Shown here: positions 1-64,000 of the stretch, one piece after another | How the letters are laid out: each line of letters starts with the position of its first letter | Position numbering within the stretch: position 1 is the first letter of the stretch | NCBI GenBank assembly: GCA_019695235.1 | Contig: JAIBAI010000001.1 | Location: 62,001-126,000 of the forward strand | Length of the DNA: 64,000 nucleotides | Origin: Bacteroidia bacterium | GTDB lineage: Bacteria > Bacteroidota > Bacteroidia > M30B66 | Direction: 5' to 3' | Program-made: the position numbers and the translations under genes | Notes under the pieces: model-generated | What the model was told of the DNA's origin: nothing | The model's database searches: none | What the model saw: the letters and a program-made list of their open reading frames with translations, nothing else

Positions 1-2673
1 GCCGATGCCAACTCAGATGCTATTTTAAGTATGACAGTGCAAAGTGATACGAAGAACCAGCTGGAGGTGAGCGATTATGCAGAAAATGTAATTGGTGAGC
101 GTTTACAGACAATTCCGGGCGTAAGTACCTTACAGATTTGGGGCCAGAAAAAGTATGCCATGCGTCTTTGGCTTGACCCAATAAAAATGGCAGCTTACCA
201 AATAACTGCCCAGGATGTCCGCACAGCATTGTTGCGTGAGAATGTTGAATTACCCTCCGGCAGGGTTGAAGGAGACCAAACAGAATTAACAGTTAATACA
301 AAAGGGAAATTTATTACAGAGGATGATTTTGAGGGAATGATAATCAAAGTCAATGGTGACCGTACTGTAAGGTTACAAGACATTGGTTCGGCCAGGTTAG
401 GTCCGGAAAACGAGCAAACTATTCTCCGGCAAAGCGGCATACCCATGATAGGCTTAGCATTGGTGCCACAGCCAGGAGCAAATTATTTAGAAATTGCTGA
501 TGAGTTTTATAAGCGATTAGAGCAGATTCGCAAAGAGATTCCGGATGATTACCACCTGGATGTGGCGATGGACAATACCCAGTTTGTGCGTCAGAGTGTA
601 TTGGAAGTTCAGGAAACATTGCTCATCGCCATTATACTGGTTATTCTGGTTATTTATTTGTTTTTCAGAGACTGGTTAATTTCAATTAGACCCTTGCTTG
701 ATATACCAGTTTCGCTCATTGGCACCTTCTTTATTATGTATTTATTAGGTTACTCAATTAATGTGCTGACATTGCTTGCCATAGTACTTGCAACGGGTTT
801 GGTGGTAGATGATGGTATTGTAGTTACTGAGAATATTTACAAAAAGATTGAAGCCGGAATGCAACCAGTAGAGGCGGCAATCAAAGGCTCAGCAGAGATT
901 TTCTTTGCAGTTATTTCTACATCACTAACACTGGCTGCGGTATTTATGCCCGTAATTTTCCTTGAAGGTTTTGTTGGCAGGCTTTTTCGGGAGTTTGGTG
1001 TTGTATTGGCATCGGCAGTACTTATTTCAGCCTTTGTTTCTTTAACACTTACGCCCATGTTGAATGCGTATCTGGTAAGAAAGAATGTGCATCACCGTAG
1101 TCGTTTTTATATTGCCACCGAACCATTCTTTGTGAATATGGTAAATGGTTACAGCCGCACTCTTGATCGCTTCTTACATCATAGAAGATGGTCGTTTGTC
1201 ATCTTTGGCATTACCATTGGATTGATGGTATGGGTTTACACCAAACTGCCCTCTGAACTTTCACCCCTTGAAGACCGCAGTTGGCTCAGGCTACAGGTGA
1301 CTGCTCCTGAGGGTGCCTCATTTGAGTACACCGATGCGTTTATGATGAAGCTGACTGATTTTGTGAATGATTCTATCCCTGAAAAGCGGATAATGCTCAC
1401 AGTAACAGCACCGGGTTTTGCGGGTTCTGGTTCAGCGAATACCGGATTTGTTCGGCTTGCCTTTGTTGAGCCTTCTAAACGTGATAGAACCCAGCAACAA
1501 TTGGCAGATTATATTACCCGTATTGCCCGCACCTTTCCTGAAGCCCGCACCTTTGTTAGTCAACAGCAAACAATCGCCTCGAGTGGTTTCGGAGGCTTAC
1601 CAGTGCAGTATGTAATTCAGGCCCCCAATTTCAACCGGCTAAAAGAAGTGTTACCAGTGTTTTTGGAAGAAGCATCAAAAAGTAAAATTTTACAAAGTGT
1701 TGATGCCAACCTGAAATTCAATAAACCGGAGTTGAACATACGTATTGACCGGTTAAAAGCTGCCGACTTAGGTATTACTGTGGCTGATATTGCCCAAACC
1801 CTTCAACTGAATCTGAGTGGTTCGCGCTTGGCCTATTTTACAATGAATGGTAAGCAATATCAGGTGATAGGGCAGGTAACCCGCGAAAACCGGGATGAAC
1901 CCCTTGATTTAAAGTCAATGTATGTACGCAATGCTGAAGGCAAGATTATCCAAATGGATAATTTAGTAGATATGGTTGAAGAAAGCAGTCCGCCGCAGCT
2001 GTACCATTACAACCGTTATTCGTCGGCCACAGTAAGCGCAGGACTTGCACCGGGATTCACCATTGGAGATGGAATTGATGAGATGAACAGAATTGCAGCC
2101 AGCGTACTTGATGACACCTTTAGTTCGACTTTGGCAGGTGCTTCGCGTGATCATGATGAAAGTTCAAGCAATATCATGTATGCATTTCTGCTGGCTTTAT
2201 TACTGATATACCTTGTATTATCAGCCCAGTTTGAAAGTTTCAAAGACCCGTTCATTATCATGCTCACAGTACCATTGGCTTTATCAGGTGCCTTGATTTC
2301 ACTTTGGTATTTTAATCAAACCATGAATATTTTTAGCCAGATTGGTATCATAATGCTGGTGGGTCTGGTAACGAAAAATGGCATCCTTATCGTTGAATTT
2401 GCAAACCAGCTTCGCGAACGGGGAAAGAGTAAGGCGGAGGCCATTCGTGAAGCATCAGCGGCACGACTTAGACCAATTTTAATGACCAGCATGGCCACAG
2501 CATTAGGGGCTTTGCCTATTGCAATGGCATTAGGCGCTGGTGCAAAAAGCAGGATGGGAATGGGAATTGTGGTAGTAGGCGGGCTATTGTTTTCATTGGT
2601 ATTGACGCTATATGTTATTCCAGCCATGTACACATACATTTCAGGTAAAAAGGAGGTACAACATGCGGATTAA
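1..2673 (+). CDS. RND (AcrB/HAE1-type) efflux transporter, 5' end outside window
   Basis: Inner-membrane proton-driven drug or solute exporter. The frame is open to the first base of the window, so the ATG at 31 is internal and the N-terminus is missing (about 890 residues seen against about 1,030-1,050 for the family). Two membrane blocks flank periplasmic porter domains. The paired Asp of TM4 is visible in VVDDGIVV and the TM10 Lys in GLVTKNGILIVEF, the proton-relay residues in AcrB, so the pump should be active. The stop overlaps the start of the TolC gene (2663), so the two are translationally coupled. The membrane-fusion protein would be expected upstream. Substrate cannot be told. Confidence 0.93.
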   Translation, partial: ADANSDAILSMTVQSDTKNQLEVSDYAENVIGERLQTIPGVSTLQIWGQKKYAMRLWLDPIKMAAYQITAQDVRTALLRENVELPSGRVEGDQTELTVNTKGKFITEDDFEGMIIKVNGDRTVRLQDIGSARLGPENEQTILRQSGIPMIGLALVPQPGANYLEIADEFYKRLEQIRKEIPDDYHLDVAMDNTQFVRQSVLEVQETLLIAIILVILVIYLFFRDWLISIRPLLDIPVSLIGTFFIMYLLGYSINVLTLLAIVLATGLVVDDGIVVTENIYKKIEAGMQPVEAAIKGSAEIFFAVISTSLTLAAVFMPVIFLEGFVGRLFREFGVVLASAVLISAFVSLTLTPMLNAYLVRKNVHHRSRFYIATEPFFVNMVNGYSRTLDRFLHHRRWSFVIFGITIGLMVWVYTKLPSELSPLEDRSWLRLQVTAPEGASFEYTDAFMMKLTDFVNDSIPEKRIMLTVTAPGFAGSGSANTGFVRLAFVEPSKRDRTQQQLADYITRIARTFPEARTFVSQQQTIASSGFGGLPVQYVIQAPNFNRLKEVLPVFLEEASKSKILQSVDANLKFNKPELNIRIDRLKAADLGITVADIAQTLQLNLSGSRLAYFTMNGKQYQVIGQVTRENRDEPLDLKSMYVRNAEGKIIQMDNLVDMVEESSPPQLYHYNRYSSATVSAGLAPGFTIGDGIDEMNRIAASVLDDTFSSTLAGASRDHDESSSNIMYAFLLALLLIYLVLSAQFESFKDPFIIMLTVPLALSGALISLWYFNQTMNIFSQIGIIMLVGLVTKNGILIVEFANQLRERGKSKAEAIREASAARLRPILMTSMATALGALPIAMALGAGAKSRMGMGIVVVGGLLFSLVLTLYVIPAMYTYISGKKEVQHAD
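2651..2657 (+). promoter_or_regulatory. strong Shine-Dalgarno site of the TolC gene
   Basis: AGGAGGT lies 5 bases before the ATG at 2663, inside the end of the RND pump gene. Perfect sites like this are uncommon in Bacteroidota. It decides the TolC start at 2663 over an in-frame TTG at 2612. Confidence 0.7.
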
Positions 2674-3964
2674 TTTATTGATTATTCCAGCGCTGATATT
2701 TAGTCAGAATTTGTTTGGTCAGGTGCTGCTAAACCCACAGGAAGCAGTACAGCTAGCTTTGCAGAATAACCTGCAATTAAACGCTGCCCGTAACTTGCAG
2801 GAAGCCGCCGAAATTCAAAAGACATACGGAAATGCCGGTTTTCTTCCTAATCTGCAATTGAATGGGGCGTACACATTGCAAAGTATTGATTTAAAGCAGG
2901 AGTTTTCTAATGGTTTGCTTGTTGACCGTAGGGGAGTAGGTTCAACAAATTTACAAGCAGGTTTAGGGCTTCAATGGGCATTGTTTGATGGGGGGCGGAT
3001 GTTTTACAATTGGAATCGTTTGGGTGAAGAAGCCCGTAAAGTCGGCTTTGACTTTAGGGCACAGGCTGAACAATGCGTTGCCAGTACCTTGCTGGCATAC
3101 TATAACATTGTACAGTTGCAGCAACAACTTTTTGCCGTGGAGGCCGGTCTTGAAACAGCCAATCAGCAGGTTTTGGTTTGTGATACCCGTTGGCATGCAG
3201 GTACTGGTTCAAGACAGGAACTCTTACAGGCTGAAATTGACCGCAATACCTGGAAGGCACTGTTGATACAACAAAAAAGTCTTATCCGAACCGCAAAAAT
3301 TCAGTTGAATGAACTTTTAAGTCGTGCCCCTGATATTGAATTTACTGTGTCTGACACCATTCCATCATTCTACCAGGACAGAATTGCAGGTGAAGATGAT
3401 ACAGATTTTTCGAAGAATACTCTTTTGCAACAAGCAGAAATAAACCGACGCTTAGCTGGGCTGGCAACAAAAACCACCCATTCGCAGCTTTTGCCAATGT
3501 TACAACTTAATGCGGGCTATCAATTTGGTCAAAACAGCAGTGAGGGTGGTTTTGCTTTATTTAACCGCAGCATTGGCCCAAGTGCAGGTTTGAACCTGTC
3601 GTGGAACTTGTTTAGCGGCGGACAAATAACAAATGCAGTACGCAGGGCAAAGATTACTCAGAGCAACGCAGATTTAAACTTCAGAAGCGTTGAATTAGCT
3701 GTAAGTGCACAGTTAAGGGTGTGTCGTTTACAATTAGAAGATCAGAAGAGCATCAAAACCCTGGAAGAACAAAACATGGTTGCAGCTCAGGAGAATATGC
3801 AGTTAGCACTTGAACGCTTTCAGGCAGGCAAAACCGATATGCTTAGCTTAAAGGAAGCCCAGCGAAGTTTCCAGGAAGGAATAAGCAGACAAAGCAATGC
3901 TACTTTGGCTGTTTTGAAGGCAGAAATTGAATTGTTACGTATTAAGGGAACGCTTATTCGTTGA
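2663..3964 (+). CDS. TolC-family outer membrane efflux protein
   Basis: Outer-membrane channel partner of the RND pump. From ATG 2663 the protein is 433 residues, starting with a signal peptide (MRINLLIIPALIFSQNLFGQ). Two long helical halves, each with the repeated OEP pattern, are separated near the middle: ALQNNLQLNAARN near the N-terminus, and LNLSWNLFSGGQITNAVRRAK followed by a coiled coil rich in Gln and Leu. The length fits the family (about 430-480). It overlaps the stop of the pump gene and forms an operon with it. No terminator is obvious before rpmG. Confidence 0.9.
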   Translation: MRINLLIIPALIFSQNLFGQVLLNPQEAVQLALQNNLQLNAARNLQEAAEIQKTYGNAGFLPNLQLNGAYTLQSIDLKQEFSNGLLVDRRGVGSTNLQAGLGLQWALFDGGRMFYNWNRLGEEARKVGFDFRAQAEQCVASTLLAYYNIVQLQQQLFAVEAGLETANQQVLVCDTRWHAGTGSRQELLQAEIDRNTWKALLIQQKSLIRTAKIQLNELLSRAPDIEFTVSDTIPSFYQDRIAGEDDTDFSKNTLLQQAEINRRLAGLATKTTHSQLLPMLQLNAGYQFGQNSSEGGFALFNRSIGPSAGLNLSWNLFSGGQITNAVRRAKITQSNADLNFRSVELAVSAQLRVCRLQLEDQKSIKTLEEQNMVAAQENMQLALERFQAGKTDMLSLKEAQRSFQEGISRQSNATLAVLKAEIELLRIKGTLIR

Positions 3965-4030
3965 AATCTATGAATCAAGCCGCTCTTATTGTTTCGTTTC
4001 CGGATGAAAGAATCAATTTTTAGCTTGTGT

Positions 4031-4064
4031 TTTGTAAATTGAATCAAAAAATAATCTATATTTG
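4031..4064 (+). promoter_or_regulatory. rpmG promoter (-33/-7)
   Basis: TTTG (4031-4034), 22 bases, then TATATTTG (4057-4064), a full match to the Bacteroidota TAnnTTTG -7 element. The start codon is at 4097. The bases after it (CACCCC) resemble those after the rpsP promoter. Confidence 0.7.
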
Positions 4065-4096
4065 CACCCCCTAAAAAAGGAAAAGCTCATAAAAAA

Positions 4097-4279
4097 ATGG
4101 CAAAGAAAGGTAACCGGGTGCAGGTGATAATGGAGTGCACCGAACATAAGAATAGCGGACTTCCTGGCACATCACGCTATATCACCACGAAAAACAAGAA
4201 AAACACAACTGAACGTATGGAGTTGAAGAAATACAACCCCATCATGAAGAAAATGACCGTTCACAAAGAAATTAAATAA
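4097..4279 (+). CDS. rpmG: 50S ribosomal protein L33
   Basis: Small basic ribosomal protein of the large subunit, 60 residues, with the family pattern [32 protein letters not shown] and the ending MTVHKEIK. Only one Cys of the ancestral zinc ribbon is kept, as is usual in this phylum. It heads a short operon with the DUF4295 gene 8 bases downstream. rpmB, which often precedes rpmG in this phylum, is not here. Confidence 0.95.
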
Positions 4280-4287
4280 TTGGTAAC

Positions 4288-4440
4288 ATGGCAAAGAAAG
4301 TAGTTGCAACACTGAAAACCGGCGCCGGAAAATCATTTACCAAAGTGATTAAGATGGTAAAATCTCCTAAAACAGGAGCGTATGCTTTCAAAGAGGAAGT
4401 AGTTCACAATGACCATATCAAGGATTTTTTGAAAGGTTAA
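4288..4440 (+). CDS. DUF4295 family small basic protein
   Basis: A 50-residue Lys-rich protein (MAKKVVATLKTGAGKSFTKV..., ending KDFLKG). In Bacteroidota a protein of this family sits between rpmG and ftsY and is often called a ribosome-associated or hypothetical protein. Size, basic charge, position and sequence all match. The exact role is unknown to me; a ribosomal role is inferred from context. It starts 8 bases after rpmG and is followed by a terminator. Confidence 0.85.
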   Translation: MAKKVVATLKTGAGKSFTKVIKMVKSPKTGAYAFKEEVVHNDHIKDFLKG

Positions 4441-4469
4441 AAACCTTGTCAAAGCATATTTATTTATGG

Positions 4470-4505
4470 AAAAAGCTTCTTCCGCTCAGGAGGGGGCTTT
4501 TTTAA
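4470..4505 (+). terminator. Rho-independent terminator after rpmG-DUF4295
   Basis: A stem of about 13 pairs (AAAAGCTTCTTCC with GGAGGGGGCTTTT, including G-T pairs) with loop GCTCA, followed by a T run. It separates the ribosomal genes from ftsY, which starts at 4516. Confidence 0.75.
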
Positions 4506-4515
4506 TTTTTCAATC

Positions 4516-5469
4516 ATGGCTTTTTTCGGACTATTTTCCAAGGCAAAGAAGGAGGTATTAGATCAGGGTTTGGCCAAGACCAAAGAAAGTTTCTTTGGGA
4601 AAATTGCACGTGCCCTGGTGGGTAAATCAAGTGTTGACGACGAGGTATTAGACAACCTTGAAGAGATACTTATAGCTGCTGACGTTGGCGTGCAAACGAC
4701 CTTGAAGATTGTAGAGCGTGTACAGGAAAGGGTTAAACGTGATAAATACACATCAACCTCTGAGCTGAACCGGATTCTTCGTGAAGAAATTGGAAATCTT
4801 TTAGAAGAAAACCGAAGCGCTGACATGCATGACTTTGCCCTTCCGGAAAGCACAAAACCTTATGTAATAATGGTTGTAGGGGTGAATGGAGTAGGCAAAA
4901 CAACTACTATTGCAAAGTTAGCTTATCAGTTTAAAGAAAGTGGAAAGTCGGTGGTTATTGGAGCTGCTGATACTTTCAGGGCAGCTGCTGTTGACCAGAT
5001 TAAAATCTGGTCTGAAAGGGTAGGGGTTCCCCTGGTGCAACATGGCATGAATGCAGACCCTGCGGCTGTAGCCTTTGATGCTGTTCAGATGGGCAAGGCA
5101 CGCAATGCGGATGTGGTGATTATTGATACCGCAGGGCGCCTGCACAACAAGGTAAACCTGATGAACGAGCTGAGCAAGATTAAACGGGTGATGCAAAAGG
5201 TGGTTCCGGAAGCTCCGCAAGAGGTACTTTTGGTGCTGGATGCCTCAACAGGGCAAAATGCAATTGAACAATGCAGGCAGTTTACCCAAGCTACCGATGT
5301 TAATGCACTGGCGCTTACAAAACTTGATGGTACTGCTAAGGGAGGCGTTGTAATTGGTATTTCAGAGCAATTTAAAATTCCGGTGAAATACATTGGTTTA
5401 GGTGAAAAAATGACCGACCTTCAGCTTTTTAACAAAGCAGAATTTGTAGATGCAATGTTTGGGGAATGA
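4516..5469 (+). CDS. ftsY: signal recognition particle receptor FtsY
   Basis: SRP receptor GTPase that docks ribosome-SRP complexes at the membrane. 317 residues: N-terminal helical NG-bundle, then the G domain with P-loop GVNGVGKTT (about residues 122-130), DTAGR (204-208) and TKLDGTAKGG (from 268). The acidic A domain of E. coli FtsY is absent, as in many bacteria. The stop overlaps the rimO start (ATGA), so ftsY-rimO-bshC run as one unit. Confidence 0.97.
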   Translation: MAFFGLFSKAKKEVLDQGLAKTKESFFGKIARALVGKSSVDDEVLDNLEEILIAADVGVQTTLKIVERVQERVKRDKYTSTSELNRILREEIGNLLEENRSADMHDFALPESTKPYVIMVVGVNGVGKTTTIAKLAYQFKESGKSVVIGAADTFRAAAVDQIKIWSERVGVPLVQHGMNADPAAVAFDAVQMGKARNADVVIIDTAGRLHNKVNLMNELSKIKRVMQKVVPEAPQEVLLVLDASTGQNAIEQCRQFTQATDVNALALTKLDGTAKGGVVIGISEQFKIPVKYIGLGEKMTDLQLFNKAEFVDAMFGE

Positions 5470-6776
5470 AAACAAAAACCCTCAAAAAAAATAAAGTCAA
5501 TGTTGTTACCCTTGGCTGCTCAAAGAACCTCTACGATTCGGAGGTACTTATGGGGCAACTTAAAGCCGGTAAGTACGAAGTTGAGCACGAATCAACAGCT
5601 GATGATGCAGCAATCATTATCATCAATACCTGTGGATTTATCGAAAATGCCAAGCAGGAAAGCATTGATACCATTATCAGGTATGCACAGGCAAAAGAAA
5701 CCGGATTGGTTGAAAAGGTCTATGTTACAGGCTGTCTGAGTGAACGTTATGCCAAGGAGTTAGAAACTGAAATTCCGGAAATTGATGCCTGGTTTGGTAC
5801 AAGAGATTTGCCGAGATTACTCAAAACGCTTAAAACCGACTATAAACACGAACTTATAGGAGAGCGTCTGCTGACTACCCCGGTACATTATGCTTATTTT
5901 AAGATTTCAGAAGGCTGTGACCGCCCCTGCTCATTTTGTGCAATACCGCTGATGCGTGGCGGCCACGTGAGTATTCCAATGGAAGAACTCGTAAAACAGG
6001 CAGAAAAACTTGTTGCCGGAGGTACGAAAGAATTGCTTCTCATTGCACAGGATTCTACCTATTATGGTTTGGATTTATATGGAGAGCGCAGGTTGGCCGA
6101 GCTGTTAAACCGCCTTTCAGATGTTAAAGGATTAGAATGGATCAGGCTTCATTATGCATTCCCTGGTGGATTCCCCCTGGATGTATTGAAAGTGATGCGT
6201 GAAAGAAGCAATATTTGTAAATACCTTGATATTCCCTTACAACACATTAGTAACCGTATGTTGCAAAGCATGCGCAGGGGCACAACAAGAGAAAAAACCA
6301 GCGAGTTAATTCAAAAGATTAGAGAAGAAATCCCGGGTATTGCTATTCGAACCACATTGATTGCAGGCTATCCGGGCGAAACCGAAAAAGATCATCAGGA
6401 GGTACTTGAATGGGTGCGCGAAACACGCTTCGAGCGTCTTGGAGTGTTTACCTATTCACATGAAGAAAATACGCATGCATTTAATTTAGTTGATGATGTT
6501 CCGCCAGAAGAAAAGCAAAGAAGGGCAGAAGAGATTATGGCGGTACAACAAGAAATTTCAATCGGACTGAATGAACAGAAAGTCGGAAGGGAATTCAAAG
6601 TATTGGTTGACCGCAAAGAAGGTCCTTATTTTGTAGCCAGAACCGAATTCGACTCTCCTGATGTAGATAATGAAGTGCTCATTTCAGCCGAGAATTATCT
6701 TCGAATTGGTGATTTTGCAAAAGTGCGCATTACCAGGGCTGATGCATTTGATCTTTATGCTGAACCAGTGTTATGA
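5466..6776 (+). CDS. rimO: ribosomal protein S12 methylthiotransferase RimO
   Basis: Radical-SAM enzyme that adds a methylthio group to an Asp of ribosomal protein S12. 436 residues: UPF0004 domain with cluster Cys in TLGCSKN (C18), INTCGF and TGCLSER; radical-SAM domain with C151-x3-C155-x2-C158; C-terminal TRAM domain from about 370. SKN and the surrounding sequence favour RimO over MiaB. It overlaps ftsY by 4 bases and bshC by 4 bases. Confidence 0.95.
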   Translation: MKTKTLKKNKVNVVTLGCSKNLYDSEVLMGQLKAGKYEVEHESTADDAAIIIINTCGFIENAKQESIDTIIRYAQAKETGLVEKVYVTGCLSERYAKELETEIPEIDAWFGTRDLPRLLKTLKTDYKHELIGERLLTTPVHYAYFKISEGCDRPCSFCAIPLMRGGHVSIPMEELVKQAEKLVAGGTKELLLIAQDSTYYGLDLYGERRLAELLNRLSDVKGLEWIRLHYAFPGGFPLDVLKVMRERSNICKYLDIPLQHISNRMLQSMRRGTTREKTSELIQKIREEIPGIAIRTTLIAGYPGETEKDHQEVLEWVRETRFERLGVFTYSHEENTHAFNLVDDVPPEEKQRRAEEIMAVQQEISIGLNEQKVGREFKVLVDRKEGPYFVARTEFDSPDVDNEVLISAENYLRIGDFAKVRITRADAFDLYAEPVL

Positions 6777-8365
6777 CCCCAACGGTATCCTACCTGCCTT
6801 TTGATAAAACCGGGCATGCGGGAAGACTGGTTGTGGATTACCTTAACGGTAACCCCAAGCTTGCAGGTTTGCATCATGGCCTACCTTCATATCAAAGTTT
6901 AAATGAAGCCGTTGAAAGGCGACAATTACATCCGGTTAAGCGCCAGATTTTAGCCGATACACTGGCCGAGCAGTATGCAAAAGCAGGGATTAATACACCT
7001 GAGCTACAGGCACAAATTCAACGCTTAAAACAAGAAAATACCTTTACTGTTACCACAGGCCAGCAAACAGGTATTTTTTTAGGCCCGGCTTATACATTTA
7101 TTAAAATCCTCAACACAATTAAGTTGTCAGAACAACTTAATGCGCACTGCCCTGATAATCATTATATTCCGGTGTTTTGGATGGCAACAGAAGATCATGA
7201 TTTTGAAGAAATAAGGCATTACTCATTTCTTGGGAAAAGCTATACCTGGGAAACGAACCAACAGGGGCCGGTTGGTCGTTTTAGCACAAGGGGAATATCA
7301 GCATTAGCCAGGCAGATGCGAACGGAGGCACATCGTGAACCTGCTCTTCAAGCCTTGTTCGACCTTTTTGAGGCAAGTTATTCTGACACTGATCTTGCTA
7401 CTGCTACCAGAAAGGTAGTACATCAACTGTTCGGTCATTATGGTTTGCTTATTCTTGACGCTGATGACCATCGTTTGAAATCATCCTTTGCCGGAATAAT
7501 GGCAAAAGACATTTCTGAAGGAAATAGTTTTCGTTTGGTTAGCAAACAGGCCGAGAAGCTGAAAGAAAATTATTCAGTTCAAGTGAATGGGCGCCCGGTG
7601 AACTTTTTCTGGATGGGACAGGGTGCAAGAACGCGTATAGAAGGGGATGGAAACCAGTGGCATACCCATGAACCTAACCGGAAGTGGACAATAGAAACCT
7701 TAAAGGAAGAATTGTCAAATACCCCTGAGCATTTCTCCCCCAATGTGGTGATGCGCCCACTATACCAGGAGTTTATTTTGCCAAATATTGCCTATATTGG
7801 AGGAGGAGCTGAAGTAGCTTACTGGCTTGAATTAAAGGAGGTGTTTGACTTTTATCAGGTACCCTACCCAATTCTCCTAATGCGAAATTCGTTTACCCTT
7901 ATTGACCGGACAAATAGCTACCGTATTGAAAATTACCTTGGTGGCTTGGAGGAGCTGTTTTCTCCTGTTGACACATTGATACGCAAAGTATTTGAACGCA
8001 AATTCAACATTAAAGAGGGGCAAAATAACAGACTTGAATTGTTGGCTGCTTTTTTTAAAACACTTCAAGCGGAAATTAGTCCGGCTGATACGCCAACACA
8101 GGCTTCTCTGGCGGCAATGCATCGCAGATGGGAACATGAACTAAATCGCTACAATCAGAAAATTGTCAGAAATCAAAAGAAGCAGGAGCAACAGCTTTTA
8201 GATGGGATCAAATCATTGCATGGCATGGTTTATCCATCCGGAATATTACAGGAACGCACTTGTGGCCTGGCAGATTTATTTTCAATAAATGGTGGCAACT
8301 TAATTCCGGCTGTGCATCAGGCCATACAGCCTTTGGAGCCTTCTATGGTGATAGCAAGGATGTAG
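6773..8365 (+). CDS. bshC: bacillithiol biosynthesis cysteine-adding enzyme BshC
   Basis: Putative ligase that adds Cys to GlcN-malate, the last step in bacillithiol synthesis. 530 residues, the normal family length, with the family blocks TVTTGQQTGIFLGP, FWMATEDHDFEE and RPLYQEFILPNIAYIGGGAE. The C-terminal half holds a long coiled coil (about 420-480). Start ATG overlaps the rimO stop. Bacillithiol in Bacteroidota is established; bshA and bshB are not in this window. Confidence 0.93.
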   Translation: MTPTVSYLPFDKTGHAGRLVVDYLNGNPKLAGLHHGLPSYQSLNEAVERRQLHPVKRQILADTLAEQYAKAGINTPELQAQIQRLKQENTFTVTTGQQTGIFLGPAYTFIKILNTIKLSEQLNAHCPDNHYIPVFWMATEDHDFEEIRHYSFLGKSYTWETNQQGPVGRFSTRGISALARQMRTEAHREPALQALFDLFEASYSDTDLATATRKVVHQLFGHYGLLILDADDHRLKSSFAGIMAKDISEGNSFRLVSKQAEKLKENYSVQVNGRPVNFFWMGQGARTRIEGDGNQWHTHEPNRKWTIETLKEELSNTPEHFSPNVVMRPLYQEFILPNIAYIGGGAEVAYWLELKEVFDFYQVPYPILLMRNSFTLIDRTNSYRIENYLGGLEELFSPVDTLIRKVFERKFNIKEGQNNRLELLAAFFKTLQAEISPADTPTQASLAAMHRRWEHELNRYNQKIVRNQKKQEQQLLDGIKSLHGMVYPSGILQERTCGLADLFSINGGNLIPAVHQAIQPLEPSMVIARM

Positions 8366-8389
8366 GAAAACAATAACAGGTATTGCTGG

Positions 8390-8421
8390 TTTGGGCTTTT
8401 GGTTTGAATTGTGTACTTTTC
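8390..8421 (+). promoter_or_regulatory. probable promoter of the T9SS type B gene
   Basis: TTTG (8390-8393), 20 bases, TACTTTTC (8414-8421; last base off consensus). It lies inside an in-frame extension that would start with TTG at 8391, which supports the ATG at 8442 as the true start. Confidence 0.45.
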
Positions 8422-8441
8422 ACTCCTTTTTGATTGAAAAA

Positions 8442-10370
8442 ATGAAGATTTTACGTGTAATAATTATGTTGCTTGCCGGATGGGGGCTTGGGACTGGAAG
8501 TTATGTAAATGCACAAAATGGGTGTATTGAGATAGAGCGGGTTTTGGTCGCTGCCTGTGGGGCATCCGGCAGCAATACCGAAGGCTTCAATGAGATGGCA
8601 TTGTTTAAAGTAGGCCCCAATCCAGTACAGTTGAGCAATTTGCTGGTAGCATGGCCCACTACCTACATGGGGAACTTTTACAATTTTACCGGGCTTATTC
8701 AGGATGCTACCACAGCGGCAAAAGTGGCAGAAATAAATAACACAATAAATTCTTGTGGTTATTTAAAAGAGCCGGTTGGGGGAGTAATTCCGGCCAATTC
8801 AAAGGTTATTTTTTTTACCAGCCAGTTGGTAAGTGCTACCTATAATTCTTTTCAAAACCTCACCGATACTTTAATTGCCATTTTTCAGAACAACACCAAC
8901 CGTACGGGAGGGCATTTTCTTAACTATTCTGCTTTTAGTGAAGGGACTGACGAAGATGTTCAAAGTTTGATCATCAGTTTTGGTAGTGGCTGTTCAGATA
9001 CAACCACGTACTTGCGTTCGAACCTGATAAAGAATAATGGCGAAATCGGCAATGAGCCAGGTGCTTCTGTGATTTTTTCGCCTAATGGCACCCCAGAATA
9101 CATTCACGAAGGCTGTACAGCCCCTTTTACCCCTTACGATGCCTCCTGGATGAATCCGGGCCCACTCTGCGGCGGTAACGATACCATCAACCTAAATGAC
9201 CTTGTTACAGGGGCAAAAGGAGGCACTTGGTCAGGTACAGGCGTGGTAGATTCAATGCTTTACCTCACGGGCCTTACAGGAGATATTACCATAAAGTACA
9301 AAGTAACAAGTCCGAATAACTGCCCTGCTATACCTGCAGATTCGGTTAGCAAAGTAGTTACGATTTTACCGGAAGCAAATGCCGCATGGACGAATCCCGG
9401 AATTTTATGCAGTCGCTTAGGAACATTCGACATGAACACTCTTGTAACCGGCACACCGGGTGGCAACTGGTCGGGCTGGAATGTGAACCAGGCAGGTATC
9501 TGGACCATGACGGGATTAACAGGGCAGTTTCCGGTGAACTATTTTGTAGGCAGCGGAGCTTGTCGTGATACCCTGCTGCAAAAGGTCACTCTTGTTTTTG
9601 CCCCCAAACTGACGGTAAGTGGCGATCTGAATTACTGCTTTGGAGAGCAAATGCAGGAATTGACGAGCAATCCGGCTACAGGAGGAACGATTACATGGTA
9701 TGCTGACTCAGCATTGACTCAGCAGGTGCAAAGCGGCAGTACATTTACTCCATCTGCTGAGAGTGCTTCTTATTATGCAGTACAGGTGATTGATGGATGC
9801 CCTTCAGAAGCGAGAAAAATAGACGTTAAGGTGGTGAATATGGACTTTGTGCCCGTTGTTGCTGAACCAGATACAGGCAATGCACCCCTCACGGTACAAG
9901 TAAGCGGAGCGGCTGATGAAATTGCAGATTGCCAATGGTTTTATAATGATTCATTGATTGAATATAGTGGGCAGGGACAATTTACATTCACTGAAGCTGG
10001 TAGCTATAAATTGAAAATGGTTTGCCAGACCCCCGAAGGATGCCGTGATTCTTCAGAAGTAGTGGTGCTGGTGATTGATGCGAAACTTGAGGTTGAAATA
10101 CCCAATGTATTCACTCCAAACCAGGATGGCACAAACGACCTTTTTACTATCAAGCACAAAGGGGTGAAAACCTTTTCAGCATTGGTTTACAACCGCTGGG
10201 GAGCAAAGATTTACGAATGGAATGACCCTAATGGAGGTTGGGATGGCACCAGAAATGGTTCCAAACCCATTGATGGTGTTTACTTTTATGTCATTAACGG
10301 AACAGACCTTTCTGATAAACCTTTTGATTTCAAAGGAACAGTTCAGTTGGTTAACGCAGGCGCCAATTAA
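8442..10370 (+). CDS. gliding motility-associated / T9SS type B sorting domain surface protein
   Basis: Secreted cell-surface protein of 642 residues. Signal peptide ends near YVNAQ. Residues about 25-225 form a Cys-containing module resembling lamin-tail-like domains. Two tandem modules of about 85 residues follow, each with W-x-NPG-x-LC, LVTG-x2-GG-x-WSG and TGLTG. Then come an Ig-like segment, a PKD-like segment and the CHU_C (type B) sorting domain (NVFTPNQDGTNDLF, YNRWGAKIYEW, WDGT, GVYFYVI). Type B cargo is exported by T9SS and often handled by a paired PorP/SprF-like protein, which is not adjacent here. Function of the passenger is unknown, perhaps adhesion. Confidence 0.88.
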   Translation: MKILRVIIMLLAGWGLGTGSYVNAQNGCIEIERVLVAACGASGSNTEGFNEMALFKVGPNPVQLSNLLVAWPTTYMGNFYNFTGLIQDATTAAKVAEINNTINSCGYLKEPVGGVIPANSKVIFFTSQLVSATYNSFQNLTDTLIAIFQNNTNRTGGHFLNYSAFSEGTDEDVQSLIISFGSGCSDTTTYLRSNLIKNNGEIGNEPGASVIFSPNGTPEYIHEGCTAPFTPYDASWMNPGPLCGGNDTINLNDLVTGAKGGTWSGTGVVDSMLYLTGLTGDITIKYKVTSPNNCPAIPADSVSKVVTILPEANAAWTNPGILCSRLGTFDMNTLVTGTPGGNWSGWNVNQAGIWTMTGLTGQFPVNYFVGSGACRDTLLQKVTLVFAPKLTVSGDLNYCFGEQMQELTSNPATGGTITWYADSALTQQVQSGSTFTPSAESASYYAVQVIDGCPSEARKIDVKVVNMDFVPVVAEPDTGNAPLTVQVSGAADEIADCQWFYNDSLIEYSGQGQFTFTEAGSYKLKMVCQTPEGCRDSSEVVVLVIDAKLEVEIPNVFTPNQDGTNDLFTIKHKGVKTFSALVYNRWGAKIYEWNDPNGGWDGTRNGSKPIDGVYFYVINGTDLSDKPFDFKGTVQLVNAGAN

Positions 10371-10401
10371 TCGTCTGGAAAACAAGGTTGCCTTATATTA
10401 A

Positions 10402-11358
10402 ATGGCTATAATTAGTCAGGAAACAACCCTCGCGGTTGCTTACCTTCAAAACGATGTAGTTGCTATTCCTACTGAAACAGTGTACGGCTTGGCTGCCAAT
10501 GCTTTGCGGGCTGATTTGGTAGCACGTATTTTTGAAGTAAAAGCCCGGCCCACCTTCGACCCTCTTATTGTTCATACCTGTTCATTAGAGCAAGTAGAGC
10601 GTTTGGTCACATCTTTTCCGGCACCACTAAAAGCACTTGCAAAAGCCTTCTGGCCAGGGCCGCTCACCCTTTTATTGCCTAAATCTAACGTAATTCCCGA
10701 CATAGTTACAAGTGGACTAAACCGGGTTGGGATAAGGATGCCAGACCATGCAATCACACTAAAATTAATAGAACAATGTGGGTTCCCATTGGCGGCACCG
10801 AGTGCAAACCCCTTCGGCTATATAAGTCCAACAAAACCTGAGCATGTACAGGCACAGTTAGGCGAGAAAATACCGATGATTCTTGATGGTGGGCCTTGCA
10901 AAGTGGGCATTGAAAGTACCATCGTAGGGATTGAGAACGGAAAACCTGCCATCTATCGTTTGGGTGGCATCGCACCTGAGGCAATTATGGAGCATGTTGG
11001 TGAAGTAGACTTTTATTTAACTGCCGGATCAAATCCGGGCGCACCAGGTATGCTGCTGGCACATTATGCCCCACGCAAACCCTTGTTCATTGAAGGGCAG
11101 ACTGATGACAAAAAGCTGCTATCTCATGAAAAAACTTTTTTCATTCAATTTGAAAAGCTAAGAGAAGATATCAGTGCTGATGCGCAATATATCTTATCAC
11201 CGCAAGGGAATATCCAGCAGGCAGCGATTCAATTGTTTGAAGCCCTCCATCAGGCCGAACAGCATGCAGGCAGTGAGCAAATCATCGCTCAGAAGGTTCC
11301 TGCTGTCGGGCTTGGTCCTGCTATAAATGACCGCCTGCAAAGAGCAGCATACAAGTAA
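10402..11358 (+). CDS. L-threonylcarbamoyladenylate synthase (Sua5 type)
   Basis: Makes threonylcarbamoyl-AMP from Thr, bicarbonate and ATP for the t6A37 modification of ANN-decoding tRNAs. 318 residues: YrdC domain with PTETVYGLAANA, KARPTFDPLIVH, FWPGPLT and APSANPFGYISPT; then the linker and C-terminal Sua5 domain starting at GAPGMLLAHYAP, so it is Sua5 rather than the shorter TsaC. TsaE, which acts in the next step of the same pathway, is at 24843. It stands 31 bases after the surface protein gene. Confidence 0.94.
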   Translation: MAIISQETTLAVAYLQNDVVAIPTETVYGLAANALRADLVARIFEVKARPTFDPLIVHTCSLEQVERLVTSFPAPLKALAKAFWPGPLTLLLPKSNVIPDIVTSGLNRVGIRMPDHAITLKLIEQCGFPLAAPSANPFGYISPTKPEHVQAQLGEKIPMILDGGPCKVGIESTIVGIENGKPAIYRLGGIAPEAIMEHVGEVDFYLTAGSNPGAPGMLLAHYAPRKPLFIEGQTDDKKLLSHEKTFFIQFEKLREDISADAQYILSPQGNIQQAAIQLFEALHQAEQHAGSEQIIAQKVPAVGLGPAINDRLQRAAYK

Positions 11359-11455
11359 AATGCTGGGCCGCTGAAATCATTTATACGTTTGGTGTCAACT
11401 TACTTCCCCGGTTCTTTGAAAAATTCAGGGGAGCGTATTTTGTAAGTAAATTTAC

Positions 11456-11463
11456 TATCTTTG
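11456..11463 (+). promoter_or_regulatory. rpsP -7 element
   Basis: TATCTTTG matches TAnnTTTG, followed by CGCCCC, with the ATG 25 bases downstream. A TTTG at 11439-11442 is only 13 bases upstream, too close for a normal -33. Confidence 0.6.
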
Positions 11464-11487
11464 CGCCCCAATTAAATAAACAACAGA

Positions 11488-12063
11488 ATGCCTGTAAAAA
11501 TCAGATTACAAAGACATGGAAAGAAAGGATTTGCCTTCTTCCATATCGTGATTGCCGACGGTCGTGCACCTCGTGATGGAAAGTTTATTGAAAAAATAGG
11601 CACTTACAATCCGAACACGAACCCTGCCACCATTGAGCTAAACACTGAAAAAGCCCTTACTTGGCTTAAGAATGGTGCTCAGCCAACAGATACCGCTAGA
11701 GCAATTCTTAGTTACAAAGGTGTGTTGCTCAAATTGCATCTCGACAAAGGAATTGCCAAAGGTGCTTTAACTGCAGAACAAGCAGAAGCGAAGTTCGAGA
11801 AATGGCTTGGAGACAAACAAGGTAAAATTGAAGGGAAAGTGAATAAACTTGCTCAGCAACGTACCGATTTACTAAAGAAACGCCTAAGTGATGAGCAGGA
11901 AAAGAATGCGCGTCGTCAGGCAGAAATTCAAGCCAAAAATACTCCACCAGCACCTGAGCCGGAAGTAGTGGCTGAAGAAACGAGCGCTGTAGTAGCTGAA
12001 GAAGATACAACAGAACAAGCTGCACCAGCATCAACCGAAGAAGGCCAGGCGCCAGAGGCCTGA
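11488..12063 (+). CDS. rpsP: 30S ribosomal protein S16, long form
   Basis: Small-subunit protein. Residues 1-80 are the canonical S16 fold ([38 protein letters not shown]). Residues about 85-191 are an added Lys/Gln-rich helix followed by a low-complexity Ala/Glu/Pro tail. S16 is usually 80-90 residues; long tails are known in Bacteroidota. It is followed 13 bases later by rimM, the classic rpsP-rimM pairing. Confidence 0.96.
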
Positions 12064-12076
12064 TAAGCATTCGCCC

Positions 12077-12613
12077 ATGAATCGGGAAACTTGTTTTCAG
12101 CTTGGGCAACTTAGTCGTAAAGTTGGAAACGATGGCAGGTTAATGTTGGTGTTTGACACCGATGACGCTTCTCCCTATTTAAAAATGGAATCAGTGTTTG
12201 TTGAAATCAACAAAGCATTGGTTCCATTTTTTATTGAACAAATACGAGTGATTTCGCCCTTACAAGCACATATTAAGTTTGAAGATATTGATTCAGGCGA
12301 GCAAGCAGAAACACTGGTAGGGGCAGCCATTTATTTGCCACTTGAATTGCTTCCGGTATTAAGCGGTAATAAATTTTACTACCATGAGGTCATTGGTTTT
12401 GAAATACAAAATCCCGAAGGCCAATCTGCCGGAATCATTACAGACATACTTGAAAATGGAGCGCAAGATCTTTTCAGGCTTGATTTATCCGGCACAGAAG
12501 TATTGATACCCATAGCAGATGAGTGGATTGTGAAGGTTCAAAGGGCCGAACAAAGAATCATCATGCAGTGGCCTGAGGGAATGCTTACAATAAATCAGGC
12601 AAAAAAAACATAG
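12077..12613 (+). CDS. rimM: ribosome maturation factor RimM
   Basis: Assembly factor for the 30S head, binding S19. 178 residues, family-typical: N-terminal barrel domain starting with CFQLGQLSRKVGNDG and C-terminal PRC-barrel with YYHEVIGFEI and the ending PEGM. It follows rpsP by 13 bases and is probably co-transcribed. N-terminal divergence from proteobacterial RimM is normal for the phylum. Confidence 0.92.
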   Translation: MNRETCFQLGQLSRKVGNDGRLMLVFDTDDASPYLKMESVFVEINKALVPFFIEQIRVISPLQAHIKFEDIDSGEQAETLVGAAIYLPLELLPVLSGNKFYYHEVIGFEIQNPEGQSAGIITDILENGAQDLFRLDLSGTEVLIPIADEWIVKVQRAEQRIIMQWPEGMLTINQAKKT

Positions 12614-12689
12614 AAAAACAGCTTTAATTCCACCGAACGAATGTTGAAATATTCAAATTGCTTATCATTGCATGAATAAACAAGGGAGC

Positions 12690-13175
12690 ATGGCTAAAAA
12701 ATCTTTGGCTGGAGATGTTAAGAAATCGGTTGGAAGGCATCCTTTTGGGGATCCTGAAGACCAGACAGGCTTTGTAATGTGGCAGTTGGGTATGCTTTGG
12801 CAGCGGAAAATCAAAAGTGGACTTGATACTATTGGCATCACGTATGCACAATTTTTGTTGCTGGCTTCGCTTGATTTTCTCTCTACCCAGAAGAACCTTG
12901 TATCGCAGCAGGATATTGCAAAACATTGCAGAATTGATAAAATGATGACTTCAAAGATTCTGCGTATTCTTCAGAAAAAAGGCCTGATTCAACGAAGGAA
13001 GAACAAAATGGACTCACGGGCTAAAACATTGGCATTAAGTGAATCCGGCGTTGAAGTTGTAGGAAAAGCATATAAAATCATCGGCAAGACAGATGATGAT
13101 TTTTTGAGTCCATTAGGCTTGAATTCTATGAATTTCACAGCAGACATACGAAGTTTGCTTTTGGCCAACAGTTAA
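12690..13175 (+). CDS. MarR family transcriptional regulator
   Basis: Winged-helix DNA-binding regulator of 161 residues. The wHTH core is seen as LVSQQDIAKHCRIDKMMTSKILRILQKKGLIQR followed in the wing by KNKMDSRAKTLALSESG. An earlier in-frame ATG at 12672 is possible, but TATCATTG, close to a -7 element, ends at 12670, and GGGAG precedes the ATG at 12690, so the later start is preferred. It stands 2 bases before a secreted protease gene that it may control; ligand unknown. Confidence 0.85.
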   Translation: MAKKSLAGDVKKSVGRHPFGDPEDQTGFVMWQLGMLWQRKIKSGLDTIGITYAQFLLLASLDFLSTQKNLVSQQDIAKHCRIDKMMTSKILRILQKKGLIQRRKNKMDSRAKTLALSESGVEVVGKAYKIIGKTDDDFLSPLGLNSMNFTADIRSLLLANS

Positions 13176-13177
13176 TA

Positions 13178-15802
13178 ATGTTTGGTCTTTTATGTAACGG
13201 CCCCTTTGACAGCAGAAAACGTAATTTAAGTTTTCAGTGTAAACTTCTGTTTATTGTTTTTTTGTTTCTTGGTACAGCAAATTCAACGCTTCTCGGCCAG
13301 GAACATGAAATAAAAACAGTTCGCTTTGTGCTGGAAGGTCAGCTTGACCTTAAAAATTTTAGAGATTCACTTATTCAAAACAAGGTGCCTGTGGCCATGC
13401 GGCCTCAATTGCTTGTTCAGCGCCTGCAAGCTACATACCATCCGATACAGGAACAGTTTAGACAAATCGTTCTGAACTTTGAGAAGGAGCAGCCTGGTTC
13501 TGTTGGGAAGTTACATTTTAATTTTCTGGTGAATCTGGCAACTATAGAGGTCAGCGGGGAGTTACATCAGTATCTGCTCCAATCAGGCCTGGTAAAAGAA
13601 GAACTTGATGAGCGTATGAGGCCGGTATATCTGCCGCCTGTGGATCGTATTACAGATATTTCACGGCAAATTGGCGGACATGAACCCGGGCACTCGGCAA
13701 TCAAGGCCCCTTTTATGTGGAATCTTGGGTACACGGGCGCCGGGCGGGTAATTTATATCATTGATACCGGTGTATGGACTACACATCCCGCACTGAAAAG
13801 ACAATGGTCTGGTAATTATTTCCCTCTCGACTGGTCGTGGCGTTCTTATGACAGGCCTTTACCGGGAGATAAAGCAGAATCACACGGTACGCATGTTACA
13901 GGTACTTGTCTGGGCCTGGATACACTTACCCATGATACCGTTGGGCTGGCATTTAATGCAAGGTTTATTGCATCAGACCCTATTGCAGAAAGCGTTGCAG
14001 GAATAAAACCTATCGAAGTGCTGGTTGGGGCATTTGAGTTTGCTTTGAATCCCGATGGCGACATCAATACTTCAGATGATGTACCTGATGTAATTACCAA
14101 TTCATGGGGTATCCCGTATTTCGAGGCTTCGTTATGTAACAGTACCTTGATAAGTGATATGTTCCTTGCCCTTGAATCGGCAGGTATCGCTGTTGAATTT
14201 TCTGCCGGAAACGAAGGGCCTGAGCCAGAAAGTATTTCAATGCCCCAATACATCAGTATTGATACTCTTTCAATATTTTCTGTGGGGGCAATTGACGCTA
14301 GTACCGAAAATAGTACACATCTGGTAACAAGTTTTTCAAGCAGGGGGCCGTCAAAATGTATAAGTGAAGGAGCCCTGCCTGCCTTGCGTATTAAGCCGGA
14401 GGTTGTAGCCCCAGGCTTTACTGTGCGCTCTTCAGTAGATCAGGATCAATATGCCTATTACTCGGGCACATCAATGGCAGGGCCACATGTGAGCGGGGGC
14501 GTAGCTTTGTTAAAAGAGGCATTCCCTTTAGCAGACGGGCGTGAAATCTTAAATGCACTTTACCAAACGGCAACAGATTTAGGCGTACCAGGCGAGGACA
14601 ATGATTACGGACGTGGCTTAATCAACCTTGAAGGGGCTTATCATTTCCTGGCGCAGAGTTATAGCCCCAAAGCTCCTAATACCAGCCAGTACGACCTCAG
14701 CATTGAGCAGATTGTGCTTCCCAAAGCAGCCTGTTTAGGCAGTACCACCTTAGATGTTGTGTTACAAAACAGGGGTACTGCACCCATTGGAGCCGAAAAA
14801 CTTGTATTACGGAACAATATGTCGCAGATACAAGAAAAAGTACTCAAGCAAACGCTGCAACCAGGTGAACAGCTTGTAGTTACATTTTCTGATGTATTGC
14901 TAAATAATAGCAAACATGAGTTCTATGCAACCGTATATGCTGATAGTCAATTGGTTGAAAGAAATCAGGTAAATAATAACTGTACCCGACAATTACAGGT
15001 TGCCTCCAGTTTATCAATGCCTTACAAGGAAGATTTTGAAAAAACTTCGATTGCCGGCAATGGTAGAATATTGCTCAATGCAGACCAAAAAATAACCTGG
15101 GATACAATTGCAACCGCAGGATTGTCTGGTAGCCATCGTTCGGCCATTATGCAATTCATAGGCTACACCCCACGCAACGGACAAATTGATGAGTTACAAT
15201 TGCCTTTATTGCAAATACCGGTCGGCGCTAAGAAAATGGTTTTCAGGTGCGATTATGCCTATCGTTACCGCAATGGATATAACGATAGCCTCCGCATTGA
15301 TGTGTCTACCGATTGCGGCCAGACCTGGCCAGTAAATCTTATTAAAACCGGAGGCAAAAGCCTTGCTACTACTGACACCAGCTGGACGCATTTTGTTCCA
15401 CAAAAAGCCAATGACTGGGATTCTTTGTATTTCCAGTTAGATAGCCTGGTTGATGTTGGTGCAGTTATGTTTCGCATACAGGCTATTAACCGTGGGGGCT
15501 CGAAACTGTACTTAGATAATATCAATGTTTACACAGATATTATTCCACAAGATACCCTCTTCGCTGACTGGGAAGTTTTTCCAAATCCTGCAACCAGTAC
15601 CCTGAATGTATATTCGAACAATCCACTGAAAGATGCCTCAGTGTTTATTTCCGACCTGAATGGCAGAGTGGTGTACCAAACAAAAATTGCCGACGGCACC
15701 ACCTTGGTTGAAATACCCATGAACGGCCTTGCTGCTGGTTTATACCTGATACGTTTAGAGGCCGAAAGAGGCCCCCTGATAAAAAAATTCCTGCGTCAAT
15801 AG
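13178..15802 (+). CDS. S8 subtilisin-like peptidase with T9SS type A sorting domain
   Basis: Exported serine protease, 874 residues. Signal peptide (hydrophobic core to about residue 40, ending STLLGQ), propeptide-like segment, then the catalytic domain with D196 (IIDTGVW), H236 (SHGTHVTG) and S432 (GTSMAGPHVSGG); AGNEG holds the oxyanion region. Then a CARDB-like beta domain (residues about 505-610), a MAM/jelly-roll-like domain (about 620-785) and a C-terminal type A sorting domain (VFPNPATSTLNVYS ... GLAAGLYLIRLE ... KKFLRQ). Probably surface-bound or released through T9SS. It starts 2 bases after the MarR gene. Confidence 0.93.
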   Translation: MFGLLCNGPFDSRKRNLSFQCKLLFIVFLFLGTANSTLLGQEHEIKTVRFVLEGQLDLKNFRDSLIQNKVPVAMRPQLLVQRLQATYHPIQEQFRQIVLNFEKEQPGSVGKLHFNFLVNLATIEVSGELHQYLLQSGLVKEELDERMRPVYLPPVDRITDISRQIGGHEPGHSAIKAPFMWNLGYTGAGRVIYIIDTGVWTTHPALKRQWSGNYFPLDWSWRSYDRPLPGDKAESHGTHVTGTCLGLDTLTHDTVGLAFNARFIASDPIAESVAGIKPIEVLVGAFEFALNPDGDINTSDDVPDVITNSWGIPYFEASLCNSTLISDMFLALESAGIAVEFSAGNEGPEPESISMPQYISIDTLSIFSVGAIDASTENSTHLVTSFSSRGPSKCISEGALPALRIKPEVVAPGFTVRSSVDQDQYAYYSGTSMAGPHVSGGVALLKEAFPLADGREILNALYQTATDLGVPGEDNDYGRGLINLEGAYHFLAQSYSPKAPNTSQYDLSIEQIVLPKAACLGSTTLDVVLQNRGTAPIGAEKLVLRNNMSQIQEKVLKQTLQPGEQLVVTFSDVLLNNSKHEFYATVYADSQLVERNQVNNNCTRQLQVASSLSMPYKEDFEKTSIAGNGRILLNADQKITWDTIATAGLSGSHRSAIMQFIGYTPRNGQIDELQLPLLQIPVGAKKMVFRCDYAYRYRNGYNDSLRIDVSTDCGQTWPVNLIKTGGKSLATTDTSWTHFVPQKANDWDSLYFQLDSLVDVGAVMFRIQAINRGGSKLYLDNINVYTDIIPQDTLFADWEVFPNPATSTLNVYSNNPLKDASVFISDLNGRVVYQTKIADGTTLVEIPMNGLAAGLYLIRLEAERGPLIKKFLRQ

Positions 15803-15877
15803 CTTCTCCAAATTAAGGCTTTGCACATTCTGCCCCTTATGGAGCGAAGATTATATAGCATATTAATTTATGGGACA

Positions 15878-15890
15878 CGCCATTGTGGCA
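15878..15890. promoter_or_regulatory. operator-like palindrome 1 upstream of clpB
   Basis: CGCCATTGTGGCA, an imperfect palindrome with half-sites GCCA and TGGC around TTG. A second copy is centred 31 bp downstream, about three helical turns, so both face the same side of the helix. Confidence 0.5.
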
Positions 15891-15908
15891 TTTATTTTAT
15901 TTTAAATA

Positions 15909-15921
15909 TGCCATTGTGACA
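15909..15921. promoter_or_regulatory. operator-like palindrome 2 upstream of clpB
   Basis: TGCCATTGTGACA, 11 of 13 bases identical to the copy at 15878. It covers the expected -33 position of the clpB promoter (ATTG at 15913-15916), which suggests repression. A related sequence lies in the clpC promoter (35254-35266). Confidence 0.5.
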
Positions 15922-15946
15922 CAAAAAGTTTTTGGTAATAAATTTG
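15913..15946 (+). promoter_or_regulatory. clpB promoter
   Basis: ATTG (15913-15916), 22 bases, TAAATTTG (15939-15946, a full -7 match), then ATG at 15963. No CIRCE element is present. Confidence 0.6.
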
Positions 15947-15962
15947 AGTAGAACAGGGCATT

Positions 15963-18575
15963 ATGAATTTCAACCAATTTACCATTAAATCGCAGGAAGC
16001 AGTGCAGAAAGCACAGCAGATAGCAACAGAAAAAGGACAACAAGCCATTGAGAGTGGTCATATTCTGAAGGGCTTGATGGAAACCGATGAGCATGTATTG
16101 CCTTTTCTTTTTAAGAAAGCAGGGGTCAATACAAGCAATTTGGAGAAGGCGCTCGATCAGATGATAAACAGCTACCCAAAGGTGTCGGGTGGGCAGGTGT
16201 ATTTAGGCAATTCAGGCCAACAAGTGCTCAACAAGGCGCTTGCACTCATGAGTGAAATGGGTGATGAATTTGTCACCATTGAACATTTGGTGCTTGCAAT
16301 TTTATCAGGAAATGACCAGGTAGCACGTATGCTAAAAGATGCCGGATTGAACGAGAAAGACATGAAGGCAGCAATTACCGAGCTGCGTAAAGGCTCGAAA
16401 GTGACCAGTGCAACAAGCGAAGACACCTACAACGCCTTAAACAAATACGCAAAGAATCTGAACGATATGGCGCGGCAAGGAAAACTTGATCCGGTTATCG
16501 GTAGAGACGAAGAGATAAGAAGGGTACTGCAGATTTTATCAAGAAGAACAAAAAACAATCCGATACTCATTGGTGAGCCAGGGGTTGGTAAAACTGCCAT
16601 TGCAGAGGGGCTTGCCCATCGCATCGTTAATGGTGATGTACCCGAGAACCTCAAGCAAAAGCTTATTTTCTCACTTGATATGGGGGCATTAGTGGCAGGT
16701 GCAAAATACAAGGGTGAATTTGAAGAGCGTTTAAAATCGGTTGTCAAAGAAGTTGTTGAATCTGACGGAGACATTGTTTTGTTTATTGACGAGATTCATA
16801 CGCTTGTAGGGGCAGGAGGTGGAGAAGGAGCAATGGATGCAGCCAATATTCTAAAACCTGCGCTGTCAAGAGGCGAATTAAGGGCGATTGGGGCAACTAC
16901 CTTAAATGAATATCAGAAGTACTTCGAGAAGGACAAAGCCCTTGAACGCAGGTTCCAGAAAGTACTAATTGATGAGCCGGATGCACAGGATGCCATTTCG
17001 ATTCTTCGTGGGTTGAAAGAAAAATACGAGAGCCATCATAAAGTGATGATTCGTGACGAAGCGATTATTGCAGCCGTTGAGATGAGCCAGCGCTATATCA
17101 ATGACCGGTTTTTGCCGGATAAGGCAATAGACCTGATTGACGAAGCAGCCTCGAAGTTGCGTATGGAAATAAATTCATTGCCGGAAGAACTTGATGAGCT
17201 TGAAAGGCGTATCAGACAATTAGAAATTGAACGCGAAGCAATCAAACGTGAAAATGACGACAAGAAATTAGGGCAATTGAGCGAAGAAATTGCCAACCTT
17301 GAGCAGGAACGCAATGCCTTTAAGGCCAAATGGCAACATGAAAAAAACATCCTCGATGAGATTCAGAAATCGAAGGAGAAGATTGAGGGTTTTAAGTTCG
17401 AAGCTGAACAGGCTGAGCGTGCCGGTGATTTTGGCAAAGTTGCAGAATTAAGGTATGGCCGTATCAAGGAAGAAGAAGTCCGTATGGAATCACTCAAGGC
17501 CAGCCTGGTTGAAACGCAAAGTAGCAAAGCCATGATCAAAGAGGAAGTGGATGCCGAAGATATTGCCGGGGTGGTGAGCCGATGGACAGGTATACCAGTA
17601 AACAGAATGTTGCAGAGCGAGCGTGAGAAGTTGTTACATCTCGAAGAAGAATTACATAAAAGGGTAGTAGGGCAAGATGAAGCAATTGAAGCTGTATCAG
17701 ATGCGATACGCCGTGCAAGGGCAGGTTTACAGGATAAAAAAAGGCCAATCGGGTCCTTTATTTTTCTGGGAACTACCGGGGTAGGTAAAACAGAACTTGC
17801 CAAAGCACTGGCTGAGTTTTTATTCAACAACGACCAGGCTATGACCCGCATTGACATGAGTGAATATCAGGAACGGCACACCGTAAGTCGCCTGGTAGGA
17901 GCTCCTCCCGGATATGTCGGTTATGACGAGGGGGGGCAACTGACCGAAGCGGTTCGGAGAAAGCCTTACAGTGTGGTCTTGCTTGATGAAATTGAAAAGG
18001 CACATCCTGACGTGTTTAATGTGTTGCTACAGGTGCTGGATGATGGACGTTTAACTGACAATAAAGGCCGCGTGGTGAATTTTAAAAACACCATCATTAT
18101 CATGACCTCCAATATCGGTTCACACTTGATTCAGGAAAGCTTTGAGCAGCTGAACGACAGCAATCGTGAGCATATTGTGGCTGAGGCGAAGACGAAGGTA
18201 TTTGAATTACTTAAGAAGACCATACGACCTGAATTCCTTAACCGGATTGATGATATCATCATGTTCCAGCCGCTGAGCCGTGAAGAGGTAGAGCAGATTG
18301 TAAAGCTGCAAATGCAGCAGGTACAGGCTATGCTGGCCGAGCAAGGTTACCATCTTGAAGCAACGCCCGAAGCCATAGACTGGCTGGCGCAATTGGGGTA
18401 TGACCCTCAGTTTGGAGCAAGGCCTGTGAAAAGAGTCTTTCAACGGAAGGTACTTAATGAGTTGAGCCGCCAGATTCTTGCAGGTACGATACGCCAAGAT
18501 GTTCCAATAGTGCTCGATGAAATTGAGAACCATCTCTTTTTTAAGAACAAGCAACTCAAAGAAGAGCAGGTTTAA
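15963..18575 (+). CDS. clpB: ATP-dependent chaperone ClpB
   Basis: Hexameric AAA+ disaggregase that works with DnaK to rescue aggregated proteins after stress. 870 residues: Clp_N double repeat (1-145), AAA1 with Walker A GEPGVGKT (204-211), a coiled-coil middle domain (about 400-530) that marks ClpB rather than ClpA/C, AAA2 with GTTGVGKT (603-610), and the D2-small domain. It lacks the ClpP-binding loop motif as far as I can see. Monocistronic, with its own promoter. Confidence 0.97.
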
Positions 18576-18630
18576 ACATTGGCTGTAAACCGCCAGATGA
18601 AGAGGTTGATTGGTATTCAGATAATTGCCT

Positions 18631-18638
18631 TAAATTTG
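18631..18638 (+). promoter_or_regulatory. -7 element of the PA-domain subtilisin gene
   Basis: TAAATTTG, a full match, ends only 3 bases before the ATG at 18642. TTGG at 18610-18613 could be its -33. Transcription would begin at or just after the start codon, implying a leaderless message or a later start. Confidence 0.5.
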
Positions 18639-18641
18639 TAA

Positions 18642-21600
18642 ATGCGGATTTTTCTAATGGTATTACTCGGTTTACTGATAACCGGGCTGCCTATTGCAGG
18701 ACAAAACATATACACCGACAGGCTTGACGGGCAGATTTACCTTAAGGTAAGTTCAGATTATAAAGTAAGTGGAGGATACACAGATTCAGGGGAATTAGCC
18801 CCTGAATCTATTGCCTTTTTGCAGAAGTTCATTGATGCGTATCAAATCACCAAAATGTACAGGTCGTTTTGGTTTGCTGATGACGCTGGCTTGCGCCGAA
18901 CTTTTAGAATTCACTTTAAGAGCGCAGCGGCTATTGATAGGCTAATTCATGAATTAATGCGTTTACCCGGTGTTGAATACGCAGAGTATGTACCCTTATT
19001 AAAAAAGGACCATACTCCCAATGATATGGGAAGCAACAGTGCCAATAACGGTACATGGCACCTGCACAAGATCAATGCGCAACAGGCATGGGATATTTCT
19101 AAAGGAAGTACAGCAATAAAAGTTGCCGTTGTAGATGATGCCGTGCAGGTGAACCATCCTGACCTGGCCGCGAATATGCTTCCTGGAAGAGATGTTGCTT
19201 TAGGTACAAATAATCCAAACCCTCCAAACACCCAGTTCTCGCATGGAACCCACGTAGCCGGAATAGTTGCCGCAGCGACTAATAATGGAATAGGAGTTGC
19301 TTCTATTGGCTATTCAATAAAAGTTATTCCGGTAAAAGCTACAGATGAAGTTGACTATATCACGCATGGTTATGAAGGTATTACCTGGGCGGCAAACAAT
19401 GGAGCCAGGGTAATTAATATGTCATGGGGGGGCAGTTATGGGGGGCAAACCGGAATGAATGTGATCAACAATGCGTATGGCAAAGGAATTACTTTAGTAG
19501 CAGGCGCCGGCAATGATGATGTGCAGACTGCTTTTTACCCTGCTGCCTTTACCAATTGCATCGCAGTAGCCAGTACCTCCTCCGATGATGCAAAAAGCGT
19601 CTTTTCGAATTACGGTGTTTGGGTAGATATTTCTGCTCCTGGTTCACTTATTCGCTCAACGGTTCCCAATAGTACCTATGCGGTATACAGTGGCACTTCG
19701 ATGGCTTCACCACTGGTGGCAGGTTTGTGCGGTCTTGTATTATCAATTAACCCATCCTATACCCCGGCGCAGGTAAGGAATTGCATTACTTCTTCAGCCG
19801 ACAATATCAATAATGTGAACAGTGATTATATCGGTCGCTTGGGCGCAGGTCGTATCAATGCATACAAAGCCGCATTATGCGCACAAAGTTCTGTAATTCA
19901 GTACGATGCCAGTGCTTTAGAAATTATCCAGCCCCGCGCATCTCTTTGTGTAAACGGTTTTACACCCTCGTTCATACTTCGTAATAACGGCTCAAGCCCG
20001 CTGACCAAAGTTGATATCAGCTGGAATGTTGACAATGGGGCAAGCTCAAATTTTCAGTGGACTGGCAGTCTGGCACCTCAGAATCAAACCACTGTAACGC
20101 TTCCGGCAATTAGTAATCTAAGTGCAGGCAACCATACCTTTTCAGTGAGCACCGGAAACATTGTCAACGGGAACCAAAACGACCAGAACACCAACAATAA
20201 TAACCAGCTTGTAAACTTTGTTGTTCTTCCGGAATTTGGCAGAGCACTCCCATTTATTGAAACCTTTGAATCAAATTCATTTGCTACCAACGGCTGGGAG
20301 ATAGAAAACCCAGATAATGAAATAACCTGGGAGCTATTTAACACTGCTGGAACAACACCAGGCAATAAATCAGCACGTTTGCCTTTCTGGTCCTATAGCG
20401 ACCTTGATGAGCGAGATGCCTTGTGCAGTCCGCCCCTGAACCTTACAGGTTATTCAAGCGTGTCACTGCGCTTTGAGCATGCATACCGGCGCTTTGACCA
20501 ATACAGTTCTGACTCGCTTATTGTGGGCGTTTCAACTGATTGCGGACAAACCTGGCAACGAATATTAGCAAGAGGTGAGGGGGGCAACGGAACTTTTGCA
20601 ACGGCGGCTGTTTCAACCTCCGATTTTGTACCGGCAACGGCAGATGACTGGTGCATTTCAGGAAATGTTGGTTCGCCTTGCTACACAGTTAGCCTAAATA
20701 GTTTTATCGGCAAACCAAATGTGCGTATCCGGTTCGAAACATTCAATAATTTTCAAAACAACCTGTACATTGATAATATCAATGTCAGCGGTGTTTTGAA
20801 TGCTCAGCCCCCTGTTGCCAACTTTAGTGCATTGCCGGGCACAAGTGTTTGCGCGGGTTCAACAGTAACTTTTACGAACCTTTCAACCAATCAGCCAAAT
20901 TCCTTTCAGTGGAGTTTTCCGGGGGGAAGCCCTGCAAACTCAACCGAACAAAACCCATCGGTAACTTATGCGGTTCCCGGCACCTATCAGGTAAGTCTGA
21001 CCGTTTCAAATCCTTCCGGGAGTAACACCAAAACCCTCGCCAATTACATTACTGTTAATGCATTGCCGCAAGTACAGGCGCAAGCCATTCCGGCTACAAT
21101 TTGTCAAGGCGAAGAGGTGCGGCTAACAGCATCAGGGGCGAGCGTTTACACCTGGAAACACCGCCTTGAAGTATTTAATGGGCAGGTAGTTACAATAACA
21201 CCCGACAGCAGCAAAGATTATGAATTAACTGCAAGTAATGCCCTTGGATGTCAGGTAAAGAAAAACATTCAGGTAATAGTGAATCCCAAACCATTGCCCC
21301 CAACACTGGTGCAAGGAAATGACACTGCTTTTGTTGTTTATTCACCTTCGCCAGTTGCCGGGCATTATGCGTACAGTGTTGCCACAGCGGGTGCCGGATG
21401 GGGTGTTCAGCCCTTTGCGGGTATTCATGTGAAGGGAAGACTTGTTTTGGCCCATGCAGACGGTACAGGTGATAGCCTTGCTTGTTCAACATTGGCAAAT
21501 GCTACCGAACTGGCCGGCAACATCGCAGTTGTTTATCGTGGAGATTGTGAATTTGGAATCAAAGCTGCCAATGCACAGCAGGCTGGTGCTATTGCCTGTA

Positions 21601-22445
21601 TCATTGTGAACAATGATGAAACGCTGGTATCAATGGCAGGCGGAGTCTCAGGTGCCAATGTAGAAATTCCGGTGATTATGCTAAAAGCATCAGCCGGTCT
21701 TTTGCTGCACCAGGCTATACGTGAAGGAGCTGTGATAGCTGGTATGGGACAGTTTAGAGGAGGGCAGGGGCCAATTTGCCCGGAGCAGGAATTGTTATTT
21801 GCACTTAACGAAGGGTATTTCTCCTATCACTGGTCGGATGATGGCAGCAGCGCCGTTGACACCTCAACACAACCAGGCTGGCTTAGCTATACCGTCAGGA
21901 ATAACAAGGGATGCGCCTATTCTGACTCTATTCTGATTGAAAGCGCTACTGCTATTGGTGCAGGCAATATTTTAGGTCCCTCACAGGTGTTGCTTGACCT
22001 TCAGAAACAATACAGCCTGATGCCACTCGACAGTGTGCAGTATCAATGGACTGTTTCAGGTGGAACACTATTATCTGGCCAAGGAACTAACGCAATTTCA
22101 GTACTTTGGAATGTGCTGGGTGAAGGATTTGTTGAAGTGAAAATAAGCAATAAAAAAGGCTGTATCGAGACACGCACCAGGGCAGTTTTTGTTGATTTTG
22201 GTGCTGCAATTTCAGGCTTGTCAAATACTTTGGTTCGCCTGTATCCGAATCCGGCTGAGGAGTATATTGTATTTGACAGGGGCAATATTCATCAGCAATT
22301 GAACTATCTGATTGTAGATGCATTAGGTCGTCAGGTGCTGGAAGGTGTATATACTACCCCTGTCAGGATTGATATACATGCATTTTCGCCTGGCGTTTAT
22401 TTCATCCAAATGGAGGATATAACAGTCCGTTTTATTCGTTTTTAA
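18642..22445 (+). CDS. S8 subtilisin-like peptidase with PKD, PA and T9SS type A domains
   Basis: Large exported protease of 1267 residues. Short signal peptide ending PIAGQ. The catalytic domain has D165, H201 (SHGTHVAG) and S353 (GTSMASPLVAG). The Asp motif reads VVDDAV where DSG or DTG is usual. Then a CARDB-like domain (about 425-530), a jelly-roll domain (about 535-715), a PKD domain (about 723-808), a PA domain (about 925-1030, RGDCEFGIKAANAQQAGA), Ig-like repeats and a type A sorting domain (LYPNPAEEYIVF to the end). Likely a surface protease; substrate unknown. Start at 18642 is chosen because the next Met (18657) would lose the charged start of the signal peptide. Confidence 0.92.
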   Translation: MRIFLMVLLGLLITGLPIAGQNIYTDRLDGQIYLKVSSDYKVSGGYTDSGELAPESIAFLQKFIDAYQITKMYRSFWFADDAGLRRTFRIHFKSAAAIDRLIHELMRLPGVEYAEYVPLLKKDHTPNDMGSNSANNGTWHLHKINAQQAWDISKGSTAIKVAVVDDAVQVNHPDLAANMLPGRDVALGTNNPNPPNTQFSHGTHVAGIVAAATNNGIGVASIGYSIKVIPVKATDEVDYITHGYEGITWAANNGARVINMSWGGSYGGQTGMNVINNAYGKGITLVAGAGNDDVQTAFYPAAFTNCIAVASTSSDDAKSVFSNYGVWVDISAPGSLIRSTVPNSTYAVYSGTSMASPLVAGLCGLVLSINPSYTPAQVRNCITSSADNINNVNSDYIGRLGAGRINAYKAALCAQSSVIQYDASALEIIQPRASLCVNGFTPSFILRNNGSSPLTKVDISWNVDNGASSNFQWTGSLAPQNQTTVTLPAISNLSAGNHTFSVSTGNIVNGNQNDQNTNNNNQLVNFVVLPEFGRALPFIETFESNSFATNGWEIENPDNEITWELFNTAGTTPGNKSARLPFWSYSDLDERDALCSPPLNLTGYSSVSLRFEHAYRRFDQYSSDSLIVGVSTDCGQTWQRILARGEGGNGTFATAAVSTSDFVPATADDWCISGNVGSPCYTVSLNSFIGKPNVRIRFETFNNFQNNLYIDNINVSGVLNAQPPVANFSALPGTSVCAGSTVTFTNLSTNQPNSFQWSFPGGSPANSTEQNPSVTYAVPGTYQVSLTVSNPSGSNTKTLANYITVNALPQVQAQAIPATICQGEEVRLTASGASVYTWKHRLEVFNGQVVTITPDSSKDYELTASNALGCQVKKNIQVIVNPKPLPPTLVQGNDTAFVVYSPSPVAGHYAYSVATAGAGWGVQPFAGIHVKGRLVLAHADGTGDSLACSTLANATELAGNIAVVYRGDCEFGIKAANAQQAGAIACIIVNNDETLVSMAGGVSGANVEIPVIMLKASAGLLLHQAIREGAVIAGMGQFRGGQGPICPEQELLFALNEGYFSYHWSDDGSSAVDTSTQPGWLSYTVRNNKGCAYSDSILIESATAIGAGNILGPSQVLLDLQKQYSLMPLDSVQYQWTVSGGTLLSGQGTNAISVLWNVLGEGFVEVKISNKKGCIETRTRAVFVDFGAAISGLSNTLVRLYPNPAEEYIVFDRGNIHQQLNYLIVDALGRQVLEGVYTTPVRIDIHAFSPGVYFIQMEDITVRFIRF

Positions 22446-22476
22446 TCTCGGGTGAATCCGGCATAATCAAATAACT

Positions 22477-22484
22477 TATCTTTG
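22477..22484 (+). promoter_or_regulatory. fbp -7 element
   Basis: TATCTTTG followed by CTCCAC; the start codon lies 22 bases downstream. Confidence 0.6.
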
Positions 22485-22506
22485 CTCCACCTAAATCGAA
22501 GCATTT

Positions 22507-23556
22507 ATGTATCGTCCACGCCGGAATGTAGTTACCCTGGGTGAGTTTATTATTGATCGTCAGGCTGATTTCCCGTATGCCAAAGGTGAATTGTCAAGTT
22601 TGTTAAGTGACCTGAGTATTGCTGCCAAAATCGTTAACCATGAGGTAAACAAGGCTGGCTTGGTAAATATTCTTGGTGAGGCGGGAAGTGAGAATGTGCA
22701 GGGTGAGAGCCAGAAAAAACTTGATGTATTTGCCAATGAGCAATTTCTGGCTGCATTGGCTTCAGGAAGCGAATGTGCTGCGGTTGCATCTGAAGAAAAT
22801 GATGACATAATCATCTTTGATGGCACCAGCAGTGCCGGGAAATATGTTGTTGCAATTGACCCCCTGGATGGTTCTTCAAACATTGATGTCAACGTGTCAA
22901 TAGGTACTATTTTTTCGATTTACCGGCGAAAGACCAAAAACATGCCTGCAAGCATGGAAGATTTCCTGCAAAGGGGGTATGATCAGGTGGCTGCCGGATA
23001 TATTGTTTATGGTTCTTCAACAATGTTGGTTTATACCACCGGAAATGGGGTGAATGGCTTTACCCTTGACCCTTCAATCGGAGAATTTTGTCTTTCACAT
23101 CCGGATATGCGTATGCCCAAAACAGGCAGTGTTTATTCAGTAAACCAAGGTAACTTTATTCATTTTCCGGAAGGGGTGAAAAGGTACATTAAAAGCTGCC
23201 AGATGGATGACAAGGCAAATAAGAAGCCATATAGTCTCCGGTACATTGGTTCATTGGTGAGCGACTTTCACCGCAACCTGATAAAAGGAGGGATCTATAT
23301 TTATCCACCCACGCTTCACGCGCCGAAAGGCAAGCTGCGTCTGTTGTATGAGTGCAATCCATTGGCAATGATTGCAGAGCAGGCCGGAGGGAAGGCTTCA
23401 GATGGTTTTGGAGATATATTAGACGTTCAGCCGGAAGAATTACATCAGCGCATACCCTTGTATATTGGCTCCGAGGCGATGGTAGAAGAAACCTTACAGT
23501 TTTTGCGTGAATTCAAGGATGAAAATGTACATCCTTCGCTGGTTACACAGCTCTGA
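22507..23556 (+). CDS. fbp: class 1 fructose-1,6-bisphosphatase
   Basis: Gluconeogenic enzyme that hydrolyses fructose 1,6-bisphosphate to fructose 6-phosphate. 349 residues. The metal-binding sugar-phosphatase motif [10 protein letters not shown] (from 118) and the C-terminal block [15 protein letters not shown] are clear, and VASEEND supplies the upstream acidic residues. Single gene with its own promoter; it ends 5 bases from the convergent ald gene. Confidence 0.96.
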
Positions 23557-23561
23557 AACGC

Positions 23562-24791
23562 TCAGAACTGCGTAGCTGCAATCAGTAAGTCTAAATCTTT
23601 GTAGGGGATATTGTAAGTCTCACCGATGTATTTATGGGTAAGGATACCATTGTAGATATATACGCCATTTCGCACCCCGGCAGATTCACGCAGAAAGCTG
23701 TCAATACCGCCTTTCTCGCCCATGTCCATTAGAATAGGAGTGAAGATATTGCTCAGTGCCATAGAGGCTGTTTGAGGAACACGTGAAGCGATATTGGGCA
23801 CACAATAATGGGTTACGCCATATTTCCGGAAAGTAGGATTGGCATGATTGGTGACCTGGGAAGTTTCAAAACAACCACCCTGATCAATGCTGATGTCAAC
23901 TACTACCGCCCCGTGTTTCATGTTGCTTACCATTTCTTCAGTAACTACGATAGGGGTACGGCCTTCTTTACTGCGAAGGGCGCCAATTACTACATCAGCA
24001 TGTGAGAGCGCTTGCTCGAGTTCGCGTGGCTGAATGATAGAAGTAAACAAGCGCATGCCTAAATCATTTTGGATGCGCCTTAAACGATACAGTGAATTGT
24101 CGAATACTTTTACCGAAGCACCCAGACCAACTGATGCACGGGCAGCAAACTCGCCAACGGTACCTGCACCAATGATTACAACTTCTGTAGGGGGTACGCC
24201 GGAAATACCTCCCAGCATCATGCCCTTTCCCTGGTTGGTGGTGCTGAGATGTTCGGCTGCAATGAGAATTGAGGTGTTGCCTGCTATCTCGCTCATCGAA
24301 CGTACCACCGGATAAATCCCGGAGCGGTCTTTGATAAAGTCAAATGCAAGGCCGGTAATCTTTTTTGAAATCAGATGGTTAAAGAAATTCTTTTGTTGAA
24401 CAGTTAATTGCAGGGCAGAGATAAGGGTCTGCTTGGGCTGCATCATTTCAATCTCATCGAAGGTCGGTGGGGCAACCTTTAATACGATATTTGATTTATA
24501 GACTTGCTCGGGGCCATAAGCTATCTGGGCACCTGCTTCGCTGTAATCCTTATCCTGGTAGTTTGAGTTGACGCCTGCGCCGGTTTCAACGATAACATCG
24601 TGACCATTGTTTACCAGCACCATCACTGCATCAGGGACGAGTGAAACCCGCCGTTCCTGAAATGAAGTTTCTTTGGGGATGCCAATATTTAATCTGCTAC
24701 TTTTTCTTTTCACTTCCAGCATTTCTTCCTGCGGTAGCATAAATCCTCCCTGGCTAAAAGGACTCGTAAAGGTTCGTGGCTTTTCCTTCAT
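23562..24791 (-). CDS. ald: alanine dehydrogenase
   Basis: Alanine dehydrogenase / transhydrogenase-alpha family, NAD-dependent conversion of alanine to pyruvate and ammonia. About 409 residues from the ATG at 24791; a GTG at 24800 is also in frame. The N-terminal domain has GIPKETSFQERRVSLVPD and the Rossmann domain has VVIIGAGTVGEFAAR, with the family residues DISIDQGG and TTP-equivalent region HYCVPNIASRVP. An N-terminal extension of about 35 residues precedes the usual start, as in other members from this phylum. Last gene of porX-tsaE-ald. Family members can be hard to tell from PntA, but the length and single chain favour ald. Confidence 0.88.
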   Translation of the reverse strand: MKEKPRTFTSPFSQGGFMLPQEEMLEVKRKSSRLNIGIPKETSFQERRVSLVPDAVMVLVNNGHDVIVETGAGVNSNYQDKDYSEAGAQIAYGPEQVYKSNIVLKVAPPTFDEIEMMQPKQTLISALQLTVQQKNFFNHLISKKITGLAFDFIKDRSGIYPVVRSMSEIAGNTSILIAAEHLSTTNQGKGMMLGGISGVPPTEVVIIGAGTVGEFAARASVGLGASVKVFDNSLYRLRRIQNDLGMRLFTSIIQPRELEQALSHADVVIGALRSKEGRTPIVVTEEMVSNMKHGAVVVDISIDQGGCFETSQVTNHANPTFRKYGVTHYCVPNIASRVPQTASMALSNIFTPILMDMGEKGGIDSFLRESAGVRNGVYIYNGILTHKYIGETYNIPYKDLDLLIAATQF

Positions 24792-24842
24792 TCCAAACAC
24801 ATTAGTTTAACTTGATTTTTCATTTTTAGAGGCTTCAGATTT

Positions 24843-25283
24843 TTAAACGGCCAGAGGTTCTTTGGTGCCGGTCATGATTATTTGCCTGGCTGATTCTTTT
24901 TCGCGAATTTGAACATTAACTGTATCTGGCGGCAGGAGGTCAGATATTAGTTTCGGCCATTCTATAAGGCAATAGTTACCACTTTCAAGGTACTCTTCAA
25001 ATCCTATGTCAAGTGCTTCTGAAGGGTCTGTAATCCGGTAAAAATCAAAATGATATATTTTTTTATCATCGTCTAAGCGGTACTCATTTACCAGGCTGTA
25101 TGTGGGGCTGCTAACAGGGTCGGGCGAACCAAGTTCGTGACAAACAGCCTTTATAAAGGTTGTCTTTCCGGCGCCAAGATCACCTGAGAAGGTAAAAACC
25201 CGTGCTGTTCTGAAGAAATTTATCAGAATTTCAGCTGCTTCTTCAAGCTCTTCCGGATGGTAGCAATCAAAGGTGATTTTCAT
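24843..25283 (-). CDS. tsaE: tRNA t6A biosynthesis ATPase TsaE
   Basis: ATPase partner of TsaB-TsaD in t6A37 formation on tRNA. 146 residues, family-typical, with Walker A GDLGAGKTTFIK, SPTYSLVNEY and the HFDFYR block followed by IEWP. It lies between porX and ald on the minus strand, 47 bases after porX. The Sua5 enzyme that makes its pathway's intermediate is at 10402; tsaB and tsaD are outside the window. Confidence 0.95.
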   Translation of the reverse strand: MKITFDCYHPEELEEAAEILINFFRTARVFTFSGDLGAGKTTFIKAVCHELGSPDPVSSPTYSLVNEYRLDDDKKIYHFDFYRITDPSEALDIGFEEYLESGNYCLIEWPKLISDLLPPDTVNVQIREKESARQIIMTGTKEPLAV

Positions 25284-25330
25284 GAAAACCTTTGGGTAAA
25301 AAAGGACTTGAATTTACAACAAATTTTTGA

Positions 25331-26884
25331 CTACTTCGCATTTAGTACCAAAAAAGGAATTAACATTTCTTCCATAGATATACCACCGTGCTGAAAGGTA
25401 TTTCGGTAGTAATTAACGAAATAGTTGTAATTGTTCGGGTAGGCAAAAAACTTATCTTCTTTGGCAAAAACGAAAGTTGTACTCACATGCTGTCTTGGCA
25501 GGAATATGTCTTGTGGATTTTTTATTTCGTAGACATCCTTTTTCTCGTAGGTAAGGTTTTTGCCTTGTTTGTAGCGCAGATTTGTGTTGGTATTGCGGTC
25601 GCCTACAAGTTTACTGGGTTCTGTAACACGAATAGTGCCATGGTCGGTTGTAATAACCAGGCGACCACCTCTTTGAGCTATTTGCCTAATGATATCGAGT
25701 AGGGGAGAATGTTCAAGCCACGAAAGGGTTATAGAGCGGTAGGCTTTTTCGTCATCTGCAAGTTCTCTTATGACTTCCATTTCGGTGCGGGCATGTGAGA
25801 GCATGTCAACGAAGTTGTATACAATTGCATTGAAACGGTTGTTCATCAGGTTGGGGATGTTATCAGCCAGTTTTTTTCCGGCCTGAATATTGGTCACCTT
25901 ATTGTATGATGAACGTATATCTTTCCCAAGACGTTTGAGTTGCTCTTGCATAAAAAACTCCTCATGCAGGTTCTTTCCGCCTTCATCTTCATCATTGAGC
26001 CAATGGTTGGGGAAACGTTTTTCTATTTCAGATGGTAATAGTCCGGCAAAGAAGGCATTTCGTGCATACTGGGTTGCAGTAGGAAGAATAGAACAATACA
26101 AATCTTCAGACTCTAGTCTAAAATATTCTGTAATAACTGGTTGAATGACTTTCCATTGGTCGAAGCGCAAATTATCAATCAAAATCAGAAAAACTGAATC
26201 GGCCTTATCAATCTCCGGCACCACCCTTTGTTTAAAAATGGTATGTGATAATAGGGGAGGATTGGCATCTTTACCATTGAGCCATGCCTGATAGTTGTCA
26301 ATGATATATCTGTTAAATTGGTTATTTGCTTCTGACTTTTGCATGCGCAGGATTTCTTCCATTCCTGCTTCACGCGTACGGCTAAGCTCAAGTTCCCAAA
26401 AGATGAGTTTTTGGTAAATATCTTTCCATTGGTCAAAATCTAACTTATCGCCCAAACGCATGCCAATACTTCTGAACTCCTGTTGATACGCAGAAGATGT
26501 TTTTTCACGAATCAAGCGCTTGTTTTCAAGGTTCTTTTTGATGGAAAGTAAAATTTGGTTGGGGTTCACCGGCTTGATCAGATAATCAGCAATTTGTGAG
26601 CCTATAGCATCTTCCATTATATGCTCTTCCTCTGATTTGGTAATCATGACAACCGGAATTTCCGACTTCATCTGTTTAATGCGGCTGAGGGTTTCCAGGC
26701 CACTTAAGCCCGGCATATTTTCATCGAGAAAAACGATTTCGTAGTCTTTTTCCTTTACAAGATCGAGTGCATCTTCACCGCTATTAGCGGTATCCACTTC
26801 ATATCCTTTCTCTTTTAGAAATAAGATATGGGGCTTCAGTAACTCAATTTCATCGTCGGCCCAGAGTATTTTAACCTTTTCCAT
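25331..26884 (-). CDS. porX: T9SS response regulator PorX (REC + PglZ)
   Basis: Two-component regulator of the type IX secretion system, partner of the PorY kinase in Porphyromonas. 517 residues, close to the known PorX length. The receiver domain has D10-D11, phospho-acceptor D54 (VFLDENMPG), T82 and K104. A helical linker joins it to a PglZ domain of the alkaline-phosphatase superfamily with LIDNLRFDQW and TTDHGTIR, which supply metal ligands. No DNA-binding output domain is seen. First gene of porX-tsaE-ald. The T9SS cargo genes in this window are plausible dependants. Confidence 0.93.
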   Translation of the reverse strand: MEKVKILWADDEIELLKPHILFLKEKGYEVDTANSGEDALDLVKEKDYEIVFLDENMPGLSGLETLSRIKQMKSEIPVVMITKSEEEHIMEDAIGSQIADYLIKPVNPNQILLSIKKNLENKRLIREKTSSAYQQEFRSIGMRLGDKLDFDQWKDIYQKLIFWELELSRTREAGMEEILRMQKSEANNQFNRYIIDNYQAWLNGKDANPPLLSHTIFKQRVVPEIDKADSVFLILIDNLRFDQWKVIQPVITEYFRLESEDLYCSILPTATQYARNAFFAGLLPSEIEKRFPNHWLNDEDEGGKNLHEEFFMQEQLKRLGKDIRSSYNKVTNIQAGKKLADNIPNLMNNRFNAIVYNFVDMLSHARTEMEVIRELADDEKAYRSITLSWLEHSPLLDIIRQIAQRGGRLVITTDHGTIRVTEPSKLVGDRNTNTNLRYKQGKNLTYEKKDVYEIKNPQDIFLPRQHVSTTFVFAKEDKFFAYPNNYNYFVNYYRNTFQHGGISMEEMLIPFLVLNAK

Positions 26885-26906
26885 GCTTTTGTCTATCTTG
26901 TGCGCC

Positions 26907-26914
26907 CAAAATTA
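26907..26914 (-). promoter_or_regulatory. porX -7 element
   Basis: Read on the minus strand, TAATTTTG, a full TAnnTTTG match, with the porX ATG (26884) about 22 bases downstream. No good -33 was found. Confidence 0.5.
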
Positions 26915-26949
26915 TTGGTACAAACTACAATAATCAGTAAATATTGCCG

Positions 26950-28194
26950 GTGAACCTTACGCACTTCAAAAAAAAAATTTTCAATGACCCTGTGTATGGT
27001 TTCATTACCATACCTGATGCCAACACTTTAAAGTTAATTGAACATCCCTGGTTTCAGCGGCTAAGGCGCATCCGACAGTTAGGGATGACAGATTTGGTAT
27101 ATCCGGGAGCGCATCATTCAAGATTTCATCATGCATTAGGGGCGATGCATTTAATGGGTCTTGCAATAGAAAACCTTCGTGGAAAGGGGCAGGAAATTTC
27201 TGAACAAGAGGCTTTTGGCGCCAGAGCAGCGATATTGTTGCATGATATTGGGCACGGACCCTTTTCGCATGCGCTTGAAAAATCAATTTTGCCAGGCTTG
27301 AAGCATGAAGAGTTGTCGCTGCGTATGATGCATGAGTTGAATCGCGAATTGGCATTTGAACTTGACTTATGCCTGAAAATTTTCACCGGAAACTATCAGA
27401 AGCAGTTTTTACATCAGTTGGTTTCAAGCCAGTTAGACGTAGATCGCTTAGATTACCTGAACAGAGACAGTTTTTATACTGGTGTTACAGAGGGCACTGT
27501 TGGATTTGATCGCATCATCAAGATGATGGATGTAATTGATGGCCAACTTGTTATAGAAGAAAAAGGAATTTACAGTGTAGAGAAATTTATTCTTGCCAGG
27601 CGCTTTATGTATTGGCAGGTATATTTACATAAAACTGTTATTTCAGCAGAAAACATGTTGGTAAATCTTTTGAAGCGTGCCAGGGTATTAACTGCGCAAG
27701 GGCAACAAGTACCAGCATCCAGAAATTTAAAGTATTTCCTGCGAAAGGGACTTGACTGGACACCTGAGGCAGGCGATATGGAAACACTTGAGGCGTATGC
27801 GGGCTTAGATGATTATGATATATTTGCATCCGCAAAAGAATGGCTCAATCATTCGGATAAAATTCTATCTGAATTGAGTCATCGGCTAATAAACAGACAA
27901 TTGTTACGGATACGTATAGAAAATATGCCATTCACGGATGAAATGGTAAACCGGTACAAAGAGCGCTGGCAGGCCAAAGGCAATAAGAAAGAAGATGCAG
28001 AATACTTTATCTTCACCGGAGAAATACAAAATAGTGCGTACCGGGTTGATGAAGAGAAGATTAACGTATGCTTAAAATCAGGTAAAGTGTTAGATATCAG
28101 AGAAGCTTCAGAGCAATTGCGTTTATCAGTACTTACAGAATCTACCAAAAAATATTTTTTATGTTACCCGAAAGAACTCGGGGAAACCAACTAA
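26950..28194 (+). CDS. HD-domain phosphohydrolase (dNTPase-like)
   Basis: Metal-dependent phosphohydrolase of the HD superfamily, 415 residues from a GTG start; a TTG at 26944 would add two residues. Motifs: [22 protein letters not shown], the HD signature [15 protein letters not shown], and [16 protein letters not shown], which supplies the late Asp ligand. These match the SAMHD1/dGTPase-like group, so dNTP or related nucleotide hydrolysis is likely but the substrate is not settled. It starts divergently from porX and is 4 bases before lpxD, so it heads the lipid A gene run. Confidence 0.9.
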
Positions 28195-28198
28195 ACGG

Positions 28199-29245
28199 AT
28201 GGAATTCACCGCACAACAAATAGCAGACCTTTTAGGAGGCCGGGTTGAAGGCAACCCTGAGGTAAAAATTAGCCGATTGTCGAAAATAGAGGAGGGGCAG
28301 CCCGGTTCTCTTTCATTTCTGGCAAATCCAAAATACGAGGAGCATATTTATCGTACGCAGGCCTCAGTGGTGATAGTTGCTGAAAGTTTTGTGCCAGAAC
28401 AACCAGTTCAGGCTAATCTTATCAGAGTGAGTAATCCTTACAAAAGTTTTGCCGTACTATTAGAGACCTATAACAAGATAAATATAGGAAAAAGTGGAAG
28501 GGAGCAGCCGCATTATATAGCTGCCACAGCCGAAATTGGTGAAAATCCTTACATCGGAGCTTTTGTTTACATCGGTGAGAATGCACGTATTGGCAGAGAT
28601 GTTAAATTATATCCAGGCGTATATATAGGCGATAATGTGCAGATTGGTGATAACACTATTATTTATCCCGGAGTAAAGGTCTATTCAGAAACCTCTATTG
28701 GGAAAGACTGCAGAATTCATGCAGGGGTAATTATTGGGGCCGACGGTTTCGGATTTGCCCCTCAGGATGATACCAATTACCTTAAGGTTGCTCAAATTGG
28801 CAATGTGATTATTGAAGACCATGTTGAAATTGGTTCAAACACCACAATTGACAGGGCAACGTTGGGCTCAACAATCATCAGGAAAGGGGTAAAACTTGAC
28901 AATCTGATACAGATTGCCCATAATGTTGAAATTGGAGAACATACAGTTATTGCTGCACAAACAGGGGTGGCAGGCTCTACTAAAATTGGTCGTTTTTGTA
29001 TGATTGGCGGCCAGGTAGGTATCATCGGGCACCTTACAATTGCCGATAAGGTAAAGATTGCGGCACAATCAGGAGTTGGAGCCAGTATTCTGAACGAAGG
29101 AGAAATCATTCAGGGTTCTCCGGCCTTTGGTATTGGAGAGTACAAGAAGGCTTATATCGGCTTTAGGAAATTACCAGAATTGCAAGCAAAACTGGAAGAA
29201 TTGGAAAAATTAATGAAGGAAATTCAGGAACTCAATAATGGCTAA
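28199..29245 (+). CDS. lpxD: UDP-3-O-acylglucosamine N-acyltransferase LpxD
   Basis: Third step of lipid A synthesis: adds a 3-hydroxyacyl chain to the 2-amino group. 348 residues: N-terminal uridine-binding domain (to about 100), left-handed beta-helix of hexapeptide repeats (about 105-310) and a C-terminal helix that is a coiled coil ([18 protein letters not shown]). The catalytic His lies in [14 protein letters not shown]. It overlaps the lpxC-fabZ start by 8 bases. Confidence 0.96.
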
Positions 29246-30641
29246 TTTACAAAGAACCATCTCGGAGAGTATCAGCATTTCAGGGGTTGGGCTGCACACA
29301 GGAGCTAAGGTAACGCTAACATTTAAACCTGCGGAAATCAATACAGGTATCCGGTTTAAACGTACAGATCTGGATGAGAGTCGTGAAATTCCTGCGGATG
29401 CTGATTTGGTTTCCAATACCGATCGTGGAACCACCATTACACTTGATGGGGCGAGCGTATCAACGGTAGAGCATGCCTTAGCAGCAGCTGCCGGGCTAGA
29501 AATTGATAACCTGTTGATTGAAGTGAATGGCCCGGAAGTACCTATCATGGACGGAAGTGCCAAGCATTTTATTGATATACTAATCAAAGCAGGCATTAAA
29601 AGCCAGGAAGCAGAAAGGGTTTACCTCGAACTGGATGAAGTAGTCACATATACCGATTCTGATAAGGATATTGAAATTATTGCTATTCCATCAGATAAAT
29701 TCCAGGTGAATGTGAGTATAGATTTTAACTCAAAAGTGCTTGGTTTTCAACATGCACGACTTGAAAATCTGCATGATTTTACTGAAGAAATAGCATCCTG
29801 CCGCACATTCGTTTTTTTACATGAACTAAAGATGTTGCTTGAGCACAACCTTATTAAAGGAGGTGATTTAAGCAATGCCATTGTATATGTTGATAAACCT
29901 TTATCAGAAGTTGAGCAGGCTGAGTTAGCAGCATTATTTCACAAAAAAGACCTCATGGTTACCGGTGAAGGAATGCTTAACAACATTGAACCACAGTTCC
30001 AAAACGAAGCAGCCCGTCACAAACTATTAGATGTAATAGGTGATTTGGCTTTAGTGGGTGTACCTATTAAGGCCAAAATATTTGCAAATAAACCCGGGCA
30101 TGCAGCAAACGTTGCATTTGCCCGCCTATTAAAGCAGAAGCTCAAAGCAAAAAAAACAAAGGCTACCGAAGGGCCGGGAATTGATCCGGGGGTAGAACCA
30201 TTGTATAATATCAATGACATCATGAGGATTTTGCCTCATCGTCAGCCATTTCTGATGATTGACAAGATTCTTGAGATGAGTGACAACCATGTAATAGGCA
30301 TGAAAAATGTTACCATGAACGAAGACTTTTTTCGTGGTCATTTTCCAGGCGCTCCGGTAATGCCAGGAGTCTTAATTGTTGAGGCCATGGCACAGGTTGG
30401 AGGAATTCTGGCATTAAGCACTGTACCCGATCCGGAAAACTACCTTACCTATTTCTTAAAAATTGATAATGTACGTTTTAAACAAAAAGTTACTCCCGGT
30501 GATACACTCGTTTTTAAACTTGATTTGTTAAGTCCGATCAGACGCGGAATATGCCACATGAAAGGGGTAGCTTATGTTAATAATAAAGCCGTTACAGAAG
30601 CAGAAATGATGGCACAGATTGTAAAGGATAAAAAAGATTGA
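29238..30641 (+). CDS. lpxC-fabZ: bifunctional UDP-3-O-acyl-GlcNAc deacetylase / 3-hydroxyacyl-ACP dehydratase
   Basis: Fusion of LpxC (residues about 1-300), the committed zinc deacetylase of lipid A synthesis, with FabZ (about 315-467), a fatty-acid dehydratase. LpxC zinc ligands are in VEHALAAA and [12 protein letters not shown]. FabZ is marked by [12 protein letters not shown] and by the catalytic His in [12 protein letters not shown]. The fusion is a known Bacteroidota trait and ties hydroxyacyl supply to lipid A. Overlaps lpxD; lpxA follows after 31 bases. Confidence 0.97.
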
Positions 30642-30651
30642 TGCAATCACC

Positions 30652-30659
30652 TACCTTTG
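30652..30659 (+). promoter_or_regulatory. lpxA -7 element
   Basis: TACCTTTG between lpxC-fabZ and lpxA, 13 bases before the lpxA start. It suggests that lpxA can be transcribed apart from the upstream genes. Confidence 0.45.
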
Positions 30660-30672
30660 TTGCACCAAACAC

Positions 30673-31464
30673 ATGAACAATACTTTTGTATCCATACACC
30701 CTAAGGCCCTGATAGGTCAGAATGTAATCATTGAGCCTTTTACAACCATCCATGCAGATGTGGTGATAGGTGACAACACCTGGATTGGTTCAAATGTGAC
30801 CATAATGGATGGGGCGAGAATTGGAAACAACTGCCGTATTTTTCCGGGCGCAGTTATTTCAGCTATACCGCAGGATTTAAAATTCAATGGAGAGGTTACC
30901 ACAGCAGAAATTGGTAATAATGTAATAATACGTGAGTGTGTTACGATAAACAGGGGGACAAGTGACCGTATGAAAACGGTTGTTGGTTCAAACACTTTAC
31001 TGATGGCATACACGCACATTGCCCATGATTGCATGATTGGAGAACATGTGATAATTGCCAACGCAGGTACACTTGGCGGGCATGTGGTAATTCAGGACTA
31101 TGCCCGTATCGGTGGCGTGACAGCAATTCACCAGTTTGTTAATATTGGTCGTCATGTGATGGTTTCAGGCGGTTCATTGGTGCGTAAAGACATTCCACCA
31201 TTTGTTAAAGCAGGTCGTGAGCCACTTGCTTATGTGGGGGTTAACTCAATAGGCTTAAGACGTGCCGGATTTTCAAGCGAAGCAATCAATGGGGTTCAGG
31301 AGGTGTACAGGAAGATTTTTATGAGCGGTTTGAATACTTCAAAGGCATTATTGGCCGTGGAGGCCGAATTGGCACCATCTCCAGAGCGTGACGAGATCAT
31401 TCTGTTTATTCAGGGAGCCAGCCGGGGAATTATGCGTGGCTATGGTGCAATGAGTGAAGAGTAA
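30673..31464 (+). CDS. lpxA: acyl-ACP--UDP-N-acetylglucosamine O-acyltransferase LpxA
   Basis: First step of lipid A synthesis. 263 residues, the same as E. coli LpxA: beta-helix of hexapeptide repeats (1-185) with the catalytic His region AYTHIAHDCMIGEH, and a C-terminal helical domain (GLRRAGFSSEAINGVQEVYR). It is followed 24 bases later by a lone ABC ATPase gene. Confidence 0.97.
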   Translation: MNNTFVSIHPKALIGQNVIIEPFTTIHADVVIGDNTWIGSNVTIMDGARIGNNCRIFPGAVISAIPQDLKFNGEVTTAEIGNNVIIRECVTINRGTSDRMKTVVGSNTLLMAYTHIAHDCMIGEHVIIANAGTLGGHVVIQDYARIGGVTAIHQFVNIGRHVMVSGGSLVRKDIPPFVKAGREPLAYVGVNSIGLRRAGFSSEAINGVQEVYRKIFMSGLNTSKALLAVEAELAPSPERDEIILFIQGASRGIMRGYGAMSEE

Positions 31465-31488
31465 TTAGCAAAATAAATATTTTAATCA

Positions 31489-32103
31489 ATGGAAATTATA
31501 GCAGAAGGCCTGGGCAAGCGCTATAACTTTCAGTGGATTTTTAGCGAAATTCAATGGCACATTGAACAGGGGAGTAAGTGGGTGATTTTGGGTGCAAATG
31601 GTTCGGGCAAATCTACCTTGCTTCAAATAATAGCAGGGGCGCATCATGCTTCGGCAGGCGATATTACCTGGAAAGCCCAAGGCCAATTAATTGACGCCGA
31701 GCAGGTATATCAATATGTAAGCTTAGCTGCCCCATATCTTGAATTGATTGAAGATTTCACCTTAAAGGAGCATTTGGCCTTTCATTTTTCCTTAAAACAA
31801 ACGCAACTATCCCTGGCAGATTTGGTGCATCTTTCGAGTCTGTCACATGCTGCTGACCGGCCTATACGTTATTATTCTTCAGGTATGAAGCAAAGGGTAA
31901 GGCTTTTATTGGCAATATGCAGCAAAGCACCACTGTTATTACTTGACGAGCCTACATCGAACTTAGATGAGGCAGGGATTCAATGGTACCAGAACCTTGT
32001 ACATGAATTTGCCACAGACAAAACCATTGTTGTAGCTTCGAATCATCAAAGCAGAGAATATGCTTTTTGTGATAAGCAACTTAGCCTTGTGGCGGCTTCA
32101 TGA
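31489..32103 (+). CDS. lone ABC transporter ATP-binding protein
   Basis: ABC ATPase of 204 residues with Walker A LGANGSGKSTLLQ, signature YYSSGMKQRVRLLLA, Walker B LLLLDEPTSNLD and switch His in ASNHQSREY. No permease gene is adjacent; the next gene overlaps it by 4 bases and encodes a phosphodiesterase. The signature reads YSSGM, as in heme-exporter or ABC-2 type ATPases, so it may pair with an ABC-2 permease elsewhere. Clustering with lipid A genes suggests an envelope role, which is inference. Confidence 0.85.
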   Translation: MEIIAEGLGKRYNFQWIFSEIQWHIEQGSKWVILGANGSGKSTLLQIIAGAHHASAGDITWKAQGQLIDAEQVYQYVSLAAPYLELIEDFTLKEHLAFHFSLKQTQLSLADLVHLSSLSHAADRPIRYYSSGMKQRVRLLLAICSKAPLLLLDEPTSNLDEAGIQWYQNLVHEFATDKTIVVASNHQSREYAFCDKQLSLVAAS

Positions 32104-32606
32104 AACGCATCGGCTTACTTTCAGATACGCATGGTTTTTTCGACCCTGCTATTTACAAGTATTTTGAGTCGTGTGATGAGATATGGCATGCCGGAGATAT
32201 TGGTACAATAGCTGTAGCTGAGCAATGTGAGTTATTTAAACCCTTTCGGGCTGTTTATGGCAATATTGACGGGGCTGATTTGAGAATACGTTATCCTGAA
32301 AAGCTGCGCTTTAGATGTGAAGGTTTAGATGTGCTGATGGTACATATTGGGGGCTATCCGGGTCGTTATACGCATACTGTTAGGCACGAATTAAGTATTA
32401 AACCGCCTGGATTATTCATAAGCGGGCATTCGCATATTTTAAAAGTCATTCCTGACCATGCAAACAAGCTTTTGCATATCAACCCCGGGGCAGCAGGAAA
32501 TCATGGGATTCATAAGGTAAAAACCCTTGTCAGGTTTAGCATAGAGCAGGGCAGGGTACATGAACTTGAAGTAATTGAAATCGGCAACAGGGGCCGAATT
32601 TTATAA
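32100..32606 (+). CDS. YfcE/MJ0936-family metallophosphoesterase
   Basis: Dinuclear-metal phosphodiesterase, 168 residues, with the calcineurin-like series SDTHG (D, H), AGDIG (D), YGNID (N), a His in LMVHIGGYPGR, and SGHSHI (H, H) followed by NPGA. Family members hydrolyse artificial phosphodiesters; the native substrate is generally unknown. The start overlaps the ABC ATPase stop. It is followed by a strong terminator. Confidence 0.92.
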   Translation: MKRIGLLSDTHGFFDPAIYKYFESCDEIWHAGDIGTIAVAEQCELFKPFRAVYGNIDGADLRIRYPEKLRFRCEGLDVLMVHIGGYPGRYTHTVRHELSIKPPGLFISGHSHILKVIPDHANKLLHINPGAAGNHGIHKVKTLVRFSIEQGRVHELEVIEIGNRGRIL

Positions 32607-32611
32607 ACAAA

Positions 32612-32639
32612 AAGGCCGGACGCTTTTGAATCCGGCCTT
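32612..32639. terminator. bidirectional Rho-independent terminator
   Basis: Perfect 9-bp stem AAGGCCGGA / TCCGGCCTT with a 10-base loop, between the convergent phosphodiesterase gene and clpC. T- and A-rich flanks could serve both strands. Confidence 0.8.
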
Positions 32640-32659
32640 ACTGCACTTTATAGGTTTAG

Positions 32660-35200
32660 CTAATCATTTTCATCACCAGCTTTTTTCTTCTTTTTCCCTT
32701 TGATGACTTTAAGACTTATTTCTTTCTTCTCTTCATCAAAAGAAAGCGCTATGGTATCGCCTTCCTGCAAGCTGGCTCCAATAATCTGTTCTGCAAGCGG
32801 ATCTTCAACATACTTTTGAATAGCACGTTTTAGAGGGCGTGCGCCAAACTGGGCGTCAAAACCTTTTTCAACAATGAAGTCACGGGCATTTTCTTCAAGC
32901 TTGATCTTGTACCCCATGTTTTCAATTCGTTTGTATAACTGCGACAATTCAATATCAATAATTTGATTGATATTTTCTTTTGAAAGTGAATTGAACATGA
33001 TTACATCATCAACACGGTTGAGGAACTCAGGAGCAAATGCTTTTTTAAGTGCATTTTCAACAACACCACGTTCATGGTCAGATGAAGAAGCCATTTTTGC
33101 GCCGGTGCTAAAACCAACTCCCTGGCCAAAATCTTTTAACTGTCTTGAACCAATATTGGAGGTCATAATGATGATAGCATTCTTGAAATCAATTTTTCTT
33201 CCAAGGCTATCTGTGAGTTGACCATCATCAAGCACCTGCAGTAAAAGATTAAATACATCCGGATGTGCTTTTTCAATTTCATCCAGTAAGATAACTGAAT
33301 AGGGTTTACGACGTACCTTTTCAGTAAGTTGCCCACCTTCTTCATAACCTACATATCCGGGAGGGGCACCTATCAGGCGTGAAACAGCGAATTTCTCCAT
33401 GTATTCGCTCATATCAATTCTAATCAGGGCATCATCGCTATCGAAGAGGTATTTTGAAAGCACTTTGGCCAATTGTGTTTTGCCAACCCCGGTAGGACCA
33501 AGGAAGATAAATGAACCAATAGGGCGGTTAGGGTCTTTTAAACCTGCTCTGTTACGTTGAATTGCTTTTACGACTTTTCTGATAGCATCATCCTGGCCGA
33601 TAACTTTGTCTTTTATCTGGTCGTACATTTTCACCAGGCGACTGCTTTCATTTTGAGCGATACGTTGGGTAGGCACGCCAGTCATCATAGCAACAACCTC
33701 GGCTACATTGTCTTCGGTAACAGTTTGGCGATTGTTACGTGTTTCTTCTTCCCATGCTTTTTTTGCCGCTTCAAGCTGTTCGATCAGGTTTTTCTCTTTA
33801 TCGCGAAGGCGGGCAGCTTCCTCGTACTTCTGGCTTTTAACCACCTGGATTTTCTCAGCTTTTATTGCCTCGATTTTTTGCTCGATATCAAGAATATTTT
33901 GTGGCACATTGATATTTGTAATGTGTACTCTTGAGCCGGCTTCATCCAGGGCATCAATTGCTTTATCCGGCAAATGGCGGTCGCTCACATAGCGCTGTGT
34001 AAGTAACACGCATGCCTTTAAAGCGTCAGGGGTATAGACCACATTATGGTGATCTTCATATTTCCCTTTGATATTGTTAAGAATCTGAAGTGTTTCTTCT
34101 TCTGATGTAGGGTCAACGATCACTTTCTGGAAACGACGTTCAAGCGCACCGTCTTTTTCGATGTACTGGCGATATTCATCCAGGGTTGTTGCACCAATGC
34201 ATTGAATTTCACCACGTGCAAGCGCCGGTTTAAACATATTTGAAGCATCCAGAGAACCGCTTGCACCACCGGCACCAACAATAGTATGAATCTCGTCAAT
34301 AAAGAGAATAACATCCGGTGATTTTTCCAATTCATTTAAAACAGCCTTCATGCGTTCTTCGAACTGGCCGCGGTATTTAGTACCAGCTACAAGAGAGGCA
34401 AGGTCAAGGGTAATTACCCTTTTATCGAAGAGCACACGGCTAACCTTTTTTTGTACGATACGCAGTGCGAGGCCTTCTGCAATTGCCGATTTACCTACGC
34501 CCGGTTCACCAATTAGAATTGGGTTGTTCTTTTTTCTTCGTGACAGAATTTGTGATACACGTTCGATTTCCTTTTCCCGTCCGACGATAGGGTCAAGTTT
34601 CCCTTCGTCAGCGGCACGGGTGAGGTCACGGCCAAAATTATCAAGAACGGGCGTTTTCGACTTGGTGTCGCTTACTTTCTTAGCTCCGGAGCCTCCGAAG
34701 GTACCACCATCTTCATCGTTGTCGTCGTCGAGTGGGTTGCTTTGTGCCTGTGCCCGTGGTTCTTCGGTAAGCAGGCTTTTGAGTTCGTCTCTCACGCTGT
34801 TGTAGTTTACGTTAAACTTTTCGAGGGTTTTGGTTACGATATTGTCTTCGTCTTTTAAAATGGCAAGCAGCAGGTGTTCAGTACCAATAAGACTGGTCTT
34901 AAAAAGCCGGGCCTCCAGATAAGTAACCTTCAATGCCTTTTCGGCTTGCTTTACTAAAGGAATTGTATTTACTGAAAGGTTTTTGCCGGAAGATACTTTA
35001 ATAGATGCTTCCAGTTGTTTACGCAATTCAGGAATATCTACATTAAGATTTTTAAGGATTTTAATTGCCATGCCTTCGCCTTCGCGAATAATGCCGAGCA
35101 GCAGATGCTCAACACCCATATAGTCGTGCCCAAGGCGCAAGGCTTCTTCTTTACTGTACGAAATAACATCTTTAACCCTTGGGGAGAATCGCGCTTCCAT
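32660..35200 (-). CDS. clpC: ATP-dependent Clp protease ATP-binding subunit ClpC
   Basis: AAA+ unfoldase that feeds ClpP. 846 residues: Clp_N repeats (1-145), acidic linker (about 150-165), AAA1 with GEPGVGKS (K237), a UVR-containing middle segment ([18 protein letters not shown]) shorter than that of ClpB, AAA2 with GPTGVGKT (K574), and a Lys-rich tail. UVR plus the short middle domain mark ClpC rather than ClpA/B. Single gene, convergent with the phosphodiesterase and divergent from gyrA. Confidence 0.95.
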
Positions 35201-35231
35201 ATACTTTACTTGTTGATTTAGAACGGTTATT

Positions 35232-35239
35232 CAAAGATA
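35232..35239 (-). promoter_or_regulatory. clpC -7 element
   Basis: TATCTTTG on the minus strand, 31 bases before the clpC ATG. Confidence 0.6.
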
Positions 35240-35253
35240 GTGAAATAAAATCC

Positions 35254-35266
35254 GGCAATGGTGACA
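35254..35266. promoter_or_regulatory. clpB-like operator candidate in the clpC promoter
   Basis: GGCAATGGTGACA matches the second clpB palindrome (15909-15921) at 10 of 13 bases and sits 14 bases upstream of the clpC -7 element, so it overlaps the expected -33. The 5' half-site is degraded. Confidence 0.35.
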
Positions 35267-35374
35267 AATTTATGACTGCAATAAGGGTTCGTGCCAGATG
35301 GCATTGTTAATTACAAACAGAATTTTGTTAATACCATGGGTATAAAAAAACTGAGTTGAACCGCATGAAATCTG

Positions 35375-35382
35375 TACCTTCG
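35375..35382 (+). promoter_or_regulatory. gyrA -7 element
   Basis: TACCTTCG (one base off TAnnTTTG), with TTGA at 35356-35359 as a weak -33. The leader to the gyrA ATG is about 55 bases and contains TTCCGGAA. Confidence 0.4.
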
Positions 35383-35442
35383 CTGCTTTAATTTCCGGAA
35401 GGAAGCAAACAAAAACCATTCAATTTTTGAAAATCTGAATTT

Positions 35443-37962
35443 ATGGCAGAAGGAGAACGGATTATTCCGATAAATATCGAAGATGAAATGAAGACGGCCT
35501 ACATTGACTATTCAATGTCGGTCATTGTGTCACGTGCATTGCCCGACGTACGTGATGGCCTGAAGCCGGTGCATCGCCGTGTATTGTTTGGGATGCAGGA
35601 ATTGGGGGTTTCTGCCGGAAGGCCCCATAAAAAATCGGCAAGGATTGTTGGGGAGGTCTTGGGTAAATACCATCCACATGGCGACAGTTCTGTGTACGAT
35701 ACAATGGTACGGATGGCCCAGGTATGGAGTCTGCGTTACCCTTTGGTAGATGGTCAGGGAAATTTCGGTTCAGTTGATGGAGACAGTCCGGCTGCAATGC
35801 GTTATACCGAAGCCCGGTTGAAGCGGATTGCGGAGGAAATGCTTGCCGACATTGAAAAGAACACCGTTGATTTCAGGTTGAATTTTGATGATTCATTGGA
35901 AGAGCCAACGGTTTTACCAGCAAAGGTACCTCAGTTGCTTATCAATGGAGCAGCCGGTATTGCGGTGGGTATGGCCACCAATATGCCTCCGCACAATTTA
36001 GGCGAGGTGGTGGATGCCACAATCGCTTATATAGATGACCGGGAGATTGATATTGACGGGCTGATGCATTATGTAAAAGCACCTGATTTCCCAACAGGAG
36101 GTATTATATATGGGTACGAAGGTGTTAAGGAGGCGTTTCATACCGGACGAGGTCGGGTTGTGATGCGTGCCAGAACTTCAATTGAGCAGGTTGATTCAGG
36201 AAGGGAGCGCATTATTGTAACTGAGATTCCTTATTTGGTGAATAAGGCGGAAATGATTAAAAAAACCGCCGAACTAATCAATGAGAAGAAGTTAGAAGGC
36301 ATCAGTGATATCCGTGATGAGAGCGACCGCGAAGGGATGCGAATAGTATATGAGCTAAAAAGAGATTCAATTACCAGTGTTGTATTAAACAATTTATTCA
36401 AATACACTCAGTTACAATCCTCATTTTCAGTCAATAACATTGCACTTGTAAAGGGCAGGCCGGAGCTGTTGAATGTAAAGCAGCTGATTGCCAATTTTGT
36501 TGAGCACCGCCATGAAGTTGTTGTTCGGCGTACTCAATTTGATTTAGACCAGGCTGAGCAAAGGGCGCATATTCTTGAAGGTTACCTGATTGCATTGGAT
36601 AATTTAGATGCAGTAATCTCATTAATTCGTGCATCAAGAACACCAGAGGATGCAAGGGAAGGTCTGATGGAAAGCTTTGGCTTGACAGAAATCCAGGCCA
36701 GGGCCATTCTGAACCTTACATTACAACGTTTAACTGGTCTTGAAAGGGAGAAAATTCGTGAGGAATATGACGAATTGATGAAGACCATTGCTCATTTAAA
36801 AGAGATTCTGGCCAATGAAGGTTTGCGTATGCAAATCATCAAGGACGAGCTGGCCGAAATGAAGCAAAAGTATAATGATGAACGGCGTACAGAGATTGTA
36901 TTTGCAGCAGAAGATATGCGTATGGAAGACATCATTGCAGATGAGCCTTGCGTAATCACTGTTTCACACATGGGTTATATCAAGCGTACGAACCTGAACG
37001 AATACAGAACTCAGCGCCGAGGAGGTAAAGGCAGTATTGGTACAAGTACACGTGATGAGGACTTCCTGGAGCATTTATTTGTTGCTACAACGCATAATTA
37101 CCTGTTGTTTTTCACCAAAAACGGACGTTGTTTTTGGATGCGTGCATTTGAAATTCCGGAAGGCTCAAAAGCTTCAAAAGGCAGGGCAATCCAGAATTTG
37201 ATAAATATTCCTCCGGACGACAAAGTGGTAGCTTACGTGAATGTAAAAGACCTTACAGATGAGGAGTACATCAATAGCAATTACATCATCATGTGTACCA
37301 ATAAGGGAACCATTAAAAAGACCCTGTTGGAAGCCTATTCAAGGCCGCGCCAGAATGGTATCAATGCCATTACAGTTCGTGATGGTGAAACGCTTCTGGA
37401 AGCAAAGCTTACCAATGGTAAATGCGAAATCCTGATGGGATTGCGCTCAGGTCGTGCCATTCGCTTTCCGGAAGAAAAGGTGCGTGCCATGGGTCGTAAT
37501 GCATCAGGAGTTAGAGGGGTAACCTTGTCGGGAGAGCAGGATGAAGTAGTTGGTATGGTTTGTGCAGAGAACAGCCAAACCCATATTTTGGTGGTATCTG
37601 AGAAGGGCTACGGAAAGCGTTCAGACATAGAAGATTATCGTATTACCAACCGGGGTGGAAAAGGAGTAAGGACCATCAATATTACCGAAAAGACAGGCAA
37701 TTTAATTGCCTTACTGGGGGTACTTGATGAGGACGATTTGATGATTATCACCAAATCAGGCGTAACGATTCGTACAGCCGTTGAGCAACTTCGGGTAATG
37801 GGAAGGAATACGCAAGGGGTGAGGCTGATTAATCTGTCGAAAGGAGAAAGTATAGCTGCAGTAGCCAGGGTTGATAAAGATGATGAAATGGAAGAGGGGG
37901 AAGGAGATGTTGAAAATCAAGGTGAACAAGGAGAAAATGCTGTTGAACCTGAAAATGAATAA
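35443..37962 (+). CDS. gyrA: DNA gyrase subunit A
   Basis: Breakage-reunion subunit of gyrase. 839 residues: winged-helix/CAP domain with catalytic Tyr121 ([10 protein letters not shown]), tower and coiled coil (about 370-480), and a six-bladed C-terminal DNA-wrapping domain holding the GyrA box QRRGGKG (from about 526), which separates it from ParC. The quinolone region reads [11 protein letters not shown]; Ser82 and Asp86 are the sensitive-type residues. An acidic Glu-rich tail ends the protein. The TPR gene follows after 3 bases. Confidence 0.97.
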
Positions 37963-37965
37963 ACC

Positions 37966-39120
37966 ATGTATAAAAAGCTGATTTTAAGCGCTGTAATGGC
38001 CATGCCATTTGTAGTGCAAGCGCAGAACGCTAAAGTTTTGAATGCCTATAACTATCTGAACAATTACAATAAGGAGAAAAGCATTGATGATTTGCGAAAT
38101 GCCAAGCAAAACATTGATGAGGCTATTTTAAACGAAGGAACCAAGGCAAAGCCCAAAACATGGTTTTACCGTGGCAATGTGTACATGACTATTTTTGCTT
38201 CTGAACTCAAGCAGGAGGTTCCGGATGCCCTGAAACAGGCTGCCGAGGCTTACGCACAGGTTTATGCATTGGATTCTAAGTATGAATATGCAGAAGAAGC
38301 CTATCGTTTTGCTGTAATGTCGTATAAAAACGTAGGTATTCTTGCTTTTAATGCGAATAATTTCCCGGAGGCTTTGGCATCATTTGAGCAGGTAATAAAA
38401 TTAAGCAGCCAAAAAGGAAATACAGACAAAGAAGCGGTTGAAAATGCGGCTATTTCTGCAATGCGGGCAAAAGAATATGACAAGGCAATAAGCTATTACC
38501 AGCAATACATTGGGTTTAATACCGACACCAATGGGGTTCAGCATTTTCAGCTTTACAAGGCAATGCTCGCCAAGGGCGATACTACCTCAGGAGTTGCCTT
38601 TCTTAAAGAGAGCAGGCTGAAATATGCAAAGAACAATGAATTATTGATTGAAGAGCTGCGCTATTACCTGGCGGAAGAAAAAAATGCCGAAGCAGAAGCC
38701 TTGTTAAAACAAGCAATTGCTTCTGACCCGAAGAACTACACGCTGTATCTTGCTGCCGGTTCAACCTATGAGAAGCAAAACAAGCGCAAAGAAGCCCTGG
38801 AAGCTTATCAGAAAGCCATTGAATTAAAACCTGAAACCTGGGAAGCTTATTACAATATTGGAGCTAACTACAATAATGAGGGAAGACGGTTGCAAGAATT
38901 GGCAAATGAGGAGAAAGACCCAAAGAAATATGATGCCGGAATCAAACTTGCAGACGAGGAATTAAAGAAAGCACTTGAAAACCTTGAAAAAGCCCGGCAA
39001 TTTGTGCCAGCGGGCAAAGACCGTTCAGATGTATTGAACGCACTCAAACAATTGTATGGAAGGCTCAATATGCCAGAGAAATATAATGAAGTGAAGAAAG
39101 AACTTGAAAATAAGAATTGA
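37966..39120 (+). CDS. exported tetratricopeptide repeat protein
   Basis: Secreted or periplasmic TPR protein of 384 residues with signal peptide MYKKLILSAVMAMPFVVQAQN. At least five to six TPR-like helix pairs are seen; the clearest run is YTLYLAAGSTYEKQNKRKEA then LEAYQKAIELKPETWEAYYN. The protein ends in a helix rich in Glu, Lys and Asn. No catalytic motif. It begins 3 bases after gyrA and probably shares its transcript, a common arrangement in this phylum. Likely a scaffold; partner unknown. Confidence 0.87.
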   Translation: MYKKLILSAVMAMPFVVQAQNAKVLNAYNYLNNYNKEKSIDDLRNAKQNIDEAILNEGTKAKPKTWFYRGNVYMTIFASELKQEVPDALKQAAEAYAQVYALDSKYEYAEEAYRFAVMSYKNVGILAFNANNFPEALASFEQVIKLSSQKGNTDKEAVENAAISAMRAKEYDKAISYYQQYIGFNTDTNGVQHFQLYKAMLAKGDTTSGVAFLKESRLKYAKNNELLIEELRYYLAEEKNAEAEALLKQAIASDPKNYTLYLAAGSTYEKQNKRKEALEAYQKAIELKPETWEAYYNIGANYNNEGRRLQELANEEKDPKKYDAGIKLADEELKKALENLEKARQFVPAGKDRSDVLNALKQLYGRLNMPEKYNEVKKELENKN

Positions 39121-39205
39121 TAAGAATGCGTAGAGAATTGTAAATGAAGCGCAGAGAATTCTAAAGGAAGGGCAGAGATTTGAATCGCAGAGGATTGTTA
39201 GAGTA
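39107..39205. repeat. imperfect tandem 21-bp repeat after the TPR gene
   Basis: Two clear copies of 21 bp (39128-39148 and 39149-39169) share GCGYAGAGAATTSTAAAKGAA. Shorter, decayed copies start at 39170 and 39187, and a partial match (AAGAATTGATAAGAA) covers the TPR stop codon at 39113-39127. There are no unique spacers, so this is not a CRISPR. Function unknown. Confidence 0.65.
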
Positions 39206-39220
39206 GTATTTGAATTTATG

Positions 39221-39248
39221 AAAGGGGGACTGAAGGTCTCCTTTTCTT
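39221..39248 (+). terminator. terminator of gyrA-TPR unit
   Basis: 10-pair stem AAAGGGGGAC / GTCTCCTTTT (with G-T pairs), loop TGAAG, then a T-rich tail. Confidence 0.65.
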
Positions 39249-39327
39249 TAACAATCCTATTTAACATAATATTAATTATGGAACAAAGTAATTTTAAGAA
39301 AATACAGGGTTTAAGGGCATTTCAGTT

Positions 39328-39379
39328 GCTAGGTTCAGCCGGCTCTTACAACTGCTAGTTTCAGCCGGCGCTTACAACC
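39328..39379. repeat. 26-bp direct repeat at the 3' end of the epimerase gene
   Basis: Two adjacent copies (39328-39353, 39354-39379) of GCTAGKTTCAGCCGGCKCTT plus ACAAC, differing at three positions. The second copy contains the stop codon and last residues of the minus-strand epimerase gene; the first lies just past it. GCCGGC cores could pair to form a short hairpin. Confidence 0.75.
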
Positions 39380-40278
39380 AGACCTGGGCAAAGAAATGAA
39401 CCACTTCTGAATTGCAGGTACTGTTCGAGCCGGTCAGAATCGGTGAACCATTGGCCATGAAAGTTTTGGGTGGCAAACCAGTTAGGTTCCCAAACCTTAC
39501 GGATATCTTTAACCCCTAATAGCACACTGATGCGTTGAATAAACTCCCAATTCATCACTCTGAATTTCTCGCCACCACCAATATTATACACCTGACACCA
39601 AAAAGATTCGGGCAAATCAGTGCGGCAAATATTAGCAAGCAATACGCCAGAATCGTATGCACTCACCCATTCAAACACACCGTTAAGCGGCTGATGAAAC
39701 ATGATTGGATCAAGATTTTTTAAAAGGTGCTGGTGCAAAATACCGGTCTGGCGAAGAGAAACCCAGTATTTTATACCCGATTCAATGATAATACGCTCTG
39801 CGATTGTTTTTGAGCGTGCATAGTTGTCGTAATAACTTATTTTTATTGGGTCACCAGCCCTGCCCCAGTGTATTGGTGGATTTCTGTCGCCCGTTTGGGC
39901 AACTGTTCCAATGTACACCAGTTTTATCTGGTCTTTTTCTGGTTGTGCTAAAATGGCGCGTGTGATGTTCTCTGCGGCCTGAATGTTTATACGTGTGGTC
40001 AGCTCTGGAAAATAGTCAGCTTTTGGTGAGACCATCCCCCCTACGTGTAACACAATATTTGCCCCTTTAACACATTTTTCAACGTCATTGTAATTTGTCA
40101 GATCGCCATAAACAACGCTAACCAATTCATTAGCCTCCCACGCTTTGACTACTGCTTTGTTTCTTTCTGAGTGCAAAACAAGCACGGTTATCTTAAAGCG
40201 CTCATTGCTTTTAAGCAATTGTTTCATACCCTCCCTGCCCATATTGCCTGTAGCGCCTGTTAAAAAAATAGTAGTCAT
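39361..40278 (-). CDS. NAD-dependent epimerase/dehydratase-like protein, probably C-terminally truncated
   Basis: Extended short-chain dehydrogenase fold. 305 residues with the nucleotide motif TGATGNMG (8-14), GDLTNY, HVGGMVSP and catalytic-type YARSK (Tyr-x3-Lys). From memory, relatives that share HVGGMVSP, HWGRAGDPIKIS and NFHGQW run to about 450-490 residues; this one ends soon after the last block with an unrelated-looking tail (FLCPGLVVSAG). The stop falls in a 26-bp direct repeat. So it is probably a truncated gene whose core domain could still fold. It follows the membrane protein gene by 2 bases. Confidence 0.75.
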   Translation of the reverse strand: MTTIFLTGATGNMGREGMKQLLKSNERFKITVLVLHSERNKAVVKAWEANELVSVVYGDLTNYNDVEKCVKGANIVLHVGGMVSPKADYFPELTTRINIQAAENITRAILAQPEKDQIKLVYIGTVAQTGDRNPPIHWGRAGDPIKISYYDNYARSKTIAERIIIESGIKYWVSLRQTGILHQHLLKNLDPIMFHQPLNGVFEWVSAYDSGVLLANICRTDLPESFWCQVYNIGGGEKFRVMNWEFIQRISVLLGVKDIRKVWEPNWFATQNFHGQWFTDSDRLEQYLQFRSGSFLCPGLVVSAG

Positions 40279-40280
40279 TG

Positions 40281-41855
40281 CTAATTTTGCTGTTGCTTAG
40301 TGCTTTTAAATAAACGAACAAAGTTATTTGAGCGATATACTTCTATAAAGTTGGTCTTTAAGAGATTGTAAAGTTGGGCATTCGCCATTAAATTCAATTT
40401 CGATACATCGCCATAAACCAATACAAAGTCAATGTTTCTATCATTTTCTGATTGGTAATTGCTTTTCCATTTCAAACCGTTCAATGAGTCATTTCCGGCC
40501 AGTTGTACCTTTGGGAAATTTGATTTGTTCCATGTTATCGGGAACCATCCGAGCTCTGCCTCATAATTTTCAAGAATAATCATCGGCTTGTCAATTCCGG
40601 CATAATTAGAAAAATGCCAATGCAACCAGTTTTCAGAAAGGTTAACTGGTAGAACAACGCTTTCAGGCTTGATGTATTTCCCTGCCTGGTATATTTGTTC
40701 TGCCTGACTACTTAAATCAGTGATTCGGTTGAAGTTCCGGCTTACAAAAGGCTGACAATATGAAAGAGTCAGCAAAATTGTAAATACGATTTGCATATTA
40801 TCAAAACGTTGTGCTCCCAACCAGGAGATAAAAAACATAAAGAACATCAGGGCATAGCGGTCGCTCATCATACCAGCAGCTGCGTCATCCGGCGAGAAAA
40901 AATACATCATTAATGCAACTAGAGCGGGCAGCAGTAGAAAGTCAGCTCTCCCCCACCCGTCTTGACCTTGTTTTATTATCCTTTTGAATAAAGCATAGCC
41001 AAGCATACACAAGAGCGTAAGCCCAAGCGGGCGAAAAAGACTACTTTCTTTCGCGTCATATATTACAAGTGGTTTTAGGTCGAGCAACCATGCGAAAAGT
41101 GTTTGGTAGGGTATAAAGGTATTTTCACCCGCGAAAGGTGTTTTTAGCAGAAAGTACAACAACATGACAAAACCAGGTAAAGCGGCTATACATAAAGGGA
41201 GTATTTGAAGTATAAATGGTTTGAGTATATGCGAAAACGGCATCTCAGTCCTTTTATGCCAAGCATGGTAAAGCGAGAAACTACCCATTGCCAAAAGCAC
41301 AAAAGCAAAGTTGAGAACAGCGGCAAAATAAGTTAGTATAAGTAAGGTGGTTACGATAAGATAGTGCCGTATGCCTTTTGTTTTATGATGGTTGAGCCAA
41401 TATGACAACAGGAGAAAAAGCAAAATAAACGACAAGCTAAAGTTGTAAAAACCGATATGAAAAAGCAGGCTATGGCTAAAAGGGATGATAAGCAATGAAA
41501 CAAATGAGCCATTATGACTTAGACGCCTTAGTAAAAGCCTAAAACTCAATGTGATACCCAGAGTATAAAGCACCATAAAAACCTTTTCGGTGAAGGGGCC
41601 TGAGAAGAACTGCCTAAGCAGCGCTAAAACAATCGTTCCAAGGTAATTGGGTATTGGTTCTTTGTGTATTTCGAAGAAAGAATTTAATGATTCATTTCCT
41701 GCCATGAGGTGGCGAAATATTTCGGCATTGTATAGGTGGGCAGGTCCATCAAGGGATGGATAAAATGAAAGGAAGCAATAGCAGAACAAGTCTGCGGTCA
41801 AAAGGGCGAAGAACAGGAGGCTTTCCCAATTAAACTTGGGTAGTAATTTTTTCAT
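40281..41855 (-). CDS. polytopic membrane protein, GT-C glycosyltransferase-like
   Basis: Inner-membrane protein of 524 residues with about ten to twelve predicted membrane segments up to about residue 370 and a soluble C-terminal domain (about 385-520). The first loop has the acidic motif YPSLDGPAHLYN, the place where GT-C enzymes carry their catalytic Asp, so a polyprenyl-phosphate-sugar transferase is plausible. No closer family was recognised. Probably co-transcribed with the epimerase gene 2 bases downstream. TACTTTTA at 41871-41878 (minus) is a weak -7 candidate. Confidence 0.7.
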   Translation of the reverse strand: MKKLLPKFNWESLLFFALLTADLFCYCFLSFYPSLDGPAHLYNAEIFRHLMAGNESLNSFFEIHKEPIPNYLGTIVLALLRQFFSGPFTEKVFMVLYTLGITLSFRLLLRRLSHNGSFVSLLIIPFSHSLLFHIGFYNFSLSFILLFLLLSYWLNHHKTKGIRHYLIVTTLLILTYFAAVLNFAFVLLAMGSFSLYHAWHKRTEMPFSHILKPFILQILPLCIAALPGFVMLLYFLLKTPFAGENTFIPYQTLFAWLLDLKPLVIYDAKESSLFRPLGLTLLCMLGYALFKRIIKQGQDGWGRADFLLLPALVALMMYFFSPDDAAAGMMSDRYALMFFMFFISWLGAQRFDNMQIVFTILLTLSYCQPFVSRNFNRITDLSSQAEQIYQAGKYIKPESVVLPVNLSENWLHWHFSNYAGIDKPMIILENYEAELGWFPITWNKSNFPKVQLAGNDSLNGLKWKSNYQSENDRNIDFVLVYGDVSKLNLMANAQLYNLLKTNFIEVYRSNNFVRLFKSTKQQQN

Positions 41856-41921
41856 GTAAAATTAATCTTCTAAAAGTACATAATCGCTCCAAATTTCATA
41901 GTTTTACTTAAAGCAGAAACC

Positions 41922-44900
41922 ATGAGTCGTTCAATACTTCGTGCGTTAATGCAACTATTTGCTTTGGCGGCAAAGCCTGGAAGCAAGCTGGAAAAAGGGC
42001 GCGAATTTCTTGTCAATTTTTTGCGCAGAGAGTTAGGTACCCAGCAGGTTGCTACCTATTTGGCCGAATTTCAGCGTCTTGTTGACCAAAACTTTTCTTC
42101 AGAAACAATTCGTGAGGAGTTGAAGCATAAATCTTCCTCATCAGTGAAGATGCTTCGTATTTGTACCAAGATTAACGAAGAGCTCACTTATTCACAAAAG
42201 TGTTTTGTTTTTATCAGGTTATCAGAGTTTATTGCAGCAGGCGAAGCGCCTGGGGGTAATGAGTTTGAGTTTTTAGATACCGTTGCTCAAACGCTGCTTA
42301 TTAACGCAACAGAACAAGGTTTGATGCGGCACATTTGTATTCAACCTTTAAGCATTTACCCTCATGAACATTGGTTGCGCATCAGTGGAAAGGTACTGCC
42401 GGATGTTGCCCGTCAATATGTAGTTCCGGGCTTAGATGGACAGTTTATTTTATTGTTTTTACCAGAGGCTGGAAGCTATTTTCTAAAATATTTGGGCCAG
42501 GAAGCATTTTATTTGGCCGGGCAGCTACTCAATCCGGATATGGTTTATCCGTTCCCGCCAGGTTCGGTGATACGGGGTACTAAAATAAGTCCATTATTTT
42601 ACAGTGACTTAGTAAGTAAGATACATAAAGAGCAGATACAACCTCCTATTATCTTTCAGGTAAGCAATCTGGAATATAAGTTTCCCAATGGGAAGCAAGG
42701 CTTACATCGAATTAGTTTCAGCGAGACCTCTGGCAGCCTTGTGGGTATTATGGGCTCGAGTGGAACCGGAAAAAGCACTCTGCTGAATGTACTTAACGGC
42801 AATATGTTACCAAGTGCCGGTCGGGTAAGCATCAATGGGGTTGATATTCATGCCGTTGGCAATCAAACCAAGGGTCTTGTCGGATATGTTTCGCAAGATG
42901 ATACGCTTTTTGAAGATTTGACAGTTTTCCAGAACCTGTGGTACAATGCGCTTTTGTGTTTTGATAAGCTGAGCAAAGCAGAAATTAGAAACAAGGTAGA
43001 TCGCACTTTAAAGGAGTTTGGTTTGGATGAAATCCGCGACTTGAAGGTAGGAAGTCAGTTGACCAAGGTTATTTCCGGGGGCCAGCGTAAGCGATTAAAC
43101 ATTGCATTGGAATTAATTCGTGAGCCTGCGGTACTTTTCCTTGACGAACCAACATCGGGTTTGAGCAGTCGTGATTCAGAGAACATCATGGATTTGTTAA
43201 AAGAGCTTGCGATACACGGAAAGCTTGTTTTTGTTGTGATTCATCAACCTTCATCGAATATTTTCAAAATGTTTGACCGCCTCATCCTGGTAGATGTTGG
43301 CGGCTATCCAATTTATTATGGCAATCCTTTGGAAGCAGTAATATATTTCAGGTCGCTGGTTGATCATGTTAAGCCTGGAGAAAGTGAATGTCCTGAATGT
43401 GGAAATGTAAATCCAGAGCAATTGTTTGACATACTTGAAGCACGGGTAATCAATGAGCATGGTCGTGCAACGTTGCAACGAAAGGTTTTACCCAAGGAGT
43501 GGAATATGTTTTACAAAAGGATAAGTAATCCAATAGAATCAGGCAAAGCCGCTCCAGCTTCCTTACCCCAATCATTCCAAAAACCCTCAAGGCTTAAGCA
43601 ATTCTTTGTTTTTTGTAGTAGAGACATCCGTTCAAAAGTTTCGAACCATCAGTACATGTTACTGAACTTACTTGAGGCGCCATTACTTGCCTTTTTGATG
43701 GCTTATTTTCTTAAATATCGGCATGAAGGCGAATATCAATTTTACAATAATTTGAACATCCCGGCATATCTGTTCGTATGTGTACTAACGAGTTTGTTTT
43801 TCGGATTAACTGTTAGTGCGGAAGAACTTTTTAGAGAAAGGCTTATCCGTCGCCGGGAACGGTTTTTAGAACTTTCATACGGTACTTATTTGAGTTCAAA
43901 GACACTTGTTCTTTTTGTGCTTTCTGCAATACAGTCAATCAGTTTTATTCTGGTTGGCCACTATGTTTTAGAAGTTCGGGGTTTATTTTGGGGAGATTGG
44001 CTCGTTCTTTTTTCTGTTTCAGCTTTTGCGAATATGCTTGGGTTGAATATTTCGTCGGCGTTCAATTCGGTAATTACCATCTATGTTTTGGTACCCCTGC
44101 TCATTATTCCACAAATTTTATTGAGTGGTGTTATCGTAAAGTTCGAAAATCTCAATCCCGAAATTGTAAAAAACAATGGAAAGGTGCCGCTTGTAGCCAA
44201 CCTAATGGCTACGAGATGGGCCTATGAGGCCATTGTGGTGAACAGGTTTACAAAAAACATTTGTCAAAATCACGTATTGTCACATGATATTGCGCTTTCA
44301 GAATGTGTATGGCGTGCAAATTATTGGTTTCCGAAGATGGAAGAAATGATTGACGAGGCTGAGAAAAACGCACATTCACTCAGGATATTGCAAATCGAAA
44401 TTAGGAAAACAAATGCCCTCGGTTTATATGATAATTTTAACGAAAATGCGATAAAGTTGAATGTTCGAACCACCTATTCAGCTATTCATTTATGGCTTGA
44501 AAAAATACGTAAGCAGGCTAATCAGCGCTTTTTGGTGGTTCAAAGAGAGAAAGACAAAATGATGGCAGCAGTGAGTGATTCAATGGTTAAACTTTATACC
44601 AATGATCAATTGTCAGCGCTTGTTAAGCGTTCTGATAATTTTGAAAAGATTCAGAAGAAGTCAGATGGTACCCTGCTACGTACTTTTGAGCCGGTATATC
44701 AGCTTCCGGAGCCGGGCTATATTGCAGCTGGCCAATTCTACGCCCCTTTTAAGCGGTTTGGGTCCTACCTGATGAGTACTTTATTTGCTAACGTATTGGT
44801 TATTTGGTTAATGACATTTCTGCTTGCTGCTGCATTGCGGTTCAATATGCTGTCACGAATATTAGGTATTGCCCCAAAACATTTAAAATTATCAATTGTT

Positions 44901-44936
44901 AGGTGGAAACCTTCTTCATCGCAAAAGGCAACATAA
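41922..44936 (+). CDS. TerB-ABCG-type fusion transporter
   Basis: ABC exporter half with ATPase before membrane domain (ABCG/White order), 1004 residues. Residues about 20-140 look like a TerB-like helical domain (RLSEFIAAGE...EFEFLDTVA). The ATPase spans about 245-480: Walker A SSGTGKST (K284), signature VISGGQRKRLNIALEL, Walker B LFLDEPTSGL, His loop VIHQPSSNIF. A short Cys pair (SECPECGNV) lies after it. The ABC-2 membrane domain (about 560-760) has five segments, then a soluble helical insert and a last membrane segment near 950. Substrate unknown. Its last 38 bases overlap siaC on the other strand. Confidence 0.85.
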   Translation: MSRSILRALMQLFALAAKPGSKLEKGREFLVNFLRRELGTQQVATYLAEFQRLVDQNFSSETIREELKHKSSSSVKMLRICTKINEELTYSQKCFVFIRLSEFIAAGEAPGGNEFEFLDTVAQTLLINATEQGLMRHICIQPLSIYPHEHWLRISGKVLPDVARQYVVPGLDGQFILLFLPEAGSYFLKYLGQEAFYLAGQLLNPDMVYPFPPGSVIRGTKISPLFYSDLVSKIHKEQIQPPIIFQVSNLEYKFPNGKQGLHRISFSETSGSLVGIMGSSGTGKSTLLNVLNGNMLPSAGRVSINGVDIHAVGNQTKGLVGYVSQDDTLFEDLTVFQNLWYNALLCFDKLSKAEIRNKVDRTLKEFGLDEIRDLKVGSQLTKVISGGQRKRLNIALELIREPAVLFLDEPTSGLSSRDSENIMDLLKELAIHGKLVFVVIHQPSSNIFKMFDRLILVDVGGYPIYYGNPLEAVIYFRSLVDHVKPGESECPECGNVNPEQLFDILEARVINEHGRATLQRKVLPKEWNMFYKRISNPIESGKAAPASLPQSFQKPSRLKQFFVFCSRDIRSKVSNHQYMLLNLLEAPLLAFLMAYFLKYRHEGEYQFYNNLNIPAYLFVCVLTSLFFGLTVSAEELFRERLIRRRERFLELSYGTYLSSKTLVLFVLSAIQSISFILVGHYVLEVRGLFWGDWLVLFSVSAFANMLGLNISSAFNSVITIYVLVPLLIIPQILLSGVIVKFENLNPEIVKNNGKVPLVANLMATRWAYEAIVVNRFTKNICQNHVLSHDIALSECVWRANYWFPKMEEMIDEAEKNAHSLRILQIEIRKTNALGLYDNFNENAIKLNVRTTYSAIHLWLEKIRKQANQRFLVVQREKDKMMAAVSDSMVKLYTNDQLSALVKRSDNFEKIQKKSDGTLLRTFEPVYQLPEPGYIAAGQFYAPFKRFGSYLMSTLFANVLVIWLMTFLLAAALRFNMLSRILGIAPKHLKLSIVRWKPSSSQKAT

Positions 44937-45282
44937 TAAGTGCCTGATAATCTTCGCCTGCCTCAAGCATATCTTCATCGTCTTCTTCATAAATCCAGGT
45001 GATTAATACCTTTGAAGTACCTGCCTGATGCATCTGGTAGAGCTTTTTGAAAATATCTAAAAGGCATTTTGACGTACTGGTATTAAAATATTCAAGGTGA
45101 ATATTGACCTGTGTTTCTTTTTGAGGTTGCAAAACATAGTTATCTATCCATTTGAAGACCGGTTCATAAAATTCGATAGAATTTTCGGGGATAGATCTAC
45201 CATTAAATTGAATCTGCCCCAAGGCATAGTTGCATTGCACCAGCGGGGTCTTATTTTCCTGAGGTATAAATAAATTATCCAT
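44899..45282 (-). CDS. siaC: SiaC-family regulatory phosphoprotein (DUF1987)
   Basis: Small partner-switch protein, 127 residues. In Pseudomonas aeruginosa SiaC is phosphorylated on a Thr by SiaB and, when unphosphorylated, activates the diguanylate cyclase SiaD. Here EYFNTSTSK places Thr68 at the expected phospho-site, and YEPVFKWIDNYV and ITWIYEEDDEDMLEAGEDY are family blocks. It overlaps the siaB stop by 3 bases (TAATG type). No SiaD-like cyclase lies in the window, so the output may differ. Confidence 0.87.
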   Translation of the reverse strand: MDNLFIPQENKTPLVQCNYALGQIQFNGRSIPENSIEFYEPVFKWIDNYVLQPQKETQVNIHLEYFNTSTSKCLLDIFKKLYQMHQAGTSKVLITWIYEEDDEDMLEAGEDYQALIMLPFAMKKVST

Positions 45283-45830
45283 TATACATTATTTACAGTG
45301 ATTACAAGGCTGAAAAATGAGAACTCTTCATCTACTTTGCTAAAAGAATAATCGAACTTCTGTCCGGATTTTCTTGCAATATCAATAATACCAAGCCCTC
45401 CGCCCCCCTTTTCAGAATAAAATTCATTGTTAAGGGTTTGCAAGTAATATGCTTTTAACTGTTCTCGGTTCATTGCATTTATCTGTTCAATTTTTGACTT
45501 AAGTTCAGGTATGCTTTTATTTAAAATATAGTTACCAGTAATGATTCTATAAAGGCCATTGTCGTTGCGACCAATTAGAAATAGTGAAGCTTTGTCGGCT
45601 AATGCTGGTGTGGAAGTAAGCACCTCACCATGATGATACAGATTTTGCAGGCATTCAACCAGCACATTGTACACTTTTTTACGTTGTCGGGGTTCTTCTC
45701 CAAGATTATCAAGTTTTGATTCCATGATTTGAAGGATAGAAGATAGTAAATCAGGGGTGATGACCCCTTTAAAGGAAAGCATGATTTTGCCATCCTCCAT
45801 CTTTTCGTAAAAATCAAATACATTAAACAT
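45282..45830 (-). CDS. siaB: SiaB family protein kinase
   Basis: Kinase of the GHKL/HATPase type that phosphorylates SiaC. 182 residues with an N-box-like helix VYNVLVECLQNLYHHGE and the ATP-lid Gly run YSEKGGGGLGIIDIARKSG. The length matches SiaB (about 180). Translationally coupled to siaC. It is the third gene of a four-gene minus-strand operon that begins with a lipoprotein and an exported protein, which suggests envelope input. Confidence 0.87.
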   Translation of the reverse strand: MFNVFDFYEKMEDGKIMLSFKGVITPDLLSSILQIMESKLDNLGEEPRQRKKVYNVLVECLQNLYHHGEVLTSTPALADKASLFLIGRNDNGLYRIITGNYILNKSIPELKSKIEQINAMNREQLKAYYLQTLNNEFYSEKGGGGLGIIDIARKSGQKFDYSFSKVDEEFSFFSLVITVNNV

Positions 45831-45847
45831 TACGCTGTATCATACGC

Positions 45848-46348
45848 TTAAAAACCTGTTTTTAATGAGTTTCTTGATTCAAGCAGGAAGCCAAGACAGC
45901 CATACATTGATTCGTCGGTAGGTTCATAGGAAACCTCTGGCAGTTGCAATTGGATAATCAGGTTAAGGCTGTTATCACAAACAAATTCAAAGTCAAGATT
46001 CGTATCATCTTCTGAGGTTTCGAACAAGACTTTTTTCGTGCGTGCATCAAGCACTTTATACATTAGATGTTGCCCTTGCAGCAGATTCTCATCTGCATGA
46101 AAGGTCATGCGATAATCAAATCCTTTAAAAACCGTTATATTGAAAGTACAAGACTGACCTGGCCTGAATAATGCGCTTTTTGATTGACTATTGTACTGGA
46201 ATTCAATGTCTTCCCTTTGGAACTTGCATTTTTCCTTGTGGTAGTTTTCGCAGTATTCAGTTTTATTGCGGGTTTTTGTTTGGGCGAATAAAGGCAGGTT
46301 CAACAACAAAGCTGCACCAATACCAAGAATTATATTAGAGATTTTCAT
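45848..46348 (-). CDS. small exported protein of unknown function
   Basis: 166 residues, signal peptide MKISNIILGIGAALLLNLPLFAQ. The mature part has four Cys (CENYHKEKC, FVCDN, YGCLG) that could form two disulphides, and alternating strands (SCTFNITVFKGFDYRMTFHA) suggesting a small beta sandwich. No family recognised. It sits 11 bases after the lipoprotein gene and 17 before siaB, so it is likely a periplasmic part of the same signalling unit. Confidence 0.8.
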   Translation of the reverse strand: MKISNIILGIGAALLLNLPLFAQTKTRNKTEYCENYHKEKCKFQREDIEFQYNSQSKSALFRPGQSCTFNITVFKGFDYRMTFHADENLLQGQHLMYKVLDARTKKVLFETSEDDTNLDFEFVCDNSLNLIIQLQLPEVSYEPTDESMYGCLGFLLESRNSLKTGF

Positions 46349-46359
46349 AGTTGTGCTGC

Positions 46360-47262
46360 TTATTTAGATGACGATTTCGAAGTAAATTCAGTTCGTATTG
46401 CAGTAGCAATCTCCTTAATTTCCTTAAATTGTTTTGAACTGAGAATTAATGTTGAGCCAGCACCAATTGTACGTTTTTCATTTGTATTTGTCGAAGATTT
46501 TGCTGGTTCAGCCTTGATGGCTTCAAAAGCATTTTTCAGTGGAGCCATGGCCGTAATAACCTCAGATACCCGCGAGTCATTTTTATGCCTTTCGAGAAAA
46601 TGAAAGAGATTTTCGAGAGGGAACTTCTGGTCAGCAAGGTATTGGTACACTGCCCCTCCTTCTTTTTCACCAGCGGCTAATTCTGTGCTTATATAAATGC
46701 TTTCAATAAAGCCTCCGGCCAACATCAATGCCAGGGATGCCCCTTGTCCGTTTTTTTCAAGATTAGCTGAAGCATCAAAAAACACATCGTTTGCATAGCT
46801 GTTTAAGGAATCGTTGTTTGCAAGGTTTTTTTCGATTCGTTTTAGCAAGTTTTCAGATATCACTGAGGCAATGCCCATTTCTTCTGCCAATTTCCGGAGG
46901 TTATTGAAAATTTTCAACACGTCAGCTTTCTGGTCGAAATTTGAACTATAAAACAAATCGCTGGAATAAATACCAAAATTGATAGCCTTCTCTTTTGAAC
47001 CCGTATAAGAAGCAATATTCGCTACAGGATTGAGTAAACCTGGTTTTGATTTTAAGCCAAGTCGTTTGAGGTGTGCGTAGTATTCACCTGGCATAGGTAT
47101 TTGAAAAAAAGCCTGAATTGAGTCAGCCAATTCTTTTGCAAGTGAATCATTCGCTTGAGCTGATTCCGCAGGTTTATCTGCTCCTCCGCAGCCTGAACCG
47201 AAGGATAATGCAAAACTTAGAATCGCATACAGGATGAATGCAGGTTTAAATTTGAATGACAT
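46360..47262 (-). CDS. lipoprotein of unknown function
   Basis: 300 residues with a type II signal peptide (lipobox LSFGSGC; Cys about residue 25) followed by GGADKP. The rest is mostly helical and rich in Ala, Glu, Lys and Ser, with no catalytic motif seen. Heads the operon lipoprotein - exported protein - siaB - siaC, with a promoter directly upstream. Possibly a sensor or tether in the envelope; this is inferred from position only. Confidence 0.8.
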   Translation of the reverse strand: MSFKFKPAFILYAILSFALSFGSGCGGADKPAESAQANDSLAKELADSIQAFFQIPMPGEYYAHLKRLGLKSKPGLLNPVANIASYTGSKEKAINFGIYSSDLFYSSNFDQKADVLKIFNNLRKLAEEMGIASVISENLLKRIEKNLANNDSLNSYANDVFFDASANLEKNGQGASLALMLAGGFIESIYISTELAAGEKEGGAVYQYLADQKFPLENLFHFLERHKNDSRVSEVITAMAPLKNAFEAIKAEPAKSSTNTNEKRTIGAGSTLILSSKQFKEIKEIATAIRTEFTSKSSSK

Positions 47263-47278
47263 TTTGTTACATTTTTTA

Positions 47279-47310
47279 CAAACTTAAATGAAATTTTAAG
47301 AAAAAACCAA
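47279..47310 (-). promoter_or_regulatory. promoter of the lipoprotein-siaBC operon
   Basis: On the minus strand TTGG (47310-47307), 20 bases, TAAGTTTG (47286-47279, full -7 match), then the ATG at 47262. Confidence 0.6.
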
Positions 47311-47321
47311 CTCTTTTGGTT
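47305..47321. promoter_or_regulatory. inverted repeat over the -33 of the siaBC operon
   Basis: AACCAA-CTCTT-TTGGTT, perfect 6-bp arms. It covers the predicted -33 element, a usual place for a repressor site. A simple hairpin is the alternative. Confidence 0.4.
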
Positions 47322-47457
47322 GAAGATAAAAACAATTTATTAGCCATTTAAGTTCCATTGCGGAGGATTGGGTCTTGGTGAAAACTTTTGAAAAACCCAT
47401 ATTGCAAATTGCCTATTTACAAGGTGGCTTTCGATAATTTGCCCTGAATTTTAATTA

Positions 47458-50400
47458 ATGAAGGTGCTTAAAACAATTGGTTTTTTCTTTCTATTTATGC
47501 TGGGGGTCACTGTGCTGAAAGCCCAGCAGGCTAAAACTTTTTCAGGCAATGGAGAAACATTTCTTAAAGAAATGAAGGCATATCTTGAGGCTGCCGATAA
47601 AAAACTTGCAAAAGAGCTGATAGATGAGTTCGAATCAATTTGGCTAAAGCAATTCTCAGCCAATGAGCAAGACCAGGTGCTCGGTATTGCAAATACCATG
47701 GCGAAGCGCCGGATGGCGGCAATTCCAAATTTCAGAGACTTTCTTCATTCACTCATAGGCTTTTCTGTATCTGAACAATCTGAGCAGGTTTTTAACGAAT
47801 GGATGCTAACGCTCGAAAAAGCGGTTGCCAAAGGCTCGCCTGCAAAGTTTAGCCAGTATCTGAATTTTTCTGAGAATTTATTTCGTTACCGGGCTTTATA
47901 TAAATCAGAAGTTATCACTTGGTCAATAGACCCCTGCGACTATCAGTTCAGATTCGACAGTATTCCTAAACTTATCATTCCGGTAACCAATATAAGAGCC
48001 AGAACACGAACCGACAGTACGGTTATTCTTCAGACATCCGGTGTACTTTATCCTTATGAGGCAAAACTTTTGGGTAATAAAGGGGTAATCTTTTGGACAA
48101 GAGCCGGGTTATCAGAACAAGAAGCAAAGGCAGAATTAAGCACGTATCAGATTTCAGTAAAAACAACCCGATTTAGTGCAGACTCTTCTGTGTTCTATTT
48201 CCCACGGTACTTTAAGGAGCCATTAAAAGGTGTTGTTGCGGAGAAACTCACCGATAATCCGCAAGACCGTGATGCTACCTACCCCCGCTTTACCACATAT
48301 AACAAAGAATTTTTGATTCCGGGCATATTTAAAGACGTTGATTATCAGGGCGGTATCACTATTCAAGGCGCTAAGCTCTTAGGCTCCGGGAGTCCGGACA
48401 ATCCGGCTCATTTTACCTTTTTCAGAGAATCAAAACCTTTTGTAGAAGCATCTGCTCAGAATTTTCTCATAGAAGAAAACAGCATGCAGTCGTCAAATGC
48501 AAAGGTGGTTCTTCGGCTTGACACAGATTCGATTGTACATCCTGGATTGGTTTTCAGGTTCCTGAACGATAAAAGAGAGCTTTTTCTTTTACGCAATAAC
48601 GAAGGAAGTGCCAAGACCCCTTATTTTAACTCCTACCATCAGTTAGATATGGACTTTGAAGTGCTTCTCTGGAAGGTTGACGAGCCTACCATTCGCTTCA
48701 AGGCTATAGCCGGAGCTGTGGAAAGTAAAGCCCTTTTTGAATCGTCAGATTATTTCAGACAGGAACGGTATACAGAACTACAGGGAATTGATGAGGAAAG
48801 TCCCTTACAGATGCTCCAACGCTTATTTGATAAGACCAAAAGAGAAACCTTCAGTGCCAGTGAAGTAGCTTCATTTTATAAGATTGACATTAGTCAAACC
48901 AGACAAATCATGCGTAAATTGTCGTACCGTGGTTTTATTCTGTTTGATGAAGAAACAGAAACAATCACGCTGAAGCCAAGGGTACGAAAATATCAGTTAG
49001 CCTTGCAGGGGCGGGCAGACTATGATGTAATTCAACTTTATTCTCATGTGGGGGGCAATGACAATAATGCTGAACTCAGTTTGCTCAACTGGGATTTAAG
49101 GATGTATGGGGTAAGTCGGATTTTTTTAAGTGACTCCCAAAACGTGGTGATATATCCAAGAAATCAGGAACTTATTGTAAAAAAGAACCGGGATTTTGAT
49201 TTCGCAGGTCGTATTCTTGCCGGACGCTTTGAGTTCTTCGGTAAGAAGTTTGACTTTAACTATGACCGGTTTAAATTGAACCTTGATAACGTAGATTCAC
49301 TCAGGTTAAGGGTTGAAGGGAACGAATTGAATGAATTTGGTAAAAAAGAACTCATCAAGGTAAAAACTGTGATTGAGAACGTTATTGGCGACATCCTGAT
49401 TGACCACCCCAACAATAAAAGCGGAAGAAAGCCATTAGCCCAATACCCTATTTTTAACTCAGTAAAGAATTCGTATGCCTATTATCAGCGCTCCTCAATT
49501 TTAAATAGTGTGTACAAGCGTGATAATTTTTATTTCCAGCTTGACCCTTACGTGGTTGATAGTCTCGACAACTTTACCAATGAAGGGCTTGTTTTTAAAG
49601 GGCTATTTGTTTCTGCAGGTATCTTACCTGAATTAAGGGAAGAATTAAAATTACAGGATGATTATTCTTTGGGCTTTCGCAAGAATACCGGCGAAGCGGG
49701 GATGCCTGTATATGGCGGGAAAGGTACATTTATTAAAAATTTACAGTTAAGCCATAGAGGTCTTCGGGGTGATGGAGATATTGATTACATCACAACCAAA
49801 GCAAAGTCGGATGACTTTGTCTTTTATCCTGATTCAGTAAATGCATTTTGCAGAAGTTTAACAGTAAAGGCTGCACAGCAGGGCAATGTGGAGTTTCCGG
49901 ATGTGGAAGCAGCGGATGTACGTTTACATTGGGAGCCATATCAGCCCAATAAGTTTGAGGTTGCCCAAACCAAAGGGGCAATCATGATGTATGCCGGCGA
50001 GTCAAAACTTAAAGGGAAGATTGCCATCGGTGAAGGCGGGATGACAGGTAGCGGAACCCTGGAATTTGCAAGTGCTGAGGTAGCTTCTAAAAAATTCAGG
50101 TTTAAGAAAGAAGACTTCAAATCAGATACAGCTTCATTTGCCTTTACCGCTCGTGATGAGTTGAAAGAAGATGGTACCAAGGAAGTTGCCATTAAAACAG
50201 ACAATGTGAAGGCCGATGTAAGTTTCAAGAACAGGCAGGGGCAGTTTAAGTCGAACTCATCAGATTCATATATCGAGTTTCCGGTGAACAAATACATTGC
50301 TTACATGGATGAATTGAGGTGGTATATGGACAAGGATGAAGTAGACATGAATTCGTCAATGAATGAAATTGACCTGATAGGTTCGCGCTTTGTATCTGTC

Positions 50401-51897
50401 AAGTCAGACCAGGATTCATTGACGTTTGTTGCACCAAGGGCGAAGTATGCGTTGGCCGACCGGACTATACGTACAGATGGGGTTAAATTGATACGTGTTG
50501 CCGATGCGACCATTTATCCGGATAAAGAAAAGATAAATGTTGAACGAAATGCTGTAATCACCACGCTTACAAACAGTAGAATCAATGCCAACAATGACTT
50601 GAAATACCATGATATTTATAATGCAAGCATTGATATTTTCAGCCGGAAGAAATACAAAGCAAGCGGTGATTATGATTATGAAGATGATTTAGGCAAGGTG
50701 CAGAAAATAAGTTTTGCCACTGTTCAGCAGGACACAGCAGGCAACACAATTGCCTCGGGTGAAATTGCTGAAACACAGAATTTTAAATTAAGTCAGGAAT
50801 TTGAGTTCAAAGGCCAGGCCAGACTTTTTGCGCCTCGTAAGACCCTTACCTTCGATGGGGGCGTTCGTATAGTGCACCCATGTAAAGGTCTTGAACGGTC
50901 ATGGTTAAAGTTTAAAACAGAAATTGATCCGGCCAATATTTCAATACCGGTTGATTCGTTCCCTAAAACACCTGACAATGAAAAACTGCTTGCAGGCCTG
51001 GTGTTGGTTAAAGACTCGACGCATGTGTATCCTTCTTTCCTTACACGAAAGCGCAAAGCCGGAGACCAGGAAATCATCAGTTCAAGAGGTTTGTTAAAGT
51101 TCAATAAAGAAAGCCAGGAGTTCAGGATTACTACAAAGGCTAAGTTTGACAATCCATCACTGCCAGACGATTATGTAGCTATGAAACAGGAGAACTGTGA
51201 TCTAAGTGCTGAAGGTAGTTTAAACCTAGGAATGGAACTTGGGCAGGTGAAATTGCAGGCAGCTGGTAAGGCCAGTCATAGTATTGTAAGTGATAAGACG
51301 GAGTTCACTATGGCGCTGGCAGTTAATTTCTTTCTGGCACCCGAATTAATCAAACATATTGAAGAGACCATTGCTGGTACACAGGGGCTGCAACCGGCTG
51401 ATGTAACAAGTACTGACTATAAAAAGGCTATGACAAATCTCATAGGCACGGAAGCATCAGACCGGGTGTTTAAAGATTTGGCATCTACAGGTACTATCAA
51501 ACGCTTTCCGGATGAGCTTGACAAAACAATGGTTTTTGTAAACCTGAATATGAAATGGAATACAGCAACGAAATCATACATTTCTGATGGATGGCTGTCG
51601 TTATCAAATATTGGCAAAACCCCTGTAAACAAGACCATCAAAGGTAAAATTGAGTTGGTGAAAAAGCGAGGTGGTGATATCTTAAATCTTTATATTGAAT
51701 TAGAGTCACAGAAATGGTACTTCTTCAATTTTAACCGTAATATCATGTATGTGTTAGGCGGCGACGAGAATTTCAACAAAATGATTCGTGAGATGGATCA
51801 GAAGCAACGTGAACAAAAGGTGGAAGGCAACAATCAGCCACCCTACCAGTTTATGATTGGCGTTGAAAAACGTAAGCGTGATTTTGTTGACAACTAA
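47458..51897 (+). CDS. giant exported beta-rich protein with embedded wHTH-like segment
   Basis: 1479 residues with signal peptide MKVLKTIGFFFLFMLGVTVLKAQ. Residues about 30-150 are helical; about 160-440 are beta-rich. Residues about 445-513 read like a winged helix (FSASEVASFYKIDISQTRQI, then MRKLSYRGFILFDEETETIT). Residues about 520-1250 are a long series of strands with Lys/Asp/Ser/Thr turns; parts such as GVKLIRVADATIYPDKEKIN resemble the OstA/LptA-like groove repeat. The end is charged (QKVEGNNQPPYQF). No enzyme motif seen. It converges on the S9 peptidase gene with 4 bases of overlap. Envelope scaffold or lipid-transport role is possible but unproven. Confidence 0.83.
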   Translation: MKVLKTIGFFFLFMLGVTVLKAQQAKTFSGNGETFLKEMKAYLEAADKKLAKELIDEFESIWLKQFSANEQDQVLGIANTMAKRRMAAIPNFRDFLHSLIGFSVSEQSEQVFNEWMLTLEKAVAKGSPAKFSQYLNFSENLFRYRALYKSEVITWSIDPCDYQFRFDSIPKLIIPVTNIRARTRTDSTVILQTSGVLYPYEAKLLGNKGVIFWTRAGLSEQEAKAELSTYQISVKTTRFSADSSVFYFPRYFKEPLKGVVAEKLTDNPQDRDATYPRFTTYNKEFLIPGIFKDVDYQGGITIQGAKLLGSGSPDNPAHFTFFRESKPFVEASAQNFLIEENSMQSSNAKVVLRLDTDSIVHPGLVFRFLNDKRELFLLRNNEGSAKTPYFNSYHQLDMDFEVLLWKVDEPTIRFKAIAGAVESKALFESSDYFRQERYTELQGIDEESPLQMLQRLFDKTKRETFSASEVASFYKIDISQTRQIMRKLSYRGFILFDEETETITLKPRVRKYQLALQGRADYDVIQLYSHVGGNDNNAELSLLNWDLRMYGVSRIFLSDSQNVVIYPRNQELIVKKNRDFDFAGRILAGRFEFFGKKFDFNYDRFKLNLDNVDSLRLRVEGNELNEFGKKELIKVKTVIENVIGDILIDHPNNKSGRKPLAQYPIFNSVKNSYAYYQRSSILNSVYKRDNFYFQLDPYVVDSLDNFTNEGLVFKGLFVSAGILPELREELKLQDDYSLGFRKNTGEAGMPVYGGKGTFIKNLQLSHRGLRGDGDIDYITTKAKSDDFVFYPDSVNAFCRSLTVKAAQQGNVEFPDVEAADVRLHWEPYQPNKFEVAQTKGAIMMYAGESKLKGKIAIGEGGMTGSGTLEFASAEVASKKFRFKKEDFKSDTASFAFTARDELKEDGTKEVAIKTDNVKADVSFKNRQGQFKSNSSDSYIEFPVNKYIAYMDELRWYMDKDEVDMNSSMNEIDLIGSRFVSVKSDQDSLTFVAPRAKYALADRTIRTDGVKLIRVADATIYPDKEKINVERNAVITTLTNSRINANNDLKYHDIYNASIDIFSRKKYKASGDYDYEDDLGKVQKISFATVQQDTAGNTIASGEIAETQNFKLSQEFEFKGQARLFAPRKTLTFDGGVRIVHPCKGLERSWLKFKTEIDPANISIPVDSFPKTPDNEKLLAGLVLVKDSTHVYPSFLTRKRKAGDQEIISSRGLLKFNKESQEFRITTKAKFDNPSLPDDYVAMKQENCDLSAEGSLNLGMELGQVKLQAAGKASHSIVSDKTEFTMALAVNFFLAPELIKHIEETIAGTQGLQPADVTSTDYKKAMTNLIGTEASDRVFKDLASTGTIKRFPDELDKTMVFVNLNMKWNTATKSYISDGWLSLSNIGKTPVNKTIKGKIELVKKRGGDILNLYIELESQKWYFFNFNRNIMYVLGGDENFNKMIREMDQKQREQKVEGNNQPPYQFMIGVEKRKRDFVDN

Positions 51898-54011
51898 TCC
51901 AAGAGGTGTTCATCAAAATAACGGGTGATGGTGCGCATAAGATGTAAGCGGTCTTTTCCCTGTACATTATGGCCATGACCCGGATATATCATATAATCGA
52001 GCAATACCCCCGCATCTACGCATTTCTTCACAAACTCCTGACTGTGCTGCCAAACAACTACATCGTCGGAGGTGCAATGAATCAGCATCAGTCGGTCTTT
52101 CAATGCGGAAGCCTTGTTTAACAAGCTCGTTTGCCGGTAGCCTTCCGGGTTTTCCTGCGGTGTATCCATGTAGCGCTCTGTGTACATAATTTCGTACATC
52201 TTCCAGTCAATCACAGGTCCCCCGCCTACTCCAGCCTTGAATTGAGAAGGATAATTGCACATAAGGCTGGTAGTCATAAACCCACCAAAACTCCAGCCAT
52301 GCACCCCTATTTTGGTAGAATCAACAAAGGGCAATGCTTTCAGATAGCGAAGGCCAAGCATCTGGTCTTCCATCTCTGTTTGCCCTAATTTTCTATGAAT
52401 AACCTGCTCAAATGCCTGTCCACGATCGCCCGAACCCCGGTTATCAAGTGTAAATACCACATAACCCCTTGATGCCATCCAGCTGAGCCACAGGTTAGCC
52501 CCGCCCATCCATCGGTTGCTCACCATCTGGGCATGCGGACCGCCATAAACGTATAGCAATACCGGGTAACGCCTCCCCTGCTCCATTCCGGAAGGCTTAA
52601 ATATCCGGCCATTGAGCACTGTACCGTCAGAAGCTTTTATTGTGAGCAGTTCTGGCCTTACCAAATCTACCTGCTTTAATGGATCGTTTGCCTCGAACAA
52701 AACTCGAAGCTCCTTTCCGGAACTTTGATGCAGGCTCACCTTTCGGGGAACAGAGAGGCTGGTGTATTGGTCAATAAAGAATTTTTTTGAATAGCTCAAC
52801 AGCGTGTTATGTACTCCCGGGGCTGATGAAATTATTTTCATCTTTCCGGAGCGGTCGGTTTGCAATAATTTCCTGTCTAAACCATTGTTATCAGCGATTT
52901 CGGCAAAGAATTGCTTTCCATCCGGTGTGCAGCCTAAGTAAGATGTTACTGTGAAATTTCCCGTGCTAAGCTGCTGAATCAGCTTTCCATCAAGACCATA
53001 CAGATACAATTGGTTGGTACCACTGCGCTCACTCTGCCAAATAAACTGCTCAGTATTGCCAGGTAGAAAAGCAGCAGGATGTAGTGGTTCAACCCACTCA
53101 GCATCTGTTTCGGTGAACAAAGTTTTAACGAAACTTCCATCAGCAACCCGGTACTGGTTTAGTTTCATTTCGTTTTGCGCCCGGTTCACAACGGCAATCA
53201 GGATATATTTCTCATCAGGGGTCCAGGCGATATTTGTCAGATACTGCTCAAGTGGTTCGCCTGTTTGAAGGTAAATTGTTTGACGGCTTTGAAGGTTAAA
53301 AACACCCAATTGAACATGGTGGCTTGCCTGGCCGGCCATAGGATATTTAATCATTTCTGCCTTTGCCGGAAAACTACCAAGATTGACCAAAGGATAGTCG
53401 GTTACCATCGTTTGGTCCATTCGGTAAAACGCCAAAAGATTACCAGCGGGCGACCAGAAAGTACCTTTTGTAATGCCAAATTCTTCACGGTGTACAGACC
53501 TTCCGGAAACGATTTCTTCATTCTTATCATTGGTAATCTGAATATCTTCGCCTTTAATATTGACGAATAAATTATTTTTCCGGGTGTAGGCTACAGAAAA
53601 ATTCCGGGTTTCAAAATCGGTACGTTCCCAGTCTTTATTGATGGTACAGGCTTTTCGAACCTGCCTTGTTGCAATGTTATAAATTGAAATATTCTCTTCG
53701 CCTTCAAAGTAAAACTCAGCACTATTCAACCAGGTAATTGCAGGAATTTTTTTCAGAGAACTACCGAGCTGACTGGCTTTGAGCAAGGTGTCTGGCTTTT
53801 TGCCTGAAACAGCATACCGAAGCAGGTATTCACTGCTTTCCTGGTCAGGCATAGCGTAGGAATCAGATTCACCTAACCATTGAACCCCTTTTAATTGCTT
53901 TGGTTGAAGGCTGGGGGTAGTAAAAAGCTCTTCAATGCTTAATTTTTTTTGAGAAAATGCCGGAAGGAAACTGGCAAGAAGAAAGAGTGCTGTTAATGAC
54001 AGGTAGCGCAT
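51894..54011 (-). CDS. S9 family peptidase, dipeptidyl-peptidase IV-like
   Basis: Exported serine exopeptidase that removes N-terminal dipeptides, usually after Pro or Ala. 705 residues: signal peptide ending LPAFSQ, seven- or eight-bladed DPPIV N-terminal propeller (to about 440), then an alpha/beta hydrolase domain with Ser574 (GWSFGGF), Asp649/650 (CTSDDVV) and His681 (GHGHNV). YGGPHAQ helps form the oxyanion hole. Likely periplasmic. Own promoter at 54031-54038. Confidence 0.94.
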   Translation of the reverse strand: MRYLSLTALFLLASFLPAFSQKKLSIEELFTTPSLQPKQLKGVQWLGESDSYAMPDQESSEYLLRYAVSGKKPDTLLKASQLGSSLKKIPAITWLNSAEFYFEGEENISIYNIATRQVRKACTINKDWERTDFETRNFSVAYTRKNNLFVNIKGEDIQITNDKNEEIVSGRSVHREEFGITKGTFWSPAGNLLAFYRMDQTMVTDYPLVNLGSFPAKAEMIKYPMAGQASHHVQLGVFNLQSRQTIYLQTGEPLEQYLTNIAWTPDEKYILIAVVNRAQNEMKLNQYRVADGSFVKTLFTETDAEWVEPLHPAAFLPGNTEQFIWQSERSGTNQLYLYGLDGKLIQQLSTGNFTVTSYLGCTPDGKQFFAEIADNNGLDRKLLQTDRSGKMKIISSAPGVHNTLLSYSKKFFIDQYTSLSVPRKVSLHQSSGKELRVLFEANDPLKQVDLVRPELLTIKASDGTVLNGRIFKPSGMEQGRRYPVLLYVYGGPHAQMVSNRWMGGANLWLSWMASRGYVVFTLDNRGSGDRGQAFEQVIHRKLGQTEMEDQMLGLRYLKALPFVDSTKIGVHGWSFGGFMTTSLMCNYPSQFKAGVGGGPVIDWKMYEIMYTERYMDTPQENPEGYRQTSLLNKASALKDRLMLIHCTSDDVVVWQHSQEFVKKCVDAGVLLDYMIYPGHGHNVQGKDRLHLMRTITRYFDEHLLD

Positions 54012-54030
54012 ACAGGTTTGTTATGACTGA

Positions 54031-54038
54031 CAAACGTA
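54031..54038 (-). promoter_or_regulatory. -7 element of the S9 peptidase gene
   Basis: TACGTTTG on the minus strand, 19 bases before the ATG at 54011. Confidence 0.55.
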
Positions 54039-54070
54039 GCGAATGGATTAATCTCTTACAAGTCTGGCGC

Positions 54071-54598
54071 TTATGCCTTGCGTTTCTTAGCTTTTTTCAA
54101 TTGTTTGAATGCCTTGCGGGCAGTAGCATTCAAAGCAGGGCCGTGTTCAGGCAGAATACTTTCGGCCATTGCCCAAACTTCGTTACCTAAATCCGGATAT
54201 TTGGCTGCCAATTGCATACAAATAAGCAAAGCATTTGCTTTCACGGCAACCGGAAAGCGCCTGTCAATGAATATTCGGGAAGCTTCATTAAACATTGTTG
54301 CCTGATTGGACTCAGAAACAGGAATTACGGTGAAAATGCGCAACAAATTTCTGGTAATACCGGTGTGAAAGCCCTGATCTAGATTTTTTAGCAAAGAAGC
54401 TTCTATTGGCAGCAGCAATTCAGGCGCAAATTCACATGCGAAGCTCAAAACCCAAGATGCACGCAATGCCCCTGGATGATTTGAACAAGCTAATTTGGCA
54501 AGTTCATTAAAAAGCTTTTGGTCATTTGAAGCAGTCATGGCTAATTTTACGGCAAATGCCTTGCTTTTACCTTCTGCCAGTACCTGTTTCAATTCCAT
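54071..54598 (-). CDS. HEAT-repeat-like helical protein
   Basis: 175 residues, all-helical, with repeated helix pairs (ELAKLACSNHPGALRASWVLSF; FPVAVKANALLICMQLAAKY) like short HEAT repeats and a very basic C-terminus (KQLKKAKKRKA). No signal peptide and no catalytic motif. The ATG overlaps the stop of the MerR-type gene by one base, so the two are co-transcribed. Role unknown; a protein-binding scaffold is the most that can be said. Confidence 0.8.
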   Translation of the reverse strand: MELKQVLAEGKSKAFAVKLAMTASNDQKLFNELAKLACSNHPGALRASWVLSFACEFAPELLLPIEASLLKNLDQGFHTGITRNLLRIFTVIPVSESNQATMFNEASRIFIDRRFPVAVKANALLICMQLAAKYPDLGNEVWAMAESILPEHGPALNATARKAFKQLKKAKKRKA

Positions 54599-54939
54599 TA
54601 AAGTTGCTCTTTTAGCTCCGCCAGGAAGTCTCTAATCTTACGCAGGCGCAATGTTAAATCATGCGTTTCAGAGAGCGATTTCTCTTTGTTTTCCATTTTT
54701 TGCCGTGCTCCCTGGAGCGTGAAACCTTTTTCTTTGACCAAATGGTATATCAGGTGAAAGTTTTTTACATCCTCACGGGTGAACAAGCGGTTGCCTTTTT
54801 TGTTCTTTTGTGGGCGTATGATATCAAACTCCTTTTCCCAAAAACGTATCAATGAAGTATTTACATCAAACATTGCTGCTACTTCACCAATTGTAAAAAA
54901 TAGTTTTTCCGGATGGAGTTCCGGGTCTTTTATGCTCAT
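54598..54939 (-). CDS. MerR family transcriptional regulator
   Basis: 113 residues from the ATG at 54939; an upstream in-frame start at 54987 is unlikely because a -7 element (54946-54953) lies inside that extension. Wing-helix motif FFTIGEVAAMFDVNTSLIRFWEKEF, then a second helix-turn LFTREDVKNFHLIYHLVKEKG and a C-terminal dimerisation helix. No effector Cys is seen. Divergent from mqnC; first gene of a pair with the HEAT-like protein. Confidence 0.9.
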   Translation of the reverse strand: MSIKDPELHPEKLFFTIGEVAAMFDVNTSLIRFWEKEFDIIRPQKNKKGNRLFTREDVKNFHLIYHLVKEKGFTLQGARQKMENKEKSLSETHDLTLRLRKIRDFLAELKEQL

Positions 54940-54945
54940 ACGCTG

Positions 54946-54984
54946 TAAAGATATAAAGTGCAGCACGGTTTCGGAATATCTTTG
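54946..54984. promoter_or_regulatory. divergent merR-type / mqnC promoter region
   Basis: Minus-strand TATCTTTA (54946-54953) serves the MerR gene and plus-strand TATCTTTG (54977-54984) serves mqnC. They are 23 bases apart, so their -33 regions overlap. GTGCAGCAC, a 9-bp palindrome at 54959-54967, lies between them. Confidence 0.55.
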
Positions 54985-55007
54985 CAAAATTCATTGTAAA
55001 TGAAAAT

Positions 55008-56132
55008 ATGAACGTAGTTGATTTATTGCAAAAAGCCTTGAAAAGAGACTGGCTTACGCAGGAAGAAGGGGTTTTTTTATACAGGCAGGCAAATACGACC
55101 GACCTGATGCACCTTGGCCACCAGTTAAGGTTAATGCAAAAACCACGCTGGGAAGTCACCTGGCAAATTGATAGAAATGTCAATACCACCAATGTTTGTG
55201 TGGCCAATTGTAAGTTCTGCAACTTTTTCCGGATTCCGGGCCATGCGGAAGCATATATCACCAGTATGGACGAATATGCCAGCAAGGTTGAAGAGATGCG
55301 GCGGTTTGGTGCAGATCAGATGCTGCTGCAAGGGGGGCATCATCCGGAGCTCGGTATAGAATTTTACGAGGAACTTTTTAAAAACCTAAAAGCGGCATTT
55401 CCGGATATCAAACTTCACGCTTTAGGCCCCCCGGAAGTGGCACATATATCGAAGCTAAGCGGCCTGAGTCATACACAAACCCTGCAAAGACTGAAATTAG
55501 CAGGGCTTGACTCATTGCCTGGTGCCGGGGCAGAGATTTTAAACGACCGTGTGCGCCGGATGATATCAAAAGGAAAATGTGGAGGTCAGGAATGGCTGGA
55601 TGTGATGCGTGCAGCACACCAATTACATATTACCACCTCTGCCACAATGATGTTTGGCCATGTGGAAACCATTGAAGAGCGTTTTGAGCATCTTGTATGG
55701 CTTCGTCAGGTGCAGCATGAAAAACCTGCTGATGCTAAGGGTTTTTTGGCGTTTATCCCCTGGCCTTTTCAGGATGACGGTACTTTGTTGCGCCGTATTC
55801 GTGGGGTGCGCAACAAGGTAAGTGCTGAAGAATACATCCGCATGGTGGCATTAAGTCGTATCATGCTTCCTAATATTCAAAATATTCAGGCTTCCTGGCT
55901 GACGGTAGGAGAAGTTACAGCTCAGATTTGTTTGTATGCAGGTGCCAATGACTTTGGCTCCATTATGCTGGAAGAAAATGTAGTATCAGCAGCAGGAGCG
56001 CCACATCGGTTTACCGCAGCAGGTATCCAACATGCCATCAGGGAAGCAGGGTTTGAGCCACGCCTGCGAAATCAACAATATGAATACCGCACCTTGCCTG
56101 AAAATCTTGAGCAACAAGTGATTAATTACTAA
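55008..56132 (+). CDS. mqnC: cyclic dehypoxanthinyl futalosine synthase MqnC
   Basis: Radical-SAM enzyme of the futalosine menaquinone pathway; cyclises dehypoxanthine futalosine. 374 residues with the cluster motif C64-x3-C68-x2-C71, DRNVNTTNVCVANCKFC context, MLQGGHHP and the family ending GANDFGSIMLEENVVSAAG. FIPWPFQ and GTLLRR favour MqnC over MqnE. Other mqn genes are not in the window. It converges on meaB with 45 bases between. Confidence 0.93.
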   Translation: MNVVDLLQKALKRDWLTQEEGVFLYRQANTTDLMHLGHQLRLMQKPRWEVTWQIDRNVNTTNVCVANCKFCNFFRIPGHAEAYITSMDEYASKVEEMRRFGADQMLLQGGHHPELGIEFYEELFKNLKAAFPDIKLHALGPPEVAHISKLSGLSHTQTLQRLKLAGLDSLPGAGAEILNDRVRRMISKGKCGGQEWLDVMRAAHQLHITTSATMMFGHVETIEERFEHLVWLRQVQHEKPADAKGFLAFIPWPFQDDGTLLRRIRGVRNKVSAEEYIRMVALSRIMLPNIQNIQASWLTVGEVTAQICLYAGANDFGSIMLEENVVSAAGAPHRFTAAGIQHAIREAGFEPRLRNQQYEYRTLPENLEQQVINY

Positions 56133-56177
56133 GCACAAATTGTTGATTAACTGATAATTACCTTTTGTTATCTGCAC

Positions 56178-57194
56178 TTATGGTTTAAACAGTTGAAGCA
56201 GTCCTTCACGAACTGATAACTGCCCGTTTTCGATGGCCATTTCGAGTGCCTTCAGCTGGAGTTTGTTAGCCTGGTCATCATAGAACCGGGCAAGTACTTC
56301 CTGTTTCACCTGTTCGTGAAACCAGTTGAGCATTTGTGCTTTTCTGTTGGCGTCGAAAAAGCCGCTTTGCTTTATTGATTCAAAAAATGTTTCAATAACC
56401 TGGGCAATTTTTTCAACAGAAGCTTCATCAAGGGCTGAGCAGATGTGTGCCTGGGTTGTAAAGCCGGAGTCATGCAGGGGCATAAAATGTAAAGCTCTGG
56501 CGATTTCCTGACGTGCGGCTTTGGCTTTGTCAACATTTTCGCCATCAGCCTTATTAACCAGGATAATATCAGCCATTTCCATAATACCACGTTTGATACC
56601 TTGCAATTCATCGCCGGCACCTGCCAGCAGAATGAGTACAAAGAGGTCGGTCATGCCATGGGCTTCTGTTTCGCTTTGCCCCACCCCTACTGTTTCGACT
56701 AAAATAACGTCAAAGCCGGCTGCCTCACATAAGATGATAGATTCACGCGTTTTAGCAGCGACTCCTCCTAATACACCTGACGAAGGACTTGGGCGAATGA
56801 ATGCCTGTTTACTTGCCGACAAGGTTGGCATCCGGGTTTTGTCGCCCAGAATGCTGCCTTTCCCTATGCCACTGCTGGGGTCAATGGCAAGCACAGCTAC
56901 TTTTTTCCCCTGATTTACAAAGCGATTTCCAAGAGCCTCAATTAGGGTGCTTTTGCCTGCACCAGGTAAGCCCGTGATACCAATGCGGATGCTTTTTCCG
57001 CTATGAGGTATTGCCTGATTGAGTAAGCGGGCAGCTTCTACTCTATCGGCAGGCGCATTGCTTTCAACCAGGGTAATGCCACGCGACAATGCAGCATGGT
57101 CACCTGCCAAAAGCTTTTCAAAGAACAATGCCGGATTGCTTTCCTTTCGGGCTTGCCTTATTTTTTCAATACGTACATCTTTTTTTTTGGCCAT
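56178..57194 (-). CDS. meaB: methylmalonyl-CoA mutase-associated GTPase MeaB
   Basis: G3E GTPase that guards and reloads the B12-dependent methylmalonyl-CoA mutase. 338 residues with P-loop GLPGAGKS (75-82), the switch-region blocks AIDPSSGIGKGSILGDKTRM and VETVGVGQSE, and NKADG for guanine binding. C-terminal dimerisation helices follow. The mutase genes are not adjacent. It follows radC by 5 bases, in the purL-radC-meaB run. Confidence 0.94.
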   Translation of the reverse strand: MAKKKDVRIEKIRQARKESNPALFFEKLLAGDHAALSRGITLVESNAPADRVEAARLLNQAIPHSGKSIRIGITGLPGAGKSTLIEALGNRFVNQGKKVAVLAIDPSSGIGKGSILGDKTRMPTLSASKQAFIRPSPSSGVLGGVAAKTRESIILCEAAGFDVILVETVGVGQSETEAHGMTDLFVLILLAGAGDELQGIKRGIMEMADIILVNKADGENVDKAKAARQEIARALHFMPLHDSGFTTQAHICSALDEASVEKIAQVIETFFESIKQSGFFDANRKAQMLNWFHEQVKQEVLARFYDDQANKLQLKALEMAIENGQLSVREGLLQLFKP

Positions 57195-57199
57195 GGCCT

Positions 57200-57904
57200 T
57201 TACAACAAGGATTCGTCAGCAAAACTCATATAGCCACTATCGGTAATAATCAGGTGGTCTAAAAGCCGCATATCCATCAGTTCAGCAGCTTGTTTTAAGC
57301 GGCTGGTAAGCCGAATGTCACTGTCGCTGGGTTTTAAATTCCCTGATGGATGGTTATGGCAAACAATCAAACTACTGGCGGCGTTGTCGAGGGCAAAGCG
57401 AAGAATCAAACGAAGATCAGCCGTAGTAGCGTCTATGCCTCCGATGCTGATTTTGCGGGTACTGATGACTTTATTGCTTCTGTTGGCTGCAATTGCCCAG
57501 AATTCTTCGTTGGGCAAGTCGCCAATACGAGGGCCCATTAACTCATAGATATCGCGACTTTGTCTTATATGGTTTCTCTGCACCGGTGCAGCTTCCTGAC
57601 GTCGGCGCCCCAGTTCGAGCGCTGCTACAATGCTAACTGCCTTGGCTGGCCCAACGCCATTGAGACGGGTAAGTTCTTCCACACTTTTTTTTCCTAATTC
57701 AAGAAGGTTATTTCCTGAAAGGTGCATTATACGGCGCGCCAGTTCAACAGCGCTTTCACGACGCGTACCTGTACCAATGATGATGGCTAGCAGTTCGGCT
57801 TCACTTAAAACATGGCGCCCTTTTTGCAAGAGTTTTTCTCTTGGGCGGTCATCTTCGTTCCATTGACGGATAGGCCTGAAGCTATGTTCATCAGAGTTGC
57901 TCAT
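57200..57904 (-). CDS. radC: RadC family JAB/MPN domain protein
   Basis: 234 residues: N-terminal helix-hairpin-helix (LNGVGPAKA, 81-89) and a JAMM-type metal centre HNHPSG (183-188) with PSDSD (Asp196). The family was named for DNA repair, but that role is disputed and the activity is not known. The start overlaps the purL end by 14 bases. Complete catalytic residues. Confidence 0.93.
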
Positions 57905-60134
57905 GCATGATGTTCGTTAAAGCATTGTTGTAAAGCCCGAACAAGTTTTTTATCTGCCCGAAACTGATATCGTCTACCTTAACTTCTGCGGAAGAAACAT
58001 GACCTAATTGCTTGAATGTCAGCGAAGAATGTTGTTCTAAAGCTGTTTTAAATGCTTCTAGTTTTGCAGGCTTCACGCTTACTACTACCCTGCCTTGTGC
58101 TTCGCCAAAAAGAAAAGCGTCATTGCGAATGCCTTGTTCTGATTGAATATCACAGCCCAATGAGTTCACAAAGCCTGATTCAGCAAGGGTAACAAACAAG
58201 CCGCCATCAGAAACATCATGGGCTGATTCAATCAGTTTGCCTTTTGTAAGGGTAGCGAGTGCAGCCTGAAGGACTAATTCATCGTTAATATTGAAGGCCG
58301 GTGCCGGACTTAAAGCAACTTTATGCCATGAACTCAGGTATTGAGAGGAAGAAATGTCGTTGCGACTACTACCTAACATAAATATCAAATCACCTGCACT
58401 CTCAAAACCAAGTCCCATGGCCTCTTCAGGCGAATCCATCAGGCCAATCATACCGATGGTTGGTGTTGGGAAAACAGGTACTGTTGAATTATCCAGCACC
58501 GTTTGATTGTAAAAACTCACGTTACCACCTGTAACGGGCGTATCAAATGCCCGGCAGGCAGCTCCCATGCCTTTGATAGCACCTACAAATTGCCAATAAA
58601 CTTCAGGGTTATAAGGATTTCCGAAGTTCAGGCAATTGGTAACCCCAAGTGGTTTGGCGCCTGAACAAACAAGGTTTCTGGCAGCTTCGGCCACTGCAAT
58701 GGATGCACCGGTTTCAGGGTCGGCATGTACGTATCGTGCATTGCAATCAACTGTCATTGCCAGCACCTTACCGGTATCTTTTAGATAAAGCAATCCGGCA
58801 TCAGCGGGTTTATTGGTACTGATATTAGCAGTACCCACCATTGAATCGTACTGGTCGTAAACCCAACGTTTACTTGCGATATTCGGATGGCCTAACAGGT
58901 GCAGGGCTATTTCTTTCAGGTTGTCAGGCTCAGGGATACTGTTGATGTCGAATTTTTTCGTTTCACTGAAGTAAGCAGGTTCTTTGTATTCGCGATGATA
59001 TATCGGGGCACCGCCACCAAGTACCAAATCGTTTGCAGGTACATCAGCTACCAATTCACCTTTCATGTAATATTTCAAACGCCCGCCTTCAATCACCTCC
59101 CCGATAATGGCGTGATGAAGGTCCCATTTATCAAATACAGCTTCCACCTCCGCTTCTCTTCCGGCCTCAACAACCATCAGCATTCTTTCTTGCGACTCGG
59201 ATAATAGGATTTCCCATGCCTGCATACCTTCCTGCCGTGTAGGTACTTTGTCGAGCCAGATATTCATGCCGTGCTCACCTTTTGCCGACATTTCAGATGT
59301 ACTGCACGTGATTCCGGCAGCGCCCATGTCTTGCATACCAATGATGGCGCCGGTTTTGATTACCTCCAATGTGGCTTCGAGTAATAATTTTTCCTGGAAG
59401 GGATCACCCACCTGTACTGCCGGAAGGTCTTTGGCTGACTCCTCATTAAGGTCGCCCGAAGCAAAAGTAGCACCATGGATACCGTCTTTTCCGGTAGAAG
59501 AGCCTACAATGTACACATGATTTCCTGCACCGTAGGAAGTAGCAGAAGCAGTTTCGCCAACTTTAACAATTCCAACAGACATGGCATTTACCAGTGGATT
59601 CTCGTTGTAGCAGGGGTCAAAAAACACTTCTCCACCCAACACCGGAATACCAAAGGCATTGCCATAATCGCCAATACCTTTCACAACCCCTTTGAGCAGC
59701 CAGCGTGTTTTGTCGAGTTTAAGATTACCAAACCTTAAGCTGTTTAGCTGTGCTACCGGCCTGGCTCCCATAGTAAAGATATCACGGTTGATACCGCCTA
59801 CACCCGTTGCAGCACCCTGGTAAGGCTCTAAAGCTGATGGGTGATTATGTGATTCTATTTTAAAAGCACAGGCATATCCCTTTCCTATATCAACCAATCC
59901 GGCATTTTCTTCCCCGGCTTTGGCAAGCATACCTGCTCCTTCACGGGGCAATGTTTTAAGCCAGACGATTGAGTTTTTATAGGAGCAATGTTCGCTCCAC
60001 ATTACCGAAAAAATACTTAATTCGGTAAAATTGGGAGTACGCCCCAAAATCTCCTTAATTCGCTCAAATTCTTCCGGCAATAAGCCTAATTTTTTAGCAG
60101 TTTCAACAGTTGTTAGCTGATCAGTTGTTTGCAT
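57891..60134 (-). CDS. purL: phosphoribosylformylglycinamidine synthase subunit PurL
   Basis: Fourth step of purine synthesis: makes FGAM from FGAR with ATP and glutamine-derived ammonia. About 747 residues, the small (Bacillus-type) PurL that needs PurQ and PurS partners, not the 1300-residue fused form. Motifs: [34 protein letters not shown], and in the second half [10 protein letters not shown] and DVSDGG. ATG at 60134 is preferred over a TTG at 60146, since transcription should start near 60144 from the -7 at 60151-60158. Confidence 0.95.
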
Positions 60135-60150
60135 GGCATCAATCAAGCTG

Positions 60151-60158
60151 CAAACCTA
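60151..60158 (-). promoter_or_regulatory. purL -7 element
   Basis: TAGGTTTG on the minus strand, 16 bases before the preferred ATG at 60134. Confidence 0.55.
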
Positions 60159-60173
60159 CGAAATACGCTATGT

Positions 60174-60186
60174 GTTTTCAGAAAAC
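60174..60186. promoter_or_regulatory. palindrome at the purL -33 region
   Basis: GTTTTC-A-GAAAAC, perfect arms, 15 bases upstream of the -7 element. Possible operator. Confidence 0.35.
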
Positions 60187-60219
60187 TTTATAAACAACAT
60201 GGTTGATTAATTTTGGTGA

Positions 60220-60238
60220 TTTTGCATCAGGTGCAAAA
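60220..60238. promoter_or_regulatory. inverted repeat between purL and the CoA-transferase gene
   Basis: TTTTGCA-TCAGG-TGCAAAA, perfect 7-bp arms, in the 294-base divergent intergenic region. A second inverted repeat (ATGTCAG / CTGACAT, 12-base loop) lies at 60272-60297. Either could be an operator; no terminator-like T tail follows. Confidence 0.4.
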
Positions 60239-60428
60239 CAAATAAGTATTTGTTACCTTATATTGATGCGCATGTCAGACAAGCTTTGAGCTGACATTTG
60301 TCACATAGACTGTTTTGGTGCTGAAAATCGGTACTTTCGGGCGTTTTTTTAGCTGTTATTTCAATATGTTTTATTTGCATATAGCACTGCTGTATGGTAA
60401 AAATCCGAACATTCGTTAAAGTTTAATT

Positions 60429-61721
60429 ATGTCGAAATTTTGTTCTGCCACTGAAGCGCTTCAACTCATTAAATCAGGCGAGACCGTATTTGTACAGGGT
60501 AGTGCCGCCACCCCCTTGCATCTTTTACATGCCCTTGAGGAGCGTGCTCATGAGGTACAAAACGTGCAAATTGTAAGCATCAGTTTATTAGGTGATATTG
60601 GCATCAACAAACCAGAATACAGGCAAAATTTTTTCTTCAACACCTTATTTGTTTCAGAGCCTACAAGGCAGAATGTCAATCAATTAAACGGCGATTATCT
60701 TCCGGTTTTTCTCAGTGAAATTCATTTGCTGTTTGAGCGCCGCTTATTGCCGCTTGATGTTGCGCTAATTCACGTGTCGCCGCCTGATAAGCACGGTTTT
60801 TGCTCCTTAGGTCTTTCGGTTGACGTTACGCGGGCCGCTACCAAGGCGGCTAGGAAAATTATTGCGCAGGTGAATCCCAATATGCCGCGTACGCACGGCG
60901 ACGGAGTGATTCACATCAGCGAAATTGATGCCCTTGTAGCGGTTGATGAAGTATTGCCGGAAGTGAGTTACAGCAATCAGGTTGGTGATAAGGAGCGTAT
61001 TATCGGACAGTACGCAGCTGGTATTATCGAAGACCGTTCAACATTACAAATGGGTATTGGTACTATTCCAGACGCGGTTTTGCAGAATCTTTCCGGACAT
61101 AAAGATTTGGGTATTCATACTGAAATGTTTTCAGATGGCGTAATGCACCTGATGAAGCAAGGAGTAATTACAAACGCCTACAAGAAAAAGCATAAATACA
61201 AGACAGCGACATCCTTTGCTATCGGAACCCGCGACTTATACGATTTTGTAGATGATAACCCAGGATTTGTTTTTTTGCAGGCGGGCTATGTCAACGACGG
61301 ACATGTAATCAGAAGCAATCCACGTGTGGCTGCTGTAAACAGTGCAATTGAAGTTGATTTAACCGGACAGGTTTGTGCTGATTCAATCGGTTGCAGAATG
61401 TATTCAGGCGTGGGAGGCCAGGTTGATTTTATTAGAGGGGCTTCGCTTTCAGAAGGAGGTAAACCCATTATTGCCATGACATCAGTGACAAACAAGGGAG
61501 CCACAAAGATTGTTCCTGAGTTGAAAGCTGGTGCAGGTGTTGTAACCACCCGGGCCCACATGCATTATTTAATTACCGAGCATGGCGTTGCTTATCTTTA
61601 TGGGAAAAACCTTCACCAACGCGCCCTTGAAATAATAAAGATTGCAGCCCCCGAACACAGGGAAATGCTTGAAAACTATGTTCGGGAGCGCTTCGGAAAA
61701 CGTATTTTCAGCTTAGGCTAA
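60429..61721 (+). CDS. acetyl-CoA hydrolase / 4-hydroxybutyrate CoA-transferase family protein
   Basis: CoA-transferase of the Cat1/Ach1 class, 430 residues in two domains. Visible blocks: VFVQGSAATPLHLLHAL near the start, HVSPPDKHGFCSLGLSVD, LQMGIGTIPDAVL, the catalytic-Glu region NSAIEVDLTGQVCADS, and GVGGQVDFIRGA. Likely moves CoA between acetate and another acyl group (succinate, 4-hydroxybutyrate or propionate); the acceptor cannot be set from sequence. Single gene, divergent from purL. Confidence 0.9.
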   Translation: MSKFCSATEALQLIKSGETVFVQGSAATPLHLLHALEERAHEVQNVQIVSISLLGDIGINKPEYRQNFFFNTLFVSEPTRQNVNQLNGDYLPVFLSEIHLLFERRLLPLDVALIHVSPPDKHGFCSLGLSVDVTRAATKAARKIIAQVNPNMPRTHGDGVIHISEIDALVAVDEVLPEVSYSNQVGDKERIIGQYAAGIIEDRSTLQMGIGTIPDAVLQNLSGHKDLGIHTEMFSDGVMHLMKQGVITNAYKKKHKYKTATSFAIGTRDLYDFVDDNPGFVFLQAGYVNDGHVIRSNPRVAAVNSAIEVDLTGQVCADSIGCRMYSGVGGQVDFIRGASLSEGGKPIIAMTSVTNKGATKIVPELKAGAGVVTTRAHMHYLITEHGVAYLYGKNLHQRALEIIKIAAPEHREMLENYVRERFGKRIFSLG

Positions 61722-61738
61722 TTCAGCCATGAAGCACC

Positions 61739-61746
61739 TACCTTTG
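61739..61746 (+). promoter_or_regulatory. -7 element abutting a start codon
   Basis: TACCTTTG ends 4 bases before the ATG at 61751. Either the message is leaderless or translation starts at 61757 or 61772. Confidence 0.45.
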
Positions 61747-61750
61747 CGGC

Positions 61751-63118
61751 ATGAAAATGGTGGGTATCCGGATGCTGTTGCTTGCACTGCTGGTTTTGTT
61801 AACCAGATTGCCCTTCTTAAGTCAGGGGTATGGGAGCGAAGATGATAGCTGGGGACTTGTGCTCAATGCACGTCAAATGGCTGAAACAGGCGAATACTCG
61901 TTTTCGCGCTTACCCGGGCATCCTGTACAGGAATACGTACTGATGTTGATGCCTTATGCTGGTGCGTTTGTGATGAACTTGCTGAGTGCATTGTTCTCTG
62001 TTGCTGCTGTAATTTGCTTTGCATTTATCCTGCGGGTTTACAAGATTCATCAGTGGCTATTATGGTCAGTTGTCTTTGCTACTATTCCGATAATCTGGAT
62101 AAGTAGTACCTATACCATTGACTATATCTGGGCCCTGGCCTTTGTGTTATTTGCCTGGTTGGCTTTGCTAAAAAGGCGGTACACCCTGGTAGCGCTTTTT
62201 CTGGGCTTTGCTATTGCTTGTCGTATCACTTCCGGTGCTGTTTTAATCGGTTTTGCATGGATTGCATTTCGTCAGGAGGGGCGAAAATTACCTCAGGTAG
62301 TATGGATGGGTGTTTTAACAATGGTGGTAGCCGCATGTTGGTATTTCCCTTCGTGGTTACGTTATGGCTGGTCATTCTTTGACACCTATCGCCTGCCCTA
62401 CCCATCGTTACCTAAAGTAATTTACAAGGCTACATTTGGGGTATGGGGGCTTTCAGGGTTTATTGCCATTCTGCTCCTTCTTTGGCAGAAATTGCGTAAT
62501 CAGGCTGATTCATTATTGCCGGACGGACATCTGACAGCCATTATTTTAAACATTTTACTGTATCTGGCAGCTTTTCTGGTACTACCGCAAAAGTCAGCAT
62601 TCTGGATACCTGCATTGCCATTTATGCTGTTTTGGCTTGTATATCAGATAAGAAAGCCGACGTTGGTGAACATCACTGCTATTTTGTTTCTGCTATCCTC
62701 CATTACAGGAGGCTTTAATCTTGCAAATGCTGAGCGCGGCGCCAATTATTCAAAAGCAGCCCTGGTACGCACTGTAGCTGGTCAGGAAGTATTTTTTGAT
62801 CCGTTAAACGGGCCCTTGCAAAATGAATACAGCAGGCGCGAAAACCGGCAAGTTTATATTGAATCAGCTGTAAAAGCAGCCCAAAAACTTGATTCAGGCG
62901 CTCTGGTACTTTGTGGCTGGTGGACCAATCAGTTTATTGTCAACTGCCAGGACCAGGGTGCTTGCCAGGTTCAGGTAGCTGAGTTTTTCAATAAGACACA
63001 ACTCGACAGCGTTATAAAATCCGGCACCCGAATTTGGTATTTATCTGAAATAGACCAGGCGAATGATGAGCGGTATCAGATGAATTATACGGCCAGTGTA
63101 GGTCGGAAGCTGGATTAG
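61751..63118 (+). CDS. polytopic membrane protein, GT-C glycosyltransferase-like
   Basis: Inner-membrane protein of 455 residues with about nine to eleven predicted membrane segments up to about residue 335, then a soluble domain (about 340-455). The first periplasmic loop carries YGSEDDSWG, an acidic cluster where GT-C enzymes hold their catalytic Asp, and a second loop has STYTIDYIWA. A dolichyl/undecaprenyl-phosphate sugar transferase is plausible. Not clearly related to the protein at 40281 beyond general layout. Start codon uncertain because of the adjacent -7 element. Confidence 0.7.
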   Translation: MKMVGIRMLLLALLVLLTRLPFLSQGYGSEDDSWGLVLNARQMAETGEYSFSRLPGHPVQEYVLMLMPYAGAFVMNLLSALFSVAAVICFAFILRVYKIHQWLLWSVVFATIPIIWISSTYTIDYIWALAFVLFAWLALLKRRYTLVALFLGFAIACRITSGAVLIGFAWIAFRQEGRKLPQVVWMGVLTMVVAACWYFPSWLRYGWSFFDTYRLPYPSLPKVIYKATFGVWGLSGFIAILLLLWQKLRNQADSLLPDGHLTAIILNILLYLAAFLVLPQKSAFWIPALPFMLFWLVYQIRKPTLVNITAILFLLSSITGGFNLANAERGANYSKAALVRTVAGQEVFFDPLNGPLQNEYSRRENRQVYIESAVKAAQKLDSGALVLCGWWTNQFIVNCQDQGACQVQVAEFFNKTQLDSVIKSGTRIWYLSEIDQANDERYQMNYTASVGRKLD

Positions 63119-63326
63119 AATAACAGAAAATTATTTGTGTCCGGAGGATAATTCTATCACAATGCTGTCTTTATTCAGCATGCTGCCGATGTAATGCCTG
63201 CTATGGTTTTAACAAGAATATAAAAGGCTTTCATATACAACCTTCAGGTTTAGTCATAGCATAGGTAGAAATCGGCAAATTGAACTTATGAACCCTATAT
63301 ACACCGAATGATACTGCTAAAGATTT

Positions 63327-63704
63327 TCACGAAAAGTGATGACCGACGTAAAGTCCAGCAAAAGTTGCCGCCAAACAAATCAGAATGCTTCCAAAAACAT
63401 ATATCGCTGCAATTGTAAACTGCCCCTGATGTATTAGACTTAGGGTTTCGCGACTAAATGAAGAGAAGGTACTAAAACCACCGCAAAATCCGACTGTTAG
63501 AAACAATTTCGTGGGTTCCGAAATCACATGCTTTTGGCTTGCAAAGCCAATAATGCTTCCCAGGGCCAAACAGGCTAAAAGGTTAACAAAGAATGTCCCT
63601 GCCGGAAACAGTCCATATCGCTCATGTTCAATAAACCTACCCATCACATATCTGGCAATGCCACCCAGGCCACTTCCAAAAAATATCGCAATCAATTCCT
63701 TCAA
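63327..63704 (-). CDS. crcB: fluoride efflux transporter CrcB
   Basis: Fluc-type fluoride channel, 125 residues, four membrane segments. Family signatures GGIARYVMGR, GTFFVNLLAC and GFCGGFSTFSSFSRE (the Phe box) are all present. The start appears to be a TTG at 63704. Works as an antiparallel dimer in the inner membrane. No fluoride riboswitch was seen in the 46 bases before it. The 208-base gap on its other side (63119-63326) holds nothing recognisable. Confidence 0.93.
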   Translation of the reverse strand: MKELIAIFFGSGLGGIARYVMGRFIEHERYGLFPAGTFFVNLLACLALGSIIGFASQKHVISEPTKLFLTVGFCGGFSTFSSFSRETLSLIHQGQFTIAAIYVFGSILICLAATFAGLYVGHHFS

Positions 63705-63751
63705 TTTTTTTTGAATTTAGTGGTAGTTCAGAATGTTGTGAAAGATATGGC

Positions 63752-64000
63752 TTAGTGCTTCACAAAGCGCTTTTGCAACGAATAATTTCCCAATTGCACT
63801 TTTAATAAATATAAACCTGAGTTTAGTGTTGAAATATCAAGTGAATGTGCAGGGTGGTTTGACAAGGTATTCAAAACCTGTTTACCCGAAACATCAAAAA
63901 TCTCTATGGTATAATTCCCATGCACTTTGTTTTGAAGGTAGAGTTGTAATTGGTTGGTTGCCGGGTTGGGGAATAGCAACAATGCTGGCGCGGTATCTGA
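63752..64000 (-). CDS. T9SS type A sorting domain protein, 5' end outside window
   Basis: Last 82 residues of a gene open to the window end. The type A sorting domain is complete: LFPNPATNQLQLYL, IEIFDVSGKQVL, LDISTLNSGLYLLKV and the basic end KRFVKH. So the full protein is an exported T9SS cargo; its passenger domain is outside the window. Confidence 0.88.
   Translation of the reverse strand, partial: SDTAPALLLFPNPATNQLQLYLQNKVHGNYTIEIFDVSGKQVLNTLSNHPAHSLDISTLNSGLYLLKVQLGNYSLQKRFVKH

Follow-up and report, generated by a model that had tools for sequence, protein, structure and literature searches.

An exported 1479-residue protein of Bacteroidia with a winged-helix domain, from an unnamed family

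Gene, export signal and predicted domains

The window, meaning the whole stretch of 64,000 nucleotides that was analysed, contains an open reading frame on the forward strand at 47458-51897. It starts with ATG and runs for 1479 codons in a frame that is open throughout, as originally predicted. Homologues of the same length at 65-72% identity in other MAGs, together with homologues at 24-41% identity in many families, identify it as a real gene. The features of the gene and its product are listed below.

47458..51897, + strand: complete gene, 1479 amino acids, exported, unnamed family, single copy in the genome (open reading frame and searches)
47458..47523, + strand: predicted signal peptide of the SPase I type, residues 1-22, cleavage between LKA and QQ, lipobox Cys absent (sequence; same in homologues)
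47551..47889, + strand: N-terminal six-helix domain, residues 32-144 (AlphaFold pLDDT about 88-96)
47893..48504, + strand: first antiparallel beta region, residues 146-349, the confidently modelled strand-rich part (pLDDT 68-96)
48802..49008, + strand: winged-helix domain, residues 449-517 (profile against the PDB, Pfam in members, AlphaFold, Foldseek, ungapped in 39 representatives)
49015..49857, + strand: most conserved stretch, residues 520-800, strand-rich (entropy 1.6-2.2; low-confidence model)
50362..50877, + strand: predicted beta region, residues 969-1140 (pLDDT mostly 54-87)
51217..51894, + strand: predicted C-terminal beta region, residues 1254-1479, with helices at 1295-1344 (pLDDT about 46-87)

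The N-terminus, MKVLKTIGFFFLFMLGVTVLKA followed by QQ, reads as a Sec signal with an SPase I site. Nearly all of the 67 distinct homologues have AQ-type signal peptides that are predicted to be cleavable, and in the few that lack a signal the start was apparently set too late by the first-Met rule. The protein had been described as exported with a clear signal peptide, and both its own N-terminus and those of nearly all homologues bear this out. A lipobox Cys, which would mark a lipoprotein, does not follow the signal in this protein or its homologues, and a sequence scan of the 1479-residue protein detected no second transmembrane-like segment. The few hydrophobic peaks in other family members are located in predicted strands or short helices. 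The C-termini of the protein and its homologues are either charged (KRKRDFVDN) or carry a Lys/Glu-rich tail, and they lack the C-terminal aromatic beta-signal of outer-membrane barrels. We infer a soluble periplasmic location rather than a surface location.

Searches of Pfam, NCBIfam and the PDB with the single 1479-residue sequence found no family that covers the protein, in line with the original prediction that no described family is known to have this combination of parts. A match to PF00545 'Ribonuclease' (E 0.025) was below the cut-off and was taken as chance. Pfam and NCBIfam searches over 20 members gave scattered weak matches only, and a search of the open-licence literature found no paper describing the family.

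The protein was folded as two half-models from a shallow input alignment of 14 rows. Beyond the N-terminal helices, both models predict strands nearly to the end of the chain and so agree with the strand-rich C-terminal part claimed earlier. The C-terminal half-model is poor, with a mean pLDDT of 49.6 and much of it below 50. Profile searches of the PDB detected no sequence relative of the six-helix domain (residues 32-144) and no relative of the first beta region (residues 146-349). In a self-alignment for internal repeats, the off-diagonal score reached 65 where the shift was only a few positions and about 46 where it was 430; the null gave 38. An internal repeat was not accepted; the near-diagonal scores may be trivial, and none of the scores defines a clean unit.

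The winged-helix domain

The winged helix is confirmed and is the best-supported element of the observation. The profile of the whole family, searched against the whole PDB, matched only four chains, all of them winged-helix and all aligned to profile positions 453-525. When the profile was confined to residues 440-520, the best match was TFE (E 2.1e-4), and almost all of the 60 listed chains were winged-helix. Control profiles of five other regions gave scattered non-significant matches to the PDB with no coherent class. Pfam searches with single members matched Fe_dep_repress (2.3e-5), TrmB and TFIIE_alpha, and the winged-helix positions matched a genuine DtxR-type repressor in the genome of another class.

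The AlphaFold model places helices at 449-460, 467-473 and 478-490 and strands at 464-466, 494-497 and 502-505, an H-S-H-H-S-S order across residues 449-509 with a pLDDT of about 69-86. Foldseek matched this part to MarR and AspA domains with a probability of 1.0 and about 3 Å over some 72-75 residues. The model, the Foldseek matches and the PDB profile all support the H1-S1-H2-H3-S2-wing-S3 topology of the winged-helix superfamily. The domain had been proposed at about residues 445-513; it is present in the predicted structure, and those limits are nearly exact. None of the 39 representatives has a gap in the domain, and its sequence is less conserved (entropy 2.5) than the beta core (1.6-2.2).

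The usual setting of the winged-helix fold is in DNA-binding proteins, and one held permanently outside the cytoplasm is unusual. The winged helices of TFE, DtxR/MntR, MarR and AspA share the fold and a weak but repeated profile similarity with the domain described here. In contrast to them, this domain is embedded in an exported protein of 1479 amino acids and has no conserved basic recognition helix. The net charge of the third, recognition helix averages +0.6 over the 39 representatives (range -3 to +4); it is +4 in the window copy, which is basic, and negative in seven of the representatives. Because the protein is exported and a basic recognition helix is not a conserved feature of the family, docking to protein is likelier than binding to DNA, and the earlier suggestion that the winged helix binds protein is probably correct.

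Family distribution and gene order

The species-level genome collection contained homologues at 13 loci. All 10 genomes of the source order and 323 of 395 genomes sampled over the class Bacteroidia have a full-length, single-copy homologue, and homologues are present in 242 of 293 genomes of another Bacteroidia order. A phylum-wide draw gave matches in 16 of 396 genomes, 14 of them full-length and all from the same class and two of them short and partial; the number is low because the draw was dominated by families without the gene. There is one copy per genome, and the two or three matches reported in some genomes look like split alignments of a single gene. The plasmid collection contained no match. 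Most sampled families of Bacteroidia keep the gene, and its absence from some lineages shows that it is not universally needed. A single-copy exported protein of roughly 1500 residues, kept by most of the families sampled in a major class, that has neither a name nor a Pfam entry marks an obvious gap in the knowledge of the Bacteroidota envelope.

At one locus (L028; G274:C4:35991-36164) a short piece of the gene is left, interrupted by two in-frame stops, and other genera of that family keep the whole gene. The remnant suggests a recent loss and therefore that the gene is not universally essential. Several members of the G146 order, among them L101 and L108, are longer, with chains of up to 2168 amino acids. 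Many of these longer members have Lys/Glu/Ala-rich C-terminal tails that are absent from the window protein.

Gene order was compared across 41 loci, the window included. The common order is folP<-DUF1599-DoxX/MauE-dppB-like permease-tpiA-(DUF6150)-prmA-gene-plsY-(PD40/SPOR giant), where "gene" stands for the member of this family. Upstream, prmA adjoins the gene in 27 of 41 loci and tpiA is present in 22; plsY lies directly downstream in 18. The tpiA-prmA-gene-plsY order is absent at the window locus, and plsY is on another contig of the same genome. PlsY is a phospholipid-precursor acyltransferase. The linkage points mildly to phospholipids, but a housekeeping gene order retained by descent would account for it just as well.

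A SiaC/DUF6272 cassette takes the place of the upstream part in the window and in some of the nearest relatives. In the window it lies just upstream, at 44899-47262 (- strand) and 41922-44936 (+ strand), and encodes a 1004-residue ABC-2 type transporter, SiaC (PF09345), DUF6272 and proteins of 166 and 300 residues. The cassette could be a SiaABCD-like signalling unit. It was rejected as a partner of the 1479-residue protein, since only close relatives (L001, L007 and L008) share it. Four window reading frames, at 40281-41855 (-), 46360-47262 (-), 54071-54598 (-) and 61751-63118 (+), encode proteins of 175-524 amino acids that have no Pfam match. In nine of the 41 loci (L110, L115, L116, L159, L164, L166, L167, L169 and L170), plsY or the gene is followed by a very large protein of up to about 2300 residues with weak PD40 and SPOR matches and no clear family overall.

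Fold comparisons and possible roles

The long C-terminal part had been likened to LptA/OstA groove repeats. Foldseek with the N-terminal half-model ranked LptD first and second, and with the C-terminal half-model all of the first 14 ranks went to LptD; LptC and LptA came further down the lists. These fold matches are weak (E 0.0017-0.3, none below 0.001; TM about 0.1 to LptD), and large parts of the models have a pLDDT below 50. The 67-sequence family profile was compared by hhalign with alignments of 15 OstA-like and 12 TamB proteins, using the reversed profile as a null. The scores of 27.7 (OstA-like) and 22.0 (TamB) were no better than those of the reversed profile (23.9 and 31.8), so that hhalign was negative for the C-terminal part of TamB as well. 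Pfam detected no OstA_2 or LptD_N in the window protein, in 20 members, or in regions 520-960 and 960-1150 of 39 members, and neither the window protein nor the 20 members matched its TamB or AsmA domains. The repeat claim thus keeps its Foldseek ranking but has no sequence-level sign in Pfam, the PDB profiles or hhalign, and the predicted resemblance to Lpt proteins, which would go with a single open beta-jellyroll groove, is a consistent but weak lead.

The same genome has separate genes for an OstA-like protein (531 amino acids, with OstA_2 and LptD_N matches) and TamB (1509 amino acids), so the 1479-residue protein does not substitute for either of them. The LptA/LptC/LptD bridge resembles it in export and long antiparallel strands and supplies the top-ranked folds for both half-models. 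However, the 1479-residue protein is far longer, has a helical N-terminus and a winged helix in addition, and has no profile match to them. TamB and AsmA are similar to it in length (about 1500 amino acids), export and strand richness, but their N-terminal inner-membrane anchor helix appears to be replaced by a cleavable-type signal, Pfam joins it to neither, and the profile comparison does not join it to TamB. In Bacteroidota TamB is an envelope gene, and TamL/TamB are essential in Flavobacterium johnsoniae (PMC12045153). They are the closest published parallel in importance but different from the protein described here.

We put a probability of about one in three on a core envelope protein, soluble in the periplasm, in which the winged helix docks a partner and the beta body works like the Lpt and Tam bridges. 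The Sec signal would export the protein and SPase I would release it. The predicted N-terminal helical domain would then lead into a very long antiparallel beta structure. The winged helix, which follows the first beta region and precedes the most conserved beta core, would act as a fixed protein-docking or hinge module and not as a DNA binder. The beta body would most likely form a long sheet or groove that works in the manner of Lpt and Tam; it may hold acyl chains or unfolded clients of the envelope, or pass them on towards the outer membrane. The groove and its cargo are suggested by the weak fold resemblance and by the linkage to plsY in many genomes.

A bolder form of this reading, which we regard as doubtful, makes the protein a conduit for lipid or LPS across the periplasm of Bacteroidia, the third beside Lpt and Tam. 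It would combine a long beta groove with an integral winged-helix module for docking, and its gene is linked to plsY in many lineages. The Tam systems of Bacteroidota and Proteobacteria already differ. Should the beta body carry lipids, the protein would help to answer how phospholipids and LPS reach the Bacteroidota outer membrane. A periplasmic scaffold or lipid conduit with a winged helix was what the original prediction had offered; export, the winged helix, strand richness and the lack of a named family stood, and the lipid conduit did not gain support from profiles, which leave the protein unjoined to OstA and TamB.

The protein may instead serve outer-membrane proteins or secretion machines as a periplasmic scaffold or chaperone, an explanation of nearly equal probability in which the beta regions are stacked globular sandwiches that carry no lipid and the winged helix and helical N-terminus are protein-binding ends. 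Both of these are typical protein-interaction folds, lipid carriers have no sequence link to the protein, and the PD40/SPOR giant in nine loci fits this explanation. However, the Foldseek lists for both halves are headed by Lpt proteins and not by sandwich proteins, and a simple role in the T9SS is a poor fit. SprA and other T9SS parts are likewise large exported Bacteroidia proteins, but the 1479-residue protein has no PF14349 match. SprA is present in 284 of 295 class genomes, and of the 20 listed genomes without the gene, 15 have it. T9SS dependence as the sole explanation was rejected on this co-occurrence.

A secreted or surface structural protein would also be large, strand-rich and exported. 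It is an unlikely identity; NCBIfam detected no C-terminal T9SS sorting domain in 20 members, and single-copy conservation with a recurrent gene order is unlike adhesins. An LptD-like outer-membrane barrel with an N-terminal periplasmic domain, for which the top Foldseek match speaks, is slightly less likely still, given the C-termini without a beta-signal, the LptD_N and OstA_2 models that match another gene of the genome, and the barrel-less LptC and LptA on the same Foldseek list. Binding of nucleic acid outside the cytoplasm, for DNA uptake or to extracellular DNA, is very improbable even though the nearest profile relatives are DNA-binding winged helices and the window copy is basic, for the charge of the recognition helix varies in sign among the representatives and the linked genes are housekeeping rather than competence genes.
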